A DNA stretch of 25,694 nt. Source: a virus. The notes beneath the pieces are model-generated. The model searched no databases. It saw nothing but the letters and a program-made list of their open reading frames with translations, and was not told where the DNA came from. The position numbers and the translations under genes were made by a program. Location of the stretch: IMG/VR virus record IMGVR_UViG_3300020445_000061, positions 1 to 25,694 of that record. The stretch is one strand, 5' to 3'. Below, one piece after another: positions 1 to 25,694 of the stretch; positions within the stretch are counted from its first letter, which is position 1; every line of letters starts with the position of its first letter.

Positions 1-509
1 CTATCAGCAGCAGTATTAGTACCACCACTTGGAATGTATTTTGGTCTAACCTTTGTCTTTCTAAGATCTAAACCAATAATAGAAGTACCCCTTGGGATTA
101 TCAATCCTCCTCTAGGGGCATTAGTTATTTTATATAAATCGTCGTATTGCTTTGTTGCTGCATTCCAAGCATAATTACCTGGAGTTGGTGTATCAGTAAA
201 CGTACCAACACCTGCAACATAATTTCCTGCTGTAATTCCGTATGCTTCAGTTCCAGGTCTGTTATCTACAATATGATCTCCTGGATATAGAAGAATGGTA
301 AACTGGTCAAATTTATCATCTGCATTTCCAGCACTTACATACGAATACCTCGCCACTTCAAGAACTGCTCTTGCAATCGTCTTAAATGGTCTTATAGGTG
401 AATTTCCTTTATTGTCAATTGCATCTGTAGCGTCAAAGTCATCTGGATTTACGTATAAAATCCTTCCCTCAACGGATGATATAATATTTTGTAGTCGTGT
501 TAATGCCAT
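1..509 (-). CDS. Virion structural protein, N-terminal part (runs off window)
   Basis: The reading frame opens at ATG 509-507 (protein begins MALTRLQNII) and stays open for about 169 codons to the window edge, so the C-terminus is missing. The text contains NPDDFDATDAIDNKGNSP, PFKTIARAV and LLYPGDH. This reads like the start of the large beta-helical (pectate-lyase-like) tail or fibre proteins that are common in cyanomyoviruses, where a phrase such as 'spp rPFKTI..A...' followed by 'i.l.PGdh' opens a right-handed beta-helix. It is preceded by a terminator and a TATAAATA late promoter, which fits a late virion gene. The structural role is an inference from resemblance and promoter type; the exact position in the particle cannot be told. 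Confidence 0.7.
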   Translation of the reverse strand, partial: MALTRLQNIISSVEGRILYVNPDDFDATDAIDNKGNSPIRPFKTIARAVLEVARYSYVSAGNADDKFDQFTILLYPGDHIVDNRPGTEAYGITAGNYVAGVGTFTDTPTPGNYAWNAATKQYDDLYKITNAPRGGLIIPRGTSIIGLDLRKTKVRPKYIPSGGTNTAAD

Positions 510-550
510 CGAGTAGTCCTATTATGACACGTGATTATATTCCTTGAAAG

Positions 551-558
551 TATTTATA
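551..558 (-). promoter_or_regulatory. Late promoter TATAAATA for the structural gene at 509
   Basis: The minus strand reads TATAAATA here, the T4-type late promoter box recognised by the phage sigma gp55 with co-activator gp33. It lies 41 bases upstream of the ATG at 509 and only about five bases after the U-tract of the preceding terminator. Confidence 0.65.
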
Positions 559-561
559 AGA

Positions 562-589
562 CAAAAAAATACCCCCAGTGTTGGGGGTA
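562..589 (-). terminator. Rho-independent terminator after the 120-aa gene
   Basis: On the minus strand an ACCCCC/GGGGGT stem, extended by a T-A pair, with a six-base loop is followed by seven T residues (positions 569-563). It begins seven bases after the stop codon of the gene at 596-958. Confidence 0.85.
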
Positions 590-595
590 AAAGAT

Positions 596-958
596 CTACT
601 TAATTGTGTTCGTTGCTTTAAGAACTTCCTTAACTCCTGCCTCCAATAACAGTAGTGGTAAAAGGATTATTGAAAGACCATCACGAGGATAATCTTTAAG
701 AATTGCCTTTCTACCTGTCTCAATCTTTATATTGAGAGTATCAACTGATGCCTCTAGAGGTTCAATTGGTGTTTCGGGAGGGACATTGACCACAGTTTGT
801 TCTGAAGTTTCAACAACAATGTCTGCTATTTCTTCTTCAGGTCTTGGTGGTACTTCTGTTACTTCACTCACAGGTAATTTTGCGGTTGAAGTATTTAGTG
901 AAGTTTTCTTGGCAGTTGTTTTACGAGCACGTCTTTTGCGTGTTGTTGTAGTAGCCAT
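596..958 (-). CDS. Hypothetical protein, basic N-terminus and hydrophobic C-terminal segment
   Basis: This 120-residue protein is not recognised. Its first 20 residues are rich in Thr, Arg and Lys (MATTTTRKRRARKTTAKK), the middle is acidic and Pro/Val/Thr-rich and looks disordered, and residues about 93-106 (DGLSIILLPLLLLE) form a hydrophobic stretch that could pack as a helix or touch a membrane. It has its own sigma70-type promoter inside the end of the upstream methyltransferase gene and its own terminator, so it is a monocistronic unit. The basic tail could bind nucleic acid, but that is only a guess from composition. Confidence 0.7.
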   Translation of the reverse strand: MATTTTRKRRARKTTAKKTSLNTSTAKLPVSEVTEVPPRPEEEIADIVVETSEQTVVNVPPETPIEPLEASVDTLNIKIETGRKAILKDYPRDGLSIILLPLLLLEAGVKEVLKATNTIK

Positions 959-979
959 TAAGTGAGTTGAACTGATAGT

Positions 980-1007
980 ATTATACTTCAGAGAAGAGAT
1001 CCGTCAA
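980..1007 (-). promoter_or_regulatory. Sigma70-type promoter for the 120-aa gene
   Basis: Minus-strand TTGACG (1007-1002) and TATAAT (985-980) are separated by 16 bases. The -10 box overlaps the stop codon of the methyltransferase gene, and the ATG at 958 lies 21 bases beyond it. Confidence 0.65.
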
Positions 1008-1931
1008 TCCGTTGTGTGACACTTCTTCATCTGGAACTCTGTTCTTTATCAAATCACCATAATTCTCATGCAATTCACATCCCATATAATACCTTCCTAG
1101 TTTCTTTGCTACCATAGCAGTAGTACCAGATCCCATGAACGGATCAAGTATAATATCACCCTCTTCAGAACCTGCTAGAATACATGGTTCAACTAGGTCT
1201 GGTGGGAATGTAGCAAAATGTGCTCCCTTATATGGTTTGTTGGTTATTGACCAGACAGATCGTTTATTCTTCTTTGTATATGATTTCGTAAGACCTGAAT
1301 GTGGTTGTAATCCTGTTCCTTGTTTGTGGTACTTTCCATTTGATCGGTCTCGTGTTCCCCAATCTTTTGCTGGTTCTTTAATTGCTTCATTGTCATAAAA
1401 GTATTTCTTGTTCTTACTTAATAAGAATAAGTATTCATGTGACTTAGTACACCTATCCTTGACTGACTCAGGCATTGGATTAGGTTTATGCCATATAATA
1501 TCCTGCCTTAGATACCAACCATCTGCTCTTAATGCAAATGCTAACATCCAAGGTATACCAATGAGATCCTTCTCTTTCAATCCTTCTAGTTTGTTACCTC
1601 GTCTTGCACATTTAGTAGGTAGATCTTGATCATTATTAGCAACAGTTTGTTTAACTAATCCTTGACCTTTTCCAGGTCTATAGTTATAATAACTATCCCC
1701 AATATTCAACCATAATGTACCATCATCAGTTAATATATCTCTTACCTGTCGGAATACTTCTACTAGGTTTTGAATATATTCTTCTGGACTTTCTTCTTGT
1801 CCTATTTGATTTTCCTCGTCTCCATAGTTTCTTAAACCATAATATGGAGGAGATGTGACACACATCCTCGCTTCATCTATGAATGCAGGTAATGTCTCTC
1901 GACAATCACCAAACAGAACTAAATCCTTCAT
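981..1931 (-). CDS. Orphan DNA methyltransferase (TSPPY / beta-type motif order)
   Basis: A 316-residue site-specific DNA methyltransferase that would transfer a methyl group from S-adenosylmethionine to an exocyclic amino group. The catalytic motif IV is TSPPYYGLRNYG (SPPY at residues 27-30), and the SAM-binding motif I is DPFMGSGTT (263-271) near the C-terminus, so the catalytic motif precedes the SAM site as in beta-class N4-cytosine/N6-adenine enzymes. The SPPY form is frequent among N4-cytosine enzymes, but adenine specificity cannot be excluded. FGD at 7-9 and LWLNIGDSY are further family phrases. No restriction endonuclease is adjacent, so it is an orphan. The start ATG directly follows the TAA of the glycine-zipper gene (TAAATG), indicating co-translation. 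The recognition sequence cannot be read from the protein. Confidence 0.9.
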   Translation of the reverse strand: MKDLVLFGDCRETLPAFIDEARMCVTSPPYYGLRNYGDEENQIGQEESPEEYIQNLVEVFRQVRDILTDDGTLWLNIGDSYYNYRPGKGQGLVKQTVANNDQDLPTKCARRGNKLEGLKEKDLIGIPWMLAFALRADGWYLRQDIIWHKPNPMPESVKDRCTKSHEYLFLLSKNKKYFYDNEAIKEPAKDWGTRDRSNGKYHKQGTGLQPHSGLTKSYTKKNKRSVWSITNKPYKGAHFATFPPDLVEPCILAGSEEGDIILDPFMGSGTTAMVAKKLGRYYMGCELHENYGDLIKNRVPDEEVSHNGLTDLFSEV

Positions 1932-2333
1932 TTAACCACCATCAATATCACATCCTATCATAGCACCTGTAACGATGCCAGTAGGAACTGCCCACCATCT
2001 ACCATTTCCTCTACTTAATGCAGCACCAAGTCCACCACCAATAAGTCCACCTGCAAGTGTACCTTCTGAACAATCGTTATCATCGACTTCACGATGAGTT
2101 TCAACTATTGTTCTTGTTGGACGATGTATGGTTGCTTTATTATTATCACAAGGAAACTCAATAGTTTCTTTCCATGACCTGACATATCCAGGATCGTCTT
2201 CAGTTCCTGGTATATACTCTTCTCTATACTCTGACCTATAACAGGTCTTAGTTCGTGAGTAACCTGCTTGTTGTTCTGCAGCAACTACAGGAGTAGATGC
2301 TAACAGCAAAGCAGCAGCAAGTGCTAATTTCAT
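1932..2333 (-). CDS. Exported glycine-zipper protein
   Basis: A 133-residue protein with a clear signal peptide: short basic start (MK), hydrophobic core LALAAALLLASTPVV and probable cleavage after VAA near residue 19. The mature part has a charged, Tyr-rich region and ends in a Gly-rich stretch GGLIGGGLGAALS (residues about 95-107) followed by a second small-residue segment, AVPTGIVTGAMIG. That is the pattern of glycine-zipper 2TM domains found in bacterial envelope proteins. Four cysteines (31, 62, 88, 128) could form disulfides after export. It would act in the host periplasm or envelope, perhaps in lysis, superinfection exclusion or as a virion component; function is unknown. It heads a two-gene operon with the methyltransferase. 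Confidence 0.8.
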   Translation of the reverse strand: MKLALAAALLLASTPVVAAEQQAGYSRTKTCYRSEYREEYIPGTEDDPGYVRSWKETIEFPCDNNKATIHRPTRTIVETHREVDDNDCSEGTLAGGLIGGGLGAALSRGNGRWWAVPTGIVTGAMIGCDIDGG

Positions 2334-2353
2334 AGATTTGTCGTAACTTTATT

Positions 2354-2382
2354 ATTATACACTAAAAAAGGGGGTTTGACAA
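2354..2382 (-). promoter_or_regulatory. Sigma70-type promoter embedded in a terminator (for glycine-zipper/methyltransferase operon)
   Basis: Minus-strand TTGTCA (2382-2377) and a perfect TATAAT (2359-2354) are 17 bases apart. The -35 box is formed by the loop and adjoining stem bases of the terminator at 2364-2388, and the terminator's right arm and T-tract make up the spacer. The ATG at 2333 is 20 bases beyond the -10. Confidence 0.7.
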
Positions 2383-2388
2383 CCCCCT
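2364..2388 (-). terminator. Rho-independent terminator after the 56-aa gene
   Basis: Minus strand: eight-base-pair stem AGGGGGTT/AACCCCCT with loop GTCA, followed by a run of T (2369-2364). It lies 20 bases after the stop of the gene at 2409-2579. Confidence 0.85.
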
Positions 2389-2408
2389 CATGCAACTTTA
2401 CGATTTGG

Positions 2409-2579
2409 TTACATTCGTAATATCTCCTTACATATCCCTTTCGGTTGTCCATCACTCTCACAAGAAATCAAACAAGCGTAGTAATCATTCAATGCTTCGT
2501 AACTATTTTGATCCTCTGCTACATGTGTCTCAAAATGATTCCAATCTGCTAATTGATTCTTTGATAGTATGTTATGCAT
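2409..2579 (-). CDS. Small hypothetical protein, 56 aa
   Basis: ATG at 2579-2577, TAA at 2411-2409. A GGAG ribosome binding site lies eight bases upstream of the ATG. The protein starts MHNILSKNQLADW and ends with a Cys-containing segment (ACLISCESDG, then GICKEI). The three cysteines are spaced C-X3-C-X9-C, a pattern that could bind a metal, though this is not proven. It is the last gene of the small-gene block and is followed by a terminator. No family is recognised with certainty; it looks like the small early proteins of cyanomyoviruses. Confidence 0.65.
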   Translation of the reverse strand: MHNILSKNQLADWNHFETHVAEDQNSYEALNDYYACLISCESDGQPKGICKEILRM

Positions 2580-2654
2580 AATTTCTACTCCGTAAACATT
2601 TTTCTCATTATAAGGGAGATTTAGTGCATCTTGTCTCCTCCGAAGTTCTGTTAC

Positions 2655-2662
2655 TATTTATG
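2655..2662 (-). promoter_or_regulatory. Possible late promoter CATAAATA
   Basis: Minus-strand CATAAATA differs from the late consensus in its first base only. It lies 76 bases before the ATG of the 56-aa gene, in the only sizeable gap (2580-2711) of the small-gene block. No other feature is seen in that gap. Confidence 0.3.
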
Positions 2663-2711
2663 TGTGCGAATGCCTATAAACATATTTTATTAACAAAAAT
2701 TTATGCCTATA

Positions 2712-2816
2712 TCATCCGAAAGTAGCAACGTTATAATACTTACGTATTGGTTGATACTTTGGTTTAGGTTTTGTCTTGACCTTTAAATAAATCTTTAATA
2801 ATAAATCAGATTTCAT
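2712..2816 (-). CDS. Very small basic hypothetical protein, 34 aa
   Basis: ATG 2816-2814 overlaps the TGA of the preceding gene in an ATGA arrangement; the stop is TGA 2714-2712. The product starts MKSDLLLKIYLKVKTKPK and is strongly Lys-rich, with ten Lys or Arg residues in 34. Support is the coupling to the gene before it and the basic composition; nothing about function can be said. It could also be a chance open frame at the end of the operon. Confidence 0.4.
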   Translation of the reverse strand: MKSDLLLKIYLKVKTKPKPKYQPIRKYYNVATFG

Positions 2817-2974
2817 AGCAAACCTTCACGTGCTTTTTCAATCATAGTCCTAGCACTAGGATTTACATGTGCTAATTTTTCTGCCCAAATCATATCTTCT
2901 AACGGAACAGCAATGCCATGTCTTATGTAATGGCATATCTCCAAGAGACGTATTCTATAAGAAGTACTCATCAT
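2813..2974 (-). CDS. Small hypothetical protein, 53 aa
   Basis: ATG ATG at 2974-2969 lies one base after the stop of the gene before it, and the frame ends at TGA 2815-2813, overlapping the next start. The protein begins MMSTSYRIRLLEICHYIRHG and ends EKAREGLL. It is predicted helical and amphipathic, with no recognised domain. Its tight spacing on both sides is the main evidence that it is real. Confidence 0.6.
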   Translation of the reverse strand: MMSTSYRIRLLEICHYIRHGIAVPLEDMIWAEKLAHVNPSARTMIEKAREGLL

Positions 2975-2975
2975 T

Positions 2976-3137
2976 TTAATATTCAGGTAAATTTAGATCT
3001 TTAACTCCTTTAAATCTCTGATAAGCATCATCGTACTTTTTCTCAGATTTTCTAGATTTCCATAATGCCAAAGCAATGGTATCTAGATCCTCTTCCTCAA
3101 CGAATTCGGTTAATGCTGCTCTCCATGGAATGCTCAT
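2976..3137 (-). CDS. Small hypothetical protein, 53 aa
   Basis: ATG 3137-3135 lies two bases after the stop of the previous gene; stop TAA 2978-2976. The sequence (MSIPWRAALTEFVEEEDLDT, later KSRKSEKKYDDAYQRFKG) has an acidic first half and a basic second half and is likely helical. No family is recognised. Its position within a run of similarly sized, closely spaced genes supports it. Confidence 0.6.
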   Translation of the reverse strand: MSIPWRAALTEFVEEEDLDTIALALWKSRKSEKKYDDAYQRFKGVKDLNLPEY

Positions 3138-3139
3138 AA

Positions 3140-3304
3140 TCAAAATCTCTCAGGTGCTAATGGACGAGTTTCTTTTAATTTTATTAATAACTCTGACATT
3201 TCTTGGACATACTCTTCATCGTGGATGAATTTTAGCGATGTAAATTCAACAGCACTGATTAAGAGATCGTAATCGTAACCGTCTAGTCGTTGTGAATAAT
3301 GCAT
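3140..3304 (-). CDS. Small hypothetical protein, 54 aa
   Basis: ATG 3304-3302, stop TGA 3142-3140, eight bases downstream of the preceding gene's stop. It begins MHYSQRLDGYDYDLLISAVE and ends LAPERF. The composition is acidic with a central helix. It is unrecognised; support comes from clean spacing in the operon and normal codon use. Confidence 0.6.
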   Translation of the reverse strand: MHYSQRLDGYDYDLLISAVEFTSLKFIHDEEYVQEMSELLIKLKETRPLAPERF

Positions 3305-3312
3305 AAATTTCG

Positions 3313-3588
3313 TTACTGAACTTCTTCTGGTAGAGTTGAATGCTTGTCAATTTCGACTGGGAATATAAGAGGATGTAATTCCTCTAACAGTAAATACTCA
3401 CTGTTCTTAGTTAATGTCTCTATGGATATAGATGGTTCGGAGGAAGCAACGGCAACAATTAAAGGATCTTCTTTTTCTTTATCAGTTATATGGTCATAGA
3501 TGAAATCCATACCATTTATACTGTAGACAAGACAGATTCCTTGAGTTTCAACGTACTTGTATTCGCACCTTACCTTGTACACCCACAT
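3313..3588 (-). CDS. Hypothetical protein, 91 aa
   Basis: The frame from ATG 3588 gives MWVYKVRCEYKYVETQGICL and ends HSTLPEEVQ. It has alternating hydrophobic and polar residues that suggest beta-strands (CLVYSINGMDFIYDHI), followed by a more helical acidic half. A GGAA sequence eight bases upstream may serve as ribosome binding site. It follows the 59-aa gene by 12 bases. No known domain is recognised. Confidence 0.65.
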   Translation of the reverse strand: MWVYKVRCEYKYVETQGICLVYSINGMDFIYDHITDKEKEDPLIVAVASSEPSISIETLTKNSEYLLLEELHPLIFPVEIDKHSTLPEEVQ

Positions 3589-3600
3589 GAGTTTTTCCCA

Positions 3601-3780
3601 TTAGTATTCAAACTCCAATTCAAATTCTTCTTGATTCATTAATGTGATATCAAGAACATCCTGAAATTGTTCGGGGGTCTCACACTTTACGTGTAGTTTT
3701 TTCGACTCATTAGAGAAGATGGTAAACTGCCTAGCAGGAATGCTTACAACTACTCGTGTGACATACTCTTCTGTTTGCAT
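3601..3780 (-). CDS. Small acidic hypothetical protein, 59 aa
   Basis: ATG 3780-3778, TAA 3603-3601. The protein starts MQTEEYVTRVVVSIPARQFT, is likely a small beta/alpha fold and ends in an acidic aromatic tail (EEFELEFEY). It is the first gene after a TTGACA-type promoter and so leads the block of six tiny genes. Function is unknown; leading a compact early operon suggests a host-takeover or regulatory role, which is inference. Confidence 0.65.
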   Translation of the reverse strand: MQTEEYVTRVVVSIPARQFTIFSNESKKLHVKCETPEQFQDVLDITLMNQEEFELEFEY

Positions 3781-3801
3781 TGATAAAACGCATTAGAACA
3801 T

Positions 3802-3830
3802 ACAATAGCATGTATGAGAACGTATGTCAA
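3802..3830 (-). promoter_or_regulatory. Sigma70-type promoter for the small-gene block
   Basis: Minus-strand TTGACA (3830-3825), 17-base spacer, TATTGT (3807-3802). The TGA stop codon of the needle gene lies inside the -35 box, so the late hub operon and the early small-gene block abut with no spare DNA. Confidence 0.55.
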
Positions 3831-4750
3831 GGGTTGAGGTCGATTCGAGGTGCCTTGTGGGTCATATTTCCTCCTGAATCAAAGAGTGACTTAGATCCAC
3901 AATCCATCCCAAATTCTCCCGACGCTGATATATTTATTTTACCAGCAGATGTCTTAATTAAAAATGCATTACTTCCAGAACCCAAAGATCCAAATGATTG
4001 AGCAGTTGGAGCACCCAAAACCCTTTTACCACCTACATCGAACTCTACTTTACCAGTTATTTTATTGATAGAATTACTCTTAACAGTTGTTCGCATATGT
4101 CCATTAACATCTATTTGCATATCACCTTCACTCTTAAGTTGAAGCACACCACCTTTACTTGTTTGTTCGATGATATATGTACCTGAGAATGAATCTCTAA
4201 TTACTCCACCTTTCTTAAGGTTACGTTGTATATTAGCACCCCATAGGTAGTATTTGTTTACATCTATCGTATAGGTTCCCCTAATATTAAGACCACCTTC
4301 TGCAGCATTGACTATGTACTTATCACCAACATCAAGAGTGTATAAACCATCTACCTTATCATGTCTATTGCCACGTACATGAGTGTGCATATCACCCTCA
4401 ACATCAACATGAGCATTACCTACTACATGTAATACAAATCTATCACTAGCGTCTTTCTGTTCTGCATCTACATTTTCACCAGTTTTTACATGAATATGTC
4501 TAGCAGCAACAATGTTTATATCTCTTGCTGGAGAATGAATTTGAATATCTCCAGTAGGGTACATCTTAATATAAGATCCAGTAGTACCATGTCTTATTTG
4601 TATATGCTCTTCACCCTTCTCCTCATAGAACTCTATCTTGTGACCACAAGAATACTGGGTTACTCTGTTGTATGGGTATTTCTTTTCCCCACCGTCATTA
4701 TTCTCAGCAAGGAAACTTAATGCTTTTTGTGTCTTATCATCAATTGCCAT
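3827..4750 (-). CDS. Baseplate central spike/needle protein (gp5 C-terminal beta-helix-like)
   Basis: 307 residues when started at ATG 4750, which overlaps the TAA of the upstream gene (TAATG) and has a GGAGATC ribosome binding site; an in-frame ATG at 4777 would add nine residues without such support. The middle of the protein is a long series of short beta repeats with alternating V/I and D/G/H, for example GDIQIHSPARDINIVAA, then VVGNAHVDVEGDMHTHV and DMQIDVNGHM. This is the pattern of the triple-stranded beta-helix of T4 gp5C and VgrG spikes that punctures the host outer membrane. Many His residues could bind metal, as in spike tips. In T4 this domain is fused to gp5; here it is a separate protein after the gp5-like gene. 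Confidence 0.75.
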   Translation of the reverse strand: MAIDDKTQKALSFLAENNDGGEKKYPYNRVTQYSCGHKIEFYEEKGEEHIQIRHGTTGSYIKMYPTGDIQIHSPARDINIVAARHIHVKTGENVDAEQKDASDRFVLHVVGNAHVDVEGDMHTHVRGNRHDKVDGLYTLDVGDKYIVNAAEGGLNIRGTYTIDVNKYYLWGANIQRNLKKGGVIRDSFSGTYIIEQTSKGGVLQLKSEGDMQIDVNGHMRTTVKSNSINKITGKVEFDVGGKRVLGAPTAQSFGSLGSGSNAFLIKTSAGKINISASGEFGMDCGSKSLFDSGGNMTHKAPRIDLNP

Positions 4751-6879
4751 TATTGATCTCCAGGATGACCAACACAATCAATGATGGTCTTGTATGTTGC
4801 ATAGTCAGTAATGTATTTCTCAACATCTTTTCTAGGTACATAATTTATTACTGGTACTATTACAGCAGATCTTAATCCACCTACATCACCTTCACCACAA
4901 AGATATATTTCAGGTTGAGCAGTAAACCCAAATCCTTCCTTAGTAATCTTCAATGCAGTCAATCTACCTTCATGTAGTATAGGTTGATACTCAGGTAATA
5001 TTGGATTACCTCTTTCTCGTTTACCTGCTTTAACACAAACTGTAGTTCCAGCAGTTAAACCATAACCAGCATTGAATATTGCAGGAGGTTGAGCAAATGT
5101 CATAATACCAATCCAATATGGATTTTCTACATCTATTCCGTACATCTTATCATACAATGGATCTCCATTATCGTCAAGTTTTAAGGGGTTATTGGAAACA
5201 GATCCATCAAAATATGGATAACCTCCTCCACCCTTAGTAACAACTACATCTGATACCTTACCATCCTTAATTCTTACATCTGCTGTAGAACCATCACCAT
5301 AACCAGCATAAGACGTTACAGACACCTTAGGTGGTCTTCTTAACCCACTACCACTATCAGTAACATTAATAGCAACTACTTGCCCAAAATGATTAACTGC
5401 AGGTATACCTCTTGGTGGGTTAATACCAGATCCTGGTGTTCCTTGATACCCAGTAAAGAATGTACTAGGGAATGCAGGAATTAAAGTATCATTTGCTTTA
5501 GAACAGTTGATTGTTCTATCAGAAGCTTTAGCACCATTCATAATTCTGGTACTATCCATATCTTTAAAGAAGGCAGCATCACCAAATAATGCTGGTACAA
5601 CATCATCACCAAATGCTTCTACTCTATTAACTAATGATTCAACAATATTATCTGGTCTATCTCCCTCTTTGGTAGTATACTCTCCAGTTCCTGTGTAGCA
5701 TGACATATCTACATTACAGAACTGATTTAATACTTCTCCTAACTTATCAACAAATCCAATATCATAACTTCCTTTAGATTGTATAATTGATGCTGCATTA
5801 TTAATTGCACTCAAGGCAGTTTCAATACCTTCACCAATCATAGAAACTAACAACTCCGTTAAATCTTTAGCGACACAAAATCCAGCATTAAGTAAATTAT
5901 CGAACAGGTCGTTAACCATATCAGTGAGAGATCCCAATAATTGGTTAGCAAGATTATCAAAGAGACATTTCACAATCTCCATGAATGTATCAAATATTTC
6001 CTGTGCATTAAATACTACTTCTGGATTCTTTTCGGGAGAAAGATTTAAAGCAATTGTTAATGGTGTAAGAACCATCTCTTGGAAGAACTTCTTTAATTCA
6101 TATAGTATTACTTGTTTAGTATCACCTAATATACCATTAGCGACACCTTGTAATCTGGAGACATATGATCTTGTAAGTTCTGCTCTGTTTGATATCTTTC
6201 CAGTTACCTTATCAATAAGTAAATCACCAACAATATCATTTCTATTCTTCTTTGCAAATAATTCGCTGAGTATTCTCATAAACTCAGATTCTGGTCTATG
6301 ACCACATTTACCATTTGATACTGAGAATGTAATCTTCTCTATATCTAACTGTTGCTTGTCATTACTACTGTTTCTACCTGTCTGTGTACCTCTTCCAGAT
6401 GGTCCTACTGAACCTTTACCATCTGCAGGTTTATTATTAGCAACAGTATCTGCACGAGTTGGTTCGTAGTTATTACTTAAACCAAGATTACCTGCAACAT
6501 CAGTATATGTTTTACCTTTCTCAACTACACCAAGAGACCCAAAAACCAAAGGTTGTTGGGCACTCTCTCCATCTAAAAAGGTACCAATAACCCATGCACC
6601 AATTCCTAGTCCATGTATAGTACCTTGACTCTTATGCCACTGTGGGGAACTTGGAGGCATCAAAACAGATGCCCAAGGTAAATCCTTAGGTGGCAATGTT
6701 TGTCTATCACGGGCATGATAACCCATGATTCTAACTTTAACTCTATTATTCTCTTGCTTATCAATTAGATCTTCGTGATCTATATCAATAGCACCATCCC
6801 CCTCGACTTGACCAACCCAAAGTCGATTACCTTGGGCACCAAACCAATAATTAGATTCTAGGGTATTTGCAAGTGCCAT
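4750..6879 (-). CDS. 5: Baseplate hub protein, gp5-like with N-terminal OB-fold
   Basis: 709 residues. The N-terminal ~130 residues (YWFGAQGNRLWVGQVEG, NRVKVRIMGYHARDRQ, LPWASVLMPP, IGAWVIGTFLDG) match the OB-fold of T4 gp5 and other spike hubs, which sits on the gp27-like ring. A long helical and Asn/Ser-rich middle follows, then a beta-rich part with repeated 'V.D.GSG...PP.V.V' and 'GGGGY' phrases near residue 500, seen in other cyanophage virion proteins. The T4 gp5 lysozyme core is not visible, and the needle is encoded by the next gene. The start overlaps the stop of CP12 (TAATG). In the virion it should form the trimeric hub at the tail tip. The OB-fold assignment is firm; the role of the remaining 500 residues is not known. 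Confidence 0.8.
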   Translation of the reverse strand: MALANTLESNYWFGAQGNRLWVGQVEGDGAIDIDHEDLIDKQENNRVKVRIMGYHARDRQTLPPKDLPWASVLMPPSSPQWHKSQGTIHGLGIGAWVIGTFLDGESAQQPLVFGSLGVVEKGKTYTDVAGNLGLSNNYEPTRADTVANNKPADGKGSVGPSGRGTQTGRNSSNDKQQLDIEKITFSVSNGKCGHRPESEFMRILSELFAKKNRNDIVGDLLIDKVTGKISNRAELTRSYVSRLQGVANGILGDTKQVILYELKKFFQEMVLTPLTIALNLSPEKNPEVVFNAQEIFDTFMEIVKCLFDNLANQLLGSLTDMVNDLFDNLLNAGFCVAKDLTELLVSMIGEGIETALSAINNAASIIQSKGSYDIGFVDKLGEVLNQFCNVDMSCYTGTGEYTTKEGDRPDNIVESLVNRVEAFGDDVVPALFGDAAFFKDMDSTRIMNGAKASDRTINCSKANDTLIPAFPSTFFTGYQGTPGSGINPPRGIPAVNHFGQVVAINVTDSGSGLRRPPKVSVTSYAGYGDGSTADVRIKDGKVSDVVVTKGGGGYPYFDGSVSNNPLKLDDNGDPLYDKMYGIDVENPYWIGIMTFAQPPAIFNAGYGLTAGTTVCVKAGKRERGNPILPEYQPILHEGRLTALKITKEGFGFTAQPEIYLCGEGDVGGLRSAVIVPVINYVPRKDVEKYITDYATYKTIIDCVGHPGDQ

Positions 6880-7106
6880 TAATCATCGTAGATCAAACAC
6901 TCAGGTTCGTCTGGGTGCATCTCGCAAAATAATTCTATTGCATTTGGATCATGATGATCACCTGCTTCTATCTCATCGTGATGATGCTCTTCATAAACTT
7001 CTAGTTCATGTAGCTCTTCCTTATAATGCCTACGTGCAGCAGGACTTATAGTAGGATCATCAAGTATCTCTTGATCATGCTTAATGTGATCTTCTATAGT
7101 TTTCAT
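6879..7106 (-). CDS. cp12: CP12-like Calvin-cycle regulator
   Basis: 75 residues. The C-terminus AIELFCEMHPDEPECLIYDD carries the CP12 signature: two cysteines (61 and 70) eight residues apart around an acidic, Pro-containing loop, ending in YDD. In cyanobacteria this end enters the active site of GAPDH and, with phosphoribulokinase, forms the inactive dark complex. The N-terminal cysteine pair of plant-type CP12 is absent, and only a helix-rich segment (RRHYKEELHELEVYEE) and a His/Asp-rich linker precede the motif. Phage CP12 is thought to shift host carbon flow from the Calvin cycle to the pentose phosphate pathway. Oddly it sits between two baseplate hub genes, five bases after one and overlapping the other. 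Confidence 0.85.
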   Translation of the reverse strand: MKTIEDHIKHDQEILDDPTISPAARRHYKEELHELEVYEEHHHDEIEAGDHHDPNAIELFCEMHPDEPECLIYDD

Positions 7107-7111
7107 AATTG

Positions 7112-8398
7112 TTAAACTCCGAAGGAATCTCTTACAAGTGTAAGGTTTGTTCTCATTTCTGAATCAGCACCAATATGGCGTAACTCAAAGACAATATAAC
7201 GTCCTGATTGGTTTTTGTCAACTTCACCGTCTGCTCCATATATCTCTATCGAGATAATGTTACCAGCTCGTAACTCAAGGTTTGACATACAACTTGCAGT
7301 TAACACCTGACTGGTAAAAATACCATATCTACTAACTGCCTGACCAACCGTTTCTAAGAACATTAACTTGTCCTTTGTGTTGTCTTCATTAGACCCCAAG
7401 AACAAGTCCTTAGTATAAGCCACTGTCATAGTACGTGTTGATACATCTGACAATGCTGCCTTATATAGGTCTGGTAGGTCTTCCTGTTCAGCGACTTTCT
7501 CCCATTTTGCATAATTATCCTTGATATTATACCTATATGTGTCCACTTCACAATCAACTACATCAAAGAAATCTATTTCTCCAGAATAAAATCCTCTATC
7601 AAAATTCTCAAACATATTTAATGTCTTAGGAAAATTAATACCATTTAATCTAAATGCTTCATCCATTCCTCCAGATCCATCTCCAGTACTATATGCTGCA
7701 GCTTCACCACCCTGAACAGCAAGAGAATCAAATGATTGGAAATTATAAGTATCATATCCTTCCCAGAAGAAATATCCAGCACTAATATTAGAACCACCAC
7801 TCTTAGTAGATTTCTGATCCATAGATATAAACTTATTTCTTGTCCATACTAGAGTTTCATATGGTTTTGAATTTGGTGGTATGAATGTTATCTTATTATA
7901 ACTATCCGAAACATTTTCTAGAGCAATGGGTTTTGTTGATTTTAATTCCTTTTCTATAACATCTTTTACTAATTCTTGAGCACTAATAGAAGTATACTTC
8001 TTACCTATTCTAGTAACAGCATTATTCAGAGCATCTTCTCTACACAATTCTAATACAAATCTTTTTATTGTATCAGTCACTTCCTTACTATGAACTTCAT
8101 ATATGAATAAAGGTCCATTTGCAGATTCTTCAGTAAACTCAAAACTAACATCACTAAATTTATCATCAACTATTAATTCAATCTTTTCCATTCCATAAAT
8201 GGATTCAAACAAACTAGAAGTAGTATCCTCTATTTGTAATGTTACCTGAATGAATTTCTGCATTAATCCTTCAGTATACTCAAATTGCTTAATACCTGCT
8301 GCATCAATAGCAACTCTCTCAGCTTTAGCAGCATGAGGAGTTATCCAAGCTTCCCTTATCTCAAAATTTTCAGTTTGTAATGGATCTGTTATATTCAT
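7112..8398 (-). CDS. 27: Baseplate hub protein, gp27-like
   Basis: 428 residues, starting at an ATG that overlaps the previous stop (ATGA). The text is that of a tail-hub beta-barrel protein: ITPHAAKAERVAIDAAGI at the start, FIQVTLQIEDTTSSLFES, a two-barrel core, then 'YAGYFFWEGYDTYNF'-like aromatic strands and a C-terminal domain with LRAGNIISIEIYGADG and GRYIVFELRHIG, a strand pair typical of gp27/gpD hub proteins that handle a 'coming to the end of a barrel' fold. T4 gp27 has 391 residues. The position directly before the gp5-like gene supports a gp27 role: a ring that joins tail tube and spike. The assignment rests mostly on fold-like text and context rather than close identity. Confidence 0.65.
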   Translation of the reverse strand: MNITDPLQTENFEIREAWITPHAAKAERVAIDAAGIKQFEYTEGLMQKFIQVTLQIEDTTSSLFESIYGMEKIELIVDDKFSDVSFEFTEESANGPLFIYEVHSKEVTDTIKRFVLELCREDALNNAVTRIGKKYTSISAQELVKDVIEKELKSTKPIALENVSDSYNKITFIPPNSKPYETLVWTRNKFISMDQKSTKSGGSNISAGYFFWEGYDTYNFQSFDSLAVQGGEAAAYSTGDGSGGMDEAFRLNGINFPKTLNMFENFDRGFYSGEIDFFDVVDCEVDTYRYNIKDNYAKWEKVAEQEDLPDLYKAALSDVSTRTMTVAYTKDLFLGSNEDNTKDKLMFLETVGQAVSRYGIFTSQVLTASCMSNLELRAGNIISIEIYGADGEVDKNQSGRYIVFELRHIGADSEMRTNLTLVRDSFGV

Positions 8399-11364
8399 AA
8401 TCCTGGTTGTAATGCTGCATCAATAGCAGATTGAGACATTTTAGATCCAACTTTGGTTTTCGTCTTCATTTTAGTACCACCAGTTTTTGCCTTTGCAATA
8501 CTTATAGTGTTAGAAACACTATTAAGTTTACTCATAACTTTAACTATTTTATCAGTTGGTGAATCCCCTTTATCTATACCCTTATCTTTCTTATTAGATG
8601 CTGATTTTACATTCTTACCATCAAAATCAAATGCATTACCAGTAAGAGCATCAGCAACACCACCTAATATACCACCAACTCCACGTTCTTTAGCATCCTT
8701 CATTAATCCACCAAGAGGATTAGCAAAATCTCTCTTAGCTCTTAATTTATTTACTCTTTTATTTTTAAGAGCTAGCATACTATCCATAGCTTGAGGTGCA
8801 ACTTGTTTTCCATTGACAGTCATGGTTCTAGTTGCTGTTGGATCATTCCTTAAAGCTTCAATCCTTGCTTGTCTATTTTTATATCTATCTGATTGTTTAT
8901 ATCGTTCCCAACTACTACCATCTCTACCTTCTCTACCTGGTTTACCTCTAAGTCCCTTAGCAATACTTACTGCCATACCAAATGGAGACATTTTAAGTGC
9001 AGCACCAGCTAATTTTGCAGTAGAACCTAATGCCTTTTTACCAATACCAAATGTTTTCTTAAGAACTATACTAGGTAATTGGAATACACTCTTTATAGGT
9101 TTAACAAATTTATTAAGTGATTTATTACCAGTCGGTCCTAAATCCTTTGCACTTATCTGTTTTAATCCAGATTTCTTATTTGTACTCCGTGTTGCTGTTG
9201 GATCATTCTTTAAATTAGTAATCCTTGCTTGTCTAGATTTATATCTATCTGTTTTCTTATAATCTTCATATGAAAGCTTTCCACCTTCTCTATAACCTTT
9301 AATACGTGTATCTTCAATTACATCTTGGATAGAACCTGAGGTATCACTAGTAGATCCCTGAATACTTCTTCTCCGTACCTTCTTCTTACCTAATCCTAAG
9401 AATCCAGTTCTTATTTCTTTAGTTGGGAAAGTAACAGAGTAGTGACGACTACCACCAATTATACCCAAATCTTCAATAGTAGCACCATCTGCTATTAGCT
9501 TATCATACTTAGATACAACCTCTGCTTCTGGTACAATATTTTCACCTTTTTTTGAAATAGGTTTCTTAACTGGACTCTCACTGTCTTTCTTTGGAGTTTG
9601 AGTAGGAGGTTTTGTTGGTGGATCTTTTTGTTCTTTCTGTTCCTTTTCTTGTTTCTGAACTTCTTTTTGAGCAGTATCTAAAGCTTGTTCATCTTCTTTA
9701 AGATCTTCATCCTTCTCTTCATTTCCTTGTAACTTTTCAATATCATCAGCTTGTTCTTCAAAGAAAGGTCTTAAACCTTTTATCATTAATGGCATTGCCA
9801 TTACATACAATGAACTTAATATTCCTGCTCCTGCTTTCTTCTCAAAGTCACTCTTTTCTCCCTTCTTATATCTTCCATCATCCGTATTCTCAGAACCTGG
9901 AGAATCTGGTTCATCTTCTATTCCCTTTTCAGCTTGTTGTGCCCCTAACTTAGTATCTAATTTTTTATCAATACTCTTTCTTAATTTAAATCTATCTTTT
10001 TGAACTTTAAAAAGACCAAATAATGCCTTTCTAGCTTCTCCAATATTCTTTGCAATATTATGGAGACCTGATTTACCTCCCTTTCCTTTCTTTGGAATAG
10101 CACTACCAAATCCTTTACCACCCTTTACTGGACCTTTACCTCTAGTTTTCTTCCTCTTCTTCTTACCATCAGGAGTAGGAATAGCACTTTGTCCTGCAGA
10201 ACTACCTGTTGGAATTACCTCAGGATTTATTACTCCTCTAGCTTCCTGTTCATCTTGCTCTATAGATTGATCACGGGACTTCATAAGACCAGTAACATCA
10301 TCATACCATGGTGTCTTATCTTTAGGGAAAGGTATACTAGGATCTCTAGCAATATCCTTTCTAAGAATATCAATCTTTCTGTCTAGTAATACATCTTTAC
10401 GGTTATCATCGACCTCACCTTCCCAGTCATCGTCACTACTACCCTTAATATTAGTAGATGCCATAGGAGATATGGCTGCTTGTGCTTTATCTAACCTTGC
10501 CAGCTTTTCCTTTTGGGTGCCTTTTCCGAACTTTGGATTTGCCTTAATAAATGCTCTTGCTCTATCTAATTCTTTCTGATCTTTTGGATTCCTTAAAGAT
10601 GTAACTTCAGTATTATCATTAATTTTCACACCATTCTTGTCATATCCAGGATCACTTGATCCCATAGTCAATCTATCTGTGAATGTACCATCCCATTCAC
10701 CTATAGCTCTACCTGCACGTTTAGCACCACGAAGTCCACGTTTAGCACCAATACGTAGTTGTTGTTTTAATATATCCTTCCGTGATTTACCAGGAGGAAG
10801 TCCTGCTCCTGGAAAACGTGATAATGCTCCACCTGGTGATGGAACTATTGCTCCACCTTTAACGACAGGAGTTGATGGTGCTTGAGTTACAAGAGCACCT
10901 GCTTTTTCTACTGCTGCCTTTTTCTTTAATTTCTTTGAAGTTGCTTTAACATCAATAGCTTTAGGGGGAGGACTTCCAGTAATCTCTGCTACTTCTTTAA
11001 GCAGATCATCCATTTCCCTCAGTGCTTTAGCATCTGATTCAGCAACTTTCTTTAAATTTTGACGTAATCTTTCAGCAATTTTAAGTGATTTCTTTGGTGC
11101 ACCCGAAGTAACATCAATAGCACCTCTCTTCATATCTAATGATGCTTTAGGGAGTGTCACTGGTTCTGGATTTGCATCCATCAACTTCTTCAATTCACTA
11201 TTACTTAACTTCTTATATGGTGTACCAAACCCATCAGCACCATAATCCATTGCCTTAACATGGGTTTCTAATTTCTGCCACTCTTTATCCTTACCGATAC
11301 TTCTATAATACTCGGCTTTATCCAATACGGATCTTCTTATTTTCATCCATGCCTTATCTGCCAT
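8395..11364 (-). CDS. Large Lys-rich tail protein, tape-measure candidate
   Basis: 989 residues, very rich in Lys, Gly, Ser and Asp, with long low-complexity and disordered stretches, a Lys/Glu/Gln coiled-coil-like region (EDEQALDTAQKEVQKQEKEQ) around residue 570 and one hydrophobic segment (SLYVMAMPLMIKGL, near 520). Two copies of a 28-residue motif, D-R-Y-K-x-R-Q-A-R-I-x-x-L-x-N-D-P-T-A-T-R, occur at about 698-725 and 818-845. A short collagen-like run (GKPGREGRDG) precedes the second copy. It lies between the smaller tape-measure-like protein and the gp27-like hub. At the usual rule of about 0.15 nm of tail per residue, 989 residues would span about 148 nm. Tail function is inferred from context; no family is firmly recognised. 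Confidence 0.7.
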   Translation of the reverse strand: MADKAWMKIRRSVLDKAEYYRSIGKDKEWQKLETHVKAMDYGADGFGTPYKKLSNSELKKLMDANPEPVTLPKASLDMKRGAIDVTSGAPKKSLKIAERLRQNLKKVAESDAKALREMDDLLKEVAEITGSPPPKAIDVKATSKKLKKKAAVEKAGALVTQAPSTPVVKGGAIVPSPGGALSRFPGAGLPPGKSRKDILKQQLRIGAKRGLRGAKRAGRAIGEWDGTFTDRLTMGSSDPGYDKNGVKINDNTEVTSLRNPKDQKELDRARAFIKANPKFGKGTQKEKLARLDKAQAAISPMASTNIKGSSDDDWEGEVDDNRKDVLLDRKIDILRKDIARDPSIPFPKDKTPWYDDVTGLMKSRDQSIEQDEQEARGVINPEVIPTGSSAGQSAIPTPDGKKKRKKTRGKGPVKGGKGFGSAIPKKGKGGKSGLHNIAKNIGEARKALFGLFKVQKDRFKLRKSIDKKLDTKLGAQQAEKGIEDEPDSPGSENTDDGRYKKGEKSDFEKKAGAGILSSLYVMAMPLMIKGLRPFFEEQADDIEKLQGNEEKDEDLKEDEQALDTAQKEVQKQEKEQKEQKDPPTKPPTQTPKKDSESPVKKPISKKGENIVPEAEVVSKYDKLIADGATIEDLGIIGGSRHYSVTFPTKEIRTGFLGLGKKKVRRRSIQGSTSDTSGSIQDVIEDTRIKGYREGGKLSYEDYKKTDRYKSRQARITNLKNDPTATRSTNKKSGLKQISAKDLGPTGNKSLNKFVKPIKSVFQLPSIVLKKTFGIGKKALGSTAKLAGAALKMSPFGMAVSIAKGLRGKPGREGRDGSSWERYKQSDRYKNRQARIEALRNDPTATRTMTVNGKQVAPQAMDSMLALKNKRVNKLRAKRDFANPLGGLMKDAKERGVGGILGGVADALTGNAFDFDGKNVKSASNKKDKGIDKGDSPTDKIVKVMSKLNSVSNTISIAKAKTGGTKMKTKTKVGSKMSQSAIDAALQPGL
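8828..8913 (-). repeat. Internal direct repeat, copy B (in 989-aa tail protein)
   Basis: Encodes residues about 818-845 (SSWERYKQSDRYKNRQARI and following). It is nearly identical in DNA to copy A exactly 360 bases away; for example, gttgctgttggatcatt and atccttgcttgtcta recur on the plus strand at the same offset. Confidence 0.8.
9188..9273 (-). repeat. Internal direct repeat, copy A (in 989-aa tail protein)
   Basis: Encodes residues about 698-725 (SYEDYKKTDRYKSRQARI and following). Paired with copy B at 8828-8913; the two copies share about 20 of 28 residues, and DNA similarity includes several runs of ten or more identical bases. Confidence 0.8.
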
Positions 11365-11366
11365 AG

Positions 11367-13082
11367 TTAATTACCTTCTGTCTTACGACCCCATACGGCA
11401 AAAGAACTTGATTTAGTTGCAGCAGAACTTCCACCAACTGGAAATGGTACTACTTGTGGTTCTGATACTTGAGCAATCATAACTGTATTAGCCAATGATG
11501 GAAGTATATCTTCGTAATTTGGTTCAGGTTCTGGATCTACCATATTTAGTTCTTTCTTAGCAGCTGCAATTCTATCTTCAATTGGATTTTCATAATCATA
11601 ATTCATACGATGAATACTACTATCTAATCCCCTCATAGTACTTGCAACAGTACCTTGTTTAGTCCAAGTTTCCCTGTTATGACTAGCAACTTCAACACCC
11701 TTTACATGTGCACTTGCACTAAAACTTCGTCCAGGTTTCCAAGTGAATTGTGCTCCAACAGCATCTCTATCTGTAACTTCAGGTTGAACTATTGCCTCAC
11801 TAGTATCATCACCACTCTCCATATCTTTCTTATTTTCCTTTGCTACATCTTCAACTGCTGATTCAACAACATCTGCTATTAATGGTGCTACAAACCAACC
11901 CAACCTACTCTTAGGAACAATATACTCGTCCTCTTTACCTTCACCCACCATAATCAATTGAGGTTTCTTAATCTGAGCTCCTTCTGCTGCACCTTCTGCT
12001 TTTCCTTTACCTATAGTAACATCATATAATAATCCACCTAAAGCATCACCAATCATACCACCAGCAATAGCACCTAAAGTACCTCCTACTGCTGTTCCTA
12101 AGAATGGAATAACAGATCCAGCAGCAGCTGCTGCAACTCCACCTGCCCAAGCACCAATACCTGCACCCGTTGCCATGAATACTGCTTTGGCTACAGGTTC
12201 TTTAAAAACAAAGATATTAATAAGTGCATCAGCAATAGCACCAATAAATGGTATTCTCTTTAATAACTTTCCTGGACCTGCTTTATAAAATAATTTAAAC
12301 TGCTTAAGAAGTTGTTTTGTACCAGTTTTAGCTATCTTCTTACTACCTACTTCTGCTATTTCTTTAGTTCCACTCTGTATTAATTTCTTTGCACCACTTT
12401 CAGTTCCACTCTTTAATAACTTAGTACTTGCTGTTTCAGCACCCGACTGAAGTAACTTTTGAGCAGGTTTTTTAGTGAAAGCCGATTTTGCTTTTTTCGC
12501 TATAGCATTAAATGCCTTTCCAGGTAAACTCTTAATAAATCTACTAGCTTGTCTGAAAGGTCTAAATATAGTTCTCCTAAACCGTTTACCAATTGTTCTC
12601 CATTTTCTAAGTAAACGTCTAAGTCGTCTAATTGCTTTTATACCACGTTTACCAATTAATCTCTTTAAACCACGTTTTATCTTAAGCCACGCCTTTCCAA
12701 GTAGTTTCCTAAATAACCGATTTAACCAAGTACCACCTTTTGGATCTTCTAATTCCTTCTTCTTAGCCCATCTCCTTCTCATCTCAGGTGTTCCAGGAAC
12801 AACCTTTTTAGATTTCATAATACCGAGATTACCAAATCTAGAACGCTCATACGTAAGTTCTAATTTAGTTTGTTTCCAAAGTAATATTGCAGTATCTCTT
12901 AACTTCTTTGACTCTTTCTGAACAGAATTTATATCTCCACCAGATCCTTCACCATCACCATCATCACTATCTCCCTTTGGCTTATCTGGATGTGCACCAA
13001 AAACAGCCGTCTTTGCATTATACAGTGATAACACAAGATCGTTATAATTCCTTGTTCCTAATTTTTTAGTTTTTACAGGCAT
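11367..13082 (-). CDS. Tape-measure-like tail protein
   Basis: 571 residues. The N-terminal third is basic (many RRLRRLLRKW-like runs around 130-190). It is followed by an amphipathic repeat region (LLQSGAETASTKLLKSGTES, with the phrase 'K.L..SGT' repeated about four times between 205 and 260) and a long Gly/Ala hydrophobic segment (about 295-355, GAGIGAWAGGVAAAAAGSV). Around residue 380 the phrase IMVGEGKEDEYIVPKSR resembles the 'VGE.GPE.vvP' box common near the end of tape-measure proteins. The size is close to T4 gp29 (590 aa), and it directly follows gp26 and its -1 extension, the classical chaperone/tape-measure order. TAAATG joins it to that extension. It may be the gp29 counterpart; which of the two large proteins measures the tail is open. 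Confidence 0.65.
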   Translation of the reverse strand: MPVKTKKLGTRNYNDLVLSLYNAKTAVFGAHPDKPKGDSDDGDGEGSGGDINSVQKESKKLRDTAILLWKQTKLELTYERSRFGNLGIMKSKKVVPGTPEMRRRWAKKKELEDPKGGTWLNRLFRKLLGKAWLKIKRGLKRLIGKRGIKAIRRLRRLLRKWRTIGKRFRRTIFRPFRQASRFIKSLPGKAFNAIAKKAKSAFTKKPAQKLLQSGAETASTKLLKSGTESGAKKLIQSGTKEIAEVGSKKIAKTGTKQLLKQFKLFYKAGPGKLLKRIPFIGAIADALINIFVFKEPVAKAVFMATGAGIGAWAGGVAAAAAGSVIPFLGTAVGGTLGAIAGGMIGDALGGLLYDVTIGKGKAEGAAEGAQIKKPQLIMVGEGKEDEYIVPKSRLGWFVAPLIADVVESAVEDVAKENKKDMESGDDTSEAIVQPEVTDRDAVGAQFTWKPGRSFSASAHVKGVEVASHNRETWTKQGTVASTMRGLDSSIHRMNYDYENPIEDRIAAAKKELNMVDPEPEPNYEDILPSLANTVMIAQVSEPQVVPFPVGGSSAATKSSSFAVWGRKTEGN

Positions 13083-13274
13083 TTAAGATCTTCTCTTCTG
13101 TTCTTCAATTTTCTTCTTCTCCTCTTCCAAGTGTTGTTTTAACAATTCAACGTATACATCCCTTTCCCATGGGATCATATTATTAAGATCGTCAAAACCA
13201 TACTTATGATGTTGCATCATACCAAAGTTGATCCTTATATGAGATTCAAGTGAGGTATGGAAGAGGGCTATATG
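13083..13274 (-). CDS. -1 frame extension of gp26 (tail assembly chaperone T-like domain)
   Basis: This open stretch in the -1 frame relative to gp26 starts at the slippery heptamer and ends at TAA 13085-13083, immediately before the ATG of the tape-measure-like gene. After a -1 slip it adds 63 residues (HIALFHTSLESH at its start, KYGFDDLNNMIPWERDVYVE in the middle, then a Lys/Glu helix ending KRRS), giving a 295-residue gp26 fusion. The phrase 'YGf..l..m.PWER..Y...L' resembles the frameshifted half of lambda-type tail assembly chaperones. A stand-alone protein of 45 residues could instead start at ATG 13220, but its ribosome binding site (GGAT, 10 bases away) is weak. Confidence 0.65.
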   Translation of the reverse strand, partial: HIALFHTSLESHIRINFGMMQHHKYGFDDLNNMIPWERDVYVELLKQHLEEEKKKIEEQKRRS

Positions 13275-13969
13275 AAAAAATTGGCTAATCCCTCAATTGT
13301 GTGCGAACTTTCGACTTTAGTATTGGGATTTCTTATTTTGATAGTATGCTTTAATGATGGCATGGTTTCAAAGAATTCCTGAATTTTAGCAAATTGCTTA
13401 CTACTCATTCCTTCAACAAATTCCATAAATTCATCTTCTGTTGTAGTAGATGAATCCCACACATCTTCTTCATTGTAAATCTTTTTAATAGATTTAGAAA
13501 CTAATTTAAAGGTATCCTCAACAGTTTCTTCTTGTTGAGCAAGAGAATCTATATTTGGATATTTCATTTCAACCCAAAGATCATCACTAACTTGTATTTT
13601 ATTAGTATGACCCTTAGTAAATGAAACTTTAATCTTATCTATTGGTATTTGTGTAGTTACTTCAGTTTTATCATCGTCAGGACATAACACCCTAACATCA
13701 ATACTTTCACCAATAGATTTACCTCTAATATTTAAAAATAAATACTCAACATCAAAAGTAGCAAGATTATCAGGATCAATTCCCTTAGTGAGAACACATG
13801 CTCTTATCAAATCCTTCATTGCCTGAGCAATTTGGACATCATCCTCAGATTCTAATGCTAATAGAAGAACTTTCTCTTCCTTAACCAAGAATGGTCTATA
13901 TTTAACTTTCTTTTTAGTTGATGGTATAGTCAACTCATAAGTCGGGGTACTTAACGAAGGTAATGCCAT
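13268..13969 (-). CDS. 26: gp26-like baseplate hub / tail assembly chaperone protein
   Basis: 233 residues, matching the T4 gp26 baseplate hub family (T4: 208 aa). The text is MALPSLSTPTYELTIPSTKK, then YRPFLVKEEKVLLLALES, DLIRACV, the conserved VEYLFLNIRGKSIGE near residue 75-90, and a C-terminal half with FVEGMSSKQFAKIQEFFETMP and PSLKHTIKI. In many tailed phages the protein in this position is the tail assembly chaperone that keeps the tape measure soluble, and several features here fit that role: it lies directly upstream of a tape-measure-like gene and ends in a -1 slippery sequence. The stop TAG is at 13270-13268. No strong promoter is visible in the 33 bases to the upstream gene. Confidence 0.85.
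   Translation of the reverse strand: MALPSLSTPTYELTIPSTKKKVKYRPFLVKEEKVLLLALESEDDVQIAQAMKDLIRACVLTKGIDPDNLATFDVEYLFLNIRGKSIGESIDVRVLCPDDDKTEVTTQIPIDKIKVSFTKGHTNKIQVSDDLWVEMKYPNIDSLAQQEETVEDTFKLVSKSIKKIYNEEDVWDSSTTTEDEFMEFVEGMSSKQFAKIQEFFETMPSLKHTIKIRNPNTKVESSHTIEGLANFFI
13274..13280 (-). promoter_or_regulatory. Programmed -1 ribosomal frameshift site T_TTT_TTC
   Basis: In gp26 codons 230-232 (AAT TTT TTC) the heptamer T TTT TTC fits the X_XXY_YYZ rule exactly. Both tRNAs re-pair with TTT TTT after a -1 slip, two codons before the in-frame TAG. The new frame is open for 63 codons up to the next gene. Confidence 0.7.
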
Positions 13970-14002
13970 AATTTATGATATAGGTGTATAGTATATATCG
14001 AC

Positions 14003-14746
14003 CTAAGCGAAACCTGCTCCAATGGATGAAGGAATATCGTTCATACCTAAATTTCCATAAATCTTTTTCTGAGTTCCTTCATTCTGTTTAGAAGCTGCCA
14101 CAAACTGTGCAACACTTTCCTCTCTTAGATACTCATAATAAAATGCTGCTTGAAATCTAACTGGTTGATTAGGACCATTACTAAATGTCATAGCAGATAA
14201 TGTATAAGGAAATGCATTCTTCAATACATAACTTGAAACTACATTAACTGGTTCTACTGTATTATCATTTGTCTCTATCTTTTGAATAATTAAATCTGCA
14301 GTATAATTATCGTAATAATTAGTCCTTATATAATCATTAGGTTTCTTTACCTCCTCTGTATGTCCAAAAACATACTCACCCCATCTTTGCATTACTTTAT
14401 ATGGAGTGTGCTTATGGTCAAGAATAAAACTTATATTTGCTTCACTAAATGTCTTAGTGTGTGCATACTTTAAATTAATTCCAGGTAGAAATCCTTTCAA
14501 CTCATCAGTAGCAACTGTGAACCCAGGAACATTTACTTCATCTGCTAACCAACTAGTTAATGATGCATTTGCTACATTACCTATACCAATTTCTTGATCA
14601 AAAACTGGTCCTGGATTATCTACTCCTTTATAGAGTACATTATCTCTAAATTTATCATTAGGTGGCAAAAATGATATTTGATACCTATTTGAGTTAGCAA
14701 TCCCATAGTCACCTACTATATTCTTTCTAATATCGTCGATTTTCAT
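14003..14746 (-). CDS. 54: Tail-tube-fold protein, probable gp54-like tube initiator
   Basis: 247 residues. The layout matches tube-initiator proteins of the T4 gp54 type: an N-terminal NSNRYQISFLPP strand, VNVPGFTVATDELKGF, LPGINLKYAHTKTF, then ISFILDHKHTPYKVMQRWGEYVFG, which recalls 'ISFRMD.....AMQDWV' in T4 gp54, and a final strand VRFQAAFYYEYLREES. It is shorter than T4 gp54 (320 aa) and longer than the tube protein gp19 (163 aa). It heads the minus-strand late operon, 23 bases downstream of a TATAAATA late promoter. A different tail-tube paralogue is the alternative. In the virion it would seat the first tube ring on the baseplate next to gp48. Confidence 0.6.
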   Translation of the reverse strand: MKIDDIRKNIVGDYGIANSNRYQISFLPPNDKFRDNVLYKGVDNPGPVFDQEIGIGNVANASLTSWLADEVNVPGFTVATDELKGFLPGINLKYAHTKTFSEANISFILDHKHTPYKVMQRWGEYVFGHTEEVKKPNDYIRTNYYDNYTADLIIQKIETNDNTVEPVNVVSSYVLKNAFPYTLSAMTFSNGPNQPVRFQAAFYYEYLREESVAQFVAASKQNEGTQKKIYGNLGMNDIPSSIGAGFA

Positions 14747-14753
14747 CTAAATA
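14746..14753 (+). promoter_or_regulatory. Probable late promoter TCTAAATA for the gp4-gp53 operon
   Basis: Plus-strand TCTAAATA, one mismatch from TATAAATA, lies 29 bases before the ATG at 14782. It overlaps the start codon of the divergent gp54-like gene and faces the opposite way to the late promoter at 14769-14776. Confidence 0.4.
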
Positions 14754-14768
14754 GGTCTATAGACGGTT

Positions 14769-14776
14769 TATTTATA
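14769..14776 (-). promoter_or_regulatory. Late promoter TATAAATA for the tail hub operon
   Basis: Minus-strand perfect TATAAATA, whose last base lies 22 bases before the ATG at 14746, ahead of the gp54-like, gp26 and hub genes. It is the T4-type late box. Confidence 0.7.
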
Positions 14777-14781
14777 TTTAT

Positions 14782-15216
14782 ATGGCATATTCTGGAAAAT
14801 ATAGACCAACCCAACCTAGAAAGTATAAAGGTGATCCAACTAACGTGATTTACAGATCATTATGGGAAAGAAAGTTCATGCAATGGTGTGATTTAAACAG
14901 TGATATACTACAATGGGGATCTGAAGAATTCTTTATACCATACCGTTCTCCCGTTGATAAACGGGTTCATAGATACTTTCCTGACTTCTATGTAAAGTGT
15001 CGTACCACACATGGTACTATAGCTGAATATGTTATTGAGGTAAAACCATTAAAACAGACAGCACCTCCAATAAAGAAGAAACGAGTAACTAAAAAGTATA
15101 TAACGGAAGTTACTCGATATGCTATCAATGAAGCAAAATGGAAAGCTGCTAATAAATATTGCAAACAGCGAAATATGCAATTTAAGATACTAACAGAAAA
15201 AGAACTAAAGGTATGA
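14782..15216 (+). CDS. 4: gp4 head completion protein (PD-(D/E)XK fold)
   Basis: 144 residues, the T4 gp4 (50/65) head completion family, needed to make filled heads competent for tail joining. The opening GKYRPTQPRKYKGDPTNVIYRSLWERKFMQWCD and RYFPDFYV are family text. The sequence also shows a PD-(D/E)XK nuclease-type active site: E29 in the WERKF helix, D68 in PDF, and E86-V-K88 in VIEVK. A TnsA-like endonuclease fold is therefore likely, and the family may trim DNA during packaging; this activity is inference. It is the first gene of the plus-strand late operon, and its stop overlaps the next start (ATGA). Confidence 0.9.
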   Translation: MAYSGKYRPTQPRKYKGDPTNVIYRSLWERKFMQWCDLNSDILQWGSEEFFIPYRSPVDKRVHRYFPDFYVKCRTTHGTIAEYVIEVKPLKQTAPPIKKKRVTKKYITEVTRYAINEAKWKAANKYCKQRNMQFKILTEKELKV

Positions 15217-15665
15217 GTATCCTTGCACGTTTAAAAGAGCAAAAAATAACAAATAGAGCAAAACAAAGACAAGAGGCATTTAACTATCTCTTTGATTATG
15301 CTGATGATGACGTAATGCCAGCAGAATTCTATCTATTTGAATATAAACCAAAATATGCCAAAGTACTACCTCATTGGGATAGATATCCTTTAGTTCTAAT
15401 GGGTATGCCAACCAAAAATGGGTTTTATGGTGCAAACCTTCATTATATGGAACCTATAAAAAGAATAAATCTTGCAGAAAAGATACTAAATAATACTAGG
15501 ACAACTATACCTCCTTACCTGTGGCATAGATATATAATGGAGAAGGCAGATAATATATTCTTTAAAGTTCCTGAAACTGACGTTTTAGAGATGGCAACAT
15601 TACCACTAGAACAATTTTATGATAGTCGTAATAAATTCGTCAGTGCTAAGAAAGTACAAATGTAA
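15213..15665 (+). CDS. Conserved phage protein of unknown function (GFYGANLHY family)
   Basis: 150 residues between gp4 and gp48. Readable landmarks are RPKQRQEAF-like basic N-terminus, MPAEFYLFEYKPKYAKVLPHWDRYP, LVLMGMPTKNGFYGANLHYM, PPYLWHRYIM and a C-terminal SAKKVQM. The phrase 'D.yPLVL......GF.GaNLHY' recurs in small proteins of T4-like and other tailed phages next to head or tail completion genes. A role in packaging or assembly is inferred only from the neighbours. Its ATG overlaps the gp4 stop, and its TAA overlaps the gp48 ATG (TAATG), so it is co-translated with virion genes. I do not recognise a T4 equivalent. Confidence 0.75.
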   Translation: MSILARLKEQKITNRAKQRQEAFNYLFDYADDDVMPAEFYLFEYKPKYAKVLPHWDRYPLVLMGMPTKNGFYGANLHYMEPIKRINLAEKILNNTRTTIPPYLWHRYIMEKADNIFFKVPETDVLEMATLPLEQFYDSRNKFVSAKKVQM

Positions 15666-16774
15666 TGGCTAAAAGTAGCAATCCAAATTTAATATATCCA
15701 AGATCAGCAGCAGTAACTGGTCATTTCTTGAGCTTTTATGCCTATGATTATAATAAAGCACAATCTCTAGGTGTTAAGAGTATTAGAGATATGCTTTCTG
15801 GAGCTTCTATGCATGGTAATGATCAATTAAAAAAGGAGATGCAAAATCTCCCTGAGACACGAGACGCTAATGCAATACAACGTAATAGAAATAGAAAAGA
15901 ATTCTTTACCAATGCAGCAACCAAACTAGGATTTAAAAATGATAAAAATGGTAATCCAATAACATGGAGTAGAGGTTCAGATACACCAAGTAATACTTCT
16001 ATAGGATGTGTTAAATTATACATTCCAGATACCTTACAATATGACTATAGTGCTGAATGGAATAAAGTATCATTTGGTGCAATAGGTGCTGCTTTTGGTG
16101 GTGCTGGTAATGCTATTGGTGCAGGTGCTGCAACAGCATTTGACTCAACATTAGGAAAACTGGGTTCAGAACTAGCAGAAAATGTACCAGGATCTGAAGG
16201 TGTTGATACTAATGCTGTTCTTGGTGGTGCATTTGGAATAACTTACAATGATAATGCATTACAAACATTCCAAAAAATGGGGATTCGTTCATTTAAGTTC
16301 ACTTATGTACTAGTGACAAGAAATGAAAAAGAAGAAAAAGAAATTAAGGATATAATTAAATTCTTTAAATTAGCAATGCATCCAGGAAGTAGAAGGAGTG
16401 GTACAAATAACAGTTTATTCTTAACATATCCATATATCTTTAGAATAATCCAATCTGGTACTAAAAGCAGTCGTGGTAGTAGTGGTATAGGTTTCCAATT
16501 TTTACCAAATACTAAATATTGTGCATTAAAAGATTTTAAAGTTGATTATACTCCAGCAAATAATGTATCATTAACACCAAATAGTTTCGTAACAGCAGTA
16601 AAGATAGATTTAGGATTTGAAGAACTAACAACACTAACAAGACAGGATATTCATGATGTTGAAGATACTGCAACTGAAGAAAATTGGGGATGGACTGAAG
16701 GGAACAAAGTAACTGATAATACAGGAGAAAGGTTAGATAGACAAAGAGACAACTTCTTAGCAAATATTAAATAA
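15665..16774 (+). CDS. 48: gp48-like baseplate tail tube cap
   Basis: 369 residues, near the T4 gp48 length (364). Shared layout: an N-terminal strand (YPRSAAVTGHFLSFYAYDYN), a long polar insert, VKLYIPDTLQYDYSAEWNKVS, a Gly/Ala-rich segment (about 137-160, IGAAFGGAGNAIGAGAATAF), then FKFTYVLVTRNEKEEKEIKDI, which in T4 reads 'FTWDLTPRS..D'. It ends with a late strand set containing YCALKDFKVDYTPANNVSL, VTAVKIDLGFEELTTLTR. gp48 caps the baseplate and, with gp54, starts tube polymerisation. The next gene (gp53) starts one base after its stop. The plus-strand operon thus encodes one tube initiator while its partner, the gp54-like gene, is on the divergent operon. Confidence 0.85.
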   Translation: MAKSSNPNLIYPRSAAVTGHFLSFYAYDYNKAQSLGVKSIRDMLSGASMHGNDQLKKEMQNLPETRDANAIQRNRNRKEFFTNAATKLGFKNDKNGNPITWSRGSDTPSNTSIGCVKLYIPDTLQYDYSAEWNKVSFGAIGAAFGGAGNAIGAGAATAFDSTLGKLGSELAENVPGSEGVDTNAVLGGAFGITYNDNALQTFQKMGIRSFKFTYVLVTRNEKEEKEIKDIIKFFKLAMHPGSRRSGTNNSLFLTYPYIFRIIQSGTKSSRGSSGIGFQFLPNTKYCALKDFKVDYTPANNVSLTPNSFVTAVKIDLGFEELTTLTRQDIHDVEDTATEENWGWTEGNKVTDNTGERLDRQRDNFLANIK

Positions 16775-16775
16775 A

Positions 16776-17399
16776 ATGGCTTATTTCGATAAAGTACCAA
16801 ATCTCTTATATCTAAAATATACGTCAAATCCATTTGACGGACAATGGATAGAAATTAAGAATATATTCTCTAGAATCAAAATAGCAGATGATGTAAAAGG
16901 TAACGTAACTGCATTTGATGACTATTTTATAGAAGATGGAGATAGACCAGATAGTATCTCATTTGAGATGTATGATGATCCTGGTTATGATTGGACTATA
17001 CTATTAATGAATAATATAGTAAATTTACATAAAGATTGGCCAAAGGCAAAAGCAGCATTAGATGCATTTGTATCATATAAGTACCAAAACCCAGAAGAGG
17101 TACATCACTACGAAACGCTAAAACAAGAACATAATGGAAAAACAGTTCTTGAGGCAGGTATTAAAGTTGATGAAAGTTACCAATATGTCACTCCAGAAGG
17201 TTTAACTCTTACTAAGGCACAATCAAGAGTTTCAGTATCTAACTATTCTTATGAAATTGACTTAAATGAGAAAAGAAGAGAAATAGTACTATTAAAACCA
17301 GAATTTATTCCACAGTTTAATCAAATAGTCAAAGATCAAATGAAATATACCCCAAGTACAGAATTTATAAGACAAGGATTAAAGGTATCTAATAACTAG
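16776..17399 (+). CDS. 53: gp53 baseplate wedge protein
   Basis: 207 residues (T4 gp53: 196). The defining text is FIEDGDRPDSISFEMYDDPGYDWTILLMNNI, matching the gp53 block where T4 has 'GSPRPEELANAIYGNPQLYWVLLMCN', followed by a C-terminal strand pair (YEIDLNEKRREIVLLKPEFI) and a helix (FNQIVKDQMKY). gp53 joins the wedges around the hub and is present in one copy per wedge. It is the last gene of the plus operon; no U-tract terminator on the plus strand was found after it, so transcripts may run on into the opposite gp32 region. Confidence 0.9.
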   Translation: MAYFDKVPNLLYLKYTSNPFDGQWIEIKNIFSRIKIADDVKGNVTAFDDYFIEDGDRPDSISFEMYDDPGYDWTILLMNNIVNLHKDWPKAKAALDAFVSYKYQNPEEVHHYETLKQEHNGKTVLEAGIKVDESYQYVTPEGLTLTKAQSRVSVSNYSYEIDLNEKRREIVLLKPEFIPQFNQIVKDQMKYTPSTEFIRQGLKVSNN

Positions 17400-17400
17400 G

Positions 17401-17408
17401 TATAAATA
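17401..17408 (+). promoter_or_regulatory. TATAAATA box on the plus strand, antisense to gp32 (uncertain)
   Basis: A perfect late-promoter box lies two bases after the gp53 stop within the dyad GGTATAAATACC. On this strand only antisense sequence of gp32 lies downstream. It could drive antisense RNA or be a chance match. The rest of the gap 17400-17560 holds an 8-base inverted repeat (atcgacct 17412-17419, aggtcgat 17470-17477) and the gp32 terminator. Confidence 0.3.
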
Positions 17409-17488
17409 CCTATCGACCTATTTGACGAAAAATTGCCCAGATTTTTTTCCCCGACTTTTTTAAACTAAAAGGTCGATTTCGTTTCGAC

Positions 17489-17516
17489 AAAAAAAGACCC
17501 CACTTTTGGTGGGGTC
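17489..17516 (-). terminator. Rho-independent terminator after gp32
   Basis: Minus-strand stem GACCCCAC/GTGGGGTC with a five-base loop followed by seven T. It lies 45 bases after the gp32 stop codon and ends the early operon. Confidence 0.9.
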
Positions 17517-17560
17517 AGGGTAGTTCCGTGTAGAGATCGCACGAAAGATCTCAATACTAT

Positions 17561-18460
17561 TTAGAACTGTTCGTTTGCTAACTGATCAAAGTAACTGAAT
17601 GCATCTTCATCTGTATTGACTGATGAAGGAGTTGCTGGTGCAGCAGCAGATGGAGTAGGAGCAGGAGGTCTGGAGTCAAACTTTGCAGCGACTTCATTCT
17701 CTAACTCTTCCTCATCTATACGACTACCACCACCCTTAAGAACAGTATCTAATCTCTTCTTAAGTTCAGCATATGTCTTGAAGTTAGAAGCAGCAGTGAA
17801 CTCATTGAGATCATGTAGACCATTGTAGATCTCTTCTAACTTAGCGTCATCAAAACTACCAAGAGTAGATGGACGACCAAAGACAGAACTATCATAGTTC
17901 CAGAAACCAGCAACCTTTTTAATTCTTAGGTTGAAGTCAGCACCTTGCCAGAAGTCAAAAGGATTGATTGGATCTTCACCTTCAAATTCTGGTTGCATTA
18001 CTGCAATGATTTTATCGTGGATCTTCTTACCATACTTGTAAAGGAATGCTTTACCTTCGTTAGCAGGGTTAGCAGGATCTTTAATAACATATATGTTACT
18101 GTAGTAAGAAAGCTTACGCTTCTGCTTACGTGCTATTTCTTTATCTGAATCTAAACCACTGTTCCATAGAGTTCTATTCAACTCACCAACAGGATCGTTA
18201 CCGCCTACTGTAGTGAGAGAGTTCTCAATGTACCATCCACCTGGTCCTTGGAAAGCATGACTCCATACCTTTGCCCAAGGTAGTTCGTTGCCCTTAGCAG
18301 GAGGTAGGAAACGTATAATGGCACTACCGATACCGTCCTTACCCATCTGGGGTTTCCATAGACGGTCATCAATGAAACCAGAAGTTACTTCAGTTTTATT
18401 AATTTCACTATTGAGTTTATCAAGTAGTGAACCTTGCTTTTTTAATGCAGCAAATGACAT
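17561..18460 (-). CDS. 32: gp32 single-stranded DNA-binding protein
   Basis: 299 residues (T4 gp32: 301). It coats ssDNA in replication, recombination and repair. N-terminal MSFAALKKQGSLLDKL corresponds to the cooperativity (LAST-type) region; the core shows IRFLPP, a T4-like SYYSNIYVIKDPANPANEGK (T4: [20 protein letters not shown]), YKYGKKIHDKI and VAGFWNYDSS. The C-terminus is acidic (EELENEVAA, NTDEDAF), the usual partner-binding tail. The T4 zinc site (His64, Cys77, Cys87, Cys90) is absent: the whole protein has no cysteine, and the loop instead reads VGGNDPVGELNR. It has a perfect consensus promoter of its own and a GGAG ribosome binding site, as expected for a protein needed in bulk. 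Confidence 0.95.
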   Translation of the reverse strand: MSFAALKKQGSLLDKLNSEINKTEVTSGFIDDRLWKPQMGKDGIGSAIIRFLPPAKGNELPWAKVWSHAFQGPGGWYIENSLTTVGGNDPVGELNRTLWNSGLDSDKEIARKQKRKLSYYSNIYVIKDPANPANEGKAFLYKYGKKIHDKIIAVMQPEFEGEDPINPFDFWQGADFNLRIKKVAGFWNYDSSVFGRPSTLGSFDDAKLEEIYNGLHDLNEFTAASNFKTYAELKKRLDTVLKGGGSRIDEEELENEVAAKFDSRPPAPTPSAAAPATPSSVNTDEDAFSYFDQLANEQF

Positions 18461-18498
18461 GTGTATTCTCCGTATTTTGTATTGTTAGGATTGAAAAT

Positions 18499-18527
18499 AT
18501 TATAACGTATTCAGAGCATCTTGTCAA
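18499..18527 (-). promoter_or_regulatory. Consensus sigma70 promoter for gp32
   Basis: Minus strand: TTGACA (18527-18522), exactly 17 bases, TATAAT (18504-18499), all twelve positions matching consensus. The -35 lies inside the last codons of the upstream DUF1825 gene. The gp32 ATG is 38 bases beyond the -10. Confidence 0.8.
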
Positions 18528-18849
18528 GGTTCTCCCTCATCTGAGAGATTGCCCTCTTCGCCTCTTTAAAAATTGGTATACCTACCTGTTCAGAAGGGAT
18601 TCCCATTGACATTGCTGCCTTTTTAAAGTTCTCAATAACGGACTCACCATCTGGATCACCACGCATAAGATACGCTCTACTATATAGCATCTCTTGCTTA
18701 TCAATTAATTCCTCAAGACCATCACAAACCTCTTCTCTTTGCTCTAGAGTCATGATGCCAAAGTATGGTACTTTACCCATTAATTCCATGTAAAGTTCCT
18801 GCATCTCTTTCATTTCTTGAATGACTATTTCTGATTGAAACAAACTCAT
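18511..18849 (-). CDS. DUF1825 family protein
   Basis: 112 residues. It resembles the DUF1825 family, which is found mainly in cyanobacteria and their phages and begins 'M.fF.SEiV..E...'; here MSLFQSEIVIQEMKEMQELY, followed by FGIMTLEQREEVCDGLEELIDKQEMLYSRAYL and a C-terminal helix set. It is all-helical and cytosolic; no function is known for the family. It lies between gp59 (ATGA overlap) and gp32, within the core replication set, which suggests a role in replication or in late transcription, but that is inference from position only. Confidence 0.8.
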   Translation of the reverse strand: MSLFQSEIVIQEMKEMQELYMELMGKVPYFGIMTLEQREEVCDGLEELIDKQEMLYSRAYLMRGDPDGESVIENFKKAAMSMGIPSEQVGIPIFKEAKRAISQMRENLDKML

Positions 18850-19418
18850 AAGTTACTCTGTACTATTGTTTTAATTTTATCTGTATCCATTATAACAAAT
18901 GGATCATATCTTTTCAATAGGGTAGATACCCTAACCCAAATAGAATCATTGAGTATGGTATCATATCTCTCAACAAAACCTGTTACTCTATTTAACAGTA
19001 CCATAGTTTCTGCCATTATATGATCACCAAGATATAGTTTTAATAGTGTAGAGTGTGTTCCATTACTACACCTCATAGCAATATCTAAATGCTCACTTCT
19101 ATTGAGAATAGTTTCTAAATCATTTTGAAACATATAAGAAATACTTTGTATCTTCTTCTTCCAATCAAGGAAGTTCTTCTCATTCATATCTCCCACCCAT
19201 AGGTTAGAGTTAGATAAGAAGTTAGATACAAAGTATGACTCTAATTCTTTTTTAGTATACTTCTTAGATAGTTTCTCAAAGAAGTAAACGTCTGATCTTT
19301 CTACAAACTTTTCTTTTGATGCTCGAACACTACCATTGTATTTAAAGTAGTCGTAGTTCTTTCTAGTGAAGTGTGCTTTTATTGCTAAGTAAATTACATA
19401 ACAATCAAATGCATTCAT
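18846..19418 (-). CDS. 59: gp59 loader of the gp41 replicative helicase
   Basis: 190 residues (T4: 217). gp59 binds fork DNA and gp32 and loads the gp41 helicase. Conserved text: YLAIKAHFTRKNYDYFKYNG (T4: YLMIKQHMNGKYDVIKYN), VYFFEKLSKKYTKKELESYFVSNF (T4: KYFFQKLSEKYKLKELALIFISNL), LWVGDM (T4: AWIGDI) and VLLNRVTGFVERYD (T4: ILLDSFLNIIDKHD). It overlaps gp33 at its start (ATGA) and DUF1825 at its end. It is all-helical, with basic and aromatic faces as in T4. Confidence 0.9.
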   Translation of the reverse strand: MNAFDCYVIYLAIKAHFTRKNYDYFKYNGSVRASKEKFVERSDVYFFEKLSKKYTKKELESYFVSNFLSNSNLWVGDMNEKNFLDWKKKIQSISYMFQNDLETILNRSEHLDIAMRCSNGTHSTLLKLYLGDHIMAETMVLLNRVTGFVERYDTILNDSIWVRVSTLLKRYDPFVIMDTDKIKTIVQSNL

Positions 19419-19684
19419 AGAGGTAACACTGCTTTAGTTGTCTTCTTTATGAAATTTAATTTAATAGCTTCTGCTTTAATCTTTTCCTTTAGAGTTGGTG
19501 CTATCAACTTAGTAACTGAATCAACTTCTATGTCTTTGGACTCACAGAAGTCAACGATAGCATCTATGTAACTCATAGATTTCTTACTGTCTTTAACGAT
19601 GTTCTCAATCGTCATGGAGAATTTGTTCTTGTCCATAAAAGTGTCGTCAATTAATTCATTAATGTTTTTAGATTTACTGGGCAT
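19415..19684 (-). CDS. 33: gp33 late-transcription co-activator
   Basis: 89 residues (T4 gp33: 112). It bridges the sliding clamp gp45 and RNA polymerase carrying sigma gp55, switching on TATAAATA late promoters such as those in this window. The text FSMTIENIVKDSKKSMSYIDAIVDFCESKDIEVDSVTKLI and APTLKEKIKAEAIKLNFI matches the gp33 core of helices (T4: IEKMVEEFGMSYLEATTAFLEENSI and IIEKIQSEAIDENLL). The short C-terminal tail AVLPL corresponds to the hydrophobic clamp-binding end (T4: TLDFLL). It overlaps the nuclease gene by 11 bases. Confidence 0.85.
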   Translation of the reverse strand: MPSKSKNINELIDDTFMDKNKFSMTIENIVKDSKKSMSYIDAIVDFCESKDIEVDSVTKLIAPTLKEKIKAEAIKLNFIKKTTKAVLPL

Positions 19685-20333
19685 CTTTATACTCTCTGAT
19701 GTAATCTTTTAACAGAGGTACATAATCAGCAGGGTTCTTTACAAAAACCTGAGTGTCCCCAGTTTGGCAGGTAATAAGAGTAACGATCTGTTCGACTTTA
19801 ATACCAGACCTTTCCTCATACATTTTAGCATACCCTGTCTCTTGAACAAAGTATCCTTCAACCCACTCCTCTTTCTTTTCTTTAGAGGATGTCTTGAAGT
19901 CAATGATTGATAGTTTACCATCAAACTCTGCTATACAGTCAACTCTACCTGCTATTGCAAACTCATGACTGTAGAGTGGTGCTTCTTGGAAGTGGATGTT
20001 ATCAATACGATTAAGCATAGGTTTCGCTTGTTTAAAAAGTAATAAAGCTAAGTGCTTATCAGCATACTTATCAAGGTCTAATTCATTGTTAAGATAGTCC
20101 TCAGTTATACTATGAACTGTAGTACCTACAGTAGTAGCACGTCTAGAGATCTTATTTGCTTCTGCATCACCAACTCTTGCTCTCCATGCAGCAATAGATT
20201 TCCTACTCCTGAATGAACAGATGGTAGAGATAGAAGGATACTTTTGATCCCCTATCTCATATACTCTCTTACCCTTAATAGTTTTGGCACTGATGTCTTC
20301 AAGAGACATCTCCATAATAACATGATTAAACAT
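19674..20333 (-). CDS. RecB/Cas4-like PD-(D/E)XK nuclease
   Basis: 219 residues, a PD-(D/E)XK exonuclease of the type related to MGME1/RecB C-terminal domains. Motifs: GTTVHSITEDYL (the GxxxH-type helix, H74), then FAIAGRVDCIAEFDGK (D132), then LSIIDFKTSSK (D145-F-K147), and QETGYAKMY (Q-x-x-x-Y-type helix). These residues match the metal-binding site of the superfamily. It would degrade or process DNA ends, perhaps host DNA or recombination intermediates. It lies between PhoH and gp33, overlapping gp33 by 11 bases and PhoH by one. The in-frame Met7 and Met9 are alternative starts. Confidence 0.85.
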   Translation of the reverse strand: MFNHVIMEMSLEDISAKTIKGKRVYEIGDQKYPSISTICSFRSRKSIAAWRARVGDAEANKISRRATTVGTTVHSITEDYLNNELDLDKYADKHLALLLFKQAKPMLNRIDNIHFQEAPLYSHEFAIAGRVDCIAEFDGKLSIIDFKTSSKEKKEEWVEGYFVQETGYAKMYEERSGIKVEQIVTLITCQTGDTQVFVKNPADYVPLLKDYIREYKDAQ

Positions 20334-21088
20334 TAAAGACCTAGTTGTAATTTAGTAATGATGTAGTTGCGAATCAATCCACTTCTAACGATGTCATTGA
20401 CATCGAATTCAATGTTAGCGAACTCATCCATGACCTCAAGTATCTTCATGAAGTCAAGGATTCCATTCTTCTCATTGGTCTTGACTAAATCTGTCTGTGC
20501 TATGTCACCAGCAAAGATAATTTTAGAATCATTACCAACACGAGTCATGATTGAATCTAACTCATGGAAATTTAAATTCTGACACTCATCAACAATGACT
20601 ATAGCATTGTCTAAAGTAGTACCACGTAAGAATGAAGTACTCCAGAAAGAAATAGTTTCCTGTGCCTTTAGATTATCATACAGCATTTCAAATGCTGGAT
20701 CATCTGGCATCTTGAACATGTATTTTACCATGTTCTGATAAGGAATCTGATACAAGTTTGATTTATCTTCATGATCTCCTGGTAGGAAACCAATCTCTCT
20801 TGTAGGTACAAGAGAACGTACGATATATAATTTCTCGTACGCTGTCTTGTTAGAAAGTATCTCCCTAAGTGCTAGGTACATTGCTATGAATGTTTTACCT
20901 GTACCAGCACATCCATATAAGAAAAGATTCTTACTGTCTTCGTAAGCATCAAAGACCAACTTCTGATTATCAGTTAATGGTTTGATATCAGTTAGTTGTT
21001 CTGTGTTGATTGGTTTCTTACGTCTCATCTTCTTAGGGGAACTGTTTACAAAATCAAATTGTTGGGTTGATTTCTTTCTACGTGGCAT
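20333..21088 (-). CDS. phoH: PhoH-like P-loop ATPase
   Basis: 251 residues. Walker A is GCAGTGKT (59-66), Walker B IVIVDECQN (163-171); the PhoH-typical phrases IVRSLVPTREIGFLPGD and FAGDIAQTDL (sensor I region) are present. PhoH homologues are common in marine phages and in this group have been used as a marker gene; some are linked to RNA helicase activity and phosphate stress, but the role in infection is not known. The N-terminal 35 residues are basic and probably unstructured. Its ATG directly follows the stop of the FmdB-like gene (TAAATG). Confidence 0.95.
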   Translation of the reverse strand: MPRRKKSTQQFDFVNSSPKKMRRKKPINTEQLTDIKPLTDNQKLVFDAYEDSKNLFLYGCAGTGKTFIAMYLALREILSNKTAYEKLYIVRSLVPTREIGFLPGDHEDKSNLYQIPYQNMVKYMFKMPDDPAFEMLYDNLKAQETISFWSTSFLRGTTLDNAIVIVDECQNLNFHELDSIMTRVGNDSKIIFAGDIAQTDLVKTNEKNGILDFMKILEVMDEFANIEFDVNDIVRSGLIRNYIITKLQLGL

Positions 21089-21337
21089 TTAGATATTACT
21101 TGTAAAGTTAGTGTCTATAGTTGAACCAGGGTTTGCTTTTTTAATACTCTTCAAGACATCTTTGAAACCATCAGGTCTCTTGTCTTTAATAGCAGCATCA
21201 GCAACCAAACCAGGATAAGTGGAATGGTACTGTTCTAAGTGAGGGTTATCCTCCTTATATTTATCGAGAACAGTAAAGGACATCCGTTCTTCGGTGACCT
21301 CCCCTGTCTCTTTATTTCTGAATTCATAGAGTGGCAT
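21089..21337 (-). CDS. Small FmdB-like protein lacking cysteines
   Basis: 82 residues. The start MPLYEFRNKETGEVTEERMS resembles the FmdB-type zinc-ribbon opening (MPlYeyrC..CG) but carries no cysteine at all, so it cannot bind zinc in the usual way. The remainder, with NPHLEQYHSTYPGLVADA and PDGFKDVLKSIKKANPG, matches a small protein often seen near phoH or neck genes in T4-like phages. Its start overlaps the ho1 stop (TAATG). Function unknown; the zinc-ribbon origin is inference from the N-terminal phrase. Confidence 0.75.
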   Translation of the reverse strand: MPLYEFRNKETGEVTEERMSFTVLDKYKEDNPHLEQYHSTYPGLVADAAIKDKRPDGFKDVLKSIKKANPGSTIDTNFTSNI

Positions 21338-22050
21338 TACCTAAACCTCTTAGATACAATCATCTCGGAAAAGAAATCTCCTAGTAGTCCTAGAACAATT
21401 TGTAGGGTTGACTTAGCAGCATCACCTGCTAACTCATCAAACATATACATGTTTAATCTGAAAGCATGATTTGCTTCAACTATTATAGCATCAAATTGCT
21501 TTTGTGTCACTGGTAGAGTATCTATATTCCTACGATAGAAATCTTTGAAGGTTGTTGCACTCTCTATATCTTTAAAGTCATAGAAATTAAATGCATCATC
21601 ACCTAACTTCAATGACTTCTGTGCTATACCTTTAAGTATTTGACCACCCGATAGGTCACCCATGTACCTAGTGTAGTGATGTCCTACAAATAAGTATTGG
21701 TGGTCACCACGACCAACTTCTCTTATCCTATCAATATATTTCTTAGTAGCAGGACTAGGATAAATTGTCTCATGCCACCCTTCACCATAAAAGTAATTTA
21801 GATCCTTCACCAAAGCATCGTGACGATTAAGAGCATCACTAAGTATAGGACTGACCTCAGGGTTATCCTTTAAGTGACCTGCAACATCCTCTAAGGCAGA
21901 GTAAACAAAGTAAAGGTTAGCAACTAAGGTTCTATAACTTTCCTTGTCTACAACACCTCTAAGAAATGATGCAACGAACTTAGTATTCTCTGCTGCTGAA
22001 TGGGACTTCTTTGTCCCTACCTTTATTTGTTTTGAATAGTTTTCTACCAT
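21337..22050 (-). CDS. ho1: Heme oxygenase (ho1)
   Basis: 237 residues. Opens heme to biliverdin IX-alpha, the first step in phycobilin synthesis, using reduced ferredoxin. The proximal heme ligand is in KKSHSAAENTKFV (His17), and the distal helix phrase HHYTRYMGDLSGGQILKGIA carries the conserved GDLSGGQ glycines. The length equals cyanobacterial Ho1. It is a photosynthesis-related auxiliary gene known in several cyanomyoviruses, usually alongside pcyA or pebS; none of these is in this window. A ribosome binding site AGAGG lies 8-9 bases upstream, and its ATG overlaps the thyX stop by seven bases. Confidence 0.97.
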   Translation of the reverse strand: MVENYSKQIKVGTKKSHSAAENTKFVASFLRGVVDKESYRTLVANLYFVYSALEDVAGHLKDNPEVSPILSDALNRHDALVKDLNYFYGEGWHETIYPSPATKKYIDRIREVGRGDHQYLFVGHHYTRYMGDLSGGQILKGIAQKSLKLGDDAFNFYDFKDIESATTFKDFYRRNIDTLPVTQKQFDAIIVEANHAFRLNMYMFDELAGDAAKSTLQIVLGLLGDFFSEMIVSKRFR

Positions 22051-22673
22051 GATAATGCCTCTGATACTATAGGTAACTGTTCTTTGAAGATAGATCTACA
22101 TTGCTCCACTATATCCATGTGCTCTTTCTGAGTACCATGAGCAGAACGTAAATCTATGTAGTGTATCCATGAACGAACACTACCAGTCATATAAATTCTG
22201 GTTGGTGCTGCTAATGGGAGAACAAATCTCGCACACTCCTTTGCAACTCCCTCTTCCAAGAGGTGATTGTATAGATCCATCGCTTCACTAAAGTGGGTTG
22301 CGATCTTCGCTTGAAGGGTATCCTTCTTATCTTGTGGTATGTCATCGTTACTGTTCTGTCTGTTCTTTGAATCTTGACTCCTAAGATCAGGAACACATAT
22401 CATAGTGTTCAAAAGATTTGAGTCAGCATATCTCTGACTGAACTCTTGGAAAGTAAATGATCTATGTCTTAGTATCTGTGCACCAAGACCTCTTGTTGTC
22501 TCTATTTCTAGAGTCATGTGTGCTTGCTCAAACACAGACCAATGCCCATGCTTAATACAATACTTCAAAAGTCCTGATACATTTGGGTTATCTTGATTGT
22601 TAGGATTGCTTACCCTAGCAATGAACCCCATTGTCTTCTCGGCATCAGGAGTAATACTAATAAGTTTTACCAT
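22044..22673 (-). CDS. thyX: Flavin-dependent thymidylate synthase ThyX
   Basis: 209 residues. Converts dUMP to dTMP with methylenetetrahydrofolate, FAD and NADPH. The ThyX signature RHR-X7-S is present as RHRSFTFQEFS (69-79) followed by QRY. Further family text: HGHWSVFEQAHMTLEIETTRG, ECARFVLPLAAPTRIYMTGSVRSWIHYIDLR. It supplies thymidylate for phage DNA synthesis and lies in an early operon with glutaredoxin, which supports ribonucleotide reduction. It has a modest AAGGA ribosome binding site 12 bases upstream. Confidence 0.97.
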   Translation of the reverse strand: MVKLISITPDAEKTMGFIARVSNPNNQDNPNVSGLLKYCIKHGHWSVFEQAHMTLEIETTRGLGAQILRHRSFTFQEFSQRYADSNLLNTMICVPDLRSQDSKNRQNSNDDIPQDKKDTLQAKIATHFSEAMDLYNHLLEEGVAKECARFVLPLAAPTRIYMTGSVRSWIHYIDLRSAHGTQKEHMDIVEQCRSIFKEQLPIVSEALSW

Positions 22674-22676
22674 AAA

Positions 22677-22862
22677 TTAAATAAATCCTTGGTCTTTGTA
22701 GTAACCGTACATAGTTTTAATATCTTCTGGAGTTGTATTCCACTGAACATCTCCTGCATCAATCGCCTTCTGACAGAATGAATAAGCATAAGAATCAAAT
22801 TCAATACTATTCTTATGTAAAGAAGTCATACATAACTCTCTCTTTTGAAGTTCGTCATCCAT
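22677..22862 (-). CDS. Small hypothetical protein, 61 aa
   Basis: The start is placed at ATG 22862, which has a strong AGGAG ribosome binding site and overlaps the stop of the upstream gene; the frame is open to a further ATG at 22925, but that would overlap the neighbour by 71 bases. The protein begins MDDELQKRELCMTSLHKNS and ends KTMYGYYKDQGFI, with the phrase FDSYAYSFCQKAI. It is likely helical. No family is recognised with confidence; a similar small protein ahead of thyX is common in cyanomyoviruses. Confidence 0.7.
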   Translation of the reverse strand: MDDELQKRELCMTSLHKNSIEFDSYAYSFCQKAIDAGDVQWNTTPEDIKTMYGYYKDQGFI

Positions 22863-23232
22863 TTTTCTTTCTCCTCTTTTGTTTAGGTTTAGGTTGATCC
22901 CACATCTTGGGATTGATTGTACCATACCAATTATTTATTTTCAATAATGTGCCACCCAATGTTTTGAGTTTGTCATAGTATGCATCAAATATATTAACAC
23001 TCTTCTGAGATAGAACAAGATCATTGAGTTCCTCTTCACCTATAGTATATACTACTAATGATGTACCTTGTGGCCACTTAGTAATGTCAACATCCTTTTC
23101 TAGAATTTCTTGTTTGAATATCTTTATTTGATACTCATGTATTTCTTCAGGAGTAAACTTAACTTTGTATTCTTTAGGTTTAGGTGGAGTTTTACTTATC
23201 TCTGGGGGTTTAGCTTCTGGTGTAGTTGTCAT
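22855..23232 (-). CDS. Hypothetical protein, 125 aa
   Basis: ATG 23232 overlaps the TGA of the preceding gene (ATGA), so this start is preferred over an in-frame GTG at 23241. The N-terminus is Pro/Lys-rich and disordered (MTTTPEAKPPEISKTPPK), the middle reads KVKFTPEEIHEYQIKIFKQE and SLVVYTIGEEELNDLVLS with alpha/beta character, and the C-terminus is strongly basic (KPKQKRRKKNG), which could contact nucleic acid. Unrecognised; it is part of the thyX operon. Confidence 0.7.
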   Translation of the reverse strand: MTTTPEAKPPEISKTPPKPKEYKVKFTPEEIHEYQIKIFKQEILEKDVDITKWPQGTSLVVYTIGEEELNDLVLSQKSVNIFDAYYDKLKTLGGTLLKINNWYGTINPKMWDQPKPKQKRRKKNG

Positions 23233-23654
23233 TCTGACCACTGAATATTAGGGAAGGCAGAAGTTACAACTGCTTTAGTAATTCTATACTTCTTATGTAA
23301 CTGCTTGTCCTTAACCAAACATATTATGTCTGCTTCAGTTTCATGTAGACCTTCTAGCATTTGAATGAACAACTGTTCACGCTTAAACCTACTAAGAGAA
23401 TTAGCACCTTTGATAAACCTCCAAAGATTTCTTGCTTCTCTTTCCAGCATAGTATGTTCTGTACCTATAGGACAATCATTCCTTTTAAAGGGAACATCAC
23501 CCTCTGGTATGTCTGATTCAATAGCAGGTTCAAAATTCCATTTCAGAACTGAACGTAGTGCTTGACTGTTGTTCTCCTTTAGAATTTTAATCTTCTCTGC
23601 TTTGGTCTTGGCATTAGATGCCTTCTTAATAATTTCAGAAATCAAAAGTTTCAT
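23229..23654 (-). CDS. Conserved phage protein, DUF6433-like
   Basis: 141 residues. It resembles a helical family widespread in T4-like phages, tentatively DUF6433: LRSVLKWNFEPAIESDIPEGDVPFK, TEHTMLEREARNLWRFIKG, FKREQLFIQMLEGLHETEADIICLVKDKQL, then ITKAVVTSAFPNI. Function unknown. It is the first gene after a TTTACA/TATAAT promoter, ahead of the thyX-ho1-phoH series, so it is probably expressed early. The DUF number is given from memory and should be treated as tentative. Confidence 0.75.
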   Translation of the reverse strand: MKLLISEIIKKASNAKTKAEKIKILKENNSQALRSVLKWNFEPAIESDIPEGDVPFKRNDCPIGTEHTMLEREARNLWRFIKGANSLSRFKREQLFIQMLEGLHETEADIICLVKDKQLHKKYRITKAVVTSAFPNIQWSE

Positions 23655-23674
23655 AGTTCTATGTCAATAGTAGT

Positions 23675-23703
23675 ATTATATATCAGTCGTCCAAATCTGT
23701 AAA
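23675..23703 (-). promoter_or_regulatory. Sigma70-type promoter for the thyX-ho1-phoH gene series
   Basis: Minus-strand TTTACA (23703-23698), 17-base spacer, TATAAT (23680-23675). The -35 lies within the last codons of the upstream membrane-protein gene. The next ATG is at 23654. Confidence 0.6.
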
Positions 23704-24042
23704 GGGGTCACGTGTAAACGCATCTCTCTCATCAAATTCAACGCTGATTAATTTAGCAATTTGAAATGGGATGGGGTTACCATTCTCATCCATCATCTCA
23801 GGGTGTGATGTCATCTTCACTACTTCTTCTGACTCTTTCTCCTCAGAAATAATTTCTATGTAGTTCAAGTAGTAATTGTTTGCAAACCATCCAAGCATAA
23901 ACCCAATAATTGTCCCACCAATGGTAATCAGAGTGGACAAGGTAAGAACTGCTGCCATATCCATGGCGTTACCTCCCTGTAGAATTAAAATTGTCTTGTC
24001 TTTCTTTGGTTCGGGTTCCTTGCCTGACCTCCTGCGAAGCAT
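23683..24042 (-). CDS. Small membrane protein with one transmembrane helix
   Basis: 119 residues when started at ATG 24042 (MLRRRSGKEPEPKK), which has an AAGGTG ribosome binding site and follows the previous stop closely. An in-frame ATG at 23964 has an even better site (GGGAGGT, six bases away) and would give a 93-residue protein beginning MDMAAVLTLSTLITIGG. The core is one transmembrane helix (VLTLSTLITIGGTIIGFMLGWF) followed by NNYYLNYIE and a soluble tail containing HPEMMDENGNPIPF, a phrase common in small cyanomyovirus membrane proteins. The tail ends in acidic residues (DPFTDLDD). Function unknown; likely in the host inner membrane. Confidence 0.75.
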   Translation of the reverse strand: MLRRRSGKEPEPKKDKTILILQGGNAMDMAAVLTLSTLITIGGTIIGFMLGWFANNYYLNYIEIISEEKESEEVVKMTSHPEMMDENGNPIPFQIAKLISVEFDERDAFTRDPFTDLDD

Positions 24043-24055
24043 GAACTCATCACCT

Positions 24056-24430
24056 TTATTTAGTGACGAGTTTTCTTCTTCTTTTGATTTTGGATCCAGG
24101 TTTCCTTCCTGGTTTTCGTTCTTGTTCATACTTCCATGCATCCTCTAAGATACCATAAAGATAAGTTTTAATCTTACGTGCTTGTGGTTTAGGTATGTGA
24201 CCATAAGCTTCACGTAGTGTTGGATTCCCTCCTTTAATATACAAGTCAAGATCAACAGTTGTCTGACTTATTTCTACTGCCGTAGAACTCTCACAAAACT
24301 TTCTAATTTGTGGTTTAGTTGCCTTGTTCGCTTTAAGATAAAGATAGCAGTTAAATAAAAACTTACCATCAAATGCTGCTTCTATAGCATGTTCCACCAA
24401 AGGGTAGAACTCATCTTCATACCAATCCAT
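24056..24430 (-). CDS. Hypothetical protein with AT-hook-like basic tail
   Basis: 124 residues. The N-terminal part is helical (MDWYEDEFYPLVEHAIEAAF, LFNCYLYLKANKATKPQIRKF), followed by TTVDLDLYIKGGNPTLREAYGH, a phrase that recurs in cyanophage early proteins. It ends in a strongly basic tail with the doubled phrase RKPGRKPG and then KIKRRRK. Such tails resemble AT-hooks, which bind the minor groove of AT-rich DNA, but the canonical core RGRP is not exact. A DNA-binding regulatory role is therefore only a suggestion. Its ATG lies within the end of the glutaredoxin gene (14-base overlap). Confidence 0.7.
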   Translation of the reverse strand: MDWYEDEFYPLVEHAIEAAFDGKFLFNCYLYLKANKATKPQIRKFCESSTAVEISQTTVDLDLYIKGGNPTLREAYGHIPKPQARKIKTYLYGILEDAWKYEQERKPGRKPGSKIKRRRKLVTK

Positions 24431-24659
24431 TCTCTTTTAAATAAGTAACTGTTTCTTTGGATCCCCCAACCTTCAATGTACCTATCGTTACTTGGGGAAA
24501 CGTGGAACCCTCACCAAATTCTTGTATGAATGATTTCCTATCGAAGTGTGTGTCCAGTTTGTACACCACATAATTTGCTTCTAGTGCATCGAATAACTTA
24601 AAGACCTTTTCACAGTAAGGACAATCATCCTTGGAATAAACTGTAATGTTCCCTAGCAT
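24417..24659 (-). CDS. grx: Glutaredoxin
   Basis: 80 residues, the compact phage glutaredoxin type. The redox active site is CPYC (13-16) in ITVYSKDDCPYCEK; the cis-proline loop is TFPQVTIG and the glutathione-binding GG pair appears as KVGGSKET. It reduces disulfides with glutathione and in T4-like phages (NrdC) supplies electrons to ribonucleotide reductase. It is the first gene of the large early operon and directly follows a strong promoter. Position and partner genes (ThyX) fit nucleotide supply. Confidence 0.93.
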   Translation of the reverse strand: MLGNITVYSKDDCPYCEKVFKLFDALEANYVVYKLDTHFDRKSFIQEFGEGSTFPQVTIGTLKVGGSKETVTYLKENGLV

Positions 24660-24701
24660 GTCATTAGAGTGTTTATTTTAATTTATAATAAAGTGCAATT
24701 T

Positions 24702-24730
24702 ATAATAGCAAATAAAAAGAGGGGTGTCAA
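24702..24730 (-). promoter_or_regulatory. Sigma70-type promoter embedded in a terminator (for the glutaredoxin operon)
   Basis: Minus strand: TTGACA (24730-24725), 17-base spacer, TATTAT (24707-24702). The -35 is formed by the hairpin loop and neighbouring stem bases of the terminator at 24711-24739. A 10-base direct repeat (atttataata, plus strand at 24681-24690 and 24698-24707) gives a second possible -10. The ATG at 24659 is 42 bases beyond the first -10. Confidence 0.7.
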
Positions 24731-24739
24731 GCACCCCTC
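24711..24739 (-). terminator. Rho-independent terminator after the exported protein gene
   Basis: Minus-strand stem GAGGGGTG/CACCCCTC with a five-base loop, followed by TTTTTATT. It lies 29 bases after the stop of the gene at 24769-25152. Confidence 0.88.
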
Positions 24740-24768
24740 ATAATTGATCCATCTCGAACCAGAGTTAT

Positions 24769-25152
24769 TTAGAAAGTAAACTTACCACCTAACTTAGCAC
24801 CCCAGTTAACCTGATCTTCACCTGCTACTTCGTCAGTGATACCTGATAGTTCACCGTATACTCCGAATGATTCGGTAGCAGCATAAGCAAGACCTACCTT
24901 ACCAGAGAACTCAGTTTCAGCACCGTCGGTTCCGTCAACAGCAACGAAAGAAGGACCACCTTGAGCGTATCCAGATACTTTCTCGCTTAGAGAACCTTCA
25001 ACACCGATGTGAAGATCTGTAGTTGCTGCAGAGTACTCTCCATCAGGATATGAGATGTTGCTCTCGACATTCACATATGGACCAGCAAAAGCTGCACCAG
25101 CGAATAGGAATGGAGATGCTGCTACTGCAGCGATTGTTGATTTGATTGACAT
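24769..25152 (-). CDS. Exported beta-rich protein, outer-membrane-like
   Basis: 127 residues from ATG 25152. The start is fixed by a good signal peptide right after it: MSIKSTIAAVAASPFLFAGA with cleavage after AFA (about residue 23); the frame is open further upstream, but those codons would precede the signal. The mature protein alternates polar and hydrophobic residues in strands (YVNVESNISY, DLHIGVEGSL, SGYAQGGPSFVAV, SGKVGLAYAA, SFGVYGELSG) and ends KLGGKFTF with a terminal Phe, the usual mark of outer-membrane beta-barrels. At about 100 mature residues it could form only a small barrel. Codon use is somewhat GC-richer than its neighbours, possibly a host origin. It is monocistronic with its own promoters and terminator. 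Confidence 0.75.
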   Translation of the reverse strand: MSIKSTIAAVAASPFLFAGAAFAGPYVNVESNISYPDGEYSAATTDLHIGVEGSLSEKVSGYAQGGPSFVAVDGTDGAETEFSGKVGLAYAATESFGVYGELSGITDEVAGEDQVNWGAKLGGKFTF

Positions 25153-25181
25153 GTAATTGTTTATTTGTCTCGCATGGGCAC

Positions 25182-25244
25182 AAAAAGACCCTGCGGATGA
25201 TACTACTCCCGACATGGAATAGTTTTTGAACATCTACACAGGGT
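25182..25244 (-). promoter_or_regulatory. Possible hairpin/attenuator in the leader of the exported protein gene
   Basis: In the roughly 120-base leader, minus-strand ACCCTG (25244-25239) can pair with CAGGGT (25193-25188), with inner GATG/CATC pairs (25234-25231, 25199-25196), followed by a T run (25186-25182). The long loop makes it a weak terminator; it may be an attenuator or nothing. Nothing else is seen in 25153-25274. Confidence 0.25.
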
Positions 25245-25274
25245 TACGATAGTTTCGAGTCCTTTGTATGAAGT

Positions 25275-25282
25275 TATTTATA
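25275..25282 (-). promoter_or_regulatory. Late promoter TATAAATA upstream of the exported protein gene
   Basis: A perfect minus-strand TATAAATA directly follows the -10 of the sigma70-type promoter at 25283-25312, so the same gene could be read early and late. Confidence 0.5.
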
Positions 25283-25312
25283 ATAATAACATAACTGGAT
25301 AGGTTATGTCAA
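25283..25312 (-). promoter_or_regulatory. Sigma70-type promoter for the exported protein gene
   Basis: Minus-strand TTGACA (25312-25307), 18-base spacer, TATTAT (25288-25283). It leaves a leader of about 120 bases before the ATG at 25152. Confidence 0.6.
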
Positions 25313-25322
25313 CCCCCCAATT

Positions 25323-25418
25323 TTATTCGTCCATCATATATGCCATCATAGTTAACCACAGAGTGGTGAACATAGAGACACTTCCGAGGATCATCGCTAC
25401 CATTTTTAAGGTCTCCAT
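25323..25418 (-). CDS. Tiny membrane protein, 31 aa
   Basis: ATG 25418-25416, TAA 25325-25323. The product METLKMVAMILGSVSMFTTL continues to MMAYMMDE: a single hydrophobic helix with seven Met, polar ends and no other feature. It follows the 59-residue membrane protein by 33 bases. The ribosome binding site is poor, so translation is uncertain; very small membrane proteins of this type are common in cyanophage early regions. Function unknown. Confidence 0.45.
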   Translation of the reverse strand: METLKMVAMILGSVSMFTTLWLTMMAYMMDE

Positions 25419-25451
25419 TATTAAGAAATGTTACAGAGGACATATTATATA

Positions 25452-25631
25452 TTAATATTCGTTCTCCTTCATCTCAATGTATGCTTTGTTTCGCTTACAA
25501 AGACCATGAACATCCATCTCCCCATGAAGATGTGCCATAGTATGAAGTCCCTCTATTAATGCAACTAACAATAGTATCATCATAGGAAGCATCCAGAGAG
25601 GATGTCCTATTATGTCACCTGCCTTCTTCAT
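25452..25631 (-). CDS. Small membrane protein, 59 aa
   Basis: ATG 25631-25629 overlaps the stop of the upstream frame (TAATG) and has a GGAGAA ribosome binding site nine bases upstream; stop TAA 25454-25452. Sequence MKKAGDIIGHPLWMLPMMIL continues LLVALIEGLHTMAHLHGEMD and ends in a basic/acidic tail (CKRNKAYIEMKENEY). Residues about 12-27 form one transmembrane helix, and several His residues lie after it. Unrecognised. Confidence 0.6.
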   Translation of the reverse strand: MKKAGDIIGHPLWMLPMMILLLVALIEGLHTMAHLHGEMDVHGLCKRNKAYIEMKENEY

Positions 25632-25694
25632 TAGTTGTATTCTCCATCGTCATCCCCAGTATGATCATACCTAGGACCATCCCCAGTGTGTTCA
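25631..25694 (-). CDS. C-terminal end of a hypothetical gene (runs off window)
   Basis: The last 20 codons before TAA 25633-25631 read EHTGDGPRYDHTGDDDGEYN, an acidic, repetitive tail in which HTGD occurs twice. The stop overlaps the start of the next gene (TAATG), supporting it as a real coding end. The rest of the gene lies outside the window. Function cannot be inferred. Confidence 0.5.
   Translation of the reverse strand, partial: EHTGDGPRYDHTGDDDGEYN

Follow-up and report, generated by a model that had tools for sequence, protein, structure and literature searches.

A cp12 gene without its own late-type box at the tail15-gp5 junction of a cyanophage

INTRODUCTION

CP12, a small protein believed to switch off carbon fixation in the host, is usually seen as an effector acting during replication, when it would redirect host carbon flux towards the making of dNTPs. 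What such a gene is doing amid the tail and baseplate genes of a phage is the question raised by the IMG/VR record IMGVR_UViG_3300020445_000061, whose whole stretch of 25,694 nucleotides was analyzed and is referred to here as the window. The original prediction, which implied that this position is an oddity, offered three readings of it: that CP12 is made late, that its gene serves as a translational coupler for the gp5-like gene that follows, or that the protein is carried in the virion. Here the gene and its junctions are described, compared with other phage cp12 loci, and used to weigh these readings against each other and against an internal early promoter.

THE cp12 GENE AND ITS PRODUCT

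The prediction of a 75-residue gene with a CP12-type C-terminus was correct. Its product (full sequence MKTIEDHIKHDQEILDDPTISPAARRHYKEELHELEVYEEHHHDEIEAGDHHDPNAIELFCEMHPDEPECLIYDD, the translation of 7106..6879 on the minus strand) matches the Pfam CP12 family (PF02672) with E = 1.4e-10 and 42.3 bits, against a curated cut-off of 22.7, and bears a C-X8-C...YDD tail, CEMHPDEPECLIYDD. The phage family that it matches is phrog_627 (E = 3.7e-37). The C-X8-C is shared by all 76 phage CP12 copies compared, the window included. The window protein has no cysteine ahead of residue 61, and the N-terminal cysteine pair occurs in none of the 76; the AWD of the AWD_VEE core motif is likewise found in 0/76, and AWD_VEE is absent from the window protein. 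Because AWD is missing throughout the 76 copies, the window protein is, as judged from its sequence, a phage C-type CP12 rather than a classical one. A review of the family describes phage CP12s as similar mainly to the C-terminal part of CP12, and CP12 features as variable in cyanobacteria and phages, the marine picoplanktonic group being the exception to having the classical form (PMC3906501). An effect on PRK, or its recruitment, by phage CP12 appears doubtful, since the phage protein has neither the N-terminal cysteine pair nor AWD_VEE.

The closest solved relatives are CP12 chains, the entries of which include GAPDH-CP12-PRK complexes: a phage-CP12 profile reaches the Thermosynechococcus CP12 of GAPDH complexes (6gfo/6gve; E = 0.0017) and, with E = 0.009, another CP12 chain, 3zdf_C. 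The AF2 model, predicted with relatives from IMG/VR loci, has a mean pLDDT of 77 and features an N-terminal helix pair and short C-terminal helices. A Foldseek search with this model gave no significant match, which is not surprising because CP12 is conditionally disordered. In comparisons with eight members of the same clade, the window's cp12 has dN/dS values of 0.08-0.24, most of them near 0.1, and those of tail15 are similar (0.11-0.21). This low ratio, together with the gap and overlap conserved in the clade, rules out a chance ORF; cp12 is a real gene under purifying selection.

JUNCTIONS AND OPERON

The features around cp12 are collected in Table 1. Both of the junctions foreseen, a five-base gap to the preceding gene and a TAATG overlap with the gp5-like gene, are present, and a gap of 4-6 nt and an overlap (TAATG or TGATG) are kept in 9/9 clade members. 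The gene before cp12 does adjoin it and belongs to the tail and baseplate set, but it is not the hub gene gp26; it is a tail gene of the T4-GC15 family, tail15. The codons TTC GGA GTT around the GGAG element are invariant in the 10 sequences compared, and a scan of the end of tail15 for a hidden element found no clear dip in synonymous rate except at these GGAG codons. At the other end of cp12, no clear Shine-Dalgarno for gp5 is seen. As for the notion of a coupler, the anatomy fits well, in that TAATG or TGATG is conserved and the same type of overlap joins tail15 to gp5 in P-HM2-like phages lacking cp12 at this junction; from this anatomy we reasonably infer that translation of cp12 and gp5 would be coupled.

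TABLE 1. Features of the cp12 region of the window
Feature	Positions	Strand	Remarks
gp5 C-terminal part, separate gene	3827..4750	minus	ATG at 4750 overlaps gp5 stop by 1 nt
gp5 N-terminal part (OB domain), 709 aa	4750..6879	minus	"baseplate hub subunit and tail lysozyme", E = 3e-65
TAATG stop-start overlap of cp12 and gp5, 1 nt	6877..6881	minus	TAATG or TGATG in 9/9 clade members
cp12, 75 aa, ATG start	6879..7106	minus	Pfam CP12 match; ends IYDD after C-terminal C-X8-C
Example peptide of CP12, HDQEILDDPTISPAAR			
Gap, tail15 stop to cp12 ATG, 5 nt	7107..7111	minus	4-6 nt across the window's clade
GGAG, Shine-Dalgarno-like element for cp12	7117..7120	minus	within last tail15 codons; putative function
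tail15, tail protein, 428 aa	7112..8398	minus	phrog_350 "tail protein", E = 2e-69; T4-GC15 family
Sigma-70-like site, TTGACA-17-TATATT	7193..7221	minus	in tail15, 87 nt ahead of cp12; possible internal promoter
989-aa gene of the run	8395..11364	minus	overlaps tail15 by 4 nt
571-aa gene of the run	11367..13082	minus	partial match to tail-associated lysin / tape measure families
gp26-like baseplate hub gene	13268..13969	minus	
Tail tube-like gene heading the run	14003..14746	minus	phrog_45; position of P-HM2 GC725
Tandem late-promoter box, TATAAATATAAATA	14769..14782	minus	same strand, 7.66 kb upstream of cp12

A late promoter had been placed 7.6 kb away on the same strand, and the TATAAATATAAATA box is found there, 7.66 kb upstream of cp12. 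At 14782..14769, it is the only late box that lies just before a gene of the run; from 3 to 15 kb the strand has six further TAAATA matches, each of them intragenic and not at a distance of about 30 nt from a start. No terminator-like site was found at the end of cp12, which is on the same strand as the run and has no late box of its own, the box heading the run being 7.7 kb off. The part of the late-synthesis proposal that concerns gene order therefore stands, cp12 being boxless and deep in a run headed by the only gene-proximal late box, and late kinetics would be expected from this placement. With the promoter usual for cp12 genes missing here, expression of the gene probably relies on the late tail operon. 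Two side observations concern this part of the window. Its gp5 is split into two genes (3827-6879) with a 1-nt overlap at 4750, as it is in P-HM2. Further along, at 1932-2333 on the minus strand, a 133-aa protein with a signal-like start and a glycine-rich stretch matches phrog_767, "cAMP phosphodiesterase", a label that looks doubtful.

POSITION OF cp12 IN OTHER CYANOPHAGES

The survey of cp12 neighbors called for by the original prediction was run on 19 reference cyanomyoviruses chosen for spread, not at random, and it shows that the hub position is anything but odd. The order tail15-cp12-(insert)-gp5 is found in 17 of these 19 genomes (P-SSM4, Syn9, S-SM2, S-SM1, S-SSM7, P-SSM7, P-RSM6, P-TIM40, P-RSM4, ACG-2014h, ACG-2014j, S-PRM1, SynMITS9220M01, Sf-CH8, S-SSM4, S-T4, and S-SZBM1), making it the commonest site among the references examined. 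The exceptions are P-HM2, where cp12 is beside talC, and P-TIM68, where it is upstream of gp25. The 1-nt overlap of cp12 with gp5 recurs in S-SM2, S-T4, and SynMITS9220M01, while in Sf-CH8 cp12 overlaps both of its neighbors. Variable positions of talC and cp12, among them "near gp5", were reported as early as 2010 (Sullivan et al., 2010; PMC3037559). The tail15-cp12-gp5 arrangement is thus known and common.

A search of genome contigs for host CP12 gave only two matches, both to phage contigs within MAGs. Two contigs filed as Euryarchaeota and Anaerolineales MAGs (PAZU01000055.1 and DBHI01000014.1, respectively) have tail15-cp12-gp5 and look like cyanophage contamination. Another locus, IMGVR_UViG_3300006345_000684, has two cp12 genes 5.7 kb apart (2678-2902 and 8428-8652), each with its own TAAATA box.

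THE LATE-TYPE BOX UPSTREAM OF PHAGE cp12 GENES

The box was surveyed in 76 non-redundant cp12 loci, comprising the IMG/VR loci closest to the window's cp12 and the references. In 56 of them, TAAATA begins 25-41 nt before the cp12 ATG, a register in which a random same-strand position would have it 1.2% of the time. Its presence depends on context: all four talC-linked copies have the box, as do 21/21 copies elsewhere (which, where looked at, sit among small unrelated genes) and 18/20 of those with an insert before gp5, against 13/31 in the direct tail15-cp12-gp5 context. The difference between this direct context and all the others (43/45 with box) has a Fisher p of 2e-7, which is a guide only, given that the sequences are related. 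All 20 boxless loci, including the window, have cp12 within 21 nt of tail15, and nearly all within 11. These are the tightest hub arrangements, and the window and its clade are among them.

The box agrees with what is known of late promoters in these phages. For cyanophages, NATAAATA has been published as the late promoter (PMC2984593), and the P-HM2 box matches it. Across the P-HM2 genome, the box stands 28-34 nt before gp4, gp51, gp8, gp20, gp25, and a YadA-type gene, and also before cp12 and nrdC; none of the P-HM2 replication genes checked is preceded by a TAAATA box in that register. A search of part of the literature found no earlier statement that cp12 carries a late-type box. About 4 nt past the cp12 box, a TGTA-like tetramer is discernible at positions 10-13 from the start of TAAATA (T in 39, G in 36, T in 36, and A in 40 of the 56), perhaps the start region of the transcript.

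EMPTY JUNCTIONS AND THE tail15 TREE

Loci lacking cp12 were sought by anchoring on tail15 rather than on cp12. Close to the P-HM2 tail15, all 80 IMG/VR loci join tail15 directly to gp5 through overlapping or adjoining codons and have no cp12 between them, and P-HM2 and P-TIM68 themselves have an empty junction. Close to the window's tail15, all 10 loci have cp12 at the junction, one of them ending just past the cp12 start. A tree of 62 tail15 sequences requires a minimum of 6 changes among the states "box", "no box", and "empty", against 26 when the states are shuffled, so that coupling without a box is a recurrent state. In this tree, the root of which is not fixed and in which long branches call for caution, the window clade groups with the P-HM2 clade, whose junction is empty. 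Of the traits of a moron, cp12 displays presence or absence between two conserved operon genes (filled in 10/10, empty in 80/80); an own promoter and terminator are not among its features in the window, where neither a late box nor a terminator-like site was found for it.

A PROBABLE LATE CARGO GENE AND RIVAL READINGS

On balance, cp12 appears to be cargo in the late baseplate-hub operon, made with gp5 and acting in the cytosol on host GAPDH. Transcription from the late promoter at 14.77 kb would read through the run into cp12, 7.7 kb downstream. Ribosomes would start on cp12 from the GGAG site in the end of tail15, stop at the TAA of TAATG, and be handed over to gp5, so that late in infection CP12 would appear alongside the hub proteins. 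The soluble protein may then bind host GAPDH via its C-terminal C-X8-C...YDD tail, as proposed for other phage CP12s, and this binding would lower the flux through the Calvin cycle, so that ATP and NADPH would be left to the phage. That CP12 is made late would result from the gene's place in the operon, not from a structural role.

The main rival to late read-through is the sigma-70-like site near the end of tail15: an internal promoter of the host type could drive cp12 in the early or middle phase, its place in a late operon being incidental. This site is the best promoter-like one in 11 kb (11/12), is on the right strand 87 nt upstream of cp12, and has a -35 hexamer unchanged in all ten relatives listed. 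Yet the region holds 46 promoter-like sites where shuffling leads one to expect 43.9, synonymous recoding of the last 150 nt yields an equally good site in 6% of cases, and the two -35 codons are conserved no more than their 44% baseline would lead one to expect. In the -10, the last T is lost in three relatives and another base is changed in a fourth. The example of P-HM2 speaks for this rival, in that its cp12 is, beside talC and with a late-type box, a middle-class transcript (PMC5082946), so that a box alone need not mean late, and TTGACA-17-TAGGAT overlaps that box. The latter sequence, upstream of cp12 at 9001 of the P-HM2 locus L001 (P-HM2 177301), overlaps CATAAATAC and is a candidate composite of early and late promoters; middle expression in these phages has been suggested to arise from early and late promoters used together (PMC2984593). 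For the window, we regard an internal promoter of this kind as unlikely, though it deserves to be taken seriously.

The two remaining alternatives assign cp12 a role tied to the hub itself, and both fare poorly. That CP12 is packaged, on the hub or within the tail, and delivered on entry would suit its flanking genes, which encode virion proteins (PMC3037559; S-SZBM1_65): S-SM1 virions contain both T4-GC15, of the tail15 family, and gp5 (PMC3037559). Non-structural proteins, too, have been reported in cyanophage virions (PMC10665884). However, for S-SZBM1, where cp12 is in the hub position, the table of 30 virion proteins has the tail15 neighbor SSZBM1_65 but no CP12 (SSZBM1_64), a weak test because gp5 is missing from that table too. 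The printed virion table of S-CREM2 likewise has no CP12, again a weak test, the cp12 of that phage being a divergent copy; and cp12 is also found away from the hub genes, at sites unconnected with structural genes. Carriage in the virion, one of the readings originally offered, is accordingly not borne out and strikes us as very improbable. As an aside, the text of the S-SZBM1 report has S-SZBM1_61 (gp5) and _69 detected in virions, and neither is listed in its 30-row Table 1 (PMC9146016). Scarcely better placed is the proposal that cp12 is retained mainly as a translational adaptor setting the tail15:gp5 ratio, the CP12 protein being dispensable in this clade. The conserved one-base overlap and the want of a clear Shine-Dalgarno for gp5 in the cp12 end are what such an adaptor would have. 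Strong constraint on the protein (dN/dS mostly about 0.1, with C-X8-C and YDD kept) argues against a role as adaptor only, as do the relatives that couple tail15 to gp5 directly and need no adaptor, and we consider it improbable.

Late cargo remains, then, the preferred reading of the window, and its wider interest lies in the promoter pattern: an effector gene that usually has its own box is, in several lineages, a boxless part of a tail-hub operon. A possible, still tentative, generalization is that cp12 is movable cargo which usually brings a late-type promoter with it, and that several lineages independently hard-wired it, promoterless, into the stop-start coupling of the tail gene and gp5. 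If true, carbon-fixation shutdown in the hard-wired lineages would be linked in both timing and extent to the assembly of the baseplate and not to genome replication. With most phage cp12 genes having a late-type box and the tightest hub copies being boxless and probably operon-dependent, the timing of the effector becomes a direct, testable question, for which contrasting phages exist in nature, boxed or coupled, with cp12 in the hub operon or linked to talC.

COMPARISON WITH KNOWN SYSTEMS

With the CP12 of cyanobacteria and plants (PF02672; 6gve, 3qv1), the window protein has in common the C-terminal half with its C-X8-C and IYDD-like end, whereas the N-terminal cysteine pair and AWD_VEE are theirs and are missing from it. 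Among phages, the type represented by Syn9, S-SM1, P-SSM4, P-SSM7, and S-SZBM1 places cp12 after tail15 and before gp5, as in the window. Unlike the window, this type has its own late-type box as well as an island between cp12 and gp5, made up of varying combinations of cpeT, pcyA, a 2OG oxygenase, or tRNA.

The Eurybiavirus group (P-HM1, P-HM2, MED4-213) supplies the closest reference by identity, the CP12 of P-HM2 (77%). The operon of the window's marine, T4-like cyanophage resembles the P-HM2 hub operon, and the order tail15, gp5, gp5C is common to both. In contrast to the window, P-HM2 has its cp12 next to talC, where a CATAAATAC box of its own precedes the gene, and its tail15 directly overlaps gp5. 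The overlap of this box with a TTGACA-17-TAGGAT site is consistent with the middle class of the gene, a combination that the window cp12 does not have. A close match in arrangement is provided by S-SM2, a Nilusvirus, in which tail15, a gap of 9 nt, cp12 (SSM2_015, flanked by SSM2_014 and SSM2_016), a 1-nt overlap, and gp5 follow one another in the same order as in the window, and in which, again as in the window, no TAAATA box lies upstream of cp12. The CP12 proteins of the two are 65% identical, while their tail15 proteins are only about 23% identical.

Follow-up and report, generated by a model that had tools for sequence, protein, structure and literature searches.

A conserved slippery site at the end of gp26 and a gp51-like -1 frame extension in a probable T4-like tail assembly chaperone gene

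Introduction

A 2016 review of recoding (PMC5009743) describes G-T frameshifting as a feature conserved widely among long-tailed phages, "except T4". As represented in PMC10885494, Vladimirov et al. 2022 described T4-like phages that have a short gene together with a longer fusion gene and that do without frameshifting, while, as cited by PMC12846349, the same study reported that TAC-N genes of T4-like phages carry poly-T slip signals. A further observation concerns the cyanophages, whose gp51 is only about 20% as long as other gp51 proteins, the first ~200 residues being missing (Sullivan et al. 2010, PMC3037559).

Because Vladimirov et al. 2022, in the accounts given by PMC10885494 and PMC12846349, covers this kind of arrangement, we regard it as known: the principle of a frameshifted T4-like chaperone is, by these accounts, already published, and the marine T4-like phage analyzed here is a further example. 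The initial annotation of the locus had presented the link between gp26 and the general chaperone family as something new, a claim to novelty that we withdraw in view of the same accounts. The sequence studied, referred to as the window, is the whole stretch of 25,694 nucleotides of IMG/VR record IMGVR_UViG_3300020445_000061; its relevant features are collected in Table 1.

Table 1. Features of the window around the 3' end of gp26
Feature	Position	Strand	Basis
gp26, putative short form of the tail assembly chaperone, 233 aa	13268..13969	-	PF12322 E 4.6e-69; phrog_150 E 2.6e-73
Slippery heptamer T_TTT_TTC	13274..13280	-	sequence and conservation
-1 frame extension, 63 codons plus TAA	13083..13274	-	phrog_634 E 6.5e-26; dN/dS 0.156, 0.082
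GAGGGA, Shine-Dalgarno-like putative stimulator, ending 8 nt before the heptamer	13289..13294	-	family-wide anti-Shine-Dalgarno pairing peak
Predicted downstream stem-loop, weak in the window phage	13218..13259	-	fold of the window; hairpin excess in the family
Tail tube protein gene, upstream of gp26	14003..14746	-	phrog_45 E 1.2e-33
571-aa gene, possible tape measure protein	11367..13082	-	weak PHROGs tape measure hits; hydrophobic Ala/Gly-rich stretch
989-aa gene	8395..11364	-	no PHROGs family match

Results

The slip site in the window

The assignment of gp26 to PF12322 is secure (232.9 bits, with a curated cut-off of 24.5). On the minus strand, the 3' end of the gene reads GCC AAT TTT TTC ATA TAG, and thus contains T_TTT_TTC in the correct X_XXY_YYZ phase, with one codon separating the heptamer from the gp26 stop. 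The initial annotation had named this heptamer without specifying a strand; it is indeed present, at 13280-13274 on the minus strand. Since the zero-frame codons are TTT and TTC, both tRNA-Phe could re-pair after a -1 slip. From there, 63 codons follow in the -1 frame without a stop (13274-13086) before TAA closes it (13085-13083), and the ATG of the next open reading frame lies at 13082, as had been annotated; the length proposed for a fusion, 295 residues, was likewise reproduced (232 + 63).

A single site of this type proves nothing, since TTTTTTC is not rare in the AT-rich window (four occurrences, with 10.6 expected from shuffled sequences); the proof must come from conservation.

Conservation of the heptamer

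Combining IMG/VR relatives with named phages resulted in a set of 32 lineages that are less than 75% identical to one another, in 28 of which gp26 ends in Phe-Phe. These two codons are written as T_TTT_TTC in 25 of the 28 lineages and as T_TTT_TTT in the other three, while Phe-Phe pairs elsewhere in the same sequences take the form T+TTT TTC in only 2 of 168 cases. Consistent with this, nearly all of 80 IMG/VR relatives (gp26 identity 47-93%) show the heptamer in the corresponding position ahead of the stop and encode a homologous -1 peptide. The pattern extends to the Kyanoviridae, to Aeromonas phage PX29 (Straboviridae), and to phages of Stenotrophomonas, Sinorhizobium, Pseudomonas and Nitratidesulfovibrio. 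The alignment of relatives that had been suggested as a check on the initial annotation therefore shows that both the heptamer and the open -1 frame are kept (25 of 28 lineages and 0 stops in 53 loci, respectively).

T_TTT_TTT replaces T_TTT_TTC in lineages L059, L060, L094 and L095. In L059/L060 and in L094, the zero-frame stop is located further downstream.

Putative stimulators around the slip site

In the family as well as in the window, pairing with the anti-Shine-Dalgarno sequence peaks in 8-nt windows that start 15-17 nt before the heptamer, with a mean near -5.5 kcal/mol over a background of +0.24 (standard deviation 2.1). The peak stems from a conserved GAGGGA/GAAGGA, an element that is to be read with the caveat that the Glu-Gly it encodes is conserved in the protein too. 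Its spacing is close to that of the stimulator in E. coli dnaX. The GAGGG of this element could also pair with CCCUC just past the gp26 stop, so that the slip site would lie between the two arms (13263-13294, minus strand).

Downstream of the heptamer, a hairpin with z < -2 was predicted in 13 of 21 lineages, compared with 12 of 168 control windows (p 9e-6, calculated from related sequences that are not fully independent). In the window phage, the hairpin predicted right after the heptamer is weak (z +0.7), and a longer fold reaches z -2.1. A search of Rfam returned no match.

The extension and T4 gp51

The extension matches phrog_634, "baseplate hub assembly catalyst", which is the T4 gp51 family (E 6.5e-26). 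T4 gp26 and T4 gp51 are both members of PF12322, and T4 gp51 matches phrog_150 over residues 3-248 and phrog_634 over residues 147-246. Furthermore, in a single BLASTP comparison, the alignment between the virtual 295-residue fusion and T4 gp51 was collinear and ran across the slip junction (E 3e-5). An hhalign comparison of the gp26 alignment with the single sequence of T4 gp51 gave a probability of 4% and was uninformative; the family profiles are decisive instead. As judged from these sequence matches, T4 gp51 consists of a gp26-like domain that continues in frame into a homolog of the extension. Since this in-frame fusion is collinear with the virtual one, T4 appears to use two genes for what is here one gene with a slip.

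Gene counts agree with this: among the sampled phages, each of the 17 that have the -1 arrangement has a single PF12322 gene, and two were found in T4 and in the straboviral Klebsiella phage CP-p-KP-21068. The T4 layout is also present in 44RR and in an Acinetobacter phage. In a tree with a midpoint root and long branches, the T-even gp26 proteins form one clade and the T-even gp51 proteins another, which is compatible with a single duplication in either direction. Klebsiella phage CP-p-KP-21068 has its two gp26-family genes in tandem (2501-3792), the long form first and the short form overlapping it, an order unlike that of the divergent pair in T4.

Coding nature of the -1 frame

In the -1 frame, dN/dS is 0.156 over codons 3-20 and 0.082 over codons 21-48 (217 pairs), and none of 53 loci has a stop; in the other two frames, the ratios exceed 1.5 and all 53 loci have stops. 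Selection on the -1 peptide is thus purifying from the slip site onward. Codons 3-20 lie mostly upstream of the first ATG, and four lineages (L067, L088, L095 and L100) have no ATG, GTG or TTG at all within the first 24 codons. A separate internal start therefore fails to explain why codons 3-20 are conserved. Over the same codons, pS is also lower (0.42 versus 0.60), as would be expected if the RNA were constrained as well. The initial annotation had named, as an outcome that would speak against it, a heptamer that is not kept beside an extension that always has its own start; the heptamer proved to be conserved, and several lineages have no start codon within the first ~24 codons of the -1 frame.

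Internal initiation might nevertheless operate beside frameshifting, the slip giving rise to the long form and an internal start to a short C-terminal piece. In many lineages, an ATG occurs at codon 20-21 of the -1 frame, and an internal in-frame product, 26', is annotated for T4 gene 26. We consider such a dual route unlikely, as this ATG is missing in the four lineages named above, and the Met or Leu found at its position may be merely a conserved hydrophobic residue.

Discussion

The computations show a conserved slip site, a -1 frame that is protein-coding, and homology between the fusion and T4 gp51; from these we infer that ribosomes slip here, that they do so at a low rate, and that the product is a chaperone: gp26 and the -1 extension very probably represent the short and long forms of one G/GT-type tail assembly chaperone, produced by -1 frameshifting. 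Most ribosomes would stop at the gp26 TAG and release the 233-residue short form. A minority, aided by the upstream GAGGGA, would slip back one base at U_UUU_UUC, which the re-pairing of tRNA-Phe in both the P and A sites would permit, and would read 63 codons more to complete the 295-residue long form. If the parallel with lambda gpG/gpGT holds, the N-terminal part common to both forms would coat the tape measure protein, whereas the extension, being rare, would bring in tail tube subunits, and neither form would remain in the virion.

The G/GT-type chaperone reading had been put forward by the initial annotation; the position of the gene, directly after the tail tube gene, and the in-frame fusion in T4 gp51 agree with it, although the homology shown for the extension is to T4 gp51, with lambda gpT as an analogy. 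Similarly, the gene after gp26 had been called tape-measure-like, a label that holds weakly: PHROGs gave weak hits, but tblastn of the 571-aa gene against 50,697 phage records found no relative. The tape measure gene may be this gene or the 989-aa gene. A confident AlphaFold model of gp26 (pLDDT 86.5) was used to search the PDB structures, where chains of the HK97 chaperone 2ob9 took the suggestive ranks 3-4, but with an E of 1.3, which is not significant; a comparison of the gp26 profile with the sequences of solved structures found nothing.

Were the fusion made, it could still belong to the hub as a structural component and not act as a chaperone, in line with the name "baseplate hub subunit", and some T4 genetic studies do place gp26 in the hub (PMC3004832). 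The same source, however, counts gp26 and gp51 among the chaperones of hub assembly, with gp51 absent from the particle, and more recent literature regards the two as chaperones of tail assembly (PMC10885494), so that a structural role appears improbable.

It is more improbable still that no fusion is made and that the extension stands as a small gene of its own ("gp51, baseplate hub assembly catalyst"), whose translation would begin by reinitiation or at a start codon within it. Most GenBank records annotate the extension in this manner, and the window does contain an ATG (13220) that is preceded by AAGGA at a distance of 11 nt and could give rise to a short separate protein. Yet purifying selection already acts on about 18 codons of the -1 frame that precede the usual first ATG, several lineages lack a start there, and the annotated starts differ between records; moreover, a separate gene leaves both the codon choice in T_TTT_TTC and the in-frame fusion of T4 gp51 unexplained. 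Finally, a poly-T run that happens to precede a stop and a coincidentally open frame has virtually no chance of being the explanation, for although TTTTTTC is not rare in the window, the heptamer and the open frame are conserved over dozens of lineages, and a chance origin of the slip site is accordingly rejected.

The Ackermannviridae (L086, L090-L092 and L122-L139) have a single gp26-family gene with a homologous -1 extension. Their sites contain no X_XXY_YYZ heptamer and read GAA/GAG ATT TTC ATT TAA or similar, and in most of them the stop lies in an overlap, TAATG in some and TAATT in others. We tentatively suggest, as a possibility that falls somewhat short of an even chance, that a single slippery gene is ancestral in the wider T4-like phages, that the T-evens hard-wired the two forms by duplication, and that the Ackermannviridae use a third way, for which stop-start reinitiation and a non-canonical slip would be candidates. 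If so, this phage group would have three separate means of setting one chaperone ratio.

Under the frameshift reading, hundreds of cyanophage annotations of gp26 plus a separate short gp51 would become one frameshifted gene, and the ~200 residues found to be missing from cyanophage gp51 in 2010 (PMC3037559) would be accounted for. The cultured phages P-RSM4, S-PM2 and Syn33 would offer a frameshift-controlled chaperone ratio that can be compared with the two-gene version of T4.

Comparison with known systems

As in lambda gpG/gpGT, a short form would be combined with a presumably rare -1 extension near the end of the gene, with a tail tube gene before it and a long gene, possibly a tail gene, after it. 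The heptamer, in contrast, is T_TTT_TTC, and the gene belongs to PF12322; the likeness to lambda is drawn from the layout. With T4 gp26/gp51, the locus shares the PF12322 family and an extension homologous to the C-terminus of gp51, but T4 has two divergently transcribed genes, one of which carries the extension in frame, where the window has one gene and a putative slip.

The cyanophage "short gp51", as annotated in P-RSM4, S-PM2 and S-RSM4 (PMC3037559), has the same arrangement and a homologous extension. There it is annotated as a stand-alone gene without ~200 N-terminal residues, whereas in the frameshift reading the missing part is gp26. The frameshift described for the Vandenendeviridae and Andersonviridae (PMC12846349) likewise combines a poly-T slip signal near the end of TAC-N with a conserved open -1 frame, and its downstream open reading frame is misannotated as a separate gene, as it is here. 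In those phages, which belong to other families, the motif is GTTTTT; the likeness is drawn from the arrangement.

Follow-up and report, generated by a model that had tools for sequence, protein, structure and literature searches.

Tail assembly chaperones of T4-like phages

The frameshift that joins the tail chaperone genes G and T was regarded in a 2016 review as widely conserved "except T4" (PMC5009743), and gp26 and gp51 have been listed as hub assembly chaperones, gp51 being essential and of unknown function (PMC3004832). Since then, Vladimirov, Gautam & Davidson (2022, Virology 566:9-15) have reportedly identified the tail assembly chaperone (TAC) genes of T4-like phages, TAC-N and TAC-NC. 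PMC10885494, citing that work, states that in some T4-like phages the frameshift is replaced by two genes, a short one and a long fused one, and PMC12846349 mentions poly-T slippery signals as known in T4-like TAC-N genes. The latter source also describes in Vandenendeviridae/Andersonviridae a locus similar to the one studied here, with a myovirus chaperone gene and a -1 extension upstream of the tape measure gene; however, those phages belong to another family and use a GTTTTT motif, whereas the present site is T_TTT_TTC (PMC12846349).

The locus studied here lies in a window of 25,694 nucleotides, the whole stretch of viral DNA that was analysed (IMG/VR record IMGVR_UViG_3300020445_000061). 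Judged from sequence comparisons, it very probably encodes the TAC pair of a T4-like marine cyanophage, in which a short gp26 and a long fusion would be obtained through a programmed -1 slip on T_TTT_TTC. The T4-like TACs of Vladimirov et al. (2022) belong to the same gp26/gp51 family, of which the window holds another cyanophage member. The earlier note had read gp26 as a G/GT-type protein linking the T4 hub to the general chaperone family. This link is supported, yet it is not new, having largely been reported by Vladimirov et al. (2022); the core point, a frameshifted T4-like chaperone, was published there, and the window adds a further cyanophage case. Beyond family membership, the present analysis worked out the downstream hairpin, the SD-like element and the Ackermannviridae variant of the site.

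The gp26-like gene and its -1 extension

The features around the site are the following.

13268..13969, (-): gp26-like gene, putative short tail assembly chaperone (G / TAC-N), 233 aa, recognised by the phrog_150 and PF12322 profiles
13274..13280, (-): slippery heptamer T_TTT_TTC, read directly from the sequence
13083..13274, (-): -1 frame extension (putative T / TAC-C), 63 codons plus TAA, with a phrog_634 match
14003..14746, (-): gene for a tail tube-like protein (phrog_45 tail tube, E 1.2e-33; Phage_TTP_2, E 6.3e-21)
11367..13082, (-): 571-aa ORF, candidate tape measure protein, weak PHROG matches

The gp26-like gene is matched by PF12322 T4_baseplate (E 4.6e-69) and phrog_150 'baseplate hub' (E 2.6e-73), and on the minus strand of the window its 3' end reads GCC AAT TTT TTC ATA TAG. 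The heptamer that had been claimed near this end was borne out to the base (13280..13274), a single sense codon, ATA, separating it from the TAG. In the seven tail genes of the window, an X_XXY_YYZ pattern occurs at 21 of 3479 in-frame positions, and a heptamer starting with six T's at one of them, namely the gp26 site. The same note had described a -1 frame open for 63 codons, closed by a TAA followed by an ATG, and a 295-residue fusion, and all of this was confirmed from the sequence: the first codon of the extension is CAT (13274..13272), its TAA (13085..13083) abuts the ATG of the next ORF, which starts at 13082, and gp26 plus the extension, joined by a -1 slip, gives 295 residues. For the extension, matches were obtained to phrog_634 'baseplate hub assembly catalyst' (E 2.5e-25) and to the C-terminal columns of phrog_150.

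The tail tube-like gene is located directly upstream of the gp26-like gene, and the 571-aa ORF directly downstream of the extension. The latter weakly matches tail lysin and tape measure PHROGs (E 4.5e-12 to 2e-4), matches that stem partly from a glycine/alanine-rich stretch. Like lambda gpG/gpGT, the locus has a -1 slippery site near the end of the short ORF and an extension before a candidate tape measure gene; the slippery sequence and the product ratio may differ from those of lambda.

Other genes were also observed in the window. A CP12-domain ORF of the Calvin-cycle regulator type (6879-7106, (-); PF02672, E 1.4e-10; phrog_627, unknown function) sits between hub-type genes inside the tail/baseplate cluster. 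A heme oxygenase gene, a typical cyanophage auxiliary metabolic gene, is found at 21337-22050, (-) (PF01126, E 5.9e-69), and an N6/N4 DNA methylase gene (981-1931, (-); PF01555) lies in the structural region near tail fibre genes.

Conservation of the slippery site and of the -1 frame

Homologous loci from IMG/VR and GenBank phages (182) were thinned to 128 representatives with less than 90% protein identity. Outside Ackermannviridae, all 123 representatives present T_TTT_TT[C/T], as T_TTT_TTC in 115 and T_TTT_TTT in 8. The codon before TTT TTY varies (AGT, AAT, TCT, GAT, GCT, GGT, ACT) with its final T constant, and the heptamer tracks the shifts in its distance from the stop (-7, -13, -16). 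The FFxxxP motif of these genes, which also holds a conserved Phe-Phe pair, served as an internal control: the pair is slippery in 0/105 cases. The phages that bear the heptamer are cyanophages, HTVC008M, phiM12, pf16, DLP6, BUCT608, Vibrio nt-1/KVP40-like and K571, Aeromonas phiAS5, Desulfovibrio 7757 and Atu_ph04; homologue searches from the Vibrio nt-1 and DLP6 gp26 seeds returned two loci each. Frameshifting is reportedly conserved in several T4-like groups, a finding attributed to the 2022 study.

The comparison of 123/123 with 0/105 rules out a chance heptamer. More broadly, chance, a decayed gene or a sequencing error is scarcely credible as the origin of the arrangement: assembly indels can mimic a frameshift, but there was no sign of such an indel in the analysis results, and the recurrence of the same gp26/extension arrangement in more than 170 contigs and isolate genomes refutes an error.

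In every intact homologue the -1 frame stays open, and its conservation begins at the slip site. The extension has nevertheless been annotated in GenBank as a gene of its own ('gp51' or 'hypothetical') in S-PM2, S-SM2, nt-1 and DLP6. In many relatives a -1-frame ATG lies 2 to 5 nt past the first letter of the stop codon (e.g., TAATG, TAAGCATG), and because this ATG sits beside the gp26 stop, a separate extension product is possible in them. These observations would suit a separate small gene, read either by reinitiation or from a ribosome site of its own located past the end of gp26. However, in 32 of the 119 full-extension representatives, the window among them, the first 44 nt beyond the stop hold no -1-frame ATG, GTG or TTG, and by then the conserved block is already well advanced, and in the window the earliest one appears at +50 nt past the gp26 stop. 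An own start is thus ruled out as a general explanation, and these phages do not combine an unconserved heptamer with an extension that invariably carries a start codon of its own. Moreover, reinitiation leaves unexplained the invariant T_TTT_TTY and the compensatory hairpin changes described below, and in T4 the extension domain is fused in frame. The separate gene is therefore considered improbable, and the programmed slip is preferred.

RNA signals around the site

In 114 representatives the 42 nt starting 2 nt past the heptamer fold better than their synonymous recodings, the mean z being -2.7 and 65% of the values lying below -2. Stretches starting at least 8 codons further downstream gave z values of -0.25 to -0.66 in the same test, and after thinning to 36 sequences with less than 80% nucleotide identity the mean z of the downstream structure was -2.16. 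Compensatory pairs were observed in two hairpin sets, where U-A in 13 sequences changes to G-C in 6, and C-G in 15 changes to G-C in 2; out of 500 shuffles, 0 for the first set and 4 for the second reached the covariation score. Both sets were picked because they share a hairpin register, hence for structure, which leaves the recoding test as the one free of this bias.

A strong hairpin is present downstream of the heptamer in most lineages other than the clade of the window. In this clade a clear downstream hairpin was not found (z -0.15 for 42 nt, -0.69 for 60 nt), and a hairpin in the window itself is unsupported (z -0.15). Two other elements were noted.

13218..13259, (-): CAUACC/GGUAUG, a possible but weak long-range stem of 6 bp after the heptamer, non-significant in the clade
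13289..13294, (-): SD-like GAGGGA, possible stimulator, upstream of the heptamer, with GAG codon bias

The CAUACC/GGUAUG stem is broken in the loci L010 and L011. Concerning the SD-like element, at the codon whose start lies 14 nt before the heptamer Glu is encoded by GAG in 70/99 homologues, versus 32% of the Glu codons elsewhere in the genes, a bias that points to GAGG as a possible frameshift stimulator. In the clade of the window (13260-13294, (-)), the GAGGG preceding the slippery site is complementary to a CCCTC that follows it; their pairing could put the heptamer in a loop, or it may be a coincidence.

The run of six T's could also be read at another level, with mixed mRNAs arising because the polymerase, and not the ribosome, slips on the T6 run, and the fusion would be identical by either route. 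Six T's are, however, a short run for polymerase slippage. Furthermore, the run keeps the X_XXY_YYZ codon register and is mostly C-ended, and the downstream structure of most lineages suits ribosomal frameshifting. Slippage of the polymerase is thus very unlikely, even more so than a separate gene, and ribosomal slippage on T_TTT_TTC is retained.

Relation to T4 gp26 and gp51

T4 gp26 matches phrog_150 in columns 14-235 only, and T4 gp51 matches columns 13-280 plus phrog_634. Since gp26 stops at column 235 while gp51 reaches 280 and also matches phrog_634, gp51 corresponds to the gp26 domain with an in-frame extension. A profile of extensions of the frameshift type only, compared with the C-terminus of T4-type gp51, gave an hhalign probability of 97.5 (E 9e-12), and by this profile comparison the window extension is homologous to the T4 gp51 C-terminus. 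In T4, gp26 corresponds to the short form and gp51 to the short-form domain plus the extension, as in the gp26 and fusion of the window, but T4 makes both from separate, divergently transcribed genes with no frameshift, whereas the window recodes one gene. T4, which according to the earlier note is usually cited as lacking the -1 slip to GT, does not lack the chaperone pair: it has it as genes 26 (short) and 51 (long).

A search of whole records with phrog_150 and phrog_634 revealed two full genes, short (26) and long (51), in T4, RB49-like FL15, RB43, Aeromonas 31 and P4-3. The remaining whole records present one full copy, and the extensions detected are always in -1 directly after it; S-SM2, S-PM2 and HTVC008M have a single full gp26-type copy each. 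In the window, which is a partial contig, a separate in-frame long gene (gp51) was not found, with one PF12322 gene among the proteins scanned. Regarding gene order, the 26/51 pair is divergent in T4, RB49-like, Aeromonas 31 and P4-3 phages, unlike RB43, where 51 is followed by 26 in the same direction (L111, 2501-3794). In an ML tree of gp26/gp51, with a midpoint root and several long branches, the T-even gp26 and gp51 copies fall together on one side of a 100/98 branch, gp51 being a 100/99 group. At the level of sequence, this tree is consistent with a 26/51 duplication in the T-even lineage.

The -1 heptamer was absent from the gp26 ends of Ackermannviridae (23 loci examined). The Menlow/Vi01-like members present G/A_ATT_TTC at its place, ATT_TTC being invariant, and four further phages of the family have another NNT_TTC at the gp26 end. 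In the loci L228-L245, gp26 ends in an invariant ATT TTC AT[TC] TAA. The conserved -1 extension of the family usually lacks a start codon until +32 nt, and in most members of the Menlow/Vi01-like group it begins before any start codon. With no canonical heptamer, a shift of the tetramer type (T_TTC) or another mechanism would therefore be needed, and we infer a weaker T_TTC shift. The evidence is about evenly balanced on whether the family shares a three-part cassette (an SD-like purine stretch, an invariant T_TTT_TTY and a lineage-specific compensated hairpin), the T-evens having swapped in the 26/51 duplication and the Ackermannviridae having reduced the site to ATT_TTC (T_TTC).

Fold and proposed function

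The AF2 model of the window gp26 has a pLDDT of 86.6. Its best PDB chains are 3FGX (Z 8.1), 2OB9 (HK97 gp13, Z 7.9) and 3KLU (Z 7.3), the next match being at 5.0, and PMC9603447 describes each of the three as a tail assembly chaperone. These matches of the N-terminal domain, HK97 gp13, YqbN and Rbstp2171, cover residues 1-96, with an rmsd of about 4 over about 85 residues and moderate Z. TAC chains were absent from the fold-search matches of a T4-type gp51 model, so the result of the gp26 model was not repeated there. The predicted gp26 N-terminal domain thus moderately resembles a TAC-type fold. In sequence, neither lambda G nor T was matched, the Pfam and PHROG scans being significant for T4_baseplate, phrog_150 and phrog_634 only. 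In comparison with lambda gpG/gpGT, gp26 would share an N-terminal domain similar to the HK97 gp13 chaperone fold in the model, but it is longer than G, with domains beyond the TAC-like residues 1-96, and sequence similarity was not detected in these scans.

Taken together, the conservation of the site, the missing starts of the extension in many lineages, the homology to the T4 gp51 C-terminus and the N-terminal fold support gp26 as a G/GT-type chaperone. Most ribosomes would stop at the TAG and produce the short chaperone gp26 (G/TAC-N). A minority would slip -1 at T_TTT_TTC, two Phe tRNAs re-pairing on TTT TTT, and produce the 295-residue fusion (GT/TAC-NC) with its C-terminal domain of 63 residues. 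If lambda is a guide, gp26 alone could coat the tape measure protein while the fusion recruits tail tube subunits, and neither would stay in the virion. The slippage, its rate and this division of labour are points that we infer.

Implications for T4-like phages

For annotation, gp26 and the 'gp51' or hypothetical gene that follows it should be recorded as linked through a -1 frameshift, a correction that concerns hundreds of cyanophage and other T4-like genomes. The anatomy of the RNA signals is the part that may add to the 2022 work. The family also offers a clear evolutionary case, as one lineage recodes and its sister lineage has two isoform genes, which allows a comparison of recoding with duplication as answers to the need for two chaperone forms.
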